The notes beneath the pieces were generated by a model. That model was not told the DNA's origin and did not search any database. It was given only the letters and a program-made list of their open reading frames with translations. From Shimia ponticola (lineage in GTDB: Bacteria > Pseudomonadota > Alphaproteobacteria > Rhodobacterales > Rhodobacteraceae), in NCBI RefSeq assembly GCF_007995215.1, contig NZ_VCDK01000006.1:584125-648124 (forward strand): a DNA stretch of 64,000 nt. Reading direction: 5' to 3'. Both the position numbers and the translations under genes were made by a program. Positions 1 through 64,000 of the stretch are shown piece by piece; the stretch's first letter is position 1, and each line of letters starts with the position of its first letter.

Positions 1-270
1 TTGACCGGAAAAGGCCCGATGACTGGCAACAACGTCAGCCACGCCAACAACAAGACCAAGCGTCGGTTTCTGCCGAACCTGAACGACCAGACCCTGCACT
101 CGGAAGTGCTGGATCGCTCGTTCAAACTGCGCATCTCGGCTTCGGCTCTGCGCTCGGTCGACCATCGTGGTGGCCTTGACGCGTTCCTTGCCAAAGCCAA
201 AGACGAAGAGCTGTCGGCCAACGCGCTGAAGATCAAAAAAGACATCGCAAAGGCGCAGGCGTCGGCGTAA
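1..270 (+). CDS. rpmB: 50S ribosomal protein L28, 5' end cut by window edge
   Basis: Structural protein of the large ribosomal subunit. The visible 89 residues carry the L28 signature: [20 protein letters not shown] followed by [10 protein letters not shown], then [17 protein letters not shown]. The family normally begins with about six more residues before this point, so the leading TTG is read as an internal Leu codon and the true start lies upstream of the window. The C-terminus is intact, with a KKDIAKAQ helix before the stop. A stem-loop with a following T-rich stretch lies 29 bases downstream and would end the transcript. Confidence 0.97.
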
Positions 271-298
271 GCCCCTGACCATATTGCGGAACTGATGT

Positions 299-334
299 AC
301 AGCCCTGCCGATCCGGCGGGGCTGTTTCATTTTG
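299..334 (+). terminator. Rho-independent terminator after rpmB
   Basis: ACAGCCC (299-305) pairs with GGGCTGT (319-325), with further GCC/GGC pairing inside the loop. It is followed by TTTCATTTTG. Position just behind rpmB fits a simple intrinsic terminator. Confidence 0.7.
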
Positions 335-374
335 TCCGCTTGTTACGCAGGCCGGATTGTTTACATCCACACCC

Positions 375-722
375 ATGTTATTGCGTCGCACTCTAATTGG
401 CCTGTGGCTGGTGGTGGCAAGTGTCACGCACCTCGCTGCTGGCGTTGCGACGGGCGCAGCGGAACCCACCTCGACCATCGTGATCTGTCGCGGTCATGCC
501 GCCGTCACCATCCATCTGGACGCCAATGGTCAAGAGGTCGAAGGCTGGACGCTATGCCCAGAGGTCATTGGCACTCTGTTGGCCGCGGTTGATGCGGGGC
601 AGTCCTCTGTTTTTTTCACAGACACTTCGGCCACGACGCTTTCACTGAGTCGCACCGCACCGCAGACCGACGGTCTGCGCGGGCACCAACAACGCTCCCG
701 GGGGCCGCCTGTTTCGGTTTGA
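375..722 (+). CDS. Small exported protein next to the copper chaperone, DUF2946-like
   Basis: A protein of about 115 residues with an N-terminal export signal (MLLRRTLIGLWLVVAS, then a small-residue region). The mature part holds a short pattern, VICRGHAAVTIHLDANGQ followed by a CP pair, that resembles the start of DUF2946-type proteins often seen beside copper-handling genes. The C-terminal 30 residues look low in structure. The in-frame ATG at 357 is an alternative start; 375 was chosen because MLLRR makes a better signal-peptide n-region. It ends 40 bases before the PCuAC gene on the same strand, so a shared role in periplasmic copper handling is an inference from context and a weak family resemblance. 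Confidence 0.55.
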   Translation: MLLRRTLIGLWLVVASVTHLAAGVATGAAEPTSTIVICRGHAAVTIHLDANGQEVEGWTLCPEVIGTLLAAVDAGQSSVFFTDTSATTLSLSRTAPQTDGLRGHQQRSRGPPVSV

Positions 723-762
723 ACCAACAAACTGACAGACATCCAATACTCGGAGCTTTCCA

Positions 763-1314
763 ATGCTGACCAAACTCTTTGCGCGCGCGACTGCGCCCGT
801 TCTGGCTGCGGCCCTTACCTTCTCGTCCCCCGTTTTCGCCGATGGCATGGGGCTTATGATCGATGACCCCTATGCGCGCAGCGCGACGTCCATGTCGACA
901 TCCGGCGCGGCCTTCATGGCGATCACGAACCACAGCGACACAGATGATCAACTGATTTCGGCTGCGACAGATATCGCAGCGCGTGTCGAACTACACACCC
1001 ATACCGAGGATGAAAACGGCGTCATGCGCATGCGCGAGGTCGAAGGCGGTATCCCAATCCCCGCCGGTGAAACCACCGTTTTGCAGCGCGGCGGATTGCA
1101 CGTGATGCTGATGGGCCTGACTGAAGGACTGGAGCAAGGCGATGAAATCGATGTGACGCTGACGTTCGAGAATGCGGGCGACATGGTGGTGAGCATACCG
1201 GTCGACAATGAACGCAAGGCGTCCCATGGCGGGATGCAAGGGCATGGGTCACATGATCACGGGGCCATGGACCACGGCGACAAGGACGAAGACCATTCCG
1301 GTCACAACCACTGA
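763..1314 (+). CDS. Periplasmic copper chaperone PCuAC (DUF461)
   Basis: Exported Cu(I) chaperone of the PCuAC family, which delivers copper to the CuA site of cytochrome oxidase together with SCO proteins. Residues 1-26 form a signal peptide ending SSPVFA. The family H-M...M...H-x-M copper site is visible as VELHTHTEDENGVMRMR followed, about 21 residues on, by GGLHVMLMGL. The last 30 residues are very rich in His, Met and Asp (HGSHDHGAMDHGD), an extra metal-binding tail found in many alphaproteobacterial members. It is convergent with cobB, with only 10 bases between the two stop codons. Confidence 0.93.
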   Translation: MLTKLFARATAPVLAAALTFSSPVFADGMGLMIDDPYARSATSMSTSGAAFMAITNHSDTDDQLISAATDIAARVELHTHTEDENGVMRMREVEGGIPIPAGETTVLQRGGLHVMLMGLTEGLEQGDEIDVTLTFENAGDMVVSIPVDNERKASHGGMQGHGSHDHGAMDHGDKDEDHSGHNH

Positions 1315-1324
1315 TCACCTGTCC

Positions 1325-2065
1325 TTAGGACGGAAATGGCGCGTCGGATCCCGGTCCGGCGCGCCCTTTTGTTGCAAACCGCTCTTTGATCTCGGCCACC
1401 CATAGCGGCACGGTGTGCGTCGCAGGCCCCGCGATCACCCGATCAAAAATCGGGTTGCCGGACGGCTCCAGCGTCAATTCGTGACATTCCGCTCCGGCCT
1501 GCTGCGCAAACTCTCCAAACCCGGCAGCGGGATAGACCTGACCAGATGTTCCAATGGCGGCAAAAACCTCGGCCTGTGACAGCGCCTCCAGGATTCGGTC
1601 CATGTGATACGGGATTTCTCCAAACCAGACGATGTCAGGGCGTGCGCTCGGCGCCCCGCAGGATGGGCAGGCATGCCCAACTTCTAACTCTGTGGGTGAC
1701 GGCCACCTGTGCCCGCAGGAGGCACACAGCGCCTGATCCAACTGACCATGCATATGCACCACCGCCCGGCTGCCGCCCGCCTCGTGCAGGCTATCCACGT
1801 TCTGTGTCACGAGCAGCAAGTCATCGCCAAAGGCGTGACCCAAATCAGTCAAAGCAATATGCGCGGCATTCGGTTGCGCTTTTGCCGCTCCTGCGCGGCG
1901 CTCGTTGTAGAACCGCTGAACCAGCGCCGGGTTGCGCGCGAACGCCTCTGGCGTTGCCACATCCTCAACTCGGTGGTTCTCCCAAAGGCCTCCACCACCG
2001 CGAAAGGTGTTCAGCCCGCTTTCGGCGGAAATTCCTGCGCCGGTCAGGATCACGATCTGGCTCAT
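1325..2065 (-). CDS. cobB: NAD-dependent protein deacylase, sirtuin (CobB type)
   Basis: Removes acyl groups from protein lysines while consuming NAD. The Rossmann motif GAGISAESG lies at residues 9-17, TQNVD follows around 87, and the catalytic His is in VHMHGQ. A zinc ribbon is formed by CASC and CPSC, and GTS follows. The pair FYNERR places Tyr and Arg as in class III sirtuins, which in E. coli CobB and SIRT5 favour succinyl and other acidic acyl groups. At 246 residues the length is normal. The start faces the phosphatase gene at 2093 with 27 bases between, so both probably fire from one small divergent promoter region. Confidence 0.95.
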   Translation of the reverse strand: MSQIVILTGAGISAESGLNTFRGGGGLWENHRVEDVATPEAFARNPALVQRFYNERRAGAAKAQPNAAHIALTDLGHAFGDDLLLVTQNVDSLHEAGGSRAVVHMHGQLDQALCASCGHRWPSPTELEVGHACPSCGAPSARPDIVWFGEIPYHMDRILEALSQAEVFAAIGTSGQVYPAAGFGEFAQQAGAECHELTLEPSGNPIFDRVIAGPATHTVPLWVAEIKERFATKGRAGPGSDAPFPS

Positions 2066-2092
2066 GGGCGCAGGCTATGGCAGGTAGAGGCC

Positions 2093-2518
2093 ATGCGCAT
2101 CCTCTTTGTCTGTCTCGGCAACATCTGCCGGTCCCCAACCGCCGAAGCCATCGCCCGCAATCAAGGGCTGGCGTGTGACAGTGCCGGGACCGGGAATTGG
2201 CATATTGGCAAACCACCTTATGGACCGATGCAGGATGCCGCCCGCGCGAGGGGTATCGACATGTCAGGCCTCCGCGCCCGGCAATTCGGTCATGCTGATT
2301 TCCATGATTTTGATCTGATCATCGGGATGGATGACGAAAACATCGCCAATATTGAGGCACTGCGCCCGACTGGGTCAGAGACACCGGTTGTAAAACTGAC
2401 CGACTATGGCAGCAGCGCCGATCACGTCCCTGACCCGTATTTCACCCGCGATTTTGACGAGGCGCTCGACATTATTGACGACGCCATCACCGGGCTGCGC
2501 CAGACCATTCAGGGCTGA
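2093..2518 (+). CDS. Low molecular weight protein-tyrosine phosphatase
   Basis: Cytosolic phosphotyrosine phosphatase of 141 residues. The P-loop CLGNICRSP is at residues 7-15, with the nucleophilic Cys and the phosphate-binding Arg. The general-acid motif DPYF occurs near residue 112 in HVPDPYFTRDFDEAL. The reading frame stays open for 384 bases further upstream, antisense to cobB, but ATG 2093 (MRILFVCLGN) is the family start. The substrate is not predictable; no partner tyrosine kinase or polysaccharide export gene lies nearby. Confidence 0.95.
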   Translation: MRILFVCLGNICRSPTAEAIARNQGLACDSAGTGNWHIGKPPYGPMQDAARARGIDMSGLRARQFGHADFHDFDLIIGMDDENIANIEALRPTGSETPVVKLTDYGSSADHVPDPYFTRDFDEALDIIDDAITGLRQTIQG

Positions 2519-2563
2519 CTCAGGTCCTTCTATGTTTCAAAAATACTCAAATCCGGCGCGCGC

Positions 2564-2905
2564 CTACCCGCGGCACGACCGCTCAGCCGTGCGTGCAAAG
2601 GCCTTGTAGCGGTCCCAAAACGCGTCGGCGGCCGGGCCATCTGCGGTGCGGGCATCTTGTGCTCTTTGAGGATCGGCGAAAAAGCCAACGGCGCGCGCCC
2701 GGTCGCGGCTGCTGAGTTCTCGATTGGCAACGGCCTGAACACACCCGCAAAGTTGCCGTGACGCAGCTTTGCGACCCGCTGCAAGGCAGGCATCTTTGAT
2801 CGGTCCTTCGGCGTAATAGGCAAGACGCGCGCTTGATCCGCCCCGGTCACCGCCACCACAGCCCGCCAATGCCGCTGCCGCGACAATCATCAGTATTACT
2901 CGCAT
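2564..2905 (-). CDS. Small lipoprotein, conserved in roseobacters, function unknown
   Basis: A protein of 113 residues beginning with a lipoprotein signal, MRVILMIVAAAALAGCGGG, where LAGC is the lipobox and Cys16 would be lipidated. The mature part has three more cysteines (DACLAAG, LCGCVQAV) and a final one in ERSCRG, plus a Phe/Tyr-rich helix (FFADPQRAQD, AFWDRYKAFA). Similar proteins in roseobacters are sometimes labelled arginine transporter, but nothing here resembles a transporter. Even cysteine spacing suggests a small disulfide-stabilised periplasmic domain. Location is well supported; role is unknown. Confidence 0.8.
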   Translation of the reverse strand: MRVILMIVAAAALAGCGGGDRGGSSARLAYYAEGPIKDACLAAGRKAASRQLCGCVQAVANRELSSRDRARAVGFFADPQRAQDARTADGPAADAFWDRYKAFARTAERSCRG

Positions 2906-3035
2906 GTTCCGGCCTCTGCTCTGCCATCCGTCCGGTCTTATGCCGGTTCCTCATATCGTGCCACGGCAAGGCAGCCTTGGCAATTGGCGCGCGGTCGCAC
3001 ACCTGCCTTTAGGCGGACAATTGGCCGTGATGGGG

Positions 3036-3431
3036 CTACCCGAGATCCACACGTCCTTTGTATTCGATCTGGCCATCAAGATAGACGTTGACCGACACTG
3101 TGCGTGCCACAGCAGGCCCCAGATCAATGCGGATTTCCCGCGGCATGAGAGGCGCTCTGTTCACAGGCTCGGGACGGCGGGGTTGCAGAAAGTCGGGGTC
3201 GACGCCCGTGCCGCGGCTGGGCGCGCTGTTCTCCATGGTGCGCATTTCGGGTGGGTCAAAGTCCGGCCGCCATTGCGCTGTGCTTAAATCGACGCGGAGC
3301 GTTTGCGGATCAAGCCAACGGAATGCGTGATCCTTGAAGTAATGCGACCGCGACAGCATCCCTTTGATCATTAGGTAATCGCGGCCCTCCGCGCGTTGGG
3401 TGGTAATGGTTGGTTCAGACAGGCGCGGCAT
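3036..3431 (-). CDS. Unrecognised beta-rich protein, third member of a local family
   Basis: I do not recognise this 131-residue protein. It has no signal peptide or membrane segment. Its first half (AEGRDYLMIKGMLSRSHYF, then PQTLRVDLSTAQ) and last strand (VSVNVYLDGQIEYKG) follow the pattern of the proteins at 3435-3725 and 4121-4423, suggesting a diverged paralogue. A Pro/Arg-rich insertion of about 45 residues sits in the middle (SRGTGVDPDFLQPRRPEPVN). It starts three bases after the upstream stop and has no ribosome site of its own, so it is probably translated by coupling. It is the last gene of the five-gene cassette. Confidence 0.7.
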   Translation of the reverse strand: MPRLSEPTITTQRAEGRDYLMIKGMLSRSHYFKDHAFRWLDPQTLRVDLSTAQWRPDFDPPEMRTMENSAPSRGTGVDPDFLQPRRPEPVNRAPLMPREIRIDLGPAVARTVSVNVYLDGQIEYKGRVDLG

Positions 3432-3434
3432 GGT

Positions 3435-3725
3435 CTAGGCGAGAATGAAGGAGCCGCCGGCCACGGCAGCGTCATTGCATGTGATGGTGTAAGAACAGGT
3501 GCCCGCCGGCATGGCGTCTAGCGACACGGTTTCGCGGACTTGTTTCAGCATCATGGCCGTCATTCCTCCGGATGATCCGCTGTCGTCGGTGTAATACCCA
3601 ACGCTGATCTGGTTCCCGTTTGTCGAGATATGCGGGCCGCGCAGGGCGATGCCCACATGAGGTAGGGTCCCTGAAATAATCAGGCTGCGACCCTCTGGGG
3701 TCACGGATGTTACAGTCAAAGTCAT
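3435..3725 (-). CDS. Unrecognised beta-rich protein, second member of a local family
   Basis: A 96-residue protein with alternating hydrophobic residues typical of a beta sandwich. EGRSLIISGTL matches EGRDYLMIKGML of the downstream gene, and NQISVGYYTDD matches SELHVRINTRD of the gene at 4121-4423. Two cysteines (GTCSYTITCND) could pair, but no signal peptide is present. ATG 3725 was chosen over the frame opening at 3935 because GGAGG lies just upstream of it. It sits 58 bases after a coiled-coil gene and 3 bases before another beta-rich gene on the same strand. No function is proposed. Confidence 0.75.
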   Translation of the reverse strand: MTLTVTSVTPEGRSLIISGTLPHVGIALRGPHISTNGNQISVGYYTDDSGSSGGMTAMMLKQVRETVSLDAMPAGTCSYTITCNDAAVAGGSFILA

Positions 3726-3783
3726 CGAATTACCTCCTTCGATTGCCCCCCGGCGCGCGAGCGCACCGGGGGCCGATCCGCGA

Positions 3784-3987
3784 TCAGGAATTGGCGCGCT
3801 TGGTCGCCTCTTGCGCGGCTCTGACCGCGTCACGTTTGCGCTGCTCGGCCTCTTGGCGCATTTGCGCGGCCTGACGGCGCGCATCCGCAGTCGTGGCGGC
3901 ATTTTCCATCTCGTAGGCGCGTTTGATTTCCTCATCAGCTGCGTTCATCGCGTTGACGGCGGATTGTTGATCTGCTGTGCGGCCCAT
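3784..3987 (-). CDS. Small charged coiled-coil protein
   Basis: A 67-residue protein, almost entirely predicted helix, rich in Ala, Arg, Glu and Gln (ARRQAAQMRQEAEQRKRDAV). Heptad-like spacing of Ala and Met suggests a coiled coil. There is no signal peptide. AGGAGG lies about seven bases before ATG 3987. It precedes the beta-rich gene at 3435-3725, just as the coiled-coil gene at 4507-4761 precedes the one at 4121-4423, so the helical and beta proteins may act in pairs. Not recognised as a known family. Confidence 0.65.
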   Translation of the reverse strand: MGRTADQQSAVNAMNAADEEIKRAYEMENAATTADARRQAAQMRQEAEQRKRDAVRAAQEATKRANS

Positions 3988-4120
3988 GAATTGGCCCTCC
4001 TGTGTTTAAGGTTTTTGATTTGAATGAGTGCTGAAACAAGCAACGCCAAAAGAGTTGCGAGAATTGTCAACTGGGAAAAGTCGGGAAACCCTGACCCAAT
4101 CCCATGCGTCCGAAATGAGA

Positions 4121-4423
4121 TTAGGACAAATTCAAGATCTTCTCCGGGCTTCCATCCACGAAAATATGGACAAGATACTGGTTTTGGATCGCTTCATCCG
4201 GAATTGGCGCGGCAAGCTTCTGTGTGGTCAGCACCTGCGCGCTTACGCCGCCGGGATTGGCGTCCCGCGTGTTGATCCGGACATGCAGTTCACTGCCACG
4301 CAAGATAATCTGATCGACGCTGGCTTTTATGGCCGGGGTGGCAGTTTCGACGTCAATCATCAACGTTGCGGGATGCGTCTCGGCCAGACTCCAGCCTGTG
4401 ACGCGGGCGCGGAATGGGGTCAT
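4121..4423 (-). CDS. Unrecognised beta-rich protein, first member of a local family
   Basis: A 100-residue protein without signal or membrane segment. Strand-like stretches are ATLMIDVETAT, SELHVRINTRD and QYLVHIFVDGSPEK. The last resembles VSVNVYLDGQIEYKG at the end of the protein at 3036-3431, and the middle one resembles the second family member. ATG 4423 is preceded by TGAGGAG; the longer opening at 4477 lacks a ribosome site. Gaps of 83 and 133 bases separate it from its neighbours on the same strand. Function unknown. Confidence 0.72.
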   Translation of the reverse strand: MTPFRARVTGWSLAETHPATLMIDVETATPAIKASVDQIILRGSELHVRINTRDANPGGVSAQVLTTQKLAAPIPDEAIQNQYLVHIFVDGSPEKILNLS

Positions 4424-4506
4424 GTTGTTGGAACTCCTCAGAAAATGGTGCGTGCGGGAAGCCACATGCTCCCGCACAGGTTTGTTTGGAACTGTTTGAG
4501 CGCTGC

Positions 4507-4761
4507 CTAATGTGCTGCGGCTTTGGCCTCTTGGATGGCGCGGACACGATCCGCCCAGTCCTTGGTCCGGCGCGCAGCCTCTTCAAGTTCAAGGCGTTTG
4601 TTGTCGCGGGTGGAATGTTGGTCTGCGAGAATACCACTCTTGTCGAGGTCGCGGTAATAATCGGAGTCCCATTTGGCTTTGACTTCACGCTCGTGTTTCT
4701 CGGCGGCGCGAAGCTGCTTTAGGCTGCGTTGGTATTCCTTGTTTTCGTAAAGGGTCGTCAT
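4507..4761 (-). CDS. Small charged coiled-coil protein, first gene of the cassette
   Basis: An 84-residue, highly charged, helix-forming protein (YQRSLKQLRAAEKHEREVKA near the N-terminus and RLELEEAARRTKDWADRVRA near the C-terminus), with a short non-helical break around LDKSGILADQHST. It would fold as two helices joined by a loop. No signal peptide. It is the promoter-proximal gene of a five-gene minus-strand cassette and is divergent from lepA across 348 bases. Not recognised as a known family. Confidence 0.7.
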   Translation of the reverse strand: MTTLYENKEYQRSLKQLRAAEKHEREVKAKWDSDYYRDLDKSGILADQHSTRDNKRLELEEAARRTKDWADRVRAIQEAKAAAH

Positions 4762-5109
4762 GGTCGCAATTCCATTTAATCGTGCTTCTGAATGGTCTTA
4801 GATTGTGTGGGGAATTGCTATCTCACCAGTAAGGAAAGCCGCACCCCTGTTTGGGGGATTGTTTCTTTGGGTGGCTGCTGTTTCTGGGCCAGACGCGATT
4901 GATCCGTGCTGAGCGCAAGGCTGCACAAGCGCCGCTCGTGGGGCTGATCTAGACCTCAGCGGAACGCAGCAAACACCGGGTCTCCAAGACCTCTTTTGGC
5001 CGACTGATTGTGGGGTGTGAGACGCACAAAAGACGCCTGTCGACACTGTGCATTTTCAACGCAGCCGCACGACCTTGACCGGGACCCCAACCTGCAGCAT
5101 ATCCGGTCC
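4762..5109. other. Divergent intergenic region between small-gene cassette and lepA
   Basis: 348 bases without a convincing gene. It must contain the promoters for the minus-strand cassette and for lepA. I see no tRNA, no strong hairpin and no clear ribosome site before lepA. Reading frames that cross it have no familiar sequence. Confidence 0.5.
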
Positions 5110-6906
5110 ATGACACCGCTTTCAAACATCCGCAATTTCTCGATCGTGGCCCACATCGACCACGGGAAATCGACGCTGGCTGACCGCCTGATCCAGTCCA
5201 CGAACACCGTGGCGGACCGGGACATGAAGGAGCAGCTGCTCGACAGCATGGATATCGAACGCGAGCGCGGGATCACGATCAAGGCGAACACGGTGCGCAT
5301 TGATTACAAAGCCGCTGATGGTCAGGACTATGTTCTCAACCTGATCGACACCCCAGGACACGTGGACTTTGCCTATGAGGTGTCTCGGTCGATGCGCGCG
5401 GTCGAAGGGTCGCTGTTGGTCGTCGATAGCACCCAAGGGGTCGAAGCACAGACGCTGGCCAACGTTTATCAGGCCATCGACGCAGACCATGAGATTGTCC
5501 CGGTCCTGAACAAGATCGACCTGCCAGCCTCGGAACCCGAGCGCGTGGCTGAACAGATCGAGGATGTGATCGGCATCGACGCCACCGATGCTTTGCTCGT
5601 GTCGGCCAAATCTGGCATCGGCATCCCAGAGACACTTGAGGCCATCGTGCAGCGATTGCCCGCGCCCGACGGCAACGAAGATGCGCCGTTGAAGGCGATG
5701 CTGGTGGACAGTTGGTACGACGCCTATCTTGGTGTCATCGTCCTGATCCGCGTGATCGACGGTCGTCTGAAAAAGGGCGAAAAGGTCAAGTTCATGTCGA
5801 ATGACTCGATCCACCATGTGGATCGCATCGGCGTGTTCCGTCCCGAGATGGAGAACGTCGACAGCCTCGGCCCCGGCGAAATCGGTTTCCTCACCGCGTC
5901 GATCAAACAGGTCCGCGACACTCGCGTGGGTGACACCATCACCCACCAGCGCAACGAAGTTGAGCCGCTGCCGGGCTTTAAGCCTGCGCAACCGGTGGTG
6001 TTCTGTGGCCTCTTCCCAGTGGATAGTGCCGAGTTCGAGGACCTGCGCGACGCGATTGAGAAACTCGCGCTCAACGATGCGAGCTTCAGCTTCGAGATGG
6101 AAACCTCCGCCGCCCTCGGCTTTGGCTTCCGCTGCGGCTTCCTCGGGCTTTTGCACCTTGAAGTGATCCGCGATCGCATCGAACGCGAATATAACATCGA
6201 ATTGATCACCACCGCGCCGTCGGTGATCTACCACGTCTACATGAAGGACGGCACGCAGATCGACCTGCACAACCCCGCCGACATGCCCGACGTCACGCTG
6301 GTCGACCATATTGAAGAACCCCGGATCAAGGCGACGATCCTTGTGCCTGACGACTATCTGGGCGACGTGCTCAAGCTCTGCCAGGACCGCCGTGGCATCC
6401 AACTCGACCTGACCTATGCCGGCTCCCGCGCTATGGCAGTCTATGACCTGCCCCTGAACGAGGTCGTCTTTGACTTCTACGACCGCCTGAAATCGGTGAC
6501 CAAGGGCTACGCGTCCTTTGACTATCAGATGGAGGGCTACCGTCAGGACAACCTCGTCAAGATGTCCGTTCTCGTGAACGAGGAACCGGTCGACGCGCTG
6601 TCGATGATGGTCCACCGCGACCGCGCCGAACAACGCGGCCGCGCCATGTGCGAAAAGCTCAAAGACCTCATCCCCCGACACATGTTCAAAATCCCGATCC
6701 AGGCGGCCATCGGCGGCAAGGTCATCGCGCGCGAGACACTGTCGGCACTCCGCAAAGACGTGACTGCCAAATGCTACGGCGGCGACGCGACGCGTAAGAA
6801 GAAGCTGCTGGAAAAGCAGAAGGCCGGTAAGAAGAAGATGCGCCAGTTTGGGAAAGTCGACATACCGCAGGAAGCTTTCATAAGTGCGCTTAAGATGGAC
6901 GGCTAA
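5110..6906 (+). CDS. lepA: Elongation factor 4 (LepA), ribosome back-translocase GTPase
   Basis: Membrane-associated GTPase that acts on the ribosome under stress and during subunit biogenesis. G1 is AHIDHGKST at residues 14-22, the G2 region is [11 protein letters not shown]3 is DTPGH and G4 is NKIDLP. The EF-G-like domains and the LepA-specific C-terminal domain ([20 protein letters not shown], then [15 protein letters not shown]) are all present. The 598 residues match the usual 599. ATG 5110 ([15 protein letters not shown]) is the family start, though no strong ribosome site precedes it. The last twelve codons and the stop are part of a long inverted repeat (6874-6937). Confidence 0.97.
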
Positions 6907-6937
6907 AGCCGTCCATCCCGCGCGCACTTATGAAAGC
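6874..6937. repeat. Long inverted repeat spanning the lepA stop codon
   Basis: Outer arms of 16 bases (6874-6889 and 6922-6937) are perfect reverse complements. A 5-base bulge on each side separates them from inner arms ATGGACGGCT (6895-6904) and AGCCGTCCAT (6907-6916), also perfect. The whole folds into one 26-pair hairpin whose tip is the TAA stop. No T-run follows, so a pure terminator role is not proven. Confidence 0.85.
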
Positions 6938-6944
6938 GGTGCGC

Positions 6945-6996
6945 GAAAGCGACTTTCTGCAAGAAAGTCTGCGGGCGCACTCGGTGCAGAAAAGAG
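6945..6996 (+). repeat. 52-base repeat, copy 1, with hairpin
   Basis: Matches 7014-7065 over its whole length with scattered differences. It contains GACTTTCT-GCA-AGAAAGTC (6951-6969), a perfect 8-pair stem with a three-base loop, then GTCTGCGG and CGGTGCAGAA. Two stem pairs differ from copy 2 in a compensated way. Confidence 0.8.
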
Positions 6997-7013
6997 TACT
7001 GTCGCCCGTCGGG

Positions 7014-7065
7014 GAAAGCGACTTTTGGAACAAAAGTCTGCGGCCCGACCCGGTGCAGAAGAGAG
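7014..7065 (+). repeat. 52-base repeat, copy 2, with hairpin
   Basis: Second copy of the unit at 6945-6996. Its stem is GACTTTTG-GAA-CAAAAGTC (7019-7037): same length and loop size, but pairs seven and eight are T-A and G-C where copy 1 has C-G and T-A. Selection or copying that preserves pairing is indicated. Confidence 0.8.
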
Positions 7066-7161
7066 CGCAACGCTGCAGCCATACCACCCGCAGCCCCGGA
7101 CCCGATCCGGGGCCTCAAACCACCCAACCCTTCCAAATCACACTCCCAATCACCAAACCCG

Positions 7162-7236
7162 CCCGGTGGGAACCACCGGGCAGCGCCCGACCCTCCCCCC
7201 GGGAGGGCGCTTCACGCCCACCCAGGGTCGGGCGCT
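7162..7236. repeat. Cluster of GC-rich hairpins
   Basis: CCCGGTGG (7162-7169) pairs with CCACCGGG (7173-7180) around a GAA loop. AGCGCCCGACCCT (7182-7194) pairs with AGGGTCGGGCGCT (7224-7236), and a nested CCCTCCC/GGGAGGG stem lies inside. Similar GC-rich folds occur between genes in other roseobacters as far as I recall. With 6874-7065 this makes the stretch after lepA almost continuous secondary structure. Confidence 0.7.
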
Positions 7237-7351
7237 GGTCCCAAGAGCCATTTAGAGAAGCAAATCGCTTTTATTCACCCAACATCTGATTAAACTCCCG
7301 GTAAGCGTGCAGATTTAAGCATCCGTTGCACAATGTTAAATGAGGAACTTT

Positions 7352-8734
7352 ATGACCACCTTTTCGTCGGGACACCTTAACAGTGACGAAGTCAAAGCCT
7401 TGTGTGCTCTGGATGAAGGACAAAGAATGGATTTGAAATCTGCGAGAATACAGCCTGCAAAACTGTCCCAGGCAATATCAGCTTTTGCAAACACAGATGG
7501 CGGTGAGCTCTATATTGGCATTGAAGATGATAAAGCCTGGAAGGGATTTGAAAAGCAGGAGGAGGCGAATGGCCTTACGAGTGTAATTTTTGACATGTTC
7601 CCTGTTCAGGACTATCTGCATGCGTCATTCCTGACCGGTGAAGGTCAACATGGGTATGTGCTAAAATTGGAGATATTTCGAACTCCAGATGTTAAATTTG
7701 CCACCAACGGGAATGCCTACACACGGTTTGGAGCGCAAAATAGGAAGGTCGCTGGTTCAGATGCAATTATGCGTCTCAAGTACACGAAGGGAGTGCACTC
7801 GTTTGAAGATGAGTTGGTCAATGACTCGATAGAGGATGTAGTAAACTCCCTTGCAATCCTAGAATTCTCTCTCAGTTTGCCAACTGAGCCTGAGCCAATT
7901 GAATGGCTTAAGAAGCAAAAGCTCATTTCCGGCGGCCGAGCTAATGTTGCCGCATACATGCTCTTCGGCGAGGAGCCGCAAATCGAGTTTCCTAAAGCTG
8001 CGGTCAAGATTTATAGATATAAAACGGCTGCCCCTGAGGGAACACGTGACACGCTTGCATTTGATCCCAAGACCATCGATGGACCACTTGTGTCGATGAT
8101 TTCGGAGGCGGTAAAAACCACCAAGGAAGCTGTCCAAGATATCCCGAAAATCGGTGCGGTTGGTCTTGAGTCGGTTGTTTACCCCGAAGAGGCAATTCAC
8201 GAAGTGTTAACCAATGCCGTATTGCATCGAGATTATAGCGCAAAGGATGAAGTGCACATTCGGATTTTTGACAACAGAATCGAAATATTTAGCCCCGGTA
8301 AGTTGCCTGGGTACGTTACTCCACAGAATATTTTGAAGGAGAGATTTGCCCGAAATCCAAAGATGGTTAGGATCGCCAATAAATTTCCGAACGCCCCAAA
8401 CAAAGACATCGGAGAAGGGTTGAATACTACCTTTGAGAAAATGCGTGAACTAAAGCTTCGCGACCCCGTTATTGCAGAGTCTGAGGCTGGAGTTACAGTT
8501 ACTTTGTTTCATGAACTGCTCGCATCGCCGGAGGAGATTATTAGTAAATACCTTGTTGAACATGGAGAAATAAATAACTCGAAAGCGAGGGAGATTTGTA
8601 GGGAGGGTAGTGAAAACAAAATTAAGCGAGTTTTTGAACGTATGATGGGTTCCGAAATCATTGAAAGAATTCCGGGAAAGAGGGGTAGGGCCACTTCATA
8701 TAGACTTAAGGTGATTGAAGCGGATGAAAGCTGA
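7352..8734 (+). CDS. AlbA_2 (Schlafen-type) ATP-binding protein, probably acquired
   Basis: A 460-residue protein with an N-terminal AlbA_2 domain (EGQRMDLKSARIQPAKLSQA, then FANTDGGELYIGIED), a nucleic-acid-binding fold also found in Schlafen proteins. A GHKL-like ATPase region follows (EEAIHEVLTNAVLHRDYS, then IFDNRIEIFSPGKLPG), and a winged-helix C-terminus (SKAREICREGSENKIKRVFE). Such proteins are regulators or defence-associated factors. ATG 7352 was preferred to 7340 because TGAGGA lies five bases before it. The codon choice is clearly AT-richer than the flanking genes, and the gene sits between a repeat field and a transposase-like gene, so recent transfer is likely. Its target is unknown. 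Confidence 0.8.
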   Translation: MTTFSSGHLNSDEVKALCALDEGQRMDLKSARIQPAKLSQAISAFANTDGGELYIGIEDDKAWKGFEKQEEANGLTSVIFDMFPVQDYLHASFLTGEGQHGYVLKLEIFRTPDVKFATNGNAYTRFGAQNRKVAGSDAIMRLKYTKGVHSFEDELVNDSIEDVVNSLAILEFSLSLPTEPEPIEWLKKQKLISGGRANVAAYMLFGEEPQIEFPKAAVKIYRYKTAAPEGTRDTLAFDPKTIDGPLVSMISEAVKTTKEAVQDIPKIGAVGLESVVYPEEAIHEVLTNAVLHRDYSAKDEVHIRIFDNRIEIFSPGKLPGYVTPQNILKERFARNPKMVRIANKFPNAPNKDIGEGLNTTFEKMRELKLRDPVIAESEAGVTVTLFHELLASPEEIISKYLVEHGEINNSKAREICREGSENKIKRVFERMMGSEIIERIPGKRGRATSYRLKVIEADES

Positions 8735-8810
8735 TTGTCTACCTCGGTGCTAGAAGCACGATGCCAAAAGAGAAATTGCCGAGCTATGAAAGACGCCGAT
8801 CCCACTCCAA

Positions 8811-9326
8811 TCACTCTGCATCACGTCTGGCATCGCGACTCACCGACGAATGCGGCCACTCATCGGGCGCGCTCACATATCCATGCTTCACTGGATTCCA
8901 CGCGCAATACCGCATGTGATGCCAATAATCGGCCTCGTTTCGGATCAAATGCTCCCAAAATCGGGGTTGCCAAGACCCCACCTCGCCCTTCCGGCGTAGG
9001 GCGGGGTTCACCCCGCCGTACAATGCGCCAACCGGGGCAGGCGGGATAAATCCCGCCCTGCGGCAGCGGCGGGAAAAACCCGCCTTAATCGCACCCCAGC
9101 GTGTTGAAAAATCTGCGTCGCCATCTGGCAATGTCCAAACTGCGTGCAAATGATCCGGCAGCACCACCATCGCCTCAATTCGAAACGGCCGCCGCCTTTG
9201 CACCTCTGCCACCGCAGCTCGCAAATCCGCAACCCGGTCCACGAGCATCCCTGACGACCGATCCGCCAAGTTCACCGTAAAGAAAAACGTCCCACCCGGC
9301 GCATGGGCTCTCACATAGCGCGGCAT
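8811..9326 (-). CDS. REP-associated tyrosine transposase (RAYT), with REP palindromes in frame
   Basis: A Y1-type single-strand transposase of the TnpA-REP family, 171 residues. The HUH motif is LPDHLHAVW with His59 and His61. The likely catalytic Tyr140 is in MRYCAWNPVKHG, and the family box WQPRFWEHLIRNE precedes it. Residues 81-109 form an insert-like Gly/Pro-rich segment encoded by DNA holding three REP-like palindromes (9000-9084). The frame is open and the catalytic residues are present, so the protein may be active. A degenerate relative lies at 9962-10372. Confidence 0.88.
   Translation of the reverse strand: MPRYVRAHAPGGTFFFTVNLADRSSGMLVDRVADLRAAVAEVQRRRPFRIEAMVVLPDHLHAVWTLPDGDADFSTRWGAIKAGFSRRCRRAGFIPPAPVGALYGGVNPALRRKGEVGSWQPRFWEHLIRNEADYWHHMRYCAWNPVKHGYVSAPDEWPHSSVSRDARRDAE
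9000..9084. repeat. Three REP-like palindromes inside the RAYT gene
   Basis: GGCGGGGT/ACCCCGCC (9000-9007, 9010-9017), GGCGGGAT/ATCCCGCC (9040-9047, 9050-9057) and GGCGGG/CCCGCC (9068-9073, 9079-9084). All share a GGCGGG core. They lie in the coding strand of the transposase without breaking its frame. Confidence 0.8.
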
Positions 9327-9350
9327 GGCCTTACCCTATCGGGCGGGCAC

Positions 9351-9497
9351 TTAACCAAATCCTAACCAAGCCCCCCAGGGCCACAGCCGCCGCCACCAAC
9401 GCGCGCGGCTCTCTGTGATCTCACACTCCACCTCACCGCCCGGTACCGGTCGCAGGCCTGCACGTTTCAGAACCTCACGCTCCATACGGCGGTCCAT
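9351..9497 (-). CDS. Possible 48-residue basic protein between antitoxin and RAYT
   Basis: A short frame starting at ATG 9497, with two further in-frame options: an ATG twelve bases downstream and a GTG eighteen bases upstream. It encodes a basic helix (MDRRMEREVLKRAGLRP) and a Trp-rich tail (ARWWRRLWPWGAWLGFG) that could touch a membrane. It follows the Phd-like gene in the same frame, after its stop, and ends 24 bases before the RAYT start. It does not resemble a RelE, ParE or Doc toxin. The coding call is weak and no clear ribosome site is seen. Confidence 0.25.
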   Translation of the reverse strand: MDRRMEREVLKRAGLRPVPGGEVECEITESRARWWRRLWPWGAWLGFG

Positions 9498-9554
9498 TTG
9501 CGTGCGTTGGATCACCTCGGCGGCCTCTCGGTTCGTGTCGCAGCCCGTGCGGCC

Positions 9555-9788
9555 TCAGCGAAAGAAACCGGGCTCGCGCTTGCCGTCGATGATCGCGTCG
9601 ATGTCCTCCTGGCTCCAGATGCGTTTGAGCATGTCCATCGAGACCAGCGCAGCCTCGGGACGTTCGTGGCGGGTCAGGACGATATAGGCGTCGGGGTGCT
9701 GGACGTGGCTGATCAGGTGACTGAGTTGATCGCGGGCCTGCGTCGTGGAAACGCGTTTGGGACGGGGGATGGTCAGCGTCATGGGCAT
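9555..9788 (-). CDS. Phd/YefM-type antitoxin, orphan
   Basis: A 77-residue protein with the Phd/YefM fold: VSTTQARDQLSHLISHVQ as the DNA-binding part, YIVLTRHERPEAALVSMD as the central strands and a C-terminal helix WSQEDIDAIIDGKREPGFF that would wrap a toxin. ATG 9788 gives MPMTLTIPRPKR; ATG 9782 is equally possible. The frame stays open to 9902, but that extension is not family-like. No recognisable toxin gene follows: only the doubtful 48-residue frame and then a RAYT. It is either an orphan regulator or the remnant of a lost toxin-antitoxin pair. Confidence 0.75.
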   Translation of the reverse strand: MPMTLTIPRPKRVSTTQARDQLSHLISHVQHPDAYIVLTRHERPEAALVSMDMLKRIWSQEDIDAIIDGKREPGFFR

Positions 9789-9961
9789 GTCCGTTTTGGG
9801 GAAACGGATGGGATATTTCGTGCAAAACGTACATTTTCCGTCAGTGCACCGCACGGCGTCTGTACAGAGAGCGCACGTTCTCTCTCTTGGAGAACGGCGC
9901 AATATCGAGGCGTTATGCAGCCCTTTCCGGTCGGCTCGCGCGGTGCAATCGCCTCTCGCAA

Positions 9962-10372
9962 CTAAGCTGCCACTCCCAACCGATGCACAGAACTAAAGGG
10001 CCAATCCTCGGCCTGTTCTACCAGACGCCACGCGACCGGCTGCGCGTGGATGTCGGCCACGGTGCGGGGGATGTCTTCGGACATCACGGGCGCGACCCAT
10101 GCGGGATGCAGGGCCACGGGTTGGGGGAGGTGGCGCATCAAGGTCTTGGTGAAGCGTTGCCAACGGGGCAAAGGCTCCACTGTTGCAGGAAGTTGCCAGA
10201 CGGCGTGGATAGATTGAGGCAGGACGACCATAGCGCGTGTCGTCAGTGGTCCCTCGGTCGCCGTAGCGCGATAACAGTCGCGCAGAAGGGCGATGTGGTG
10301 CGTCAGGCTAAGGTCTGTGTCGCGCAGGTGGCTGGCAAAGCGCCATGTGCGGGGGCGGTCAATGGGTGTCAT
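9962..10372 (-). CDS. Degenerate RAYT-like protein lacking the HUH pair
   Basis: 136 residues that follow the RAYT scaffold: LTTRAMVVLPQSIHAVWQLP aligns with RIEAMVVLPDHLHAVWTLP of the gene at 8811-9326, and the C-terminal AEDWPFSSVHR matches the family DWPxSS box. The first catalytic His is replaced by Ser54, and the Tyr-containing NPVKHG segment is replaced by DIHAQPVAWRLV without Tyr. Strand transfer should therefore be impossible. The frame is nevertheless intact, which suggests either very recent decay or retention for DNA binding. Overlap with neighbouring genes is absent. Confidence 0.7.
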   Translation of the reverse strand: MTPIDRPRTWRFASHLRDTDLSLTHHIALLRDCYRATATEGPLTTRAMVVLPQSIHAVWQLPATVEPLPRWQRFTKTLMRHLPQPVALHPAWVAPVMSEDIPRTVADIHAQPVAWRLVEQAEDWPFSSVHRLGVAA

Positions 10373-10407
10373 ACACGCAGAGTGGCGCGGTTATGGTTAA
10401 TGACGGG

Positions 10408-11166
10408 TTACTGCGCCTGATCCAAAAAGACCCGAACAGCCGCCTCAAACTCCCGCGGTTTCTCGGCGTGCAGCCAGTGTCCCGCACCCGGAATCTTGGC
10501 AAACCGACTGTTCGGGAACAGCTCTCTGATCCTTGGGCGTGCCTCTGGAAGAACGTAGTCAGAGGTGGCGCCGGCGAGGAACAGAGCAGGTGCCTCGCAG
10601 CTGCCGGATATATCGGGAAATCCAATGATGTCAGGCATTTGTTCGGCGAGAATGTCGAGATTCAGTCGCCATGTGCGGGTCTTCACGTCAAGCGATTGGA
10701 GCAGGAAGGCGCGCGTCGTCGGGTCAGGTATCTGACTGACCAATGCAGCATCCGCGTCGCTGCGCTTTTCAATGCCGCTCAGGTCAAGCGCTTGCATCGC
10801 TTCGATCAGCGGCAGTTGCGTGTGCCCGTAGGCCACAGGCGCGATGTCGGCCACGATCAGCTTGCGGATCGGCGCGCCGTTCAGCGCGGCGACCATTGCC
10901 GCCTTGCCCCCCATGGAGTGTCCCAAAAGGTCGACGGTCCCGAAGCGGGCGATCACCTCTTGTAGGTCACCAGCCAGAGCGGCGTAGCTGTGATCCGGGT
11001 CCCAGAACGATCTTGCATGGTTGCGCATATCAACAGTGATGACGCGGCGGCTTTCGGCCAACCGTTTGGCGATGACGCCCCAGTTGCGGCCAGAGCCAAA
11101 AAGCCCATGCGCGATGATCAGTGGCGTGCCGCCTGTGCCGAATTCCTGAAAGGCCAACATGCGCAT
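10408..11166 (-). CDS. Alpha/beta hydrolase, YbfF/ABHD11-like esterase
   Basis: A 252-residue hydrolase. HGLFGSGRNWG near residue 20 gives the oxyanion-hole loop, LGHSMGGKAA carries the nucleophilic Ser near residue 92, and GAGHWLHAEKP near the end carries the catalytic His. The Asp is probably in ATSDYVLPEARP. The pattern VDMRNHARSFWDPDHSYAAL is typical of the YbfF and ABHD11 group, which cleave acyl-CoA or small esters in vitro. ATG 11160 is an alternative start. The gene is alone on its strand and its natural substrate cannot be read from sequence. Confidence 0.88.
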   Translation of the reverse strand: MRMLAFQEFGTGGTPLIIAHGLFGSGRNWGVIAKRLAESRRVITVDMRNHARSFWDPDHSYAALAGDLQEVIARFGTVDLLGHSMGGKAAMVAALNGAPIRKLIVADIAPVAYGHTQLPLIEAMQALDLSGIEKRSDADAALVSQIPDPTTRAFLLQSLDVKTRTWRLNLDILAEQMPDIIGFPDISGSCEAPALFLAGATSDYVLPEARPRIRELFPNSRFAKIPGAGHWLHAEKPREFEAAVRVFLDQAQ

Positions 11167-11219
11167 GGGCTTAGCGGATCAGGGGTGACATCGCCAGAGC
11201 TTCGCGGCTAGATCAGGTC

Positions 11220-11588
11220 ATGGACCCGACCGAGCTTCAGAAAGAACTGACCAAATTGCAGGCGGAAATCGCTGATCGCTACGGCATCAAGGGACGGACG
11301 CTGCGCGATCAGGTACGGAAATTGGGCCGCTGGTTGCCTCGTTATGAGCGCGGACAAGCGCGGGTGCTGGTCGAGGCCGAGACCGCTTTGCAGCATCCAA
11401 AGATGGCGATGTTGGTCCAGCCCAAGCCATTTCACCACGCCAAGACGGCATTGATGATGCATCTGGAAGGGATCGACCCCGCCGAGCGGCGCAAGGGTAT
11501 GATGCTCAGCATTGCTGCTACTATTTTGGTAAACGTGGTTTGCGCAATTGGTGTATTGGCGCTGCTCTGGTTTCTCGTGCAAGATTGA
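11220..11588 (+). CDS. Small membrane-anchored protein of unknown function
   Basis: 122 residues. The N-terminal 65 are helical and charged (PTELQKELTKLQAEIADRYG, RTLRDQVRKLGRWLPRYERG), and a single membrane helix lies at about 96-119 (SIAATILVNVVCAIGVLALL). It would sit in the inner membrane with the N-terminal part in the cytoplasm. The start is 53 bases from the divergent hydrolase gene. I do not recognise the family. Confidence 0.75.
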   Translation: MDPTELQKELTKLQAEIADRYGIKGRTLRDQVRKLGRWLPRYERGQARVLVEAETALQHPKMAMLVQPKPFHHAKTALMMHLEGIDPAERRKGMMLSIAATILVNVVCAIGVLALLWFLVQD

Positions 11589-11742
11589 CCTGTGGGGCGC
11601 GTGTGATCCACGGCTTTTGAACTAAGGCCGGTCTTTCGGGAGTGCGTTGCCGATGATAGCCATGAGGTGTGGGGCCTGTGGCAAACGCAGCTGGATCGGC
11701 GACGATGGTCGCGATCGCAGGCAAAAGAGAGAGGGTGACCGG

Positions 11743-12285
11743 ATGAAGGGAGTGGTTTTTGTCGAACTGCTAAACATGGCTGAGTCCGCATTTGGCGAAG
11801 ACGCGGTTGATGAGGTTCTGGATTCAGCCGATCTTGAAAACGACGGGGCGTACACGGCGGTTGGGAACTATCCCTGCGCGGAACTTATGAAGATCGTTGA
11901 AGGGTTCAGCGAAAAATCCGGCGCCAGCCCAGAAGTGCTTCAACGCAAGTTTGGTCACTGGATGATGGAATTCTTTGAACGCGGGTATCCCGAATTCTTT
12001 GCTGGCAAGGAAAACGCGTTCGAAATGCTCAACGCGATCGAAGACGAAATCCACGTTGAAGTGCGCAAACTTTATCCGGATGCCGAGCTGCCGACGTTTC
12101 GCACCCGGCAGGTGAGCGACGCCCATCTTGAGATGATCTACAGTTCACCAAGGCCCCTAGCCGAATTCTGCCATGGCCTGATCGAAGCTTGTGTGGGCCA
12201 CTTTGGCCAGACCGCCGAGATCACGGCGCAGCCGACGGTGGGCCGGTCCGACTCCATGACATTCCAGATCGCGCTGGCCGCGTAA
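11743..12285 (+). CDS. H-NOX heme-based nitric oxide sensor
   Basis: Heme-binding gas sensor of 180 residues. The proximal heme ligand is His104 in EDEIHVEVRKLYPD, and the propionate-binding Y-x-S-x-R motif is YSSPR at 133-137; both are two residues beyond their canonical positions. ATG 11743 (MKGVVFVELL) is the family start; the open frame upstream is not similar. The histidine kinase gene starts 10 bases after the stop, the usual arrangement in which NO-bound H-NOX inhibits the kinase. In other bacteria such pairs control biofilm or quorum behaviour. Confidence 0.93.
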   Translation: MKGVVFVELLNMAESAFGEDAVDEVLDSADLENDGAYTAVGNYPCAELMKIVEGFSEKSGASPEVLQRKFGHWMMEFFERGYPEFFAGKENAFEMLNAIEDEIHVEVRKLYPDAELPTFRTRQVSDAHLEMIYSSPRPLAEFCHGLIEACVGHFGQTAEITAQPTVGRSDSMTFQIALAA

Positions 12286-12295
12286 CGGACGGCAG

Positions 12296-14032
12296 GTGGG
12301 TTCGGACGAAGACAAGGGCGTTTCGCGCCGCCGCTACAACCGGGCGGTTGCTGCGCGTGCAGAGGCTGAAAAGCTTCTCGATGAAAAGAGCCGTGCCTTG
12401 TTCGAGGCAAACGAAGCGCTGCGCGAACATCAATCCGCCCTAGAAGACACCGTGCGCGAACGAACCGCTGATCTTCAGGCCGCGCTGCAAAAAGCACAGA
12501 TGGCTTCTGAGGTCCGGGCCCGGTTCATCGCAACGATGAGCCATGAAATCCGCACCCCGTTAGGGGGATTGATGGGGATCGTCGACCTTCTGCACATGGA
12601 AGAGAGCGATCCTAAGAAACAAGAACTTCTATCCTTTGCCAAGACGTCCGGCACCGCGTTGAAAACCATCGTGAATGACGTGCTTGATTTCTCCAAAATG
12701 GAGGCGGGCGCGTTCCAATTCAAAACCGAACAGGTCGATATCAGGTCGCTGGCTACCGGCGTTGCAGCGCTTGCGCGGTATTCGGCGGATGAAACCGAGC
12801 GTGAGATAGAAGTCGAAATTGGCGATGATGTTCCGCAGCGGTTTTATGGCGATGCAACGCGCATCCGGCAGGTCATCTCAAACTTGGTCAGCAACGCGGT
12901 TCGATATTCGACCGACGGTTTGATCTCGGTCAGGGCGCGGATGATCGAGGTGGATGATGCGCCGTGGCTGCGCGTTGAGGTCGAGGATTTTGGCGTCGGG
13001 ATCGCCGCTGATAAGCGGGATGATCTCTTCAAGGACTTCTCGCAGGTGTCTAACGAATTGAGCGATCAGGCACAGGGAACGGGCCTTGGATTGGCCATCA
13101 GCCGCCGCATCATCGAAGGCGCGAACGGGCACATTGGGGTCGATAGTGAACTGGGTGTCGGTTCGACGTTTTGGTTCGAGATTCCGATTGAAGAGGTACC
13201 GCATGCGCCTTTGTCCGACCCAACGACGACGGCCGAAGTGGACAATGCAGAAGATATTGTCCGCGGCGCGCGGGTCCTCTTGGCAGAGGACAATACGATC
13301 AACCAGACCCTGCTCATGCGGTTCCTGAAGAAGATGGGCGTCGTCGCTACGCTGGCAGAGAACGGGCAGGTGGCCGTGGATCTGTTCAGGCCCGGTGCCT
13401 TTGACCTGATCTTGATGGATGTTGCGATGCCCGTGATGGACGGGCTTCAGGCGATCAGACATATCCGCGACGCGCATCCGCCCGATCAGGTTCCGCCGAT
13501 TTCACTACTGACCGCGCATGTGATGGAGACGGTTGCGGATGACGCGATTGCAGTCGGGGTGGAGCATGTCTTGAGCAAACCGATTGCGTTTGACGATCTG
13601 CGCCTTGGAATCGCGAGCCTGATGACAGGGCGGAAAGTGCATTCGCTGTCACTGTCCGCGCCGCAAGCAGGGTCCCATGTGCCTGTCATGGACCTGATGT
13701 CAGAGGATATCAGTGCGGGATTGGCAGCCAGTCTGTCAGGTGCCGAGATCGAGGAATTGGCAGCGCAATTCGTCACGGATGCCGAATCTCTTTGGGCGGA
13801 TGTCATGAAACATTCGGATGATGCTGCCAGTCGTGGGAACTGCAAAGCGCCTGCCCATGCTTTGAAGGGCGCTGCAGGGTTGCTGGGCTTCGCCACGGTT
13901 TCGGAACATGCGGCGATGGTCGAGGAAAGCTGCGCGTTTCTGGACGCAGAGGATTTCGACGTGATCGGCGGAATGATCGCAAGCGAACTGGACCGCATCC
14001 GTGCCACGCTTCCGAGCGGGGCCTCTGCGTAA
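12296..14032 (+). CDS. Hybrid histidine kinase partnered with H-NOX
   Basis: A soluble 578-residue kinase starting at GTG. An N-terminal coiled coil (about 15-70) is followed by HisKA with His83 in MSHEIRTPL, a HATPase domain (NLVSNAVRYS, then GVGIAADKRDD and GTGLGLAIS), a receiver domain with Asp375 in LMDVAMPVMDG, and an Hpt domain with His521 in PAHALKGAAGLL. There is no membrane segment or separate sensor domain, so H-NOX is the likely input. The phosphate would pass His-Asp-His to an outside response regulator not encoded here. GGCAGG before the GTG is a weak ribosome site. Confidence 0.93.
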   Translation: MGSDEDKGVSRRRYNRAVAARAEAEKLLDEKSRALFEANEALREHQSALEDTVRERTADLQAALQKAQMASEVRARFIATMSHEIRTPLGGLMGIVDLLHMEESDPKKQELLSFAKTSGTALKTIVNDVLDFSKMEAGAFQFKTEQVDIRSLATGVAALARYSADETEREIEVEIGDDVPQRFYGDATRIRQVISNLVSNAVRYSTDGLISVRARMIEVDDAPWLRVEVEDFGVGIAADKRDDLFKDFSQVSNELSDQAQGTGLGLAISRRIIEGANGHIGVDSELGVGSTFWFEIPIEEVPHAPLSDPTTTAEVDNAEDIVRGARVLLAEDNTINQTLLMRFLKKMGVVATLAENGQVAVDLFRPGAFDLILMDVAMPVMDGLQAIRHIRDAHPPDQVPPISLLTAHVMETVADDAIAVGVEHVLSKPIAFDDLRLGIASLMTGRKVHSLSLSAPQAGSHVPVMDLMSEDISAGLAASLSGAEIEELAAQFVTDAESLWADVMKHSDDAASRGNCKAPAHALKGAAGLLGFATVSEHAAMVEESCAFLDAEDFDVIGGMIASELDRIRATLPSGASA

Positions 14033-14043
14033 TCTCCAAAAGA

Positions 14044-14070
14044 AAAGGCCGGGGAGGGACCCCGGCCTTT
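14044..14070. terminator. Bidirectional terminator between kinase and glyA
   Basis: AAAGGCCGGGG (14044-14054) pairs with CCCCGGCCTTT (14060-14070) around AGGGA. On the minus strand the stem is followed by TTTTCTTTT, giving a strong terminator for glyA; on the plus strand it is followed only by TTTGG. Confidence 0.9.
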
Positions 14071-14095
14071 GGTATTCTCTCAGAACCAGCTTTGA

Positions 14096-15385
14096 TTAGG
14101 AATAAAGCGGGAAACGCGCGCACATTTCGGCGACTTCTGCTTTGACCTTTTCTTCGACAGCCGCGTTTCCTTCTTCACCATTGGCGGCAAGGCCGTCGAC
14201 GACTTCATTGATCCAGTCCGCGATTTGGCGGAACTCGGCCTCGCCAAAGCCACGGGTGGTGCCAGCCGGTGTCCCAAGACGGATGCCCGAGGTGACCATT
14301 GGTTTTTCCGGGTCAAACGGGACGCCGTTTTTGTTGCAGGTAATGTGGGCGCGGCCCAATGCTTTCTCGGTCGCGTTGCCCTTCACACCCTTGGGGCGCA
14401 GGTCGACAAGCATGACGTGAGTGTCGGTGCCGTTCGTGACCGTCGCCAAACCGCCTTTTTCCAGCTGATCGGCCAGTGCCTGAGCGTTCTTGATGACCTG
14501 TTTTTGGTAGGTTTTGAACGACGGTTGCAGAGCCTCACCGAACGCAACAGCCTTGGCTGCGATCACGTGCATCAGCGGTCCGCCCTGAATGCCAGGGAAG
14601 ATGGCCGAGTTGACCTTTTTTGCGATCGCTTCGTTGTTGGTCAGGATCATGCCGCCGCGTGGTCCGCGTAGGGTTTTGTGCGTAGTTGTCGTTGCAACGT
14701 CGACGTGCGGGAACGGATCGGGATATTCACCTGCCGCGATCAGACCGGCAAAGTGTGCAACGTCCGCGAGCAACCATGCGCCGACGCTGTCTGCGATTTC
14801 GCGGAACTTGGCGAAATCCAAATGGCGTGGGATGGCCGATCCGCCTGCGATGATCATCGCTGGCTTATGCTCTTGGGCCAGACGCGCGACCTCGTCATAG
14901 TCGATCAGGTTGGTGTCTTTTGACACGCCGTACTGGACCGCCTTGAACCATTTGCCGGATTGGTTAGGCGCCGCACCGTGGGTCAAGTGACCGCCTGCAT
15001 CCAATGACATGCCAAGGATGGTGTCGCCGGGTTTGATCAGTGCTTGAAAGACACCTTGGTTGGCCTGCGAGCCCGAGTTTGGCTGTACGTTGGCGTATTC
15101 CACGCCAAAGAGTTGCTTGGCACGCTCAATGGCCAGGTTTTCGGCGACATCGACATATTGGCATCCGCCGTAATAACGGCGACCTGGATAGCCCTCGGCG
15201 TATTTGTTTGTCATGACCGAGCCCTGTGCGTCGAGCACGGCCTTGGACACGATGTTTTCCGACGCGATCAGTTCGATCTCGTCGCGCTGACGGCCGAGTT
15301 CCTGATCAATGGCCGCAGCCAGTTCCGGGTCGGTATCAGCAACCGACTGGGTGAAAAACGCGGCTTCGCGATGGGGGGCATTCAT
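14096..15385 (-). CDS. glyA: Serine hydroxymethyltransferase
   Basis: PLP enzyme that converts serine and tetrahydrofolate into glycine and methylene-tetrahydrofolate, the main one-carbon source. The PLP lysine is in [16 protein letters not shown]. Other signatures are [30 protein letters not shown] and the folate-side [11 protein letters not shown]. At 429 residues the length is normal. ATG 15385 is preceded by AAGGAGA at good spacing. The 204 bases upstream, shared with nadK in divergent orientation, show no riboswitch that I can recognise. Confidence 0.97.
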
Positions 15386-15589
15386 GACGTGTCTCCTTTT
15401 GGAGGCTCTGTAAGGGACGTTTCCTATCGGAAATACTCAAAAATCGACTTCGGACAAGGCGATTCCGTCCAGATTGCAGAAAAGCGAGGGAATAAGTGTT
15501 CGCATCCGATCCTTGCCTTTCCTTTGGGCGCAGGCGATGACTTTGGGAAACAGGGGTGCAAACGGTCCCTCAGGGAAGGAAGCAAAGCC

Positions 15590-16357
15590 ATGGGCGGAAA
15601 CCAGAAAATCGCGTTCGTGGCCAGCGATGCAGAGGTCGCGCAGAGCGCGCTGATCGCGTTTCAGGGGAGGTATCCATCGGTTCCCTTGGAAGAGGCCGAT
15701 GTCATCGTGGCACTGGGAGGTGATGGTTTCATGCTGGAGACGCTGCATGGGACAGAGCATCTGGATAAGCCGGTCTATGGTCTCAATCGTGGCACCGTAG
15801 GATTTCTGATGAACGAGTATGGCGAAGATGACCTTATGTTTCGCCTTGCTGCCGCAGAGGAAGAGGTCATCAATCCGCTGAAAATGCGTGCAATCACCAA
15901 GGATGAGGTCGAGGTCGAACGGTTGGCCATCAACGAAGTTTCGCTGCTGCGTCAGGGGCCGCAAGCAGCCAAGTTGCGGATCTACGTAGATAACAAGCTG
16001 CGCCTGAGAGAGTTGTCTTGTGACGGCGCGCTGGTTGCTACACCCGCTGGCTCAACGGCCTACAACTATAGTGCGCATGGGCCGATCCTGCCGATTGGGT
16101 CCGATGTTCTTGCGCTGACGGCTGTTGCCGCGTACCGGCCGCGTCGCTGGCGTGGGGCGCTTTTGCCGAAAGAGGCAACGGTCAGGATTGAGGTCATTAG
16201 CCCAGAGAAGCGTCCGGTGATGGCAGATGCTGATGGTCAGTCGGTTCGCGATGTAACGTCGGTTGAAATCACGTCAGACAGCAGTGTCGAACATCGCCTG
16301 CTCTTTGATCCTGGCCACGGATTGGAAGAGCGGCTGATTCAAGAGCAATTCGTGTGA
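15590..16357 (+). CDS. nadK: NAD kinase
   Basis: Phosphorylates NAD to NADP. The 255 residues carry GGDGFML at 43-49 with the catalytic Asp, NRGTVGFLMNEY, the conserved NE in LAINEVSLLR, and the C-terminal SCDGALVATPAGSTAYNYSA box. This is the short alphaproteobacterial form. ATG 15590 is preceded by AAGGAAG; the longer open frame upstream is antisense to glyA. The last codons overlap the GTG of the downstream VOC gene (GTGA), so the two are translationally coupled. Confidence 0.95.
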   Translation: MGGNQKIAFVASDAEVAQSALIAFQGRYPSVPLEEADVIVALGGDGFMLETLHGTEHLDKPVYGLNRGTVGFLMNEYGEDDLMFRLAAAEEEVINPLKMRAITKDEVEVERLAINEVSLLRQGPQAAKLRIYVDNKLRLRELSCDGALVATPAGSTAYNYSAHGPILPIGSDVLALTAVAAYRPRRWRGALLPKEATVRIEVISPEKRPVMADADGQSVRDVTSVEITSDSSVEHRLLFDPGHGLEERLIQEQFV

Positions 16358-16746
16358 TCCCGGGCCTGCAAGGTATCCATCACGTTGCAGTAATTTGCAG
16401 CGATTATGCACAATCCAAGGCTTTCTATACCGAAACACTTGGGCTGCAGATTATTCAGGAAACCTACCGAGACGCGCGGGATAGTTGGAAGCTGGATTTG
16501 GCACTGCCGGATGGTGGACAGATCGAGCTGTTTTCGTTCCCGGAGGCGCCGCAACGCCCATCGTACCCGGAGGCCCAGGGCCTGAGGCATCTCGCGTTTG
16601 CTGTGAACGATATCGAGAAAGCCGTATGCGACCTTACGGCGAAGGGAGTAGCTTTCGAACCCATACGTGTCGACGAACTAACAGGCCGGCGATTTATGTT
16701 TTTCGCCGACCCCGATGATTTGCCGCTGGAACTATACGAAGCCTAG
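16354..16746 (+). CDS. VOC-family metalloenzyme, GloA2/YaeR-like
   Basis: A single 130-residue vicinal-oxygen-chelate unit: two beta-alpha-beta-beta-beta modules with metal-ligand candidates in GIHHVAVICSD, QIELFSFP, LRHLAFAVND and LPLELYEA. It is closest in pattern to the E. coli YaeR/GloA2 group of lyase-like proteins whose substrate is not settled. The start is a GTG that overlaps the nadK stop, so expression is tied to NAD kinase. Detoxification of a reactive carbonyl is a guess. Confidence 0.85.
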   Translation: MIPGLQGIHHVAVICSDYAQSKAFYTETLGLQIIQETYRDARDSWKLDLALPDGGQIELFSFPEAPQRPSYPEAQGLRHLAFAVNDIEKAVCDLTAKGVAFEPIRVDELTGRRFMFFADPDDLPLELYEA

Positions 16747-16758
16747 CGGACTGCTGGC

Positions 16759-16965
16759 TTACAGAAGCTCGATGTTGACTGCGCTTTCGCGACCGTCGCG
16801 GCCAGCTTCGACTTCGTAGCTGACTTTTTGGTTGTCGTTCAGACCTTCGAGACCCGAGCGCTGTACCGCGCGGATGTGGACAAATGCGTCCTTGCCGCCC
16901 TCATCTGGTGCGATGAAGCCATAGCCTTTTTCGGTGTTGAACCATTTGACGGTGCCGGTTGGCAT
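16759..16965 (-). CDS. Cold shock protein, CspA family
   Basis: A 68-residue OB-fold RNA chaperone. RNP1 is KGYGFIAP and RNP2 is DAFVHIRA, within TGTVKWFNTEKGYGFIAPD. It binds single-stranded RNA and DNA and melts structure at low temperature or during growth changes. It converges on the VOC gene with 12 bases between stops. Its upstream region is 248 bases long and shared with csbD in divergent orientation, long enough for the structured 5' leader usual for csp genes, though I cannot show one. Confidence 0.97.
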   Translation of the reverse strand: MPTGTVKWFNTEKGYGFIAPDEGGKDAFVHIRAVQRSGLEGLNDNQKVSYEVEAGRDGRESAVNIELL

Positions 16966-17213
16966 ATCCCGTTCTCCTTAAAATGTCCGGCTGCGGTATG
17001 CGCCGGTTCCTGTAGCGTCGGTGCAGATCGAGACCGGATCGCCAGATAGGAAAACGGGGGTCGATGTAGTGCGCACGTCGTGCGACACAGGCCGTCGCAC
17101 GATAGCGCTCACAAGTAAAGTGAAGATTTCGGAACCATTCGTCAGGTCATCCCGTTGGCAATATGTGCGGCCATCGCCGCACTGAGCAGACATGGAACCG
17201 AAAGGAGGACACG

Positions 17214-17414
17214 ATGAATTGGGAACGTATCAAGGGCAACTGGAACGAGTGGACCGGCAAAGCGCGCCAGGAGTGGGGCGAATTGACGGAAGACGAACTG
17301 GAAAAAACCAAGGGCGAGCGCGATGAAGTGATCGGCCTGATCCAGCAGAAATACGGTGTGGCCAAAGACGAAGCCGAGAAGAAGGTCGATGCCTTCTTTG
17401 ACAAGGCGGCGTAA
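17214..17414 (+). CDS. CsbD-family stress protein
   Basis: A 66-residue, acidic and hydrophilic protein with the CsbD signature: MNWERIKGNWNEWTGKARQE followed by LEKTKGERDEVIGLIQQKYG and a short EAEKKVDAFFD helix. Members are small, abundant, general-stress proteins without known activity; the E. coli relative is YjbJ. AAAGGAGG lies seven bases before ATG 17214. A strong hairpin follows at 17438-17470. Confidence 0.93.
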   Translation: MNWERIKGNWNEWTGKARQEWGELTEDELEKTKGERDEVIGLIQQKYGVAKDEAEKKVDAFFDKAA

Positions 17415-17437
17415 ACGACCAGAGCCCCATAAACACT

Positions 17438-17470
17438 GCGGGCCGGAACCTATGTCAGGTTCCGGCCCGC
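17438..17470. terminator. Strong hairpin between csbD and prpE
   Basis: Fourteen perfect pairs (17438-17451 with 17457-17470, core GGGCCGGAACCT) around a five-base loop, located between two converging genes. T-runs on either side are poor, but length and position suggest a terminator serving both. Confidence 0.75.
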
Positions 17471-17499
17471 GTGCGTTTGTGAAAGGGCGCAGGCCATGA

Positions 17500-19389
17500 C
17501 TAGGATTTGGCGTAACCCATTCCCTGCAATGCCTCTTTGATCTCATCAAGGATTGCTGGATCGTCAATGGTTGCTGGCATTTTGAAGGGTTCGCCATCGG
17601 CGATTTTGACCATCGTGCCACGCAGGATTTTGCCCGAGCGGGTTTTCGGCAGACGCTGCACAACGCAGGCCAGCTTGAAGGCCGCAACAGGTCCGATTTC
17701 CGAGCGAACCTTGGCGACGACTTCTTTCACGATCTCTGCGTCATCCCTGTCTGTCCCAGCGTTCAGGCACAAAAAGCCCATCGGTAGCTGGCCTTTCAGG
17801 GTATCAGTCACGCCGATCACTGCGCACTCGGCAACGTCCGGGTGCCCTGCAAGGACCTCTTCCATAGCGCCGGTCGACAGGCGGTGGCCCGCGACGTTGA
17901 TGACGTCATCGGTGCGCGCCATGATGTAGAGGTAACCGTCTTCGTCGATCATTCCGGCATCGCCGGTTTCGTAATAACCTTCGAACGTGTTCAGATAGCT
18001 TTTCTTGAAGCGTTCCTCGGCATTCCAGAGCGTCGGTAGTGTACCAGGCGGCAAAGGCAGTTTGACGGCGATGGCACCCAGCGTGTTGGGACCGAGTTGT
18101 TCGCCTTCATCATTCAAAATCTGCACGTCATAGCCGGGCATCGCCACCGTCGGTGAGCCAAGCTTGATCGGCAGTTGCTCAATGCCAGTTGGGTTTGCCG
18201 CGATGGCGTAGCCGGTTTCAGTTTGCCACCAGTGGTCGATCACCGGCACTTTCAGGTGCCGTTCAGCCCATTGGATCGTGTCGGGGTCTGCGCGCTCACC
18301 TGCAAGGAACAGGCTTTCCAATGACGAAATGTCGTAGTCGCCGATCAGCTTGGCCTCTGGGTCATCCCGCTTGATCGCGCGGAAGGCGGTTGGGGCGGTA
18401 AAAAGGCATTTGACGTTGTGATCCTGAATGACGCGCCAGAATGTGCCTGCATCAGGCGTGCCGACGGGTTTACCTTCGAACACGATCGTCGTGTTGCCGT
18501 GGATGAGCGGCGCATAGCAGATATAGCTATGGCCCACGACCCAACCGACGTCTGAAGCGGCCCAGAAAACGTCGCCGGGGTCGATGTTGTAGATGTTCTT
18601 CATCGTCCAATTCAGAGCAACGAGGTGGCCGGCAGTGTGCCGCACGACGCCTTTGGGCTGACCGGTCGTACCCGAGGTATAGAGGATATAGGCTGGGTGG
18701 TTGCCTTCGACCGGGACGCAATCAACCGGGGCGATGCCTTCCTGCATGCGGTGCCAGTCCAGATCGCGTTCGCCCAATTCACAGGGACCTTCTTCGCGCT
18801 GAAGGATGACGCAAAAGTCAGGCTTGTGTTCGGCTAGCTCAATGGCCCCATCAAGCAGTGGTTTGTATGCAACCACGCGGCCGGGTTCGCAGCCGCAGGA
18901 TGCAGCAAGGATCGCCTTGGGCGTCGCGTCGTCGATGCGCACGGCAAGCTCGTTTGCGGCAAACCCGCCGAAGACGACCGAGTGGATCGCACCAATGCGG
19001 GAGCAGGCCAGCATGGCGACCAATGCCTCGGGTACCATCGGCATGTAGATGATGACCCGGTCGCCTTTGGTAATCCCGTTCGCTGCAAGCGCACCTGCAA
19101 GCCGCGACACCTGATCCTTCAATTCCGCGTAAGATGTCTTGCCGGCTTTGCCGGTGATCGGGCTGTCATAGATGATGGCGGTCTGGTCACCGCGCCCGGC
19201 CTCTACATGTCGGTCGACGGCGTTCCAGCAGGTATTGACCTTGGCATCGGTGAACCACTGATAAAGTGGCGCGTTGCTGTCATCCAACGCGCGGGACGGG
19301 GCCTGATCCCAATCAATCGCCTCAGACGCCTGCATCCAGAATGCCTCTGGGTCAGCTTGCCACGCGTGATACACGTCTTTGTAGGTCAT
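17500..19389 (-). CDS. prpE: Propionyl-CoA synthetase
   Basis: AMP-forming ligase that activates propionate to propionyl-CoA. 629 residues with YILYTSGTTGQPKGVVRH (P-loop), WWQTETGYAI, the hinge YETGDAGMIDEDGYLYIMAR and the acetylation-site lysine in LPKTRSGKILRGTM. The N-terminal MTYKDVYHAWQADPEAFWMQ is the PrpE/acetyl-CoA synthetase cap. ATG 19389 has GGGAGGAC upstream. TTTGCA-type boxes at 19495-19564 suggest control by a short-chain fatty acyl-CoA regulator (ScfR/PccR family), consistent with a propionate role. Confidence 0.93.
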   Translation of the reverse strand: MTYKDVYHAWQADPEAFWMQASEAIDWDQAPSRALDDSNAPLYQWFTDAKVNTCWNAVDRHVEAGRGDQTAIIYDSPITGKAGKTSYAELKDQVSRLAGALAANGITKGDRVIIYMPMVPEALVAMLACSRIGAIHSVVFGGFAANELAVRIDDATPKAILAASCGCEPGRVVAYKPLLDGAIELAEHKPDFCVILQREEGPCELGERDLDWHRMQEGIAPVDCVPVEGNHPAYILYTSGTTGQPKGVVRHTAGHLVALNWTMKNIYNIDPGDVFWAASDVGWVVGHSYICYAPLIHGNTTIVFEGKPVGTPDAGTFWRVIQDHNVKCLFTAPTAFRAIKRDDPEAKLIGDYDISSLESLFLAGERADPDTIQWAERHLKVPVIDHWWQTETGYAIAANPTGIEQLPIKLGSPTVAMPGYDVQILNDEGEQLGPNTLGAIAVKLPLPPGTLPTLWNAEERFKKSYLNTFEGYYETGDAGMIDEDGYLYIMARTDDVINVAGHRLSTGAMEEVLAGHPDVAECAVIGVTDTLKGQLPMGFLCLNAGTDRDDAEIVKEVVAKVRSEIGPVAAFKLACVVQRLPKTRSGKILRGTMVKIADGEPFKMPATIDDPAILDEIKEALQGMGYAKS

Positions 19390-19494
19390 CAGTCGTCCTC
19401 CCGTCTTCCGACAAAAGGCATAGGGGGTGCGCAATAGGGCGATCAAGCGTGGATGCGCCCTTGTTCGCGCCAACAGGGAAATATGTCGCGGACC

Positions 19495-19564
19495 TTTGCA
19501 GCGATTTGCAGCTGAATTTTGCAAAGAAGCGCCTGTAGGTGCAGGCGCTTTGCAGAGTTTGCAA
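19495..19564 (-). promoter_or_regulatory. Array of TTTGCA boxes upstream of prpE, ScfR/PccR-type
   Basis: TTTGCA occurs at 19495, 19505, 19518 (as TTTGCAAAG), 19549 and 19558. Boxes of the form TTTGCAAA in pairs are the reported binding sites of ScfR regulators such as PccR in Rhodobacter. Spacings here (10, 13 and 9 bases) depart from the reported arrangement. The boxes lie 105-175 bases before the prpE start and overlap the maeB terminator. Confidence 0.6.
19528..19551 (-). terminator. Terminator after maeB
   Basis: On the minus strand AAGCGCCTG pairs with CAGGCGCTT over a six-base loop and is followed by CTTTGC. It lies between the maeB stop and the inner TTTGCA boxes. Confidence 0.65.
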
Positions 19565-19565
19565 T

Positions 19566-21845
19566 CTAGCCGTAATGCGCCACCGGTGTGCCCGCCAGCG
19601 CAGTCATGTTGAGCAGACCGCGTGCGGTGATCGACGGAGTCACGATGTGTGCGCGGTTGCCCATGCCCATGAGGATCGGTCCAACCTCAAGACCGCCTGC
19701 CTTCATCTTGAGGATATTGCGGACGCCGGATGCAGCATCAGAGTTTCCAAAGACCAGCACGTTGGCCTGACCTGTCAGGCGCGAGTCCGGGAAAATGCGC
19801 GCACGCAGTTCCGGGTTGAGCGCGGTTTCGACATGCATTTCGCCTTCATAGACGAAGTCGCGGTCTTCGCTATCCAGCAGGTCCAGCGCTGCGCGCATCG
19901 TGCGCCCGGTACCGCAATCCTGATCGCCGAATTGCGAGCGGCTCATCAAGGCAATGTTCGGGGTGATCCCGAAGCGCCTGACGTGGCGAGCGCAGCCAAT
20001 GACCGTTTCGCAAATCTGCTCTGGCGTCGGCTGATCGTGAACATGCGTGTCGGCGAGGTAGAGCGGCCCATCCTCTAGGATCATCATTGATAGCGCACCG
20101 ACAGGGTGCAATTGATCCGTCCCGACCTGTCCGGTGCCAAGGCATTCCGTTAAGTATTTCAGGTGCCAGTGATACTGACCGAAGGTGCCGCAGATCAGGC
20201 TGTCGGCCTCTTCGCGGTGGACCATGACCGCGCCGATGGCTGTGGTGTTTGTCCGCATAATCGCGCGGGCGATGTCGGGCGTCACGCCACGGCGTGCCAT
20301 CATCGAATGATAGGTACCCCAGTAGTCGCGGTAACGCGGGTCATTATTTGGGTCGACGACCTGAAAGTCGCCAGGCCGAATTTTGAGACCAGCGCGCTCA
20401 CAGCGTTGGGCAATCACGTCGGGACGGCCGATCAGGATCGGTTGTTCGGTCAAATCCTCCATCGTCGCCTGAGCGCAGCGCAGCACACGCTCGTCTTCGC
20501 CCTCGGCAAATACGATCCGGCGCGATGATGTTGCAGCGGCTTCGAAGACCGGGCGCATGATCAGGGCCGATTTGAAGACCGAGCCGTCGAGGTCGGCCTT
20601 GTAGGCCTCAAGATCCGCGATGGGTTTCGTGGCTACACCGCTCTCCATAGCGGCACGGGCCACGGCGGTGGCCACAACCCCCATGAGGCGCGGGTCGAAT
20701 GGTTTAGGGATCAGGTAATCAGCCCCGAATGTCAGCTTTTCACCAGAGTAAGCGGCGGCTGCCTCGGCAGATGTTGTTTCGCGGGCCAGTGCTGCGATGC
20801 CTTCGATACAGCCCAGCTTCATCGCGTCGTTGATTTCGGTCGCGCCCACATCCAACGCGCCTCGGAAGATGAACGGGAAGCAAAGGACGTTGTTGACCTG
20901 ATTGGGGAAGTCGCTGCGGCCAGTCGCAATGATGGCCTGTGGCGCAACTTCGCGGGCGGCTTCTGGAAGGATTTCGGGTGTGGGATTGGCAAGCGCGAAA
21001 ATGATGGGACGGTCGGCCATTTTGGCGACCATGTCAGGCTTCAGCACGTTCGGGCCCGAGAGGCCAAGGAACAGGTCCGCGCCTTCGATGACGTCGTCCA
21101 GGGTCGCGGGCGTTTTGCCTTGGGCGTATTCCGCCTTCTGCGGGGTCATGTCGTTTTCTCGGCCTTCATAAACAAGGCCTTCGATATCGCAGAGCCAGAC
21201 ATTTTCGCGTTTGACGCCCAGTTTCAGCAACATGTTGAGGCATGCGATCCCGGCTGCCCCGCCGCCGGTCGAGACGATCTTGATATCCTCAAACGCTTTG
21301 CCCGCAACGCGCAGCGCATTTGTTGCCGCCGCGCCGACGACGATGGCGGTGCCATGTTGGTCGTCGTGGAAGACAGGGATGTTCATCCGCTCATTGCAGA
21401 GTTTTTCCACAATGAAACAGTCGGGGGCCTTGATGTCTTCGAGGTTGATGGCCCCAAAGGTGGGCTCTAGCGCGCAAACGATATCCGCAATCTTTTCCGG
21501 ATCGGACTCATTTAGTTCAATGTCAAAACAATCGATATTGGCGAATTTCTTGAATAGGACCGCCTTACCTTCCATCACGGGCTTGGATGCCAGCGCGCCG
21601 ATATTTCCAAGGCCCAGAACAGCTGATCCATTGGTCACAACCGCTACTAGGTTACCACGTGCTGTGTAGTCTGATGCGCGGGCCGGATCGGTGTGGATGG
21701 CGCTAGAAGCTTCTGCAACGCCGGGCGAATAGGCAAGAGCCAGGTCGCGCCCGTTGGCCAATGGCTTGGTTGCGCGGATTTCGAGTTTGCCGGGCTTTGG
21801 CTCTTGATGATAGCGCAGAGCCGGGCTGTCAAAGTCGCTGGCCAT
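19566..21845 (-). CDS. maeB: NADP-dependent malic enzyme with phosphotransacetylase-like C-domain
   Basis: Decarboxylates malate to pyruvate with NADP. 759 residues: an N-terminal malic domain ([16 protein letters not shown], then [20 protein letters not shown]), an NAD-binding domain ([20 protein letters not shown]) and, from about 430, a phosphate-acetyltransferase-like domain ([14 protein letters not shown], then [13 protein letters not shown]) that is regulatory rather than catalytic in known MaeB proteins. ATG 21845 has GGGGAG before it; the TTG at 21860 would consume that site. It lies next to prpE, fitting a link between propionate-derived C4 acids and pyruvate. Confidence 0.95.
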
Positions 21846-21995
21846 GGCTGTTCTCCCCAATATTGTTTAACGTTGAACTATTTTGTTTCGGACCCAAAGT
21901 CCACGATGGTTGCGCAAACGATGGCACGGCTGATGTCACGCCACCCTTGATCCCCATTTCGAACCGCCGCAAAACCGGTCGCAAGAGGAGATGCA

Positions 21996-23084
21996 ATGCA
22001 GAATATCCGCGCCGAAGTGTTACTGCCAACGCAAGAGCTGCGGGATGATATCCCGTTCTTCACCAAGACGCTTGGCATGCGCATGGATGAGATTTTTCCT
22101 GCGGACGATCCCAGCGAAGCTGTGTTTTCAGGTCATGGCTTGAGGGTGCGCGTGCGTAAGGGAGCTGAGGTTGCGCCGGGTGTCCTTCGCATTCTTGCCG
22201 ACGACCCGATTCTGATTGCCGATGGCGCAACCGAACTCACCGCGCCGAACGGGACGCGCGTTGAAATCGCTCCCTTGGCTCCACCGGTGGTTATGCCAGA
22301 AACCGAACATGCGTTTGTCGTACGGCGTCTTGCGGATCAGGCCCCATGGGTCGTGGGGCGCGCGGGCATGCAGTATCGCGACCTCATCCCATCGCGGCTT
22401 GGCGGGTCCATCATTGCAAGCCACATCCGCATTCCGGACGCGGGACCTGTGCCGGACATGGTGCATTACCACAGCGTCGGATTTCAGTTGATCTTTTGCT
22501 ACAAAGGTTGGGTTGATCTTGTGTACGAGGATCAAGGTGAGCCGTTCCGCTTGCACGCCGGAAACTGCGTAATCCAACCGCCCGAAATTCGGCACCGTGT
22601 GCTGTTTGCGAGCGATGGACTGGAAGTGATCGAGATTGGCGTTCCGGCTGAGCACATCACGACCATTGATCATGACATGGAATTACCGACGCCCACGTTT
22701 CAGCCGGATCGTGAATTTAACGGCCAGCGCTTTGTCCATCATCGCGCGGACGAGGCCGAGTGGGAGCCGTTCCGGCTGCCCGGCTATATCAGCCGCGATA
22801 CGACAATCTACGCGAACACCAAAGGTGTGGCAGGGGTGCATGTCATCAAGCCCGGGCAGGGCGCGCCAGAGTGGACGCGCCATGACGGTGACATCTTGTT
22901 CAGTTTCGTGATGGCGGGGGAGATGACCTTGCAGGGACAGGGCCAAGAGGCGCAACGGCTGTCCGCCGGAGATGCTTTTGTCGTGCCACCGGGGCTGCCG
23001 ACATTGTACGACAGCCCCAGCGCTGATCTCGAGTTGCTTGAAGTGGCTTTGCCGGGCGCGTTCACCACTGAGGTGGGGTCTTAG
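21996..23084 (+). CDS. VOC-like domain fused to two cupin domains
   Basis: A 362-residue protein. Residues 1-95 look like a single glyoxalase-like (VOC) half (LRDDIPFFTKTLGMRMDEIF, then HGLRVRVRKGAEVAPG). Residues 110-225 form a cupin with a likely metal site in PDMVHYHSVGFQLIFCYKG and PPEIRHRVLF. Residues 240-355 form a second cupin (RHDGDILFSFVMAGEMTLQG, then LSAGDAFVVPPGLPTLYDS) that keeps only part of the ligand set. The first cupin is probably the active one. GAGGAG precedes ATG 21996. Substrate unknown; the neighbours do not define a pathway. Confidence 0.75.
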   Translation: MQNIRAEVLLPTQELRDDIPFFTKTLGMRMDEIFPADDPSEAVFSGHGLRVRVRKGAEVAPGVLRILADDPILIADGATELTAPNGTRVEIAPLAPPVVMPETEHAFVVRRLADQAPWVVGRAGMQYRDLIPSRLGGSIIASHIRIPDAGPVPDMVHYHSVGFQLIFCYKGWVDLVYEDQGEPFRLHAGNCVIQPPEIRHRVLFASDGLEVIEIGVPAEHITTIDHDMELPTPTFQPDREFNGQRFVHHRADEAEWEPFRLPGYISRDTTIYANTKGVAGVHVIKPGQGAPEWTRHDGDILFSFVMAGEMTLQGQGQEAQRLSAGDAFVVPPGLPTLYDSPSADLELLEVALPGAFTTEVGS

Positions 23085-23335
23085 AGAAGCGGCTTGCCCG
23101 CTTGCCCGTCACCATCAACATCGGTGCCTGTCTTGCGCTCAAGCTCTTGGATTTTGGCTTCGGCCTCGGCCTCGCTGATGCCGTCGAGAAAGGGCTCATC
23201 GGCTTTTTTGCACAGCGCTCTGAGATGGTCGGCCTGCAGGCTTGTCATCGGTTTGGTGTCGCTCGCGTTCGAGCCACCTGCAGTGGTCATGCCAATCCTG
23301 TCGATGGCAGCGGCGGCGCGGATATTGCTAGTCAT
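23081..23335 (-). CDS. DUF3072-like small protein
   Basis: 84 residues. The central part PMTSLQADHLRALCKKADEP followed by ISEAEAEAKIQELERKTG matches the DUF3072 pattern, a short helical motif of unknown role. The N-terminus is low-complexity (AAAAIDRIGMTTAGGSNASD) and the end has a DVDGDGQAG segment reminiscent of an EF-hand loop but too short to be one. AAAGGAG lies before ATG 23335. Its last four bases overlap the end of the converging cupin gene. Confidence 0.75.
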   Translation of the reverse strand: MTSNIRAAAAIDRIGMTTAGGSNASDTKPMTSLQADHLRALCKKADEPFLDGISEAEAEAKIQELERKTGTDVDGDGQAGKPLL

Positions 23336-23448
23336 GTCGGCTCCTTTCGTTTGCCTGTTGGGTAGAAAACGTCCCGAGGGTGACGAAGGTTCCCGCTTGA
23401 TCATCCGGGCGCGTATCCGCACGATGGTGCGGACGGAAAGGACCATTG

Positions 23449-23853
23449 ATGACATCGACCGACCTGATGGAAGCCGCACGCACGGTGCGCGAAAATGCCC
23501 ATGCGCCCTATTCGAATTTCAAGGTCGGAGCCGCGATCCGCGGGAAATCGGGAAAGGTCTATGTCGGGTGCAACGTGGAAAACGTGGCTTATCCGCAAGG
23601 CACCTGCGCCGAAGCTGGGGCAATTGCGGCCATGGTGGCAGCAGGAGAGACCGAGATTGCCGAAATTGCCGTGATTGCGGGCAGCCCCGAGCCTGTGTCG
23701 TGCTGTGGCGGATGTCGCCAAAAGATCGCTGAATTCGCGGCAGGCGATGTTGTTGTGTCGATGGGCACAACCGGAGGCAATACGATGACAGCCACGGTTG
23801 CCGAACTGCTGCCGGGGGCGTTTGACCAAAGCTATATGGGTGGGTCCAAGTGA
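23449..23853 (+). CDS. cdd: Cytidine deaminase
   Basis: Converts cytidine and deoxycytidine to uridine and deoxyuridine. 134 residues, the short tetrameric form. The zinc site is formed by GTCAEAGAI (Cys and catalytic Glu) and SCCGGCRQK (two further Cys); YSNFKVGAAI near the start is the substrate loop. The usual Pro before the second cysteine motif is Cys here. ATG 23449 was chosen over the adjacent TTG; AAAGGA lies upstream. It opens the nucleoside operon and overlaps deoA by four bases (GTGA). Confidence 0.95.
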   Translation: MTSTDLMEAARTVRENAHAPYSNFKVGAAIRGKSGKVYVGCNVENVAYPQGTCAEAGAIAAMVAAGETEIAEIAVIAGSPEPVSCCGGCRQKIAEFAAGDVVVSMGTTGGNTMTATVAELLPGAFDQSYMGGSK

Positions 23854-25157
23854 CTGTAGACGCCCGTCAGTTGCTGGACGGTTTGCGCCAGGGCCGCAGG
23901 CCCGATGCGGCGTCGCTTGAGGCCTTTGTCATGGGGTTGGCCAGCGGTGCTGTTTCTGACGCGCAAGCTGGTGCCTTTGCCATGGCGGTCTGTCAGCACG
24001 GGCTGGGGGATGATGGCCGGGTCGTCTTGACCCGCGCGATGCGTGACAGTGGCGCGTTGCTCAATTGGGATTTGCCAGCGCCTGTTGTGGACAAACACTC
24101 GACCGGCGGCGTTGGCGACGCGGTGTCATTGGTTTTGGCCCCGTTGTTGGCGGCCTGCGGCGTATACGTCCCGATGATCTCTGGCCGGGGTCTTGGGCAT
24201 ACGGGTGGTACCTTGGATAAGCTGGAAGCGATCCCGGGTCTCACAACTCAGGTCGACGAGGTGGCGCTCAAACACATCGTGCGGTCTTGTGGAGCGGCCA
24301 TCGTAGGTGCGACTGCTGAACTCGCGCCTGCAGATAAGCGGCTTTACAAGGTGCGCGATGTGACCGGGACGATTGCGTCGATGGACCTCATCACCGCGTC
24401 GATCCTGTCCAAGAAACTCGCAGAAGGTCTGGGGGCGCTGGTGCTGGACGTGAAAGTCGGGTCTGGCGCGTTCATGAAAACCGAAGCCGAGGCACGAGAG
24501 CTTGCAACCTCGCTTGTTGAAACCGCAAAGGGCGCGGGGTGCCCGACGACGGCGTTGGTCACCGATATGTCCCAGCCTCTTTTGCCTGCTCTTGGCAATG
24601 CGCTTGAGGTGGCAGAGGTGCTAGCAATCCTGCGCGGGGATGCAGCAGGTCCGCTGGTCGAGGTTGCAATTGCGTTGGGGGCAGAGGTCTTGCAATCGGC
24701 GGGTGTCGCCGCTTCCGAGACCGAGGCAAATGTCGCGCTGACCCATGCTTTGCGGTCAGGGCAGGCGGCAGAGCGGTTTGCCCGGATGGTGGCGGCACAA
24801 GGCGGGCCTATGGATTTGATTGACCGGCCTGAGCAGTTGCCCGTCGCCCCAGTGGTTTATGCCGTGACCGCGCAGGCGGATGGATTTGTCACCGCAATGA
24901 ACGGAGAGGCCTTGGGTCATGCGGTCGTTTCACTTGGTGGCGGCCGCAAGGTCGAGACCGATGTGATTGATCCAGCCGTCGGGCTGAGTGATGTCCTGCC
25001 TCTGGGCGCACCTGTGCAAAAAGGAGCGCCGCTTGCCCTCGTTCATGCTGCCGATCAAAACAGCGCCGAGGCGGCCGCGCATGCCGTTTCACAGGCCATC
25101 ACGGTGACGGGTGCGCGCCCGGGGCTTCCCGATCTTGTGCGCCAGAGGATCAGCTGA
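23850..25157 (+). CDS. deoA: Thymidine phosphorylase
   Basis: Cleaves thymidine and deoxyuridine with phosphate to give base and deoxyribose 1-phosphate. 435 residues with the family signature [20 protein letters not shown] and the phosphate loop [13 protein letters not shown]. The all-alpha N-terminal domain and the C-terminal barrel-sandwich domain ([20 protein letters not shown]) are present. The start is GTG, overlapping cdd, and the stop shares one base with the deoB ATG. Its product is used by DeoB. Confidence 0.96.
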
Positions 25158-26347
25158 TGGCGCGCGCGTTTTTGATCGTGATGGACAGCGTCGGGGCTGG
25201 CGGAGCGCCGGATGCAGCAGACTTCGGTGATGAGGGTTCCAACACGCTTGGGCATATTGCTGCGGCCTGCGCTGCGGGCAAAGCCGAAGACGGACGCTCA
25301 GGTCCGTTGAATGTACCTGTCATGGCCTCGCTCGGCTTGGGCGAAGCAGTGCGCATGGCGTCTGGCATGGACATGGGACTAAACGCGCCGACGCGCGGGG
25401 CCTACGGGGCCGCAACCGAGGTGTCGCCCGGCAAGGACACGCCATCGGGCCACTGGGAATTGGCCGGACTGCCAGTGCCGTGGAATTGGCATTTTTTCCC
25501 TGATGCAGAACCGGCATTTCCCGATGACATTGCCGCGCTGGCCTGCCGAGCCGCCGGAGTGAACGGGATATTGGGCAATTGCCATGCCTCCGGCACTGAG
25601 ATCATCGACCGCCTAGGCGCAGAGCATCTGCGAACAGGTTATCCGATCTGTTATACATCTGCCGATAGCGTGTTTCAGATCGCAGCCCACGAAGAGCATT
25701 TCGGCTTGGAGCGGCTCTTGAACATGTGCAAGGCGATGGCGCCTATTTTGCACGAAATGAAGGTTGGTCGCGTTATCGCGCGCCCATTTGTCGGAGAGCC
25801 GGGGGCCTTCGAACGGACGACCAATCGCAAGGATTTTGCCATCGAGCCACCCGGGCCGACGCTGTGTGATTGGGTTCACGGCGCGGGGCGCGGTGTGCAG
25901 GCCATTGGAAAGATTGGAGATATCTTTTCGATGCGCGGAATTGATACGGTTGTCAAAGGATCCGACGCCGCGCTGATGGAGCATCTGCAAAAGGCGGTTG
26001 CGGATGCAGCCGACGGGTCGCTGACCTTTGCCAATTTTGTCGAGTTCGACACCAACTATGGTCACCGGCGTGACGTCTCGGGCTACGCCCGCGCGCTTGA
26101 GTGGTTTGATGGGGCGCTGGGTGCCGTCATGGACGATTTGCGCGAAGGCGACCTCCTGATCCTGACGGCGGATCACGGCAATGACCCCACATGGCACGGC
26201 ACCGAACATACACGTGAACGGGTGCCCGTCTTGATGGCTGGTGGTCCGGCGGGGCCCCTGTCGCCTATGGGTTTTGTCGATGTTGCTGCGACAATTGCGG
26301 ATCATCTGGGGGTTCCCTCACAGGGGCCGGGACGGAGCGTTTTATGA
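25157..26347 (+). CDS. deoB: Phosphopentomutase
   Basis: Moves phosphate between C1 and C5 of ribose and deoxyribose. A 396-residue alkaline-phosphatase-fold enzyme with metal ligands visible in [20 protein letters not shown], the nucleophile region [28 protein letters not shown] and [19 protein letters not shown]. It is translated directly behind deoA (TGATG) and overlaps add by four bases (ATGA), so stoichiometric coupling is expected. Confidence 0.97.
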
Positions 26348-27321
26348 GCTGGAAAGAGTTTCCGAAGGTTGAACTTCACCTGCACCTCGAAGGGGCAGCG
26401 CCGCCTGCGTTTATCCGTGGGCTTGCAGCGGAGAAAAAGATCGATCTGACAGGCGTGTTCGATGAACACGGCCACTATGCCTATCGCGACTTTGATCATT
26501 TCCTGAAAGTCTATGAGGCCGCGACCGAGGCGCTCAAGACCCCGGACGATTTCAAACGATTGACGCAAGCGGTGCTTGAGGAATTGGCCGAGCACAATGT
26601 CGTCTATGCCGAGACGTTTGTGTCGCCGGATTTCTGTGGCGGCGGCGATGTCGGGGCATGGCGCGAATACTTGGCCGCGATGCAAGAGGCGCATGTCGAC
26701 GGCGTGACGCTCAAGGGCATCGTGACCTGTATCCGGCATTTCGGTCCAGAGCAGGCCAAGACAGCAGCTTTGTGTGCGGCCGAGACCCATGGCGATTTCA
26801 TCCTGGGCTTTGGCATTGCAGGGGCCGAATTGGTCGGCACGGCGCGCGACTATCTTTGGTCCTTTGATTGCGCCCGTGAGGCCGGGTTGCGGCTGACGGC
26901 CCATGCAGGCGAATGGGGCGCGCCGGACACGGTGCGCGCGACTTGGAAGGATTTGGGCGTCGAGCGTCTGGGTCACGGTGTCAGGGCATCTGAGGACCCG
27001 GCGCTGGTGGATGATTTGGCCGAGACCGGTGTCGTGCTTGAGGTCTGTCCAGGATCGAATGTGGCGCTGGGCCTTTACCCCGATGTTGCCCATCACCCAA
27101 TCGCCCGGCTGCGTGACCGAGGCGTGAAGGTTACGGTGTCTACGGACGATCCGCCCTTTTTTCACACCACCATGACCAAGGAATTCGAAAATCTCGAACG
27201 TGCTTTCCGATGGGGGGCAGAGGATTTTGATGCGTTGAACCGGACTGCTCTGGAAGCAGCGTTTTGTGATGATGAGACCAAGGCGCGTGTCGCCAAGCAG
27301 CTTGATGAGGCCACACCATGA
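26344..27321 (+). CDS. add: Adenosine deaminase
   Basis: Zinc enzyme converting adenosine and deoxyadenosine to inosine forms. 325 residues. The metal-binding HLHLEGA is near residue 14, the substrate Gly and third His are in TAHAGEWG, the catalytic Glu is in the same motif, LGHGVRA supplies another His, and VSTDDPPFF supplies the Asp. It could instead be an adenine deaminase of the same fold; SLNSDDP versus STDDP does not decide this. The gene overlaps both neighbours by four bases. Confidence 0.9.
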
Positions 27322-27947
27322 AAGATGTCACCGTTGTTGATCACCCGCTGGTCCAGCACAAATTGACGCTGATGCGGCGCAAAGAGACGTCGACAGCCGA
27401 GTTTCGGCGTCTGTTGCGCGAGATTTCTCAGTTTCTTGCCTATGAAATCACGCGCGAGTTGCCGCTGACCAAGCGCACGATTGATACGCCACTGCAGGAG
27501 ATGGAAGCCCCTGTTTTGGCGGGTAAAAAGCTGGCGCTGATTTCGATCCTGCGCGCGGGGAACGGGCTGTTGGACGGGGTGCTGGAATTGATCCCGTCGG
27601 CGCGGGTCGGTTTCGTCGGGCTCTATCGCGACGAAGAAACGCTGAAGCCTGTCGAGTATTACTTCAAGGTGCCTGACAGCCTGAATGAACGGGTGACGAT
27701 TGCGGTTGATCCGATGCTGGCTACGGGCAACTCATCAGCGGCTGCGATTGATAAACTGAAAGAGGCCGGTGCGACTGACATCCGGTTTCTGTGTCTACTG
27801 GCCGCGCCAGAGGGCATTGCAAGGATGCAGGAGGCGCATCCGGACGTCAGCATCGTCACCGCAGCTGTGGATGAACGTCTCAATGAGGTCGGATATATCG
27901 TTCCCGGCCTAGGGGATGCGGGCGATAGGATGTTCGGCACAAAATAG
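27318..27947 (+). CDS. upp: Uracil phosphoribosyltransferase
   Basis: Makes UMP from uracil and PRPP. 209 residues with [20 protein letters not shown], the PRPP loop [20 protein letters not shown] and the uracil-binding C-terminus [17 protein letters not shown]. It closes the five-gene operon: cytidine is deaminated, the nucleoside is split by DeoA, the sugar enters central metabolism through DeoB, and uracil is rescued here. Its ATG overlaps the add stop (ATGA). Confidence 0.97.
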
Positions 27948-28011
27948 CCACATTCGCTTTACTCGTTAGGGGAATTGGTGCATCTTTCCGCAAGATATTG
28001 TGGGGAGAGCT

Positions 28012-29334
28012 ATGGGTCGTCTGTCTGTCGCATCCGTTCTGTTGATGTTGAGCTTTGGAATGGCTGCGCCTCTAGGGGCAAAGTCACTGTCCGAGGCCGA
28101 AAACCCCACAGAATTTCCGCCGTCTGACTACAATGGCCGCCAATATGTGGACAGCTCAGGCTGCGTCTATGTGCGCGCTGGTTTTGACGGCAACGTCAAA
28201 TGGGTGCCACGGGTCACGCGTCAGCGTCAGGTCGTCTGTGGCCAAACCCCGACATTCGCACGTGCAAAGCCTGCGACGGTTGCACCTGCGCCGCGTCCGG
28301 CTGCGGTCGCCAATCGCCCAGCCCCCGTTGCCGCGCCCCCACGGCCAACGCCGCGTACAGCCCCCGCACCTCAGCGGCGAGTAGCGCAAGCCACGCCGCG
28401 TCCGACACAGGCCCGCCGTGTTGCAGCGCCCCAGACCCTTGCCGCGCCTGCGATTGAGATCGTTCGCGCGCCGCACCCACCCAAAGCAGGCACCAATGCA
28501 GCGCGCGGTTGCTCCGGCGGCGATGCGCTGACCCAGCGCTATACCAATCCCGGCGCGCGCTGCGGTCCACAGACACAAAGCCCATCGGCTGGTTTCCGTG
28601 TTGTGCAGGGTGGCACGGCGCTTGCCGGATCGCAGGGAGGCGTCATTCAGATCACTGGCGCGAATGGCGTGAAACGGGTGGTGCCGGTCGCACCGAAGGT
28701 GCCCCATGGTTTCCGCCCGGCTTGGGACGACGGTCGTCTGAACCCATTCAGGGGCGTGCCGACCTATACAACAAGCCCGAACGTCGCGCAGGGCGGGCCG
28801 ATTGTGATCGCTGGTGCGCCCGGGTTCCAACGCGGGACCTCCGGCACCGATCACGGGTATGATTTGGCTTGGACCAAGACCCCGCCGCATCTGTTGTTTG
28901 ACCGCCGGTCCGGGCTGGTCGTCGGGCATGAATTCCCGCAACTGAAATATCCAAATACATCTGTGGCAGCGGCTGGTGGCGCAGCGACCAAAACGGTGAC
29001 ACGGCGCGCAGGCACAGTTGTTTCGACCAAGGCCGCCCCGCGTCCTGCACCCAGCATCGCGCCATCGGTCGCACCGCGTCAGGCGGCGGTCGTGGCTCCC
29101 ACGCTGGCGCACCGCCACATTCAGGTCGCGACCTATGCCTCAATGGCCGCCGCTACGGCAGACGCTCAGCGTCTGGCCAATGCCGGATTGCCAACGCGGA
29201 TCGGGAAATACACACGCGATGGGCAGCGGCGTCAGGTGATCGTGCTTGGCCCGTTCACCAATGCGAGCGCACTAAATTCGGCCCTTGGGACCGCGCGCTC
29301 CTATGGGTTCTCGCAAGCGTTTAGCCGGAAATAG
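28012..29334 (+). CDS. Exported SPOR-domain protein with Pro/Ala-rich linker
   Basis: 440 residues. A signal peptide (LSVASVLLMLSFGMAAPLGA) is followed by a small domain with two cysteines (SSGCVYVRAGFDGN, QVVCGQT), a Pro/Ala/Arg-rich linker at about 85-150, a central region with a Cys pair, and a C-terminal SPOR domain (RHIQVATYASMAAATADAQR, then VIVLGPFTNASALNSAL). SPOR domains bind denuded peptidoglycan at division sites, so a role at the septum is likely. ATG 28012 has GGGGAGAG upstream; the GTG at 28000 does not. The stop is two bases from the stop of the converging gene. Confidence 0.88.
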   Translation: MGRLSVASVLLMLSFGMAAPLGAKSLSEAENPTEFPPSDYNGRQYVDSSGCVYVRAGFDGNVKWVPRVTRQRQVVCGQTPTFARAKPATVAPAPRPAAVANRPAPVAAPPRPTPRTAPAPQRRVAQATPRPTQARRVAAPQTLAAPAIEIVRAPHPPKAGTNAARGCSGGDALTQRYTNPGARCGPQTQSPSAGFRVVQGGTALAGSQGGVIQITGANGVKRVVPVAPKVPHGFRPAWDDGRLNPFRGVPTYTTSPNVAQGGPIVIAGAPGFQRGTSGTDHGYDLAWTKTPPHLLFDRRSGLVVGHEFPQLKYPNTSVAAAGGAATKTVTRRAGTVVSTKAAPRPAPSIAPSVAPRQAAVVAPTLAHRHIQVATYASMAAATADAQRLANAGLPTRIGKYTRDGQRRQVIVLGPFTNASALNSALGTARSYGFSQAFSRK

Positions 29335-29336
29335 CT

Positions 29337-30356
29337 TTACTCGGTTTCGCAGATGCCTTGCAGGCTGATCCATTCGCCATCGCTGAGAAGCGGTGTCGTT
29401 TGTGTTTCGTAAAACGGGTCAGCCTCGATCAGATCAAGAGTGGTTTCGCCTGTGACATCCTTGGCCAAGGCATAAGGGCGCGATGACACTTCGGCGGTCT
29501 TGAAGGTTTCGAGCAATGCAGCAGTCGAAGCAGGCGGGTCCGAGCGCAACAGAAGGTATTCTGCATAGGCGTCCAAGGTCTCAGACGCAATTTGGCCGGT
29601 GGTCAAAAGCTGAACGGTGCTCCAGGTGCCGGTTGCCTCCAGCATTTGGCGTAGCGGATCATTGCTGGCTGCGGATGCAGCGGCGGCGATGGCGTATCCT
29701 GCTGGGACGGCGGGATCGTCATGATCTTCGATCGTTTTGCGCCCCATGGCGATGGTGCCCCCGGGTAGGACGCGGGTGGTCTCCGGACCGGACCTAAGAA
29801 CGAGTAAAGTGTGATCCCCTGACGGCAGGATGCGGGCGTTCAGCTTGGACAGGGCCACAGCCCCGAAGGGCTCGGCGCAGGGCTGACCCGTGAGGCGGAT
29901 GACGCGCGTCTGAAGCTCTTGCCCGATATCGGCGCGTTTGACCTGTGGTACGACGGTGGTTGCATGGTTGACCAAGGCATCGGGCAACCACCACAGCCCC
30001 AGATAACCCACAGTTGCAAAGCTGGCAGTGAGCAGAAGCCACCGCAGACGTCCAGGGCGTGGGCGCGCGCGGTCAATGCTGCGTTGCACCTTTTCGATGG
30101 CGTCGATCATGTCCGTGTCGGCGAGTTCGATCGTCTCGGCCTCTGTGCCGTCGGGACTAAACAGTGCAGGAAGATTGCCGGGGTTCACCCTGTGAACGGC
30201 AGCAAGCGACCAATGCGTCAGCGCTTGGCCTGCGCTGTCCGATAAGACCAACGTGGCTTTGCCAAAGGAAACGCCGACCTCACGCCGCTGCGCCTCTGGG
30301 CCAGAGCGCCAGAGGCCGACGGTCTCTAACCGTTCGAATTCCTTGAGTGCTGTCAT
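29337..30356 (-). CDS. Single-pass membrane protein, conserved-looking, unknown function
   Basis: 339 residues. The first 100 form a soluble domain that resembles a PH-like or scaffold fold (VGVSFGKATLVLSDSAGQAL). A membrane helix lies at about 104-126 (LRWLLLTASFATVGYLGLWW). The remainder is periplasmic with two cysteines (GQPCAEPFG and the final GICETE) and a FHA-like or LysM-free globular part. The segment GGTIAMGRKTIEDHDDPAVP suggests a self-contained beta domain. It lies 120 bases downstream of the next minus-strand gene and may belong to that operon. I do not recognise the family. Confidence 0.7.
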   Translation of the reverse strand: MTALKEFERLETVGLWRSGPEAQRREVGVSFGKATLVLSDSAGQALTHWSLAAVHRVNPGNLPALFSPDGTEAETIELADTDMIDAIEKVQRSIDRARPRPGRLRWLLLTASFATVGYLGLWWLPDALVNHATTVVPQVKRADIGQELQTRVIRLTGQPCAEPFGAVALSKLNARILPSGDHTLLVLRSGPETTRVLPGGTIAMGRKTIEDHDDPAVPAGYAIAAAASAASNDPLRQMLEATGTWSTVQLLTTGQIASETLDAYAEYLLLRSDPPASTAALLETFKTAEVSSRPYALAKDVTGETTLDLIEADPFYETQTTPLLSDGEWISLQGICETE

Positions 30357-30476
30357 GTCGGGCTGCTCTGCCTCTATTTCCAGCAGAGTATCGCAAATTG
30401 CTGCATCTCACAATGGAAGGGACAATGGGAAAGGGCCGCCGTGCCATAGTGTTTTTCTCAGGCCCTGACGGTTGGG

Positions 30477-30752
30477 TCAGATGCAGCCGGTCATCCGTGC
30501 GGGCAGCACGATGAACGATCCGTTTTGGTACAGTCTGCGTGCCAGATCGCCCTCGGTTGAGGCAAGGGTTACCGAAAACCGTGTGGCATCCAGGATCGCG
30601 ACATCTGCGGCCATCGTCGAGATTAGGTCATCATTTGGAAAAAGGACCAGAACGGCAGGTGCCGCATCGCTTATAAGCGTGACGCCTACAAGGAGGCCAA
30701 GCCAGCCGACGACCATGCAAAAAGATGCGAACAGAATACCCCTAATAGTCAT
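30477..30752 (-). CDS. Small membrane protein, last gene of the FAD-oxidase cluster
   Basis: 91 residues with one hydrophobic helix (ILFASFCMVVGWLGLLVGVT) at the N-terminus and a periplasmic remainder (LVLFPNDDLISTMAADVAIL). It overlaps the end of the upstream gene by 11 bases, so it belongs to that transcript. The helix has no clear signal-peptidase site and is read as an anchor. No family recognised. Confidence 0.7.
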   Translation of the reverse strand: MTIRGILFASFCMVVGWLGLLVGVTLISDAAPAVLVLFPNDDLISTMAADVAILDATRFSVTLASTEGDLARRLYQNGSFIVLPARMTGCI

Positions 30753-31794
30753 GGATATGCTCTAGCCGTGAGGATGTGCTTTTGATCCCGCGAAGGTCGT
30801 TTGCAAGCTCACGCACTTTGGTCAGCACCACATGCCGATGATCTTCAAAGCCTTGCCGCGCAGAACTGAAGATCGCCTTTGGATGGCTGGGTTCGTGCGA
30901 GATAATTGTGAACATGATGTCATCATTGCCTGCGATTTCGACAAAATCCACACCGGCTTGGGCCATGTCACGCATCAGATGGGTCAGCGCCCGGTAGCGG
31001 ATCGTTTCAATCTGAGTGCCACGTTCGGTAGGCCCAATGACCCGCACACCTTCGAACCCGGCAAGCATGTCGTCAGTCGCTCCGGTGACGATCATCCTGA
31101 GCGTCAACTCATCTGCGCCAACCTCGGCGACGGCGGCAGCTATGACATCGGCATAAGCGGCTTTGGCACGGTATTCGAGACCAAGGGCCATACGGCGTTC
31201 CCGGTCGCGGAACCCGCTGGTTGCCGTGTCGCTCAGCGCCTGCGCATCGGCTGCAAAGTCCCATTTGTACCACGGCACCTGTCTTAGGAAGATGGCGTAA
31301 TCAGTGGCCTGCTCCGCCGAGAGATCATCAAGCGCAGCCCGCTCCGGTCCACAAATAGCGGCGGAAAGGCGTCCCAGTGTTTCCTCGTACATGGCCTTCG
31401 CCAAGAGCTCGGCCGTGAAGCTGACTCCAATGACATAAACCAGTTGTTTGGTGTCACCGTCTACGGAACCAAGCTGTCCGGATGCTTTGGAAAGCGCACA
31501 GTTGGCGCGCCAGAAACCACGGATGGCAGCAAGGTAATCGAACTGATGCGGATCACCTGAAGAAATGACATGCGCGTAGTCTTCGTAAGCATGGACGATA
31601 TGCCATTCCGGATAGGTCATCAGCGTGCGCGTCTCCAACCGGTGCTCTGTCGGGTCGGTCAGCGATGTATAGGGGGTTGGCTCACCTTCTGCTCGGCACA
31701 TGATTTCGGAATAGGCCACAGGCGACAGAAGGCCCGCTGCGACGAGCAGCATGAGGGCAACCAGCCTGATCGCCCAACGCCAAAGCGACCTCAT
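30742..31794 (-). CDS. Membrane-anchored protein with TYPEW motif, unknown function
   Basis: 350 residues. A membrane helix (WRWAIRLVALMLLVAAGLL) is followed by a periplasmic domain beginning SEIMCRAEGEPTPYTS. The motif RTLMTYPEWHIVHAYEDYA recalls a family of conserved hypothetical proteins with TYPEW and a nearby Tyr-rich segment. The rest is mainly helical, with YVIGVSFTAELLAKAMYEET and VPWYKWDF. ATG 31794 was chosen because it overlaps the preceding stop (ATGA); the longer opening at 31827 would run into the upstream gene. It is co-translated with a four-helix membrane protein and an FAD oxidase. Confidence 0.75.
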   Translation of the reverse strand: MRSLWRWAIRLVALMLLVAAGLLSPVAYSEIMCRAEGEPTPYTSLTDPTEHRLETRTLMTYPEWHIVHAYEDYAHVISSGDPHQFDYLAAIRGFWRANCALSKASGQLGSVDGDTKQLVYVIGVSFTAELLAKAMYEETLGRLSAAICGPERAALDDLSAEQATDYAIFLRQVPWYKWDFAADAQALSDTATSGFRDRERRMALGLEYRAKAAYADVIAAAVAEVGADELTLRMIVTGATDDMLAGFEGVRVIGPTERGTQIETIRYRALTHLMRDMAQAGVDFVEIAGNDDIMFTIISHEPSHPKAIFSSARQGFEDHRHVVLTKVRELANDLRGIKSTSSRLEHIHDY

Positions 31795-32201
31795 GCGGGC
31801 CGACCAATATTGCGCACACCCGCCCACAGAGCGATGCCACCCAAGATGAGATGCGGTGCATTGGCCAGAACGCGGCCTAGCGACAGGTTCATACCCTCGG
31901 ACGCATTGGTGAAGATGCCGAGGTCAAGATAGCCGTACCCGGTGAAAAAGCCGAAGACGCCGTCGCCGAGATAAGCCAGACCAAAGAGCAGCATGAACAT
32001 GCGCGCGGCCCGGTGTGACACCAGTGCCGCAACAAGCGCCCAAAGTGCCGAGGCCACGTGCAGAGCGTCATCATAGATATCGAGCGCGAATATCCCGAAC
32101 GCACGACCCTGTGCATCGGTCAGTCCCGGCACATAGTTCAGGGAGGCCGCGATCAGGAGCGCGCCGACATAGGCGAGGCATAGTTTCTGCATGGATGTCA
32201 T
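31791..32201 (-). CDS. Four-helix membrane protein, DUF4383-like
   Basis: 136 residues with four predicted membrane helices: LCLAYVGALLIAASLNYV, ALHVASALWALVAALVS, ARMFMLLFGLAYLGDGVFGF and NAPHLILGGIALWAGV. The arrangement, with GDGVFGFFTGYGYLDLG between helices three and four, resembles DUF4383 proteins. It overlaps both neighbours by four bases. In this cluster it could serve as an electron-transfer or substrate partner for the FAD oxidase, but no heme or quinone motif is evident. Confidence 0.75.
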   Translation of the reverse strand: MTSMQKLCLAYVGALLIAASLNYVPGLTDAQGRAFGIFALDIYDDALHVASALWALVAALVSHRAARMFMLLFGLAYLGDGVFGFFTGYGYLDLGIFTNASEGMNLSLGRVLANAPHLILGGIALWAGVRNIGRPA

Positions 32202-33685
32202 AGCGGCTCCAGATAGGTGTCCCAGAAGTTGCTGCCGAGGATCGTGGTTGGATCAAGCGCGCGTTTCTTCGCGGCGAACTCTGCGGCTGCGGGGTAGACG
32301 TTGGTGAATTGATCCAACCGGGCATGCGGCCGATAGGGCAGGTAATACGCCCCGCCATCCGCTGCGATACGGTCGATCAGGGCCTGTGTCATTCGTTTCA
32401 TGTCCGCTTCCGCGCGTTGGGTCATTTCCTGACTAAATGACATGACCGCCGCGATCCGCGGTGTGGTCGCGTAAGCCAATTCGCTTTGGTCGTCTTGGGC
32501 GACATAGCGGAGGGTGACGTTCAAGAACTCTTGGTAGGACGCCGGTATAATCTCGCGGCAGGCCTGCAGAAACGGCTCAAAGGCATCAAAGCTGACGAAG
32601 TATTCGTGCAAGATGTCGGTGCGGTCGGGATTGCGGTCATCGAGTGTGACGACCGGTTCATTGATCAGCGAATTGCGCGTGACCGCGCCGCCGCCGATCA
32701 TTGGACCCAAGGTGGTTTCATTCCACCAACGGAACGACTTCATGGTCTCGTTGCCAAGCTGCGCCCGATAGAGTCGGCTGGCCAAATGTGACACCCAACC
32801 CGAACCTGACGCAGCCGGAAGATCAGATTGATCGTCGGAATGACGAAAAGTCACAAGCAGCCCCTTTTCAAAAAAGGAGCTGCGTTCGACGTTGAGCCGT
32901 CCATAGGCCATGCCAACACTTGGGTCGGATACCGCTGCCTGAAAGGCGGAGGGGAATGCACTGGCGTCCATCTCCGCAAAGCTGGGTGTCAGGCGCGTGT
33001 TGGGCACCATGTCGACTTCAAGGTCGATGATGACCCCGATCAACCCGTATCCCCCCATGGCGAGGTTAAAGAGATCGCTGTTTTCGGTTGGCGAACAGGT
33101 CACCAAGTCACCGGATGGCAGGATCATCCTGAGCGCGCGAACGGTGACTCCCATCGGACCAAAGGGGACGGGCCAGCCGTGGGCATTGACCGAGAATGTC
33201 GCTGCGACGCCAAAGTCGTTGTTCGATTGCATGACAGCGGGCGACCATCCCATCGGATCGAGCGCAGAAATGACCTGCGACCACCGTGCACCTGCGTGAA
33301 CGCGATAGGTTTGGGCGGCTGTGTCGATCTCGATATTGCCATTGTCCAAGGTCACGGCTGTGCCGTTCCTCGGAATGGCCTGTCCGCCCATGGAATGCCG
33401 CGCTGCGCCCACGTTAAAGGGGCGGCCTTCAAGACCGGCATCAGCCATTTCCTTGCGAATTGCTGCGATGAGAGTGTCACCGGCATCGTCGGAGAGCGTC
33501 AGGTGCTTGTGGATCGGTGTCGCTGACAGCCCGCTCGCGTCGTTGAGTACAGGGCCTGCGTGGGTCGCGTTTGCGGGGCGTGTGCCATCAAGAACAGGAA
33601 GGTCGCCGCCCAGTGTACGTGCAGCGCCCCAACCCACAGCCGCACCACCAAGAGCGAGCGCCGAGCGCCGTGTGAGTGACTTCAT
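32198..33685 (-). CDS. Exported FAD-linked oxidase, lactone-oxidase-like
   Basis: 495 residues of the VAO/PCMH flavoprotein family. The N-terminus MKSLTRRSALALGGAAVGW has a twin-arginine pair and hydrophobic core, suggesting Tat export with FAD bound. FAD-binding elements are GRPFNVGAARHSMGGQAIPR, DNGNIEIDTAAQTYRVHAGA and NNDFGVAATFSVNAHG. The C-terminal part (YLPYRPHARLDQFTNVYPAA, then LDPTTILGSNFWDTYL) fits sugar-lactone or aldonolactone oxidases. It is the first gene of a tightly overlapping four-gene unit. Substrate unknown. Confidence 0.82.
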   Translation of the reverse strand: MKSLTRRSALALGGAAVGWGAARTLGGDLPVLDGTRPANATHAGPVLNDASGLSATPIHKHLTLSDDAGDTLIAAIRKEMADAGLEGRPFNVGAARHSMGGQAIPRNGTAVTLDNGNIEIDTAAQTYRVHAGARWSQVISALDPMGWSPAVMQSNNDFGVAATFSVNAHGWPVPFGPMGVTVRALRMILPSGDLVTCSPTENSDLFNLAMGGYGLIGVIIDLEVDMVPNTRLTPSFAEMDASAFPSAFQAAVSDPSVGMAYGRLNVERSSFFEKGLLVTFRHSDDQSDLPAASGSGWVSHLASRLYRAQLGNETMKSFRWWNETTLGPMIGGGAVTRNSLINEPVVTLDDRNPDRTDILHEYFVSFDAFEPFLQACREIIPASYQEFLNVTLRYVAQDDQSELAYATTPRIAAVMSFSQEMTQRAEADMKRMTQALIDRIAADGGAYYLPYRPHARLDQFTNVYPAAAEFAAKKRALDPTTILGSNFWDTYLEPL

Positions 33686-33918
33686 GGTTCGCGTGCTCCG
33701 GCATTGTCGTTATCACCGCGCAATTCACAGGGCCTTGTGAGACCGGGTTAAACCAACCCCATGGCCGCACCGGGTTTCTGCGCTTTGCTGAGTGTCACTT
33801 TTGCATGCGACCGGCCCGGCTCAAGTGCGGTTTTTCTGACATTGTAATGCGCACAGGAATGCATAGGCCCTGCGTGAGTTATGCAAGGCTATGATTTGAT
33901 TTGGTTTTTTGAGGGATT

Positions 33919-33940
33919 CATCTGCGCAGGAGCGCAGATG
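33919..33940 (-). terminator. Hairpin after the acyl-CoA ligase gene
   Basis: CATCTGCGC (33919-33927) and GCGCAGATG (33932-33940) pair perfectly with a four-base loop, 8 bases past the stop of the minus-strand ligase. The T-run is weak, so termination efficiency is uncertain. Confidence 0.5.
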
Positions 33941-33948
33941 TTCCGTGT

Positions 33949-35577
33949 TCAGGCCATCTCTTTGGCCTGCGTGCGTAGTTCAAACTTCTGGATTTTGCCC
34001 GTGGATGTCTTTGGCAATTCCTGGAAAACCACCATCTTGGGTGTCTTAAAACCGGCCAGACGTTCACGCGCAAAGGCGATGAGTTCCTTGTCCGTGACCT
34101 CCGCGCCGTCCTTGAGTTCGACGAATGCACAGGGCACCTCGCCCCATTTGTCGTCGGGCTTTGCGACAACTGCACATAGCGACACGGCGGGGTGGTGCAT
34201 CAGGATGCCTTCGACCTCGACCGAGGACACGTTTTCGCCGCCTGAGATGATGATATCCTTCGCGCGGTCCGCGATCTGGATATAGCTGTTGGGGTGTTGC
34301 AGCGCGATGTCGCCCGAGTGGAAATAACCGCCTGCAAAGGCTTCTTCGGTCGCTTCGGGGTTCTTGAGATACCCTTTCATGACGGAATTGCCGCGCATAA
34401 CGATTTCCCCGGTCGCCTGACCGTCCTGCGGAATCTGTGTCATGTCTGATGAGACGACAGTGATGTCCTCCATCATAGGGAAGGCGACGCCCTGCTGTGC
34501 TTTGATCGAGGCCTTTTCGTCAGGGGCCATTGTGTCCCAATCGCCGTCCCAAAGGCATTCGGTGACGTGGCCGTAGGTTTCCGTCAGGCCGTAGACCTGA
34601 GTGACGTTGAAGCCGAGTTTCTCGATGGCAGCGAGGGTTGCTGCGGCCGGCGGTGCGCCTGCGGTGAAGACTTCGACTGTGTGATCAAAGGGACGACGGC
34701 TGTCTTCAGGTGCGTTGACGATCAGGTTCAAGACAATAGGTGCACCGCCGAAATGCGTGACGCCGTGATCGGCAATGGCGTCATAGATGGCGTTGGGGGT
34801 GATATCGCGGCAGCAGACAACGGTGCCGCCAAGGACGGGCATCATCCAGCTGTGGTTCCACCCATTGCAGTGGAACAGTGGCACGATGGCAAGGAACTTG
34901 GGGTTCAGCGTCATGCGCCAGCTGATGACCGTGCCCATGGTCATCAGGTAGGCCCCGCGATGGTGGTAAACGACGCCCTTGGGCCGGCCCGTGGTGCCCG
35001 AAGTATAGTTCAGCGCGAGGCTTTCCCATTCATCCTCTGGCATGATCCAGTTGAAATCCGCATCGCCGGTCGAAAGGACCTCTTCGTATTCCGGATAGCG
35101 CCCGGTGGCCGGAAAACCTGCCCCCGCATCGGCGACCTCGATGATTTTTGGGGCGTCACCTTGCATGGCGTCGATCGCGGCTTCGGCGAGGTCCATGAAT
35201 TGGGTATCGACCAACACGACCTTGGCTTCGCCATGGTCGAAAATGTAGGCCACGGTCGCCACATCGAGGCGGATGTTGATTGTGTTTAATACAGCGCCGG
35301 TGGCAGGCACGGCAAAATGTGCCTCGACCTGTGCCGGAATGTTTGGAAGCAGAGTGGCGACCACGTCCCCCGGTTTGACACCCATGCCGACCAGCGCAGA
35401 GGCCATGCGGGTCACCCGGGTGTGGTAGTCGGCGTAGGTGGTTTCCTTGTCCTGATAGACCAACGCGGTCTTCTTTGGGAACACCTTGGCCGCACGACGC
35501 AAATGCGACAGGGGTGTCAGCGGAACGTAATTCGCTGCACGCTTTTCCAGTCCGCGCTCATCCTGCAACCAACCCAT
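33949..35577 (-). CDS. AMP-dependent acyl-CoA ligase, fatty-acid or DmdB-like
   Basis: 542 residues of the ANL superfamily. ALNYTSGTTGRPKGVVYHHR is the nucleotide loop, QVYGLTETYGH the A5 motif, GYFHSGDIALQHPNSYIQIA the hinge, and LPKTSTGKIQKFELR holds the catalytic lysine. The N-terminal GLEKRAANYVPLTPLSHLRR pattern recalls roseobacter ligases that include the DMSP-pathway enzyme DmdB, but medium-chain fatty-acid ligases share it. Proximity to the beta-oxidation block 2 kb away supports an acyl-CoA supply role. It is divergent from the EamA gene with 38 bases between starts. Confidence 0.9.
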   Translation of the reverse strand: MGWLQDERGLEKRAANYVPLTPLSHLRRAAKVFPKKTALVYQDKETTYADYHTRVTRMASALVGMGVKPGDVVATLLPNIPAQVEAHFAVPATGAVLNTINIRLDVATVAYIFDHGEAKVVLVDTQFMDLAEAAIDAMQGDAPKIIEVADAGAGFPATGRYPEYEEVLSTGDADFNWIMPEDEWESLALNYTSGTTGRPKGVVYHHRGAYLMTMGTVISWRMTLNPKFLAIVPLFHCNGWNHSWMMPVLGGTVVCCRDITPNAIYDAIADHGVTHFGGAPIVLNLIVNAPEDSRRPFDHTVEVFTAGAPPAAATLAAIEKLGFNVTQVYGLTETYGHVTECLWDGDWDTMAPDEKASIKAQQGVAFPMMEDITVVSSDMTQIPQDGQATGEIVMRGNSVMKGYLKNPEATEEAFAGGYFHSGDIALQHPNSYIQIADRAKDIIISGGENVSSVEVEGILMHHPAVSLCAVVAKPDDKWGEVPCAFVELKDGAEVTDKELIAFARERLAGFKTPKMVVFQELPKTSTGKIQKFELRTQAKEMA

Positions 35578-35615
35578 GTGACCCTCCCGTTGATCTTTGG
35601 CTTTGATGTGTCGTT

Positions 35616-36551
35616 ATGAGGCTTGCGACGCCAAAGTCAAAGCGCGAAAAGGCGGCTGTGTTGACGCGTACTGAAATGGTTTCTCAGCCGATGACGGCAG
35701 CCGGTCTTACTGTTGGGGCCATGTTTCTGATTGCGGTCAGCGACAACGGCACTCCGGCGGTCGCGGAGCATATCGGTCTTTGGCAGTTTCATTATTTACG
35801 GTCGTCCATAGCGCTCGCTGTTCTGGCGGCGATGGCAAGTGTTCTTGGCTGGTCTCTAGCGCCCGCAAACTGGCGCGGTGTCACCGCCCGAGGCGGGCTG
35901 CACGCCATTGCTATGGTGATCTATTTTGGTTGCGCCGCCTTTCTGCCGGTGACGCAGGTTTTGGCAGCCTTGTTCACAGCGCCGTTGTTCCTGCTTCTTT
36001 TGGGGGTGTTCGAAGGCAAACGGCCCGATGCCGGTCGCTTTGGGCTGACACTGCTTGGCTTCATGGGGTGTCTGGCCGTGGTTCAACCGGATTTCTCGAC
36101 GCTGGGCCTGATATCTGCCGCCTCTTTTGTCGCCGCGATCTTTTACGGGTTGGGCAATTCGGTCACCTCAACGTGGTGCCGGGATGAAAGCCCTTGGGTC
36201 ATGGTTGGCGTTTACCTCGCGATCCTTGCCTTAGTCGGGGCCATCGGGTTGCTGCTGACACCAGGCGGCGACAGTTTTCTGACACGGTCTTGGGTGCAGC
36301 CGCCGCGCCATGTCTGGTTCATCCTTATCGGACAGGCTGTTGCATCCTTGATTGCGTTGGCGATGCTGACGCGGGCCTATCAATTGGCGACACCGACCTT
36401 CACCGGCGCGTGGGAGTATTCTGTTCTGATCCTCGCAGCGATCGTTGGATATGTTCTGTGGGGACAAACCGTTAATTTCGCAGCGGTGTTGGGCATCTGT
36501 ACGATCCTGATCACGGGCTTTGTGCTGGCGTTAAGGGGGGATCCAACGTGA
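35616..36551 (+). CDS. EamA-type drug/metabolite transporter
   Basis: 311 residues with ten predicted membrane helices in two EamA repeats, for example GLTVGAMFLIAVSDNGTPAV, FLPVTQVLAALFTAPLFLLL and AGLGICTILITG-like final helices. PVTQVLAALFTAPLFLLLLG is the classic EamA core. Export or uptake of a small metabolite is expected; direction and substrate are open. ATG 35616 has no good ribosome site; ATG 35679 or 35694 would also give a full transporter. Its stop overlaps the GTG of the sulfotransferase gene. Confidence 0.85.
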   Translation: MRLATPKSKREKAAVLTRTEMVSQPMTAAGLTVGAMFLIAVSDNGTPAVAEHIGLWQFHYLRSSIALAVLAAMASVLGWSLAPANWRGVTARGGLHAIAMVIYFGCAAFLPVTQVLAALFTAPLFLLLLGVFEGKRPDAGRFGLTLLGFMGCLAVVQPDFSTLGLISAASFVAAIFYGLGNSVTSTWCRDESPWVMVGVYLAILALVGAIGLLLTPGGDSFLTRSWVQPPRHVWFILIGQAVASLIALAMLTRAYQLATPTFTGAWEYSVLILAAIVGYVLWGQTVNFAAVLGICTILITGFVLALRGDPT

Positions 36552-37201
36552 TCCTGTCGCGTGGGCGCGGCTATCTGTTCATCCATATCCCCAAGACCGG
36601 GGGCACGTCGCTTGCGCTTGCGCTAGAAGAGCGGGCCAAGGCGGATGATGAAATGCTTGGTGACACACCCAAAGCCCGCAAACGGCGCGGGCGGTTGAAG
36701 GGGGTAGAGGTCGCCGGGCGTCTTTGGAAACATTCGACGTTGCGAGATCTGCGAGGTTTGGTCACCGAAGATGATCTCGACACACTGTTCATCGTGACAC
36801 TTGTGAGGAACCCGTGGGATCGCTGTGTCAGTTATTATCATTGGCTTCGTGATCAGACCTTTGATCATCCAGCGGTTAGCCTTGCCAAAGCAGAGGCTTT
36901 CAAGGGTTTCCTGACAAGCGCGCATACACAAGCTACGCTGCGCTCCAACCCATATGCAAGCTACGTCACGGACTGGCACGGTCAGCACCGCTGTGGGTGT
37001 TATATCCGGCTTGAGCACCTTGCAGATGATTTGCAGGCATTTGAGGATCATCTGGGCTTTGCCCTCAACGTGCCGCACGTGAACCAATCAGAGCGTGAAA
37101 GCGACTATCGCGCTGCCTATGACGATTCGACACGCGATTTGATCGGCGAGATTTGCGCCGATGACATTGCGCGCTTTGGCTACAAATTCGATTCAGATTA
37201 G
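36548..37201 (+). CDS. Sulfotransferase family protein
   Basis: 217 residues. The PAPS 5'-phosphosulfate loop is FIHIPKTGGTSLALAL near residue 12, and the 3'-phosphate motif is VTLVRNPWDRCVSYYHWLRD near residue 85. The C-terminal part (YIRLEHLADDLQAFEDHLG) is typical of bacterial Sulfotransfer_2 proteins acting on lipids or polysaccharides. It starts with GTG inside the transporter stop (GTGA), so the two are coupled: the transporter may move the acceptor or the sulfated product, which is an inference. Confidence 0.88.
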   Translation: MILSRGRGYLFIHIPKTGGTSLALALEERAKADDEMLGDTPKARKRRGRLKGVEVAGRLWKHSTLRDLRGLVTEDDLDTLFIVTLVRNPWDRCVSYYHWLRDQTFDHPAVSLAKAEAFKGFLTSAHTQATLRSNPYASYVTDWHGQHRCGCYIRLEHLADDLQAFEDHLGFALNVPHVNQSERESDYRAAYDDSTRDLIGEICADDIARFGYKFDSD

Positions 37202-37803
37202 GGCCGTTTTTTAAAACAATTCAGGCCCATCACTGGCGATTGACCTGCCTCAGGCATCAATGCCGCAAACATGCCGAAATGCGGGCCAAGGTCTGACGCA
37301 GCCCAAGAGCCAAGTATGCCTGTCGCCCAAGCTGCCCGGGCGAATTGTTTTGATAATGAGTTTGCAAGGGAGAGGACCATGTTTCAGCGGATTTGCGCGA
37401 TGCATTGGCCCTTGCACGTCATGGTCATGACGTCGTCGCCGGGCAGAGCATGCTTATCATCAGTGCGCGGCGCGCTTGGGAATGAGAGGCCCCAAAGCGC
37501 GCCCGCTGATGACGGGTTTGCCCGGTCGGCTTGGTTTGGGCGTTTGTCCGAACCAGCCACACCGGGGTCCGACGTGTCTGCCGGCCCACTGCTTGCGCAA
37601 TTGACCGCGCAGAAGGTGTCACAGCAGAGAACCCCGACACCCCATGTCAGACCCCATTGGGCCAGAGGTCATACCCCACTATCGGCAGATGAGCCGACGC
37701 CATGACCTGATGGCCCGCTGTCCCTGTACTTGCAGGTGGATTGGGCAAAAAAGGGGCGGTCCCTGATCGGGACCGCCCCACCATCATTCAGATGTCAGCC
37801 GGT
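37202..37803. other. Gene-poor stretch between sulfotransferase and fadJ
   Basis: 602 bases. It holds an imperfect inverted repeat near 37457-37512 (arms around TCATCAG and GCGCGCTT) and, at its right end, the fadJ terminator. A 144-codon plus-strand frame at 37271-37705 has no familiar sequence and irregular composition. I see no RNA gene. It may be the remains of a decayed gene. Confidence 0.45.
37747..37779 (-). terminator. Rho-independent terminator after fadJ
   Basis: GGGGCGGTCCC (37753-37763) and GGGACCGCCCC (37769-37779) pair perfectly around TGATC. On the minus strand the stem is followed by TTTTTTGCCC, a textbook terminator 24 bases past the fadJ stop. Confidence 0.93.
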
Positions 37804-39999
37804 TTATTCAGCCGCAATCGCCGGTTGGAAGCGGCTGTAAAAGGTCTCAGACCCGTCGGCCAAATCCTTGAGCAACTGAGGTGTCGCGAAGCGGTCGCCG
37901 TAGCGTTCGGTCAGCTCTGCGGTGCGCTCGACAGCGTAATCCGCGCCAATCATGTCGAGCCATGACAGTGGACCGCCGGACCACGGGGCAAAGCCCCATG
38001 CAAGGATCGCGCCCACGTCACCTTCGCGGATGTCCATCAGCACATCTTCTTCCAGCGCGCGGACTGCTTCGAGCGACTGGATCATCAGAAGGCGATGTTG
38101 CACTTCGATCAGGTCGGGTTGCTCGTCGGCCACTGGGTATTTGGCCGCGAGACCTTCCCACAGGCCCTGACGTTTGCCCTTTTCATCGTAGTTGTAGAAG
38201 CCCGCGTTCGACTTGCGGCCAAGACGGCCCTCGTCGAACATCCAGAAGATGACTTCGTCGACTTCGCCATCTGGATAGGCGTCGCCCATCGCGGCCTTGG
38301 TCGCCTTGGCGATCTTGGCCCCCAGATCAATCGAGGTTTCATCAACAAGCTGCAGTGGCCCCAACGGCATGCCGACCATACGCGCTGCGTTCTCGATCAA
38401 GGCAGGTTCAACACCTTCCTTCACCATGCGGATGCCTTCGTTGATGTAGGGGATGATGCAGCGGTTGCAGTAGAAGAACCGCGCATCGTTCACGACGATA
38501 GGTGTCTTGCGGATTTGGCGCACGTAATCCAGCGCCTTGGCGGTTGCTCGGTCGCCGGTTTCCGCGCCTTTGATGATCTCGACCAGCATCATCGACTGCA
38601 CTGGGCTAAAGAAGTGGATGCCGATGAACTGATCCGGTTTGTCCGACGCCTTGGCCAACTCGCTGATTGGCAAGGTCGAGGTGTTGGTGGCGAAGATGCA
38701 GTCATCGCCCACGACCTTGAGCACGTTCTTTGTGACTTCGGCTTTGACGCCCGGATCCTCGAACACGGCCTCGATGATCAGATCACAGCCTTCGAGCGCG
38801 GCATAATCGGTCGTCGCGTTGATGCGCGCGAGATTTTCGTCCTTTTTCTCTGGCGTGATCTTCTTGCGGCTGATGCCTTTATCGAAATAGTCGGCTGCGT
38901 AGGCTTTGCCTTTGTCGGCCGCTTCCTGTTTTTGGTCGATCAGCACAACGTCGATGCCAGCCATTGCCGATACCAACGCGATGCCCGCGCCCATCATGCC
39001 CGCGCCCATGACGCCGACCTTTTTGACCGATTGATCCGGCACTCCGGCAGGACGCACAGCGCCTTTGTCCAGCGCCTCTTTGTTGATGAAAAGGCTGCGG
39101 ATCATGGCAGAGGAACTTGGGTTCATCAGCACGTTCGTGAACCAGCGTGCCTCGATTTTGACAGCGGTATCAAACGGCACCATCGCGCCTTCGTAAACCG
39201 CGCTCAGCAGGGCCTTGGCTGCAGGGTAGACACCCATCGTATTGCCGTTGACCATCGCGGAGGCACCCACAAAGGTCATGAAACCGGCGGGGTGGTACGG
39301 CGCACCACCGGGCATTTTCCAGCCCTTCTCATCCCAAGGTTTCACGATTTTCGGCTCGGACAGCACCCACTCTCTTGCCGCTGCGACCGGATCATCGACG
39401 ACCTCGTGGATCAGACCAGAAGACTTGGCTTTCTTTGGGTCCAGCATTTTGCCTTCGAGCAGGATCGGGGCCGCCGCCATCGCACCCAGCATCCGGCTGA
39501 CACGCGTGGTGCCGCCTGCGCCGGGGAAGATGCCGACCTTGATCTCTGGCAGGCCAATCTTGGCCTTTGGGTTGTCGGCACAGAAAATACGGTGACAGGC
39601 CAGCGGCAATTCCAAACCGATGCCCAGCGCGGTGCCGGGCAGGGCGGCCGCAATAGGCTTGCCGCCCTTGTTGGTTTTCGCGTCCATACCCGCGCGTTCG
39701 ATTTTGCGGAGCAGGTGGTGGATATCCATGATGCCGTCGAACAGACCCTTGGCCGGGTTGTCGCCTGCCATGTCCTTCATCTTGGCGATGATGTTGAGGT
39801 CCATCCCACCGGCAAAGCTTCCTTTCTTGCCGGATGTGATCACCGCGCCCTTGATGGCGTCATCCGACAGAACCTGGTCGATCATCTTGTCGAGATCGAG
39901 AAAGCCCTGTTCGTTCATCACGTTCATGGATTTGCCCTGGGTATCCCAGGTGATCATTGCGACGCCGTCGGCGTCCACGTTCATGCTGAAATCAGACAT
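37804..39999 (-). CDS. fadJ: Bifunctional enoyl-CoA hydratase / 3-hydroxyacyl-CoA dehydrogenase
   Basis: Alpha subunit of the fatty-acid oxidation complex, 731 residues. The crotonase domain (1-190) shows SGKKGSFAGGMDLNII and LGIGLELPLACHRIF; the NAD-binding domain starts with VGVMGAGMMGAGIALVSAMA near 330; the C-terminal domain includes GIHFFSPVQSMMLVEIIKGA and KTPIVVNDARFFYCNRCI. Together they hydrate enoyl-CoA and oxidise 3-hydroxyacyl-CoA. The thiolase that completes the cycle is at 41149-42360, separated by two NTF2-like genes. FadB and FadJ cannot be told apart here. Confidence 0.95.
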   Translation of the reverse strand: MSDFSMNVDADGVAMITWDTQGKSMNVMNEQGFLDLDKMIDQVLSDDAIKGAVITSGKKGSFAGGMDLNIIAKMKDMAGDNPAKGLFDGIMDIHHLLRKIERAGMDAKTNKGGKPIAAALPGTALGIGLELPLACHRIFCADNPKAKIGLPEIKVGIFPGAGGTTRVSRMLGAMAAAPILLEGKMLDPKKAKSSGLIHEVVDDPVAAAREWVLSEPKIVKPWDEKGWKMPGGAPYHPAGFMTFVGASAMVNGNTMGVYPAAKALLSAVYEGAMVPFDTAVKIEARWFTNVLMNPSSSAMIRSLFINKEALDKGAVRPAGVPDQSVKKVGVMGAGMMGAGIALVSAMAGIDVVLIDQKQEAADKGKAYAADYFDKGISRKKITPEKKDENLARINATTDYAALEGCDLIIEAVFEDPGVKAEVTKNVLKVVGDDCIFATNTSTLPISELAKASDKPDQFIGIHFFSPVQSMMLVEIIKGAETGDRATAKALDYVRQIRKTPIVVNDARFFYCNRCIIPYINEGIRMVKEGVEPALIENAARMVGMPLGPLQLVDETSIDLGAKIAKATKAAMGDAYPDGEVDEVIFWMFDEGRLGRKSNAGFYNYDEKGKRQGLWEGLAAKYPVADEQPDLIEVQHRLLMIQSLEAVRALEEDVLMDIREGDVGAILAWGFAPWSGGPLSWLDMIGADYAVERTAELTERYGDRFATPQLLKDLADGSETFYSRFQPAIAAE

Positions 40000-40091
40000 C
40001 TTTGGTTCCTGTCTTGCGAATGGCTTAGATTGATTGCCATCCTGTGTGGGTCTTTGAAGGTTGCGCCTCCATGACCCACAGTTCGTGCAAG

Positions 40092-40574
40092 TCAGGACGC
40101 GATTTGTTGTCGTCTTTCGATGGCCGTTTCGCTCACCAAGCCATCAGCGATTTGAAGGGCATCAAACGGCCAGGTGCCGATCTCGAGCGCGTTCGTGACT
40201 TCGGCAATTTTCCAACCGGTCTCGCCGCGCTCAAGGATAAGTCGGCTGGCAATGGGGTCCGCTTGAGCAACACCATCCGCCATCATGTAAGCCACATGGT
40301 GACCACGGATTTTGTTCTCGGTCAGAAACTCTGCGCATTCGACGACGCGTTGGATTCGCTCAGCGCCAAATTGAACAAGTGTCTCCCGCAAGCCGTCCAT
40401 GACCGCGATATGCTGTTCCCGCGTGGTGACGTAAAAGTCCTTCTTCTCAGTGTGGACTTTGTGTGGGAACTCTACGATCTCACACCATAAGTCTGCGTCT
40501 CGCAGGTTTATGGCATGATCCATCTTGTTCAGAATGTCGTTGTAAACACGAAAGGCTGGCACCGTACACCTCAT
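40092..40574 (-). CDS. NTF2/SnoaL-like protein in the beta-oxidation block
   Basis: 160 residues from ATG 40574; ATG 40622 would add 16. The pattern INLRDADLWCEIVEFPHKVH, then TTREQHIAVMDGLRETLVQF, then ERIQRVVECAEFLTENKIRG is that of a cone-shaped NTF2-like fold, and residue order matches the next gene (LLDGDFAMWSRSVMLPFTFV). Such folds bind small hydrophobic ligands or act as isomerases. It has no catalytic motif that I can name. Its place between fadJ and the thiolase is unusual for this operon type. Confidence 0.65.
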   Translation of the reverse strand: MRCTVPAFRVYNDILNKMDHAINLRDADLWCEIVEFPHKVHTEKKDFYVTTREQHIAVMDGLRETLVQFGAERIQRVVECAEFLTENKIRGHHVAYMMADGVAQADPIASRLILERGETGWKIAEVTNALEIGTWPFDALQIADGLVSETAIERRQQIAS

Positions 40575-40674
40575 AGCTAACGCCAAGTAAGATGCGTGGT
40601 TGAGGCTGACTGAGTCAAGCATCTCAGCTAGTCGATCACCTCTGTCTAATCTCCTCTTCTAGTTGGGATTTGGT

Positions 40675-41145
40675 TTAGCCAAGACGCTGGTGTTTTGGTT
40701 CGCGCGCGTGAAAAGGGATGATTTTCCCATTCTCGTTTTGTGCAAACTCAGACCAGTTTTGAGCTCCAACAGCCCCCATAATTGCCATGGCTTTCCACGC
40801 GCCATTGCGAAATTGCAAAGTTGCCGTTGACGTGTATGGCGCGATTATGTCGTCGGATCCGCTCAGGAGTTCGGTCGAAAACCGTGCGATCAGGTGTGTT
40901 GGGCTGACATGGTCAATCGAAATGACGTTACGTCGGATTTCGGTCACGCCATGTTCGGCGAGCAGACCAACAAACGTGTCGAAATCCGAGCGCAAGTCAT
41001 CCCAAGCTTCATACTGTTTGGACCCCGAGCGGCTCACAAAGGTGAACGGGAGCATGACCGAGCGTGACCACATTGCAAAATCCCCATCCAGCAATGCCTG
41101 TGCGCTGCGGTTGAGAGTTGCTTTGATAACGCTCGGGGTGCTCAT
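40675..41145 (-). CDS. NTF2/SnoaL-like protein, paralogue of the neighbour
   Basis: 156 residues. ALLDGDFAMWSRSVMLPFTF, YEAWDDLRSDFDTFVGLLAE and VTEIRRNVISIDHVSPTHLI align in order with the gene at 40092-40574, so the two arose by duplication. The C-terminal strands (TATLQFRNGAWKAMAIMGAV) complete the NTF2 sheet. It starts 3 bases after the thiolase stop, hence transcribed with it. Function unknown; a ligand-binding or dehydratase-like part in acyl-CoA metabolism is possible. Confidence 0.68.
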   Translation of the reverse strand: MSTPSVIKATLNRSAQALLDGDFAMWSRSVMLPFTFVSRSGSKQYEAWDDLRSDFDTFVGLLAEHGVTEIRRNVISIDHVSPTHLIARFSTELLSGSDDIIAPYTSTATLQFRNGAWKAMAIMGAVGAQNWSEFAQNENGKIIPFHAREPKHQRLG

Positions 41146-41148
41146 GAC

Positions 41149-42360
41149 TTAGACGCGCTCCAGAACGGTTGCTGCGCCCATGCCCGACGCGATGCAAAGC
41201 GTCGCCATGCCGGTTTCCTTGTCGCTGCGTTCCATCTCATCCAGCAAGGTGCCGATGATGATCGAACCGGTAGCACCCAGAGGGTGACCCATGGCAATCG
41301 CGCCTCCGTTCACGTTGACCTTGGCGGGATCAACGTCGAAGGCCTGCTGGAACCGCAGAACGACGGAGGCAAAGGCCTCGTTGACTTCGAACAGGTCGAT
41401 GTCGCTGATGTCCATGCCAAGCTCGCGCAGGACCTTTTCGGTCACCGGTACGGGGCCGGTCAGGTTGATGGTTGGGTCGGAGCCGATCTTGGCTGTGTGC
41501 TTGATCCGCGCGCGGGGTGTGAGCCCCCACTTTTCGCCGAACTCCTTCGACCCGATAAGCACAGCCGCTGATCCGTCAACGATGCCAGACGAGTTCCCGG
41601 CGTGGTGGATGTGATTGATCTTTTCCAGATGCGGGTACTTCATCAGCGCAACCTTGTCGAAGCCGGGCATGACTTCCCCTTGGTCCTTGAAGGCCGCTTT
41701 GAGCGCGCCAAGCGACTGCATGTCCGTGCCGCGGCGGATGTATTCATCTTCGGCCAGGATTGGCAGACCGTTCTGATCGACGATTGGAACGATGGATTTG
41801 GCAAAGCGACCTTCGTCCCACGCTTGAGCCGCGCGGCGTTGGCTTTCGACTGACAGTGCGTCCGCGTCATCGCGGGTAAAGCCGTATTCGGTCGCGATCA
41901 GGTCTGCGCCGATACCCTGCGGCACGAAATACTGCTCCATCGCGAGCGACGGGTCGGCGGCAATGGCCGCACCATCCGCGCCCATAGGGACGCGGCTCAT
42001 CATCTCCACGCCGCCTGCAATATAGGCCTCGCCCGCTCCAGCGCGGACTTGGTTGGCGGCAAGGTTCACGGCTTCCATGCCCGAGGCGCAAAAGCGGTTA
42101 ATCGACAGGCCCGGAATGCTTTCGTCCAGATCAGAGCCCAGCACGGCGGTCCGCGCGAGGCAACCGCCTTGCTCCATGACCTGCGTGACGTTGCCCCAGA
42201 TCACGTCCTCAACTGCATGCCCTTCAAGTCCGTTGCGGTCCTTGATGGCGTTTAGCATCTGGATCGACAGGCGCGCCGAGGTGACCTCATGCAGGCTGCC
42301 GTCTTTGCGTCCTTTGCCGCGCGGGGATCGCACGGCGTCATAGATATATGCGTCGGTCAT
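41149..42360 (-). CDS. fadA: Acetyl-CoA C-acyltransferase (thiolase)
   Basis: Cleaves 3-ketoacyl-CoA with CoA in the last step of beta-oxidation. 403 residues. The nucleophilic Cys is in [19 protein letters not shown] near 90, the catalytic His in [18 protein letters not shown] near 357 and the second Cys in [17 protein letters not shown] near the end. The gene lies 13 bases downstream of the glutathione-transferase gene and belongs to the same minus-strand transcript. Degradative (FadA-type) use is favoured by context over biosynthetic PhaA. Confidence 0.94.
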
Positions 42361-42373
42361 GTGGGTCCTTTCT

Positions 42374-43006
42374 TTATGCGCGGTCGCTTGGGTGACCGGG
42401 CATCAGGTCGTAGGGATGTTTCCAACCTGGCAGAGCCGCGATGCGATCCAGCCAGGCATTGATGTGGGGCCAGTCGGCGCGATCAAAGCCGAAGGGTTCT
42501 GGGTAATAGAGGTAAGAGCAGCATGAGATATCTGCGATGGTGACGTCACGACCAACAATCCAGTCGCGGCCATCAAGGTGTCTGTTCAGCGTGTCATAGG
42601 CTGCTTTCAGGCGACCTTGCATGAAGCCGATGACCTGCGTGGGGCGTTTGTCTTCGGGAAGAAAATTCATCAGGAAGCGGGTCATGCCAGCCTGAGAGGA
42701 CAGTTTGTGGTTGTCCCACAGCACCCAGCGTAGCACGTCATATTTGTCTTCGGGCGCGCCGCCCAGTCTGTCTGTGGTGTCGACCACCCACTGCTGGATC
42801 ACACCGGACTGGCTAAGCGTCAGATCGCCGGTTTCCAAAACCGGCGCTTCGGCCATTGGGTTCAACTCTCGAAACGCATCCGTGCGGGCCGCGCCTCCAA
42901 AAAAATCGACCTTGACCGGTTGCCACTCAATGCCTGCCAGCTCAAGCGCCAGCGCAGCCTTGTAGGAATTGCCGCTTTCTCCAAAGCAGTGGAGTTTGAC
43001 TGTCAT
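42374..43006 (-). CDS. Glutathione S-transferase family protein
   Basis: 210 residues: a thioredoxin-like N-domain (KLHCFGESGNSYKAALALEL, then AEAPVLETGDLTLSQSGVI with the cis-Pro and Glu-Ser of the glutathione site) and a helical C-domain (DWIVGRDVTIADISCCSYL). Ser13 or Ser10 would replace the usual catalytic residue. ATG 43006 (MTVKLHCFG) is the family start. Glutathione transferases occur inside beta-oxidation operons of other roseobacters, perhaps removing reactive acyl by-products. Confidence 0.9.
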   Translation of the reverse strand: MTVKLHCFGESGNSYKAALALELAGIEWQPVKVDFFGGAARTDAFRELNPMAEAPVLETGDLTLSQSGVIQQWVVDTTDRLGGAPEDKYDVLRWVLWDNHKLSSQAGMTRFLMNFLPEDKRPTQVIGFMQGRLKAAYDTLNRHLDGRDWIVGRDVTIADISCCSYLYYPEPFGFDRADWPHINAWLDRIAALPGWKHPYDLMPGHPSDRA

Positions 43007-43063
43007 CGTGCCCTCCCAGTCACTGATGCCGTACTGGGGGTTTTGCACCCCCAGACCCCCGCA

Positions 43064-43250
43064 GAGTTATTATGGAAAGATGAAGTTAGGGCTTTTTTTA
43101 CCAAGCGCGGCCCAGACTGCCTGCGCGGTACAGGCTGGAGAGTCGATGGCCGTGAAAGGTGAAGCTCTGCTTTTCGGCGTGGCTGCACCCGGTGACTAAG
43201 CGCCGGAAGGTAGAGTGGACCTTCCATCCTTCATCTTTCCATAAAAACTC
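43064..43250. mobile_element. 187-bp element with 22-bp terminal inverted repeats (MITE-like)
   Basis: The ends 43064-43085 and 43229-43250 are reverse complements over 22 bases with one mismatch; the core is TTATGGAAAGATGAAG. The 143-base interior has no gene. Just outside the left end is a hairpin CTGGGGGT/ACCCCCAG. Shorter matches to the outer part (GAGTATTT) occur near 2533-2546 and 15430-15437, so the ends belong to a dispersed family. Confidence 0.65.
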
Positions 43251-43315
43251 CCGCCGGAGGCATCCGGCGTTTGAGGTATGCGGGGCACCCTGAGAAGTGG
43301 GTGCCCCGATTGACG

Positions 43316-45094
43316 TTAGAAATTCGCCGCGTCGAGCGTCATGACCGTGTCTGCACCAGATTGGATACGTGCCAAATGGGTGCCCGTCATTTTCAGCGGA
43401 CGTGCCATGTAGTACCGGCCTGTGGCGAGCTTCGTCTCATAGAACTCTTTATCCTCTGCACCGTTGTCCAAAGCCTCATGCGCGGCTTTGGCCATCTTGG
43501 CCCACATCAAGCCCAGCGAGACGTGGCCGAAAAGGTGCATGAAGTCATAGGAGCCGGACAACGCATTGTTGGGGTTCTTCATGCCTTCCTGCATGAAGTA
43601 CATGCCGGCGGCCTGCAGGTCTTTTGACGCCTCTTTGAGCGGGTCGAGGAAGTCGGCTTTGAGCGCCTCGTTGCCTTCGTTTTCCTTGATGAAGGTTTTG
43701 ACCATGTCAAAGAAAGCCATGACCGTCTTGCCACCATTCAGGCCAAGTTTGCGGCCGACAAGGTCGAGCGCCTGAACGCCGTTTGTGCCTTCGTAGATCA
43801 TGGTGATCCGGGCGTCGCGCACGAATTGTTCCAGACCCCATTCTTGCGTGAAGCCGGAACCGCCGAGCGTCTGTTGCGCCAGAACGCAGGTTTCAAAGCC
43901 TTTGTCAGTCAGGAAGCCTTTGATGACAGGGGTCATCAGGGACATCATGTCTTCGGCGTCTTTGTCATTCGACAGGTGGCCGCGATCCAGCATCGAAGAC
44001 GACCAATAGACCAGCGCGCGGGCCCCTTCGACGAAGGACTTCTGGTCCAGCAGGTTCCGACGCACATCTGGATGGACGATGATCGGATCGGCCGGTTTGT
44101 CAGCATGCTCGGTCCCTGTCACGGCGCGGCCTTGCAGGCGGTCGCGGGCGAAACCAAGCGCGTTTTCATAAGCAACGGCACCTTGTGCATAGCCCTGCAG
44201 GCCCACACCGAGACGCGCTTCATTCATCATGGTGAACATGGCGCGCATGCCTTTGTGCATCTCACCGATCAGGTAGCCCGTCGCACCATCATAGTTCATC
44301 ACGCAAGTCGCGTTGCCGTGAATGCCCATCTTCTCTTCCAGGCCGCCGCAGGACAGGCTGTTGCGTTCACCAAGGCTGCCGTCATCGTTCACCAGGAACT
44401 TCGGCACGATAAACAGGCTGATGCCTTTTACGCCCTCCGGACCGCCGGGGATTTTCGCCAGAACGAGGTGGATGATGTTCTCGGCCATCTCGTGTTCGCC
44501 GGCGGAAATCCAGATTTTCTGGCCGCTGATCTTGTAGGTGCCGTCGTCCTGAGGCTCTGCTTTGGTGCGCATCAGGCCCAGATCGGTGCCACAATGCGGC
44601 TCGGTCAGGTTCATGGTGCCGGACCATTCGCCCGAGCACATCTTTGGCAGGTAGGTTTCTTTCTGCTCGTCCGTGCCGTGGGCCAGGATCGCGGCCATGT
44701 TTCCGTGGGTCAGGCCCGGGTACATGTTGAAGGCCATGTTGGCCGATACCATTGGTTCCATCGCAGCGGTGTGCATGATGTAGGGAAGGCCCTGACCGCC
44801 GTATTCCTCTGGCATGTCCATGGCCATCCAGCCACCTTCGGCCATCTGGTCATAGGCAGCCTTGAAGCCTTCGGGGACGCGGACGACACCGTTTTCCAGC
44901 TTGCAGCCCTGCTTGTCACCCACTGGGTTCAGCGGCGCGAGCACCTCGCTGGCCAGCTTGCCAGCCTCTTCCAGAACCGCGTTGGTGAAGTCACGGTCCA
45001 AGTCCCCATAACCCGGCACATCCATGGCCGAGATGTTCAGGACATCATGCAGGATAAACTGTTGGTCTTTTGTTGGGGCGGTGTAGGTCGGCAT
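43316..45094 (-). CDS. Acyl-CoA dehydrogenase, large (about 590-residue) type
   Basis: FAD enzyme introducing the trans-2 double bond in acyl-CoA. 592 residues with [40 protein letters not shown] and the catalytic-base region [20 protein letters not shown]. An extra C-terminal domain (about 460-592) is typical of the group containing DmdC, the methylmercaptopropionyl-CoA dehydrogenase, as well as long-chain enzymes. Substrate cannot be fixed from sequence. It lies upstream of the glutathione-transferase gene across the 187-bp element, and directly follows a MerR gene. Confidence 0.93.
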
Positions 45095-45144
45095 GTTGTT
45101 GTCTCCCTAGACAGACGAGATTGTGTTTGGCTTGGCAGATCGCC

Positions 45145-45543
45145 CTATTGGGCGGCCTGCGGTTGTTCCATGTCAGCCAAGATCTTTTCGACCCAGCTGA
45201 GTTGGTCTTTCAAATCGTCAATGGCCTTGTTCAGATCATCGCGCTGGCTGATCATTTCGCCGAGGTGCATGGTCGCGACCTCATGTGTTTTGCGCAGCTG
45301 CGTCGCCTGGCTGTCACCGATATGGTACAAGTCCAAGAGCTGACGGATTTCTTCGAGGCTGAAGCCAAAGCGCTTGCCGCGCAGGATGAGCTTGAGCCGT
45401 GCCTGATCGCGTTTTGTGAACAGGCGGCGTGTGCCTTGGCGGATCGGGAACAGCAGTTCCTTCGCTTCGTAGAACCGAAGCGTCCGGGGCGTCACATCAA
45501 AGGCGTCGCACATCTGGCGTATGGTCAGCGTGGTTTCAGTCAT
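45145..45543 (-). CDS. MerR-family regulator of the beta-oxidation block
   Basis: 132 residues. The winged helix is TIRQMCDAFDVTPRTLRFYE followed by LLFPIRQGTRRLFTKRDQAR, and a long dimer helix follows (HLGEMISQRDDLNKAIDDLK). There is no cysteine metal site, so the effector is probably an acyl-CoA, as in LiuR-type MerR proteins. ATG 45543 was chosen because GAGAGGA lies at proper spacing. It is 50 bases upstream of the acyl-CoA dehydrogenase gene and probably autoregulated. Confidence 0.88.
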   Translation of the reverse strand: MTETTLTIRQMCDAFDVTPRTLRFYEAKELLFPIRQGTRRLFTKRDQARLKLILRGKRFGFSLEEIRQLLDLYHIGDSQATQLRKTHEVATMHLGEMISQRDDLNKAIDDLKDQLSWVEKILADMEQPQAAQ

Positions 45544-45615
45544 TTCCATTCCTCTCGGCGTCTGTCTCGCATCAACGGACACCGAGTTGTCGATTCAACA
45601 CTCATCTTACAAGCA

Positions 45616-45640
45616 AAGTTGACGCGCACGTAAATGTAAC
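45616..45640. promoter_or_regulatory. Possible MerR operator
   Basis: AAGTTGACGCGCACGTAAAT contains a GACG...ACGT-type dyad inside the region upstream of the first MerR gene. A related stretch, TTACGTTACGCGCAC on the minus strand, lies at 46218-46232 before the second MerR gene. Assignment is by resemblance between the two sites and to LiuR-type boxes as I recall them. Confidence 0.4.
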
Positions 45641-45838
45641 GCCGCGTCAGAAAGGGGGGCACGAAATCATGCTAAAGCTTACGCAGAGGCAACGGTAATT
45701 TTTGGTAATCCAAAGCGTTTAGAATAAGGGTTTTGCAGTATGGAATTCCTTACGGGGAACAGATGGCTGCCATTCCCCGTCGCTAGAAATTCCGCGACGT
45801 CAGCGTGAAAGGGCTGAGATTTCCGGTGCGTTTCGCGC

Positions 45839-46207
45839 TTAGCCTAGGTCGGTTTTCAAGCGGTCGCGTAGCGTGGTGACTTCTTCGATGTGCTCGGCGA
45901 GTTCGGCCTGCTGCGCGCGCAGTTTAACCAGCTGGTCATCGGCCAACTCGATAAAGGCCTGCATCTGGGCCTCTGTGCCTTCGTTGTCGTAGATCAAAAG
46001 CCACTGGCGCAGGGCTTCGAGAGAAAAGCCCCAGCGGCGGCCGCGCATGATCAATGTCATGCGCGCGATTTCCCGGGGGCCATAAAACCGCGAACGGCCT
46101 TCGCGTTCGGGCGACAAAAGCTCGATGTATTCGTAATACCGAAGCGTGCGCGGCGTCACGTCGAACTTTGCGCACATCTCCTTAAAGCTTAGTCGTGTCT
46201 CAGCCAT
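45839..46207 (-). CDS. Second MerR-family regulator
   Basis: 122 residues, same architecture as the gene at 45145: SFKEMCAKFDVTPRTLRYYE, REGRSRFYGPREIARMTLI, then a dimer helix LVKLRAQQAELAEHIEEVTT. No metal-binding cysteines are arranged for sensing. GGGAGGA precedes ATG 46207. It is separated from the first MerR gene by 295 bases, so it probably has its own promoter. The two may bind overlapping sets of acyl-CoA-responsive promoters. Confidence 0.87.
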   Translation of the reverse strand: MAETRLSFKEMCAKFDVTPRTLRYYEYIELLSPEREGRSRFYGPREIARMTLIMRGRRWGFSLEALRQWLLIYDNEGTEAQMQAFIELADDQLVKLRAQQAELAEHIEEVTTLRDRLKTDLG

Positions 46208-46378
46208 GTGTCCTCCCGTGCGCGTAACGTAAGGCGACAGCGCTCCATTCCGCAACTGAATACTCCGAAGTTTTTAGGCCGTTTGCATGTTTCCCAGGCA
46301 ATTCAATGCCGTTGGGGAAGTTGGGAAGTTGCACTAACGCATCTAGGCAGGTCCAAAGGGCCGGTGTAGGAGATCATC

Positions 46379-46804
46379 ATGGCCAAAGATCCCGATAGTT
46401 TTGCCGATCAGTTCATTTCCGCCTTGCCGCATGCGCGCGCTTTGGGTCTGCGTGTGGTTCAAGTCGAGGCCGGGATCGCAGAAATAGAAATGCCGTACGA
46501 TAGCCGCTTTATTGGGGATCCCCAAACAGGCGTTATCGCGGGCGGCGCCGTGTCGGCTTTGATGGATACTTGTGGCGGTGCTGCGGTCATGAGCCACCCG
46601 AAGAACGGCGGTGGCACGGCCACGATTGATTTGCGGATCGATTACATGCGCTCCGCAACGCCTGGCCAAACCATTCGCGCGCGGGCCGAGGCCTATCATG
46701 TCACCCGTTCGGTGGCCTTCGTGCGCGCAACGGCGACAGATGATGACACGGATAACCCGGTTGCAACCGCAACGGGGGCATTCACGGTAGAGGGCAAGGT
46801 CTGA
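46379..46804 (+). CDS. PaaI-type hotdog thioesterase
   Basis: 141 residues. The hotdog helix and catalytic region are GVIAGGAVSALMDTCGGAAV, with the Asp of SALMDT as likely catalytic base; TIDLRIDYMRSATPGQTIRA forms the neighbouring strand. Members hydrolyse aryl- or acyl-CoA. GTAGGAG lies before ATG 46379. It overlaps the next hotdog gene by one base (TGATG), suggesting a two-subunit enzyme or two substrate ranges. Confidence 0.88.
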   Translation: MAKDPDSFADQFISALPHARALGLRVVQVEAGIAEIEMPYDSRFIGDPQTGVIAGGAVSALMDTCGGAAVMSHPKNGGGTATIDLRIDYMRSATPGQTIRARAEAYHVTRSVAFVRATATDDDTDNPVATATGAFTVEGKV

Positions 46805-47310
46805 TGGCGCGTCAACGGCCTGAACCTGTGCAAGTGGTCAAGACCCGACGCGATGGCGTGTTGGCGGCACTGACCGGGTCCATTCCCTATGCGCAATTTC
46901 TTGGCGTGACGTTCGAGCGGCGGGGGGATGAGCTCACGGCGGTCTTGAATTACTCCGATGACCTGATCGGGAATCCCCTTCTGCCCGCCATCCATGGCGG
47001 CGTCACCGCCGCTTTTCTGGAGATCGCGGCCACAGTTTCGCTGACGTGGGCGACGATCTGGGACGATGTCGAGAGCGGCGCGATTGATGCAACGTCTTTG
47101 CCGCGTCTGCCAAAGACGATTGATTTCACGATTGATTACCTGCGATCGGGTCTGCCGCGTGATGCGTATGCCCGCGCACGGATTACGCGTTCGGGACGCC
47201 GCTACGCGAGCGTGCAGGTCGAAGCGTGGCAGGACAACCGGGCGCGTCCTTTTGCGCAGGGTTTGGGGCATTTCGTGATGCCGAGGAAACCCGAGGCCTC
47301 AGGTGTCTGA
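46804..47310 (+). CDS. PaaI-type hotdog thioesterase, second copy
   Basis: 168 residues, related in fold to the upstream gene but not close: PLLPAIHGGVTAAFLEIAAT replaces the Asp of the first protein with Glu at the catalytic position, and TIDFTIDYLRSGLPRDAYAR is the following strand. Difference at the active site suggests distinct activity. It overlaps the upstream gene by one base and the MATE gene by eight. Confidence 0.85.
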   Translation: MARQRPEPVQVVKTRRDGVLAALTGSIPYAQFLGVTFERRGDELTAVLNYSDDLIGNPLLPAIHGGVTAAFLEIAATVSLTWATIWDDVESGAIDATSLPRLPKTIDFTIDYLRSGLPRDAYARARITRSGRRYASVQVEAWQDNRARPFAQGLGHFVMPRKPEASGV

Positions 47311-48628
47311 CGCCGCTGCGCGCCCTGACCCGATCACGCACCGCCGAATTCTGACGATTGCCGGTCCGATTGTCCTGAGCAACGCGACGGTACCGATTCT
47401 GGGCGCGGTGGACACCGGCGTCGTAGGTCAGTTGGGGGAGGCGGCCCCGATTGGGGCTGTTGGGATTGGCGCGATCATCCTGTCGTCTTTGTATTGGCTG
47501 TTCGGCTTTTTGCGGATGGGTACGGTCGGCTTGACCGGGCAGGCGCTGGGGCAGGGGGATCAGGACGAAGTCGACGCTTTGCTTGCGCGGGCCTTGATGA
47601 TCGGTGCGCTTGCGGGCTGTGCCTTCGTTGTCTTTCAGGTGCCGGTTCTCTGGGCCGCCTTTCAGATCGCGCCAGCCTCGGAGGAGGTGGAAACGCTGGC
47701 CTACGCCTATACGCAAATCCGCATCTATTCGGCCCCGGCAGCTATTGCCGTCTACGGTATCACCGGTTGGTTGATCGCACAGGAGCGGACGGCGGCGGTG
47801 CTGATCGTTCAGGTCTGGATGAACGGTCTCAACATGCTGCTCGACCTTTGGTTCGTCTTGGGTCTGGGGTGGGGTGTCGAAGGTGTGGCCATCGCAACCT
47901 TTATCGCCGAGTGGTCGGGCGCGCTTGTCGGGCTCTGGTTTTGTCGCGCAGTCTTTGGCCGCACGGCTTGGCGCATGGCGTCCAAGGTTCTGGATCCTGC
48001 ACGCATGATCCGGTTCTTTGCGCTGGGCGGAGATATCTTGATCCGCTCGGTTCTGTTGATGGCGGGGTTCACATCATTCACCTTCTTGGGCGCGCGATAC
48101 GGAGATGTGACGCTCGCGGCCAACGAAATCCTGACCCAGTTCATGCACATCACGGCCTACGGTCTGGATGGGTTTGCCTTTGCCGCGGAAGCATTGGTCG
48201 CGCAGCGGTTGGGAGCGCGCGATCAGGCCGGGCTGCGCCGTGCGGTTCTCATGACCTCGTTCTGGGGCGTCATTCTCTGCATCGGGCTATCCGTGATTTT
48301 TCTCACCGCAGGCCCTGTCTTAATTGACATCATGACGACCTCGGAACCCGTGCGTGCGGAAACGCGGATTTATCTGCCTTGGATGGCGGCAGCGCCGCTG
48401 GTGGGGGTCGCCGCGTGGATGCTGGACGGGGTCTTTATCGGCGCAACGCGGGGCCGAGATATGCGCAACATGATGATCATCAGTTTCGCGATCTACGTCG
48501 CCGCAGTTCTGCTGCTTGAACCGCAATTTGCAAACCACGGCCTATGGGCCGCATTATTGGTGTTCTTTGTGGCGCGCGGCGTCACGCTGGCGTGGAAATA
48601 TCCGGGGATCGAGGCGGAGGCGCGCTAG
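47303..48628 (+). CDS. MATE-family efflux transporter
   Basis: 441 residues with twelve predicted membrane helices in two MatE repeats. [20 protein letters not shown] at the start and [20 protein letters not shown] in the second half are typical of the DinF-like branch. Uses Na+ or H+ to expel cationic or aromatic compounds. The start is GTG, overlapping the thioesterase stop. Converges on pyrD with a four-base overlap of the two coding ends. Confidence 0.92.
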
Positions 48629-49674
48629 GTCAGCCAGCGCACCCGATCTGTTCCCACCGCCTCGGCAATCGACGTGTAGCCATCGTCTTTCAGCAGTTTA
48701 TCAAGACCTTTGGTGATTTCGTCCACGAGTCCCAAACCGCGATAGATCAAGGCGGTATAAAGCTGGATTGCTGAGGCCCCGGCGCGAATTTTTGCGTAGG
48801 CTTGCTCTGCGCTGCCAATGCCACCCACACCAATGAGCGGGATCGGCGTGATCGACGACAGGCGTGCAAGGACGCGCGTCGATGGGTCAAATAAAGGCGC
48901 ACCAGAAAGGCCACCTTTTTGTGCCGAATGGTGCGATCGCAGCCCTGCTCGGTCGATGGTCGTGTTGGTAGCGATGATGGCATCGACGCCCGCGTCGGCA
49001 GCCACGACGGCGATTTCTTCCAACTCCCCATCGGTCAGATCAGGCGCGATCTTGAGGAATATCGGGATCGAGCGTGGCAGTCCGGCGCGCGCCGACATCA
49101 CACCGTCCAGCAAGGCGGCCAAGGCTTCTGCACCTTGTAGATCGCGAAGCTTTTCGGTGTTGGGTGAGCTGATATTCACAGTCGCGAAGTCTAGGTGTTT
49201 GCCACAGTGCTTTAGAACCGTTGCGTAATCCTTTGCGCGGTCTTCACTGTCTTTGTTCGCACCGAGGTTGAGACCCAAGGGCGCGTCGCCTTGATAGGCG
49301 GCCATGCGTTCGGCGATGACGTCCATGCCATCATTGTTGAACCCGAACCGATTAATTGCAGCCCGGTCTTCGCTCAGACGGAAAAGGCGGGGCTTTGGGT
49401 TGCCCGGCTGAGGGCGTGGGGTTGCGGCCCCAACTTCAATCCAGCCAAAGCCTGCACGGGCCAGGGGCTGGGCCACTTCGGCGTTCTTGTCGAAGCCCGC
49501 AGCAATCCCAACCGGCGAGGAAAGGTTGAGGCCACCAACGCTGGTCCGGAGGCGGCGCGAAGGTGTTGCGCGACCTGCGGGCAGGAGCCCCGACTTTAGC
49601 GCCTTGATCGCAAGGCCATGGGCGCGTTCAGGGTCGAGTTGATGCAGGGCCATGAGCCCAAGCCGATTTAGCAC
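48625..49674 (-). CDS. pyrD: Dihydroorotate dehydrogenase (quinone)
   Basis: Membrane-associated class 2 enzyme of pyrimidine synthesis, passing electrons from dihydroorotate to quinone. 349 residues with [18 protein letters not shown] opening ([20 protein letters not shown]), [20 protein letters not shown], the catalytic Ser in [16 protein letters not shown] and [20 protein letters not shown]. The N-terminal helix [20 protein letters not shown] is the quinone-side extension. GTG 49674, one base after the upstream stop, is preferred to ATG 49701, which lacks a ribosome site. Confidence 0.94.
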
Positions 49675-49675
49675 G

Positions 49676-50014
49676 TCAGACCATCTCCATGGGGAACACA
49701 TGCGTGTCCCCGTTCAATCTCAGTGATTGGTGCCAAACGACGTCGGTGATGTGCAGTGATTTGTAAAGATGCGGGAACAGCGCACCCCCGCGCGATGCCT
49801 CCCACTTCAGATCAGCACCAAGTGCCGCCGCGTCAACTGCCGCAAGAATAAGCGCATCCTCGCCTGCGAAGTGTTTTGCGGCTGTCTCCCGTGCCTGCTC
49901 TGCGGTGGAAAAATGGATGTATCCGTCTTGCAGATCTATCGGGGCACCATCGGTAACTCCTTGGTCTTGCAAGGTCTTCCATTCATCGGCGCGGAATATT
50001 TTGTAGATCAGCAT
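49676..50014 (-). CDS. DUF952 family protein
   Basis: 112 residues with the DUF952 pattern: [17 protein letters not shown] at the start, [20 protein letters not shown], then [20 protein letters not shown]. The family adopts a fold related to ADP-ribosyltransferase-like proteins, but activity is not established. It immediately precedes pyrD with a one-base gap, a pairing seen in other roseobacters as I recall. Confidence 0.88.
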
Positions 50015-50126
50015 GGCGCGTGACTTGCCCCAGAACGGCCAAAGCGGTCAAGCGTCCAACGTCAAAGAAGTTTTACAATTCTCACGCATCTGCCAGACTG
50101 CATCTGTCTTTATGGGGAGTCGATCT

Positions 50127-51686
50127 ATGCGTCTTTTATCTACTACTGCTGCTCTTGCTTTGACCGCTTCGGTCGCATCGGCGGATTACACACTGCATGT
50201 CATCCACATCAACGATCTGCACAGCCGGATCGAGTCGATCAACCGGTTCGACAGCAACTGCAACGCCGAAAGCGAAGCCGAAGGCAAATGCTTTGGTGGT
50301 GTCGCGCGCGTCAAAACCATGTTCGACCAAATCCGCGAAAAGCTCGCTGGTGAGAACGTGATCTTTGTCGACGCCGGTGACCAATTCCAGGGGTCGCTGA
50401 TGTACACGACCTACAAGGGTGCCGTCGAAGCCGAGATGATGGGCAAGATCGGGTTTGACGCCATGGCCGTGGGCAACCACGAATTCGACGACGGGCCAGA
50501 GAAGCTTGCTGAATTCATTGATGCCGTGTCCTTCCCTGTGATCTCGGGCAACATTGACGTGTCGCAATCGAACGTCCTGAACGGCAAGGTGATGAACCAC
50601 GTCGTGCTGGAAGTCGGCGGCGAAAAGATTGGTCTCGTCTCGGCGCTTGCGACCGATACAGTTGAAACTTCGTCTCCTGGACCATCGGTCATCTTTCAGG
50701 ATGAAATCGACAGCCTTGCCGCTGATGTGGCGACGCTGGAAGCCGAAGGTGTGACCAAGATCATCGCGCTGAACCACGTGGGTCTGGCGAAAGACATGGA
50801 AATCGCGGAGGCGGTGCCCGGTCTTGATGCTGTGATCGGCGGTCACTCGCACACGCTGTTGTCGAACACGGTCGAAGATACGCCGCCTTATCCGGTGATG
50901 GTTGGCGACACACCTGTTGCGCAGGCCTATGCCTATTCCAAATATGTCGGTCACCTGACGCTCGAATTTGATGCTGATGGCAACGTCACCTCGGCAACCG
51001 GCGACACCATGGTTCTTGATGCGAGCGTTGAACCCGATGCTGACATCATTGCGCGCGTCGGCGAGTTGGCTGGCCCAATCGAAGAACTGAAGGCGCGCGT
51101 CGTTGGCTCGACCGATATGGCCATCGACGGTGATCGTGCCGTGTGCCGGACACAGGAATGCCCGATGGGGAACCTTGTGGCGACCGCGATGCTGGAGCGT
51201 GTGAAGGATCAGGGCGTTCAAATCGCGATCCAGAACGGCGGTGGTCTGCGCGCGTCGATTGATGCGGGTGAGGTGACCATGGGTGAAGTTCTGACGGTGC
51301 TGCCGTTCCAGAACACCTTGGCGACCTTTGAGTTGAAGGGCTCGGACGTGATCGCGGCGCTTGAAAACGGTGTCAGCCAAGTCGAAGAGGTCAAGGGCCG
51401 CTTCCCGCAAGTCGCAGGTCTGACGTTCAAGTGGGACCCGACGGTCGCCCCAATGGAAGGCCGCATCACCGAGGTCATGGTCGGTGGCGAGCCGATTGAT
51501 CCTGAAGCGACCTATGGCGTTGTGTCGAACAATTACATGCGCGGTGGCGGTGACGGCTACGGTGTCTTCGAGACCGGCGGCATGAACGCCTATGACTTCG
51601 GCCCAGATCTGGCCGACGTCGTGGCTGAATTCATCATGGAGAACGGAACTGCAGCGGCGGCGCTGGATGGGCGTATCGCCCAATAA
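50127..51686 (+). CDS. Periplasmic 5'-nucleotidase / UshA-like metallophosphatase
   Basis: 519 residues. Signal peptide MRLLSTTAALALTASVASA. The metallophosphatase domain has IHINDLHSRIE, VDAGDQFQGSL, VGNHEFDDGPEK and GGHSHTLLS as dinuclear metal ligands. The C-terminal nucleotidase domain has IQNGGGLRASIDAGEVTMGE and LPFQNTLATFELKG, which bind the base. It would hydrolyse nucleotides or UDP-sugars in the periplasm and provide nucleosides for the cdd-upp operon. GGGGAGT precedes ATG 50127; ATG 50112 is less likely. A terminator follows at 51713. Confidence 0.93.
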   Translation: MRLLSTTAALALTASVASADYTLHVIHINDLHSRIESINRFDSNCNAESEAEGKCFGGVARVKTMFDQIREKLAGENVIFVDAGDQFQGSLMYTTYKGAVEAEMMGKIGFDAMAVGNHEFDDGPEKLAEFIDAVSFPVISGNIDVSQSNVLNGKVMNHVVLEVGGEKIGLVSALATDTVETSSPGPSVIFQDEIDSLAADVATLEAEGVTKIIALNHVGLAKDMEIAEAVPGLDAVIGGHSHTLLSNTVEDTPPYPVMVGDTPVAQAYAYSKYVGHLTLEFDADGNVTSATGDTMVLDASVEPDADIIARVGELAGPIEELKARVVGSTDMAIDGDRAVCRTQECPMGNLVATAMLERVKDQGVQIAIQNGGGLRASIDAGEVTMGEVLTVLPFQNTLATFELKGSDVIAALENGVSQVEEVKGRFPQVAGLTFKWDPTVAPMEGRITEVMVGGEPIDPEATYGVVSNNYMRGGGDGYGVFETGGMNAYDFGPDLADVVAEFIMENGTAAAALDGRIAQ

Positions 51687-51712
51687 GGGCAAGTCCTGTC
51701 AGTAAGAGTGAG

Positions 51713-51740
51713 GGGCGCGGCGTTGGCTGCGCCCTTTTTC
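51713..51740 (+). terminator. Terminator after the nucleotidase gene
   Basis: GGGCGC (51713-51718) pairs with GCGCCC (51729-51734) and a short GC/GC extension lies inside. It is followed by TTTTTC, 26 bases past the stop. Confidence 0.8.
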
Positions 51741-51810
51741 ATGGCGACCCTGCGGGTTGACCCGGAGCGCGGACGGCTTCACACCTGCGCCAACCATCAA
51801 AGGACGCGGC

Positions 51811-53007
51811 ATGACCGACACTGTCACCTCTCAATATAATGCCTATCCCTATCCGGCGCGGGACCCAAAGGACGAGGCAAAGCGGCTGGTCATTGGATCG
51901 CCGTCTCACCCGGTCGAGATTGACCACCACCTGTTTTCGGGATCACGCGATTGGTCACAGCCGTTTCGTGCGCTGGTCGCGGGCGGTGGGACCGGGGACG
52001 CGCTGGTTCAGATGGCGCAAATTCTGACCTCGGCGAAACGTCCATACGAGATCACGTATCTCGACCTGTCGACCTCGGCACGCGAAATTGCAGAGGCCCG
52101 GATTGCGGCGCGGGGGCTGTCGGGCGTGCGCTTTGTTACCGGTGATCTGACACAGGCCGCAGAGCACGGACCGTTCGACTACATAGACTGCTGCGGAGTG
52201 CTGCATCACTTGCCTGATCCGGGCGTAGGACTGTCGGCCTTGGCAGCGGCGCTCGCACCGCGTGGCGGATTGGGCTTTATGGTTTACGCCCCCTATGGAC
52301 GGAGCGGCGTCTATCCTCTGCAAGAGGCGTTTTCGTCCCTTGCACCGGATGCCAGCCCGGAAGAACGCCTCAAGCTGGCCAAGGCTGTTTTGCCGACGCT
52401 GCCAGAACATCACCCGTTCCGCCGCAATGGTTTGGTCGGAGATCACATGCAAAGCGATGCGGGTCTTTACGATCTGCTGCTGCATCAACAGGATATGCCG
52501 TTCACTATCGACGCGTGGGTACATGCGCTTGAGGAAGCCGGGTTCGCGCACCCGTCGATGATCACACCGGGTCTGTATGACCTTTCGATGATCACGCCGG
52601 TTCCGGAAGACATGGACCAAGTGATGGCCATGGCCGTGGCGGAAAAGCTGCGCGGTGTGATCCGCAAACATGTGGGTTACGCCACGCTCAAAGGGCAGGA
52701 GAGAGCACCTGCTGGGCCGCTGACCCTGTCTGAGGTGCCTCACATAAGCGGCAACGCCAAGGACATGGCCAAGGCAATCAGCAAGGGCGCAACGCTAAAG
52801 TTCAACGCGCAGGGCGTCGGCTTTAATCTCAAGGTTCCGCAATCGGCAGCCGCAATCATCGGTCGCGTCGATGGGCGACGTTCCTTGTCCGAAATCGCGA
52901 CAAGCGCCAAGTTGGACCCGATTGCGTTCCAACGCGTGTGGGACAAGCTGCATGATCCGCTGACCAAGATGGGCGTGCTGACCTATTCGCGGATATTCCG
53001 GGCCTAG
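51811..53007 (+). CDS. SAM-dependent methyltransferase with C-terminal winged-helix-like part
   Basis: 398 residues. The N-terminus YNAYPYPARDPKDE is a recurrent opening of a class I methyltransferase subgroup. RALVAGGGTGDALVQMA is motif I, TYLDLSTSAREIAEARI motif II, and DYIDCCGVLHHLPDPGVGLS motif IV. From about 330 a separate small domain follows (FNLKVPQSAAAIIGRVDGRR, then KLHDPLTKMGVLTYSRIF), resembling PqqD or a winged helix. ATG 51811 (AAAGGA upstream) is preferred to the TTG 54 bases before. The acceptor is unknown; the gene ends two bases before the YedK gene. Confidence 0.83.
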   Translation: MTDTVTSQYNAYPYPARDPKDEAKRLVIGSPSHPVEIDHHLFSGSRDWSQPFRALVAGGGTGDALVQMAQILTSAKRPYEITYLDLSTSAREIAEARIAARGLSGVRFVTGDLTQAAEHGPFDYIDCCGVLHHLPDPGVGLSALAAALAPRGGLGFMVYAPYGRSGVYPLQEAFSSLAPDASPEERLKLAKAVLPTLPEHHPFRRNGLVGDHMQSDAGLYDLLLHQQDMPFTIDAWVHALEEAGFAHPSMITPGLYDLSMITPVPEDMDQVMAMAVAEKLRGVIRKHVGYATLKGQERAPAGPLTLSEVPHISGNAKDMAKAISKGATLKFNAQGVGFNLKVPQSAAAIIGRVDGRRSLSEIATSAKLDPIAFQRVWDKLHDPLTKMGVLTYSRIFRA

Positions 53008-53009
53008 CC

Positions 53010-53693
53010 ATGTGTGGGCGGTTTGCGGTCACTCTTCCGGATGATGCCATGGCGGCGCTCTTTGATGCGCTTGCGGCCAATGACCTTCCGGATGTGCCCA
53101 ATTACAACGTTTGCCCGACCAACCAAATCAGTGTCGTAACAAGCGATGAGGGGACGCGGCGTTTGCGTCCGATGCGCTGGGGGTTCCTGCCGCATTGGTA
53201 CAAGACGCCCAATGGCGGTCCGCTGTTGATCAATGCCCGGTCCGAGACGATTGCCGAAAAGCCTGCTTTCAAGGCCGCGTGCCGCGAGCGGCGCTGCCTG
53301 ATAACCTGCACGGGGTTTTATGAATGGACCAAAACGCCAGAGGGGCAGCGTCTGCCTTGGTATATCTATCGCGCGGACGGTGCGCCGATGGTGTTTGCCG
53401 GGGTATGGCAGGACTGGCGCGCCAGGGACGACAGCGGCGACGAATTCACCACAACCGCCATTGTGACCTGTGCAGCCAATGATCCGATGTCAAAGATACA
53501 TCACCGGATGCCGGTGGTGTTGGAACCGGACGATTGGGGCAAATGGCTGGGTGAAGAGGGCAAGGGGGCTGCAACCCTCATGCGGCCTGCTGCCGATGAT
53601 GTGCTCGACTATTTTCGTGTCGATCCTGCGGTAAATTCAAACCGCGCGGCGGGCGCTCAACTGATCGAACCGCTCGATCCGTCCGAGATTTGA
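53010..53693 (+). CDS. Abasic-site DNA-protein cross-link protein (YedK/HMCES, SRAP)
   Basis: 227 residues of the SRAP family. Cys2 (MCGRFAV) forms a thiazolidine link to abasic sites in single-stranded DNA after Met removal. Supporting residues are Asn in PLLINARSETI, Glu in CTGFYEWTKTPEG and His in KIHHRMPVVL. It shields abasic sites from nucleases during replication. It follows the methyltransferase by two bases, and its last 37 bases overlap the end of the converging TetR gene. Confidence 0.94.
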   Translation: MCGRFAVTLPDDAMAALFDALAANDLPDVPNYNVCPTNQISVVTSDEGTRRLRPMRWGFLPHWYKTPNGGPLLINARSETIAEKPAFKAACRERRCLITCTGFYEWTKTPEGQRLPWYIYRADGAPMVFAGVWQDWRARDDSGDEFTTTAIVTCAANDPMSKIHHRMPVVLEPDDWGKWLGEEGKGAATLMRPAADDVLDYFRVDPAVNSNRAAGAQLIEPLDPSEI

Positions 53694-54223
53694 GCAAAGA
53701 GGGCAACGGCCTGATCCGCGGTCGCCGAATGCCCCGTTGCATCTAGCATCTCGATCCCATCCAAGATTGTGAGGATCAGCGCTGTTGCCGCTTCAGGGTC
53801 GGGATCGTCAACGGGCAAGCGCAAACGCACCCAATTTAGGAAATAGCCCTGAATCTCATGGACAGCCTTGGCATAGTTTGGCTCGCCCGCCTTGGCATGG
53901 GACACTGCCTCGAACCAGATGCGCAGATGTCCGGCGAGTTCCGGACGCCGGATTAGCGGCACAATCTGGGCGAGGCATTCGGCTCTACTTCTTGCCGGTT
54001 CAGTTGGCCGCGACGCGTCCAGACCGTCGGAAAAGCCCTGAGCGAGATAGTCAAGCAACGCCGCGACAAGCTCTTCCTTTGACCCGAAGTGATAGATCAG
54101 CATGCGGTCGCTTGTTCCCGCCGCCTTGGCAAGTGGCCGCAATGATGCCGTTGCCAGCCCATTTGCCAGAACATGTGGCGCCATCGCAGCCAACAAAAGC
54201 TCTTTCGTCATGCGTTTTGCCAT
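53657..54223 (-). CDS. TetR-family repressor
   Basis: 188 residues. The HTH is LRPLAKAAGTSDRMLIYHFG (about 28-47), followed by SKEELVAALLDYLAQGFSDG. The ligand domain is helical with no recognisable specificity. It is divergent from the membrane-protein gene at 54305. Two perfect TGTAGC-N4-GCTACA palindromes lie between the two starts, at 54232-54247 and 54260-54275, so it probably represses both genes. The first lies only nine bases before its own ATG. Confidence 0.9.
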   Translation of the reverse strand: MAKRMTKELLLAAMAPHVLANGLATASLRPLAKAAGTSDRMLIYHFGSKEELVAALLDYLAQGFSDGLDASRPTEPARSRAECLAQIVPLIRRPELAGHLRIWFEAVSHAKAGEPNYAKAVHEIQGYFLNWVRLRLPVDDPDPEAATALILTILDGIEMLDATGHSATADQAVALFAQISDGSSGSIS

Positions 54224-54230
54224 GACCTTC

Positions 54231-54275
54231 TTGTAGCGACTGCTACAATCGGGGTAAAGTGTAGCACTCGCTACA
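54231..54275. promoter_or_regulatory. Twin TetR operators
   Basis: TGTAGC-GACT-GCTACA (54232-54247) and TGTAGC-ACTC-GCTACA (54260-54275): identical perfect half-sites with different 4-base centres, 28 bases apart centre to centre, within the 81 bases between a TetR gene and its divergent neighbour. Confidence 0.85.
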
Positions 54276-54304
54276 GAATCGCAACGCTAGAGAAAGTGCC
54301 CAAG

Positions 54305-54724
54305 ATGACGTCATTTACCTTTGTCGAAATAGCGCCCATGATCGCGCTCTTTGCTGTTCTGGCATATGGTGTTTGGGTGACCGCAGGACCGGATGGTCAA
54401 TGGCAGCCGCCTCTAGCGGCATGGATTATCCCGGCGGGGCTGTCGGCCCTGTTCGGCGCCTTTTCCATTGCAACGCTCTGGCAAGAGGGTTTGATCGCCG
54501 TCTACACCAACCATTCGCAGAACTTGTGGGGTAATCAGGTGTGGTTTGACTTGCTCTTGGCGGTGGCCATGTCGTGGACACTGCTGTTGCCATACGCACG
54601 TCGCCACGGAACACGCATCCTACCTTGGATGATCTTTGTTTTTGCGACAGCTAGCATTGGCCTATTGGCTTTGGCCGCGCGGGTTCTCTACCTTGAAGCA
54701 CGCAGGCCCAAACACAACGCATAG
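54305..54724 (+). CDS. Small membrane protein under TetR control
   Basis: 139 residues with four predicted membrane helices (EIAPMIALFAVLAYGVWVTA, LAAWIIPAGLSALFGAFSIA, NQVWFDLLLAVAMSWTLLLP and ILPWMIFVFATASIGLLALA). The pattern resembles DUF2834-like proteins. A loop with HSQNLWGNQVWFDL is conserved-looking. ATG 54305 was chosen because upstream sequence is the operator region. A ligand released by the repressor would presumably be handled by this protein, but that is inference. Confidence 0.8.
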   Translation: MTSFTFVEIAPMIALFAVLAYGVWVTAGPDGQWQPPLAAWIIPAGLSALFGAFSIATLWQEGLIAVYTNHSQNLWGNQVWFDLLLAVAMSWTLLLPYARRHGTRILPWMIFVFATASIGLLALAARVLYLEARRPKHNA

Positions 54725-54738
54725 TACGTGCCATCACA

Positions 54739-54769
54739 AAAAACGACCGCCTGCAAATGCGGGCGGTCG
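54739..54769. terminator. Hairpin after the TetR-controlled gene
   Basis: CGACCGCC (54744-54751) and GGCGGTCG (54762-54769) pair around a ten-base loop. An A-run precedes it, so the T-run is on the minus strand, where no gene reads into it; on the plus strand it ends the 54305 transcript without a T-run. Confidence 0.5.
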
Positions 54770-54905
54770 GCCAGTTGGGGAGGAAAATTATTCTTAACCA
54801 TACCGCTGAAATGAGGCGAAACTGTGTCATGGCTTCTTGCCGGGTCACTGGCGGCGTTTGAGGCTTGACGATAATCGTCCTGCCCCATATCCCATCCGGT
54901 ACCGA

Positions 54906-54979
54906 GCGGGCATGGTGAAATGGTATCACACGAGCCTTCCAAGCTCTTGGTGCGGGTTCGATTCCCGCTGCCCGCTCCA
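54906..54979 (+). tRNA. tRNA-Gly (anticodon UCC), CCA encoded
   Basis: Acceptor GCGGGCA pairs with TGCCCGC; D arm GTGA/TCAC; anticodon loop CTTCCAA with anticodon TCC; T arm GCGGG-TTCGATT-CCCGC; discriminator T and encoded CCA. The anticodon stem is CGAGC/GCTCT, so the outermost pair is a C-U mismatch. All other stems are perfect. Confidence 0.95.
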
Positions 54980-55085
54980 GCTTCTCCAAACCTGTTTCAC
55001 CCTGCGACAATGGGCATGTCCCAGAGCCTTGTTGCACGCGCTGACTCCGGCTAAGTCCTGACAAACTGCAAAACGGGGGCCTGTA

Positions 55086-56885
55086 ATGGCTGATACTGGC
55101 CAAGCTGGGCAGAACATCATCGAAAAGCCAGGCGATCGGGCCAAGTCGAAAAAGGTTGGCGTTCTGCGTGCCCTGATCCCCTTTTTTGCCCCCTACAAGC
55201 CCGCTGTTGCGCTTGCCATCGTTGCTTTGTTGGTAACGGCGACCGTGTCGCTCTTGCTGCCCATCGCTGCACGGCGGGTGATTGACGGATTCAACCAGGA
55301 CATCACACAGCTCAACAGCTATTTCCTGGCGGCGTTTGGCTTTGCTTTGGTTTTCGCGCTGGGCACGGCGCTGCGCTATTGGGTCGTGACTCGACTGGGC
55401 GAACGCGTGGTCGCGGATATCCGGAAGGCCGTGTTCGACAACATGATCGGCATGAGCCCCAGCTATTTTGAGCGGCTGATGACCGGTGAGGTTCTGAGCC
55501 GGATCACGACGGACACCACCCTTTTGCTGACGGTTGTCGGCTCATCCATGAGCTGGTTCCTCCGGAATATCCTATTGCTGTCCGGCGGATTGGTTCTGAT
55601 GCTGATCACATCGCCAAAGCTGACAGGCATGGTGCTGTTGCTGGTACCGGTGGTGATGCTGCCGATCTTTATCTTGGGCCGCCGTCTGCGGAGCCTCTCG
55701 AAAGAAAACCAGGATTTGATTGCTGCGTCGTCCGGCAAGGCATCCGAGAGCCTTCTTTCGTTGCAGACCGTTCAGGCCTTCACCCACGAAGCGCTGAGCC
55801 GCAACCAATTCTCAGAAGTGACAGAGGCATCGTTCCTGTCTGCCCGGCGCCGCATCACGGTGCGTGCGATGATCACGGCGATCATTATCTTCGTGGTCTT
55901 TAACGGTATTCTTGGCGTGCTGTGGATTGGCGCGACGGACGTGCGCAACGGCCTGATGACGGCGGGCGAGCTTGTGCAGTTCCTGATCTATGCGGGTATC
56001 GTGGCCTCTTCTGTGGCGGCCTTGTCTGAACTCTGGACCGAACTGCAACGGGCGGCTGGCGCGACAGAGCGCTTGATCGAATTGATGTCTGCCAACGACC
56101 TTATTGAGGATCCCGTGACCCCGGCCAAGGCTGTTGCCGGGCCGATCAAGTTCGACAATGTCAGCTTTACCTTTCCAAGCCGTCCGGACACCCCCGCGCT
56201 GGATGAGGTGTCTTTCACGGTGTCACCCGGCGAGACGGTGGCCCTTGTCGGGCCGTCAGGAGCCGGGAAATCCACCGTGATCCAGTTGCTGCTTAGGTTT
56301 TACGATCCGGTCTCTGGCGCGGTGCGTTTTGGGGATTCGGCCTTGACCGAACTGAGCCGTCAGGAATTCCGGCGCTTGATTGCGTTGGTCCCGCAGGATC
56401 CGGTGATCTTTGCGGCCTCTGCATTTGATAACATTCGCTTTGGACGCCCTGACGCCACACAGGCAGATGTCGAAGCCGCGGCGAAGGCGGCGGCGGCTCA
56501 TGATTTCATCATGGACCTGCCAGAGGGCTATGACACCTATGTCGGCGAGCGTGGGGTGATGCTGTCTGGTGGGCAGAAACAGCGCATTGCCATTGCGCGC
56601 GCCATCTTGCGCGATGCACCTGTCCTGCTGCTGGACGAAGCAACAAGCGCCCTCGATGCCGAAAGCGAATATGCCGTACAACAGGCATTCGAGACGTTGG
56701 CGCAGGATCGCACGACCATCGTCGTCGCGCACAGGCTGGCGACGGTTAAGTCCGCGGACCGCATCATCGTCATGGACGGAGGGCGTGTGGTGGCCCAAGG
56801 CACACATGCGCAACTGGTCGAACAGGGCGGCCTCTATGCGCGCCTCGCGCGGTTGCAATTCACCGAAGATATCGCAGCGGAATAA
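55086..56885 (+). CDS. Half-size ABC exporter (ABCB/MsbA-like)
   Basis: 599 residues. Six membrane helices lie in the first 330 (VALAIVALLVTATVSLLLPI, LVFALGTALRYWVVTRLGE, FLRNILLLSGGLVLMLITS). The nucleotide domain has Walker A VGPSGAGKST, signature LSGGQKQRIAIARAIL, Walker B VLLLDEATSALD and the switch His in VVAHRLATV. It forms homodimers or pairs with another half. Lipid or hydrophobic-compound export is usual. The acyl-CoA synthetase gene follows after 93 bases and a second half-exporter lies beyond it. Confidence 0.93.
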   Translation: MADTGQAGQNIIEKPGDRAKSKKVGVLRALIPFFAPYKPAVALAIVALLVTATVSLLLPIAARRVIDGFNQDITQLNSYFLAAFGFALVFALGTALRYWVVTRLGERVVADIRKAVFDNMIGMSPSYFERLMTGEVLSRITTDTTLLLTVVGSSMSWFLRNILLLSGGLVLMLITSPKLTGMVLLLVPVVMLPIFILGRRLRSLSKENQDLIAASSGKASESLLSLQTVQAFTHEALSRNQFSEVTEASFLSARRRITVRAMITAIIIFVVFNGILGVLWIGATDVRNGLMTAGELVQFLIYAGIVASSVAALSELWTELQRAAGATERLIELMSANDLIEDPVTPAKAVAGPIKFDNVSFTFPSRPDTPALDEVSFTVSPGETVALVGPSGAGKSTVIQLLLRFYDPVSGAVRFGDSALTELSRQEFRRLIALVPQDPVIFAASAFDNIRFGRPDATQADVEAAAKAAAAHDFIMDLPEGYDTYVGERGVMLSGGQKQRIAIARAILRDAPVLLLDEATSALDAESEYAVQQAFETLAQDRTTIVVAHRLATVKSADRIIVMDGGRVVAQGTHAQLVEQGGLYARLARLQFTEDIAAE

Positions 56886-56978
56886 CCTCGAAACGCCGCG
56901 TTAATCTTGCACTAGCGAAAAAGACGTCTCACAGTCCTTCCCAATCTGGCGGCAAGTCAGTTTCAGGGGAGGAAGCAA

Positions 56979-58868
56979 ATGCCATCGCCATTCAGAAATG
57001 TGGCGGATCGCGACGCGATTCAAAGTCAAGCAACCTGGGCCGAGCGGGACATTCCCGTCACCATGCTGGAGTTCATCGACAGCGTGGCAGATCGGCATGG
57101 AAACCGGCCCGGTGTCAGTTTCCAGATTACGTCTGGCCCCAAGGACAAGGCCGAGACTTTGACATGGCAGGAATTCCGCAATCAGTCGGTGCAGGCGGCC
57201 AACTTCTTCCGTTCGTTGGGGGTCGGTCCGAATGATGCGGTTGCCTATATGCTTCCGATTTGCACCGAGGCCGCGGTCACGCTTGTGGGGGGCGCGATTG
57301 CCGGTATCGCCAACCCTGTGAACCCGTTGCTCGACGCTGAGCAGATCGCGGCGATCCTGCGTGAAACGAACGCCAAGGTCCTTGTGACGCTCAAGACCTT
57401 CCCGAAGACGGATGTCGCCCAAAAAGCGGCGGCTGCTGTAGCGATGGCCCCGAATGTTGAGCATGTCGTCGAAGTGGACCTGCTGCGGTATCTGAGCCCG
57501 CCAAAAAGCTGGATCGCAAACCTGATCCGGCCCAAGAATCCGGTCAGCCACAAAGCCAAGGTGCATCCTTTCACACAGTCTGTGGCGCGTCAGAACACGC
57601 AGCCCGATTGGCAAGAACCGCGTGAAGACCGTGTCGGGGCCTATTTCCATACCGGTGGTACAACCGGCATGCCCAAGGTCGCGCAGCACACCTATGGTGG
57701 CATGATCTACAACGGTTGGGTCGGCAACGAGCTGCTCTTCTCGGAAGGCGACACGATCCTGTGTCCATTGCCGCTTTTCCACGTATTCGCCTGTCACCCG
57801 ATCCTGATGTCGATGATCGCGTCCGGCGCCCATGTCGTTTTCCCGACACCGCAGGGCTATCGCGGCGACGGGGTTTTTGACAACTTCTGGAAGCTGATCG
57901 AACGGTGGAATGTGACCTTCATGATCACCGTACCAACGGCTCTTTCCGCGCTGATGCAGCGGCCCGTTAATGCAGATGTGTCCTCGCTGCGCACCGCTTT
58001 CTCGGGTTCCGCACCGTTGCCTGTCGAGCTTTACAAACGCTTTGAAAAGGCGACGGGTGTTGAGATCATCGAAGGTTATGGTCTGACCGAGGCGACCTGT
58101 CTGGTCAGCTGTAATCCGATTGATGGTGACAAGAAGATCGGGTCAATTGGCATTCCTTTCCCCTATTGTGACGTCAAAATCCTCTCGGATACCAAAGACG
58201 GACCGCATGAGATGGGCGTTGATGAGATCGGTGAAATCTGCATCTCGAACCCCGGTGTTTTTGCGGGCAATACCTATACCGAGGCGGACAAGAACAAGAA
58301 CCTGTTCCATTTCGATGAATACCTGCGGACAGGTGATCTGGGCCGTAAGGACGCGGATGGATACCTGTGGATCACAGGACGCGCCAAAGACCTGATCATT
58401 CGGGGCGGTCACAACATCGACCCAGCCGAGATCGAAGAGGCGCTGGCCGGACACGACGCCGTTGCCTTTGTCGGAGCGATTGGCCAGCCTGATGCCCACG
58501 CCGGCGAAATTCCCTGCGCCTATGTTGAATTGGTCGAAGGGGCCTCAGTCACTACGGACGAGCTGATGGCGTTCTGCGAAAAGCACGTTCACGAACGCGC
58601 CGCGCAACCCAAATACGTCGAAGTGTTGGATGAATTGCCCAAGACCGCAGTGGGCAAGGTGTTCAAACCAGACCTCCGTCGCCTCGCGATCACGCGAATT
58701 TATGACAAGGCGCTGGCGGATGCAGGCGTGTCGGCCCATGTGGCCAGCGTCACCGAAGACAAAAAGCGCGGTTTGGTTGCTCAACTCGCCAACACCGGAA
58801 ACGCGACGGACGACGACGTCACCAAGGTGCTGGGCAGCTTTACGCGCCCGTGGGAGTGGGCGGCCTAG
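56979..58868 (+). CDS. Acyl-CoA synthetase, AMP-forming
   Basis: 629 residues. The nucleotide loop is FHTGGTTGMPKVAQHTYGG, IIEGYGLTEATCLVSCNP the A5 motif, YLRTGDLGRKDADGYLWITG the hinge and LPKTAVGKVFKPDLRRLAIT the catalytic-lysine motif. HTGGTTG deviates from the usual TSGTTG and marks a branch of large acyl-CoA synthetases. The C-terminus is about 40 residues longer than in short ligases. GGGGAGGAA precedes ATG 56979. It is flanked by two ABC half-exporters, suggesting coupling of acyl activation to lipid export, which is inference. Confidence 0.92.
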   Translation: MPSPFRNVADRDAIQSQATWAERDIPVTMLEFIDSVADRHGNRPGVSFQITSGPKDKAETLTWQEFRNQSVQAANFFRSLGVGPNDAVAYMLPICTEAAVTLVGGAIAGIANPVNPLLDAEQIAAILRETNAKVLVTLKTFPKTDVAQKAAAAVAMAPNVEHVVEVDLLRYLSPPKSWIANLIRPKNPVSHKAKVHPFTQSVARQNTQPDWQEPREDRVGAYFHTGGTTGMPKVAQHTYGGMIYNGWVGNELLFSEGDTILCPLPLFHVFACHPILMSMIASGAHVVFPTPQGYRGDGVFDNFWKLIERWNVTFMITVPTALSALMQRPVNADVSSLRTAFSGSAPLPVELYKRFEKATGVEIIEGYGLTEATCLVSCNPIDGDKKIGSIGIPFPYCDVKILSDTKDGPHEMGVDEIGEICISNPGVFAGNTYTEADKNKNLFHFDEYLRTGDLGRKDADGYLWITGRAKDLIIRGGHNIDPAEIEEALAGHDAVAFVGAIGQPDAHAGEIPCAYVELVEGASVTTDELMAFCEKHVHERAAQPKYVEVLDELPKTAVGKVFKPDLRRLAITRIYDKALADAGVSAHVASVTEDKKRGLVAQLANTGNATDDDVTKVLGSFTRPWEWAA

Positions 58869-58893
58869 CCCACGACCATCGTGCGCACGTCTT

Positions 58894-58929
58894 GGGGCAG
58901 TGTGTCCGCGCGGCACGCTGCCCCTTTTC
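58894..58929 (+). terminator. Terminator after the acyl-CoA synthetase gene
   Basis: GGGGCAG (58894-58900) and CTGCCCC (58918-58924) pair, extended inward by GTG/CAC with one-base bulges. The stem is followed by TTTTC, 26 bases past the stop, so the downstream ABC gene probably has its own promoter. Confidence 0.8.
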
Positions 58930-59058
58930 ATTTGTGACGTTCCGGTCGGGCCTGTTGTGTCATTGCCATCAACCGCTTACATGACGCCGTGGCGGTCGAG
59001 CCAAGTAACCGGCACGCGCCTGCAAGTCTTGGCTGACGACAAAGGGGCCTGATCTGGC

Positions 59059-60837
59059 ATGGGACTGTTTCGGACGTCAAAGAACGGCCCCCTGTTCACG
59101 CCGCGCGACAAGGACAATCTTGGCTGGTTCTGGACGAACTATTTCAAGAAGCGCAGCCCTTGGCTGATTGTCGTTTTCGTTTTCGTCGGCATTCAGGCGC
59201 TTGTTTACCAACAGTTTCTGGCGCTGACCGAGAACGGGCTGCGGGTCATCTTTGATAGCGGTGACGTTCAAGCGCTGTTTCGCGTCTGTGCCATCGTTTT
59301 TGGGCTGTTTCTGATCCGTGCGATCGTGAGCTATCTCACCGCACGCCTATCTGCGATCCTTGCCTCCGGCGCGGTCAAGGAACTGCGGATCGATATGATC
59401 AATCACATGATGACGCTCGATCTGGCGTATTTCGAGCGCACACGGTCGGGACAGGTGATGAACCGGCTTGTGCGACAGACCGGAACCCTATCGTCACTGG
59501 TCGGCCAGAGCACGGTGAATGCCCTGCGTGATATCGTGACGATTGTCGTGGTCGCTATCTACCTGATCTACAAAAGCGCGATACTGTTTGCGGCGGCCAT
59601 CATTGTCGTCCCCGCGATTGTCCTATTGGTCAACGCGATTTCAGCGCGTGTGAAAAAGGCGCAACGCCAGACCGAAGCCGCGAATGCGGAATTCATGAAC
59701 GGCATCGAAGAGATGCTTGGCGGGATGCGCACGGTCAAGATCTCGAACCAGGAACCGATGGAGGCCGAGCGCATCGGGGGCACGGCGCGCAAGCTGCGCA
59801 AGCTGGCCATCCGCCTGAATTCGATCCATGCGCTGGTTTTGCCGTCACTCGATATGACCTCTGCGGTCGTCTACACGCTTGTCATTGGTGGTGGCGGTTA
59901 CCTTGCGCTGTCGGGGACAGCCGGATTTGACGGTGCATCGATCATTACGTTCCTTCTGGGCATGGTCCTGATCTTTGATCCGGCCCGCCACTTTGCCAAA
60001 TTCGTCGCCCAATTGCAGGGCCAGATGGTGGTTCTCGATCAGGTGCGGGATGTGTTCCGCGAGCAGCCGCTGATTGCTGACAAACCCGATGCCCGTGCCG
60101 ACATCGACCACTCCGGCGACATCGTTCTTGAGAATGTGAGCTTTGGGTATTCCGAGGGTCAGCCGTTGTTCAATGGGCTGAATATGACGCTTGAGGGCGG
60201 CAAGACGACAGCGATCGTCGGAGGCACAGGGTCGGGCAAAACCACCGTCCTCAGCCTGCTCGCACGGCTTTATGAAGTTCAGGGCGGGCGCGTATCCATC
60301 GGTGGCACCGACATCCGTGATATCAAGCTCGAAACGCTGCGGCGCGCGTTTTCGATGGTCGCGCAGGACATCGTGATTTTTAACAACACGATCTGGGAAA
60401 ACATCAAATATGTGCGCCCCGAAGCTACGGATGATGAAGTCTGGGCTGCGGCCGAGGCCGCGACGATCGCCGATCTGATCCGTCAGCGTGGCGATGCCGA
60501 ATTGGGACCCAAGGGCAATCAGCTGTCTGGCGGCCAGAAACAGCGGATCGCGATTGCCCGCGCCTTCCTGCGCACTGCGCCAATCCTTTTGTTGGACGAA
60601 GCGACCTCGGCACTGGACCAGAAAACCGAGGAACGCATTCAATCATCCTTGAACACGTTGTCCTCGGACAAGACGGTTGTGATCATCGCGCACCGCCTGT
60701 CTTCGATCACGCATGCCGACAAGATATATTTGATGGATGCTGGGCGGATCGTCGAACAAGGGACCCATGCAGAGTTGATGGCTCTCAACGGTCTTTATGC
60801 GCAGATGTACTCATCCCAGAAAGAAAACTACGTGTGA
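59059..60837 (+). CDS. Half-size ABC exporter, second
   Basis: 592 residues. Membrane helices include WLIVVFVFVGIQALVYQQFL, CAIVFGLFLIRAIVSYL and DIVTIVVVAIYLIYKSAILF. Nucleotide domain: Walker A VGGTGSGKTT, signature LSGGQKQRIAIARAFL, Walker B ILLLDEATSALD, switch IIAHRLSS. It resembles MsbA-type lipid flippases (RSGQVMNRLVRQT in the coupling region) and differs clearly from the first half-exporter, so each may act alone or together as a heterodimer. Confidence 0.92.
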   Translation: MGLFRTSKNGPLFTPRDKDNLGWFWTNYFKKRSPWLIVVFVFVGIQALVYQQFLALTENGLRVIFDSGDVQALFRVCAIVFGLFLIRAIVSYLTARLSAILASGAVKELRIDMINHMMTLDLAYFERTRSGQVMNRLVRQTGTLSSLVGQSTVNALRDIVTIVVVAIYLIYKSAILFAAAIIVVPAIVLLVNAISARVKKAQRQTEAANAEFMNGIEEMLGGMRTVKISNQEPMEAERIGGTARKLRKLAIRLNSIHALVLPSLDMTSAVVYTLVIGGGGYLALSGTAGFDGASIITFLLGMVLIFDPARHFAKFVAQLQGQMVVLDQVRDVFREQPLIADKPDARADIDHSGDIVLENVSFGYSEGQPLFNGLNMTLEGGKTTAIVGGTGSGKTTVLSLLARLYEVQGGRVSIGGTDIRDIKLETLRRAFSMVAQDIVIFNNTIWENIKYVRPEATDDEVWAAAEAATIADLIRQRGDAELGPKGNQLSGGQKQRIAIARAFLRTAPILLLDEATSALDQKTEERIQSSLNTLSSDKTVVIIAHRLSSITHADKIYLMDAGRIVEQGTHAELMALNGLYAQMYSSQKENYV

Positions 60838-60843
60838 CTGAAC

Positions 60844-60868
60844 GCGCGCTGTACATACGACAGCGCGC
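60844..60868. other. Hairpin after the second ABC exporter gene
   Basis: GCGCGCTGT (60844-60852) and ACAGCGCGC (60860-60868) pair perfectly around seven bases, immediately after the stop. No T-run follows; termination is possible but not shown. Confidence 0.5.
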
Positions 60869-60934
60869 ACTGTAGGCGGGCAGACTTGTTGACATGGCGC
60901 GTCAAGCTGGCTGCGCCGACCCGAAGGATACCCC

Positions 60935-62983
60935 ATGAAATCGACCCTGGCAGAAGCGCTTTCCGCGCGCGGATATACTGCGTTGACGCCTGTGCAAGAG
61001 GCTGTGACGGCCCCAGAGACTCTGGGTCGAGACATGTTGGTGTCGGCGCAAACCGGGTCCGGCAAGACGCTAGGCTTTGGGTTGGCGATAGCACCGACGC
61101 TGCTGCAACAGTCCGATCACTTTCCTGAAGCGGCAGCGCCGCTTGCCTTGATCATCGCGCCGACGCGCGAGTTGGCGTTGCAGGTAAAGCGCGAGCTGGG
61201 ATGGCTGTATGAAAAAGCCGGTGTTGCCATGGCTTCGACGGTCGGCGGCATGGATATGCGCGATGAACGCCGGGCGCTTGCCCGTGGCGCACATGTCGTG
61301 GTCGCGACGCCAGGACGCCTCCGGGACCACATCATGCGCGAAACCATCGATCTCAGCGCGCTCAAAGCCGTGGTTCTCGACGAGGCGGATGAGATGCTCG
61401 ACCTCGGCTTTCGCGAGGATCTGGAGTTCATTCTCGAAGCTGCGCCAGAAGATCGCCAGACGCTTCTCTTCTCGGCGACGGTGCCTCCGATCATTGGGCG
61501 ATTGGCCGAGAATTTTCAGCGCGACGCGTTGCGCATTGCAACCACAAGCGGCGCGCGCCAGCACGCCGACATTGATTATCAGGCCCTGCGCGTGGCGGCC
61601 CGCGATGGTGAAAATGCGATTATCAACGTATTGCGATATCACGAAGCCCCCAATGCCATCGTGTTCTGCAACACCCGGGCCATGGTGAACCGGCTGACGA
61701 CGCGGCTTTCCAATCGGGGGTTCCCTGTGGTGGCCTTGTCCGGTGAACTGTCGCAAAGCGAGCGGGGCCACGCGCTTCAATCCATGCGGGACGGTCGCGC
61801 CCGGGTGTGCGTCGCAACGGATGTCGCTGCGCGCGGCATCGATTTGCCCAACCTAGATCTTGTGATCCACGCCGAATTGCCGAGCAATCAGGAAACGCTC
61901 TTGCACCGGTCCGGTCGAACGGGGCGGGCTGGCCGCAAAGGCACCAGCGCCTTGATCGTACCTCCGGCGTCGCGGCGCAAAGCGGATCGCCTGCTTGGGT
62001 GGGCCAAGGTGCGTGCGACATGGGCCAATGCTCCCAGCGCAGAGGACGTGCGCGCACAGGACCGCGCGCGGATGCTGAGCGCTGAGGATTGGAACGAACA
62101 AACCAGCGACGCTGATCAAGAAGACCTTGCCGAACTCACTGCGCGCTTTTCGCCCGAACAGCTTGCGGCTGGGTATCTCCGACTTTTCCGGGCGAAACAT
62201 GCGGCACCAGAAGAGCTTTCCGATGTCGATGCGCCGGAGGCTCCGCGCCCGGCCTTTGGCCCTAGCCGGTGGTATTCTTTGCCCGGTGGCCGCGCGGCTG
62301 GTGCAGAACCAAGGCGTTTGCTGTCGCTTTTGTCCAAACTGGGTGGGCTGGGCCGTGATGATGTCGGGGCCATTCGCATGCGGGACGACTTTACCCTGAT
62401 CGAAATCCGCGAAAGCGCAGTCGCAGGCTTGGAAAAGGCGCTGGGCGCTGAGATGGAATTGGGTGATCTGGGGGCGCTGAGTCCTGCAGAGGCACCGGCA
62501 GAGCGCAACAAGCCACGGGGAGCGAAATCGGCGCGTGGTTCAAAACCGCACCGGGGCCAAACCAGTGGCCAATACCGAGGCAAAGCGCCTGCTGCCGCGC
62601 GCGATGGCACGAAACGGGACGCGCAAGAGAGCAACCGCAAGCCTAAGGCACATGACAAGCCTGCGGGAAAACCAAAGCCGTCAAAGGCACGGTTCGATAA
62701 ACCGGCCCCCAAGTCAGATGCCAAACCTGCCGCCAAGCCAGCGCGCCCCGGCAAACCGGCGACGTCGAAGCCAAAGCCCTCGAAATCGGCCAAGGGGCAG
62801 GGCGGTGACGCGTTTCCAAGCAAACGGGGCGCGAGCGCTGGCAAGCCATCTAAGGCGTCAAAACCAGACTCGCAGCCGGTTCGGGGCAAAGGCCCAAAGC
62901 CACCAGTCGGCAAACCCAATAGCAAAAAGAACAAGGCCCGCCGCGCCGCCGCGGCCGCTCAATCCAAACGTGGCAAGGGCTAA
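60935..62983 (+). CDS. DEAD-box RNA helicase with DbpA-like RNA-binding domain and basic tail
   Basis: 682 residues. Motif I AQTGSGKT, Ia PTRELA, Ib TPGR, II LDEADEMLDLGF, III LLFSATVPP, V ATDVAARGIDLPNLD and VI HRSGRTGRAG are all present in the first 350 residues. A DbpA/CsdA-type RNA-binding domain follows at about 440-515 (RRLLSLLSKLGGLGRDDVGA, then FTLIEIRESAVAGLEKAL). The last 160 residues are a low-complexity Lys/Pro/Ala tail (AKPAARPGKPATSKPKPSKS) that would bind RNA nonspecifically. Ribosome assembly at low temperature is the likely role. The ATG follows a GGAT-type weak site. Confidence 0.93.
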   Translation: MKSTLAEALSARGYTALTPVQEAVTAPETLGRDMLVSAQTGSGKTLGFGLAIAPTLLQQSDHFPEAAAPLALIIAPTRELALQVKRELGWLYEKAGVAMASTVGGMDMRDERRALARGAHVVVATPGRLRDHIMRETIDLSALKAVVLDEADEMLDLGFREDLEFILEAAPEDRQTLLFSATVPPIIGRLAENFQRDALRIATTSGARQHADIDYQALRVAARDGENAIINVLRYHEAPNAIVFCNTRAMVNRLTTRLSNRGFPVVALSGELSQSERGHALQSMRDGRARVCVATDVAARGIDLPNLDLVIHAELPSNQETLLHRSGRTGRAGRKGTSALIVPPASRRKADRLLGWAKVRATWANAPSAEDVRAQDRARMLSAEDWNEQTSDADQEDLAELTARFSPEQLAAGYLRLFRAKHAAPEELSDVDAPEAPRPAFGPSRWYSLPGGRAAGAEPRRLLSLLSKLGGLGRDDVGAIRMRDDFTLIEIRESAVAGLEKALGAEMELGDLGALSPAEAPAERNKPRGAKSARGSKPHRGQTSGQYRGKAPAAARDGTKRDAQESNRKPKAHDKPAGKPKPSKARFDKPAPKSDAKPAAKPARPGKPATSKPKPSKSAKGQGGDAFPSKRGASAGKPSKASKPDSQPVRGKGPKPPVGKPNSKKNKARRAAAAAQSKRGKG

Positions 62984-63047
62984 AACCCAAAAGCCACGAA
63001 TGGGTGTCAGACGTCTGGGAAAAACGCTGCTGCTGGGGAAGATCAAA

Positions 63048-63890
63048 GGCTTTGTTGCTCAAATTCAGCCAAAGGTGGCGTTCTCATTTTCCGGGACGGA
63101 CCTATCCTGTGGCATCTGTGACGCGAATGCCGAGTGCAGTGTAGCGGTTGAGCCCGTCGATGCGAATTTGGATTTCCGCGACCTGTCAGTCGAAGTCTCG
63201 GACCAAGAGGCCTTGGCCAAGAAGTTTGACGCAGTGCATCTGTGTCTTTGCGCTGCTCCGGCGGCGATACCATCGTGATATCTGCGCGTGGCTTAGGCCC
63301 CGTGTAGCTGCAATCGTGGCAATCCCCTGGACTGACGGCTTCTGGTCCAGCAGGTCGGTACAAGCGCATCACCAACATTGCTGGTGCCAACCTCGATAGA
63401 TCGAACCTCCGGTGTTTCCTGATCCTGACCGAGGTGACGCTTTCGCCATCGGCGATTTTTGCTCCTGCCATGCTTGCGGGCGTTCTACTTCCCTTCATCC
63501 TCGGCTTTGGGGCCGGTTGCATCGATCAACAGGAGCAAAGGACCTGTCCCACCGCGATAGGGGTTAGCGACTTTGAAGGTTCTCTGACGGCGGTACAGGA
63601 TGCCGTCGTCTGTTACGGTCCAGTCCAGCTGGGCCAACCGCAAAAGGTTGCGAGGAAGCAGGTCATTTGTTGCCATGGCCTAGCGAACGGCACTTTCAGG
63701 TCAGGCACACCGGAATCGCGGCGTTGCTGAACTGGCACCAGCGCCTACGCTTTTCGCTCGGCGGCGGCACCCAGCCCATGTCCGGATCACACCATATCGA
63801 CAATAATCGGCTTTGTTTCATAGATTTTCTCACCGAAAGCCAGTTTTTGGCTTGGTATTTTGTCGGCGCCCAACTGCTCATAAATTCCAG
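63048..63890 (-). pseudogene. Decayed IS5/IS903-type transposase and insertion sequence
   Basis: GGCTTTGTTGCTCAAATTC at 63048-63066 is a typical left end for this IS group. Reading the minus strand from about 63881, fragments in different frames match the family in order: SIWCDPDMGWVPPPSEKRRR, then NAAIPVCLT, then RNLLRLAQLDWTVTDDGILY and NPYRGGTGPLLLLIDATG, then NARKHGRSKN after a stop, then EVGTSNVGDALVP. Frameshifts, stops and internal deletions show an inactive relic. The right end is not recognisable; it may be lost. Composition becomes AT-rich beyond 63780. Confidence 0.8.
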
Positions 63891-64000
63891 CTATCACACT
63901 GAATTTATTAAGTTAATATACGGTGTGATCTGTATGCCAAGGCTGCGTCCGGGCGGAGAAAACCTTCAAGCCGGGCGCGGTTGGCTGCGTCAAGCTATCC

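Follow-up and report, generated by a model that had tools for sequence, protein, structure and literature searches.

Ig-like proteins such as DUF3244 of Bacteroides, filamin repeats and FN3 proteins are either exported or portions of large proteins. Lineage-restricted accessory genes are common in bacteria, and most of them are uncharacterised. In the window, by which we mean the whole analysed stretch of 64,000 nucleotides from Shimia ponticola, five small genes named A to E form a cassette beside lepA (Table 1). Between the beta proteins of the cassette and the Ig-like proteins named above there was no sequence match, and the models of B and D are of low confidence. Unlike those proteins, B, D and E have N-termini without a signal-like stretch by eye; the same was seen for A and C, in agreement with the absence of signal peptides that the sequence-only reading stated for the beta proteins. 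Taxonomically restricted accessory genes (a term that occurs with PMC1824705) in variable chromosomal intervals show the same near-absence of relatives as the cassette, which was on 0 of 17 lepA flanks. Unlike typical genes of that kind, the cassette has an alternation of helical and beta proteins, and homologues of B and D apparently adjoin in a metagenome. The best reading of the cassette is that of a lineage-restricted accessory operon.

Table 1. The five-gene cassette and the genes at its borders (positions in the window)
Feature	Position	Strand	Description
Gene A	4507-4761	-	84 aa, predicted helical/coiled-coil
Gene B	4121-4423	-	100 aa, predicted seven-strand beta protein
Gene C	3784-3987	-	67 aa, predicted helical, Ala/Glu/Arg-rich
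C-D gap hairpin	3747-3772	-	11 bp, GC-rich, no U-run
Gene D	3435-3725	-	96 aa, predicted seven-strand Ig-like beta protein
Gene E	3036-3431	-	131 aa, predicted beta protein with long Pro/Arg-rich stretch
Gene F	2564-2905	-	113 aa, lipobox-like N-terminus; left border of variable interval
lepA	5098-6906	+	divergent; right border of variable interval

The set and order of genes proposed before were borne out: A, B, C, D and E are five minus-strand ORFs running from 4761 down to 3036 (1.7 kb). The proposed alternation of coiled coil, beta, coiled coil, beta and beta protein agrees with the composition, since A and C consist of 62% and 72% A/E/K/R/Q/L/M with 1% G+P, while B, D and E contain 24-31% V/I/T/F/Y/W. 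The beta-moment of E has a z of 2.7. Its Pro/Arg-rich stretch lies at about residues 54-97 and comes, by eye, after the strand earlier matched to the place of strands 4-5 in B and D.

The five ORFs look like real, nearly relative-free accessory genes. A codon score was derived from 29 long ORFs of the window that had been picked mechanically and range from 0.08 to 0.51 bits/codon. The values of A (0.40), B (0.26), C (0.33), D (0.24) and E (0.22) were all within this range, and each gene outscored all five of its alternative frames. The measure is not absolute: F, next to the cassette and with homologues in relatives, reaches only -0.01. Shine-Dalgarno-like sites were present just upstream of B (GAGGAG), C (AGGAGG) and D (AAGGAGGT, 6 nt ahead of the ATG), and the sequence upstream of A showed no clear site of this kind. 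The intergenic gaps were 83 nt (A-B), 133 nt (B-C) and 58 nt (C-D). The ATG of E is 3 nt past the stop codon of D, which suggests translational coupling. The C-D gap folded with -30.8 kcal/mol (z -1.89; 8 of 200 shuffles equally stable), and its hairpin is a possible processing or stoichiometry element. Nothing unusual in RNA structure was found in the A-B and B-C gaps (z -0.61 and -0.34).

Relatives were very few. We searched B, D and E among 5.8 billion proteins with a method that requires shared 5-residue words. One relative was found for B (P0003, 68% identical over the whole length), one for D (P0005, 81% identical over 84%), and E had none besides itself. P0003 is present on three metagenome contigs and P0005 on one. 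The longest contig is 10,291 bp for both, which makes these homologues of B and D probable neighbours in a metagenome. P0005 begins with Val at residue 16 of D, which could come from a GTG start call or from the edge of a contig; in the case of an edge the gene order would differ from that of the window. Residues 23-42 of B and P0003 are identical in 20 of 20 positions, compared with 48 of the remaining 80 (p 0.0003). Between D and P0005, 66 of 81 residues are identical, and no stretch stands out (p 0.96). Surfaces held by partners are suggested by this invariant block of B and by the close agreement over the 81 aligned residues of D.

In the same family, A had no relative in 283 other genomes and C none in 273 (E≤0.001 for both); no match was accepted for B or D in 293 other genomes each (E≤0.01), nor for E in 283 (E≤0.05). 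Several weak matches were rejected. For B, five of 294 genomes matched at E≤0.01: the own genome, and four others at 0.0048-0.0085 whose matches fall inside frames of 315-795 aa, presumably a LysR-type regulator and sensor kinases. D together with its homologue matched 12 of 390 genomes of the order at E≤0.05, which were its own and eleven at 0.019-0.043. Six of these eleven came from one genus, including L057, whose frame we take to be a thiolase, and in three of the remaining five (L056, L061 and L062) the frames held no D-like small gene. For E, 22 of 284 genomes matched at E≤0.05, its own and 21 at E of at least 0.0025, and 13 of these 21 carried one or more internal stops. One match of A in a stretch of genome G002 (31% over 32 residues, E 6e-4, with filter off and word size 2) was gone at E≤1e-3 once the default word size was used, and we dropped it as being of low complexity. 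B and D gave chance matches at most in genome contigs, and the search of plasmids with A to E found nothing beyond chance matches.

The statement that the proteins match no known family held in our copy of Pfam, in PHROGs and in NCBIfam, where A to E had no convincing match (best E 0.05), but D bears a precomputed Pfam label, PF27154.1. D had no match in the Pfam copy used, and the label is absent from P0005, B and E in the same listings. So D may belong to Pfam family PF27154, of which no mention was found in the literature searched, as far as its text was accessible. A match of B with TOBE_2 (E 0.05) was dropped as weak.

B, D and E had been considered as three diverged copies of one protein. 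This is not established, since the pairwise alignments are marginal. Smith-Waterman scores against 2000 shuffles gave uncorrected p values of 0.11 (B-D), 0.043 (D-E) and 0.028 (B-E), and the same test with a homologue replacing B and/or D gave p = 0.04-0.13. The profile comparison that had been suggested did yield short alignments with hhalign, but P was only 0.29 (B-D), 0.16 (D-E) and 0.049 (B-E), over 20, 19 and 13 columns. The B-E match sets strand 2 of B against QTLRVDLSTAQ of E, which is another register than the one proposed. The B-D alignment has one appealing feature: TRD-ANPGGVSAQVL of B was aligned with TDDSGSSGGMTAMML of D; both segments lie between model strands 4 and 5, and both are kept in the homologues. 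Structure prediction, which covered B and D, partly agreed with a common fold. An Ig-like fold is a seven-strand two-sheet Greek-key sandwich, and in the top models of the two proteins the seven strands come in the same order, but the confidence of these models is low, with mean pLDDT of 67.6 (B) and 53.2 (D), each from a two-sequence alignment.

The similarity between A and C had p = 0.0075 to 0.048, depending on shuffle and gap setting, and this is weak support because they are low-complexity helices. With these values and 0.028-0.11 for the beta pairs, all uncorrected, a joint duplication of a helical/beta pair is possible but not demonstrated. An extended form of this idea, in which all five genes arose by tandem duplication of one such pair and make a hitherto undescribed protein machine of tiny Ig-like and helical subunits only, mobile among close lineages through the variable site beside lepA, appears quite improbable to us.

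The genes of the window on this side are, as we take them, in the order rpmB (1-270), a PCuAC-like copper gene, a sirtuin-like gene, a phosphatase, F, the cassette and lepA. As had been stated, these neighbours leave the job of the cassette unexplained, and the site was found variable among relatives. lepA was present in 28 of 30 genomes, with the own one counted (E≤1e-100), and its upstream side was compared in 17 other genomes of the family over about 5-9.5 kb each. The survey of neighbourhoods in relatives, which had been suggested, gave a variable site, and none of A to E was found on any of the 17 flanks (E≤1e-3). On the fetched stretches (E≤1e-4), rpmB was found in 10 of 17 and F in 7 of 17, and none of the core genes tested was found in five of the 17. 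Where F was found, its distance to lepA was from 0.29 kb (genome G015) to 4.8 kb. Two genomes of the same genus had other contents in the interval: a 467-aa gene without Pfam match in G001, and a short-chain dehydrogenase, rhodanese, molybdopterin oxidoreductase and ketopantoate reductase in G002. When positions 1325-6906 were searched as DNA in these two genomes, which are 93% and 87% complete, the flanks were recovered and the cassette was not; the candidates of the first look that were scored numbered 40 of 64 and 40 of 51. D was found in neither genome, and no insertion repeats were seen at the cassette. The interval between F and lepA is thus variable, and the cassette is most simply explained by a gain in the own lineage.

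Other genes were observed around lepA. A family of 353-497-aa proteins is encoded directly upstream of lepA in three of the 17 relatives (L012:1602-3005, L045 and L048:532-1593). It is a recurrent tenant of the lepA spot. Of 100 genomes of the family, 22 contain matches, some of which are short. Two members were compared with Pfam, where they had no match, and with PHROGs and PADLOC, where no match was convincing. The small protein F has a lipobox-like or signal-like character and, by eye, an LC(x)C motif; it is also found near lepA in L047, L048, L050 and L051; L050 has two F-like genes in tandem by eye. F had no convincing Pfam match (LPAM_1 only at E 0.057). Downstream of lepA, a gene at 7340-8734 of the window with Schlafen AlbA_2 and HATPase_c_4 domains lies in a low-GC stretch (0.43-0.48, compared with about 0.6) and has partial matches to PADLOC pAgo-type models. 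A protein encoded at 8811-9326 had no Pfam match at E≤0.001, and by its PDHLHAVW stretch it presumably resembles REP-associated tyrosine transposases.

Could the cassette go back to the structural genes of a prophage, as a remnant or a domesticated module in which the beta proteins were Ig-like decoration proteins and the helical ones scaffolds or chaperones? Phage particles often contain Ig-like domains and small helical proteins, and the best PHROG of C was a head-morphogenesis family (E 0.05) and its best Pfam entry Phage_B (E 0.11). Both scores are non-significant and are to be expected for a coiled coil. A phage structural module was not recognised: there was no convincing PHROG match for A to E, no confirmed relative in viral contigs, and no match better than E about 1 in phage records. 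In addition, there was no tRNA in positions 1-9000 (the window ends on the left) and no phage gene by eye among the ORFs there. We regard a phage origin as unlikely.

The variability of the interval, together with the low-GC Schlafen/AlbA_2 ATPase gene across lepA, would also fit a cassette for anti-phage defence, a toxin-antitoxin pair or another conflict. Against this, PADLOC returned 0 families for each of A to E at E≤1, which means no known defence system was identified, and neither Pfam nor PHROGs nor NCBIfam revealed a nuclease, protease or nucleotide-binding family among them. We consider such a role rather doubtful. It is similarly doubtful that A to E are only five unrelated adjacent genes, fast-evolving or newly arisen, with a beta pattern shared by convergence and no joint function. 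In favour of this reading, B, D and E resemble one another only marginally, as do A and C, and the A-B and B-C gaps of 83 and 133 nt have ordinary RNA structure; but B and D seem to co-occur in a metagenome, D and E are spaced by 3 nt, and all five genes share the strand and a host-like codon use.

We tentatively favour the reading that the same-strand cassette at the variable site on the side of lepA encodes a hetero-oligomer of the predicted Ig-like proteins B, D and E with the predicted helical proteins A and C. A to E would be transcribed as one message, D and E would be synthesised in step through translational coupling, and the hairpin between C and D might set the ratio of these two proteins. 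The helical A and C would bind the predicted beta-sandwiches of B, D and E. Assembly may take place through the loop of strands 4-5, the most promising candidate for a contact, where both B and D have a T-x-D...GG motif; residues 23-42 of B, its invariant block, may be an interface. As for function, our guess is that the cassette is accessory cargo related to conflict or to the cell surface.

The cassette is a compact set of five genes in 1.7 kb that is missing from the relatives tested, and the favoured reading predicts binding of A to B, C to D and D to E as well as one transcript. A true helical/beta pairing would make the cassette a small assembly system complete in itself, which we could match to no named counterpart.
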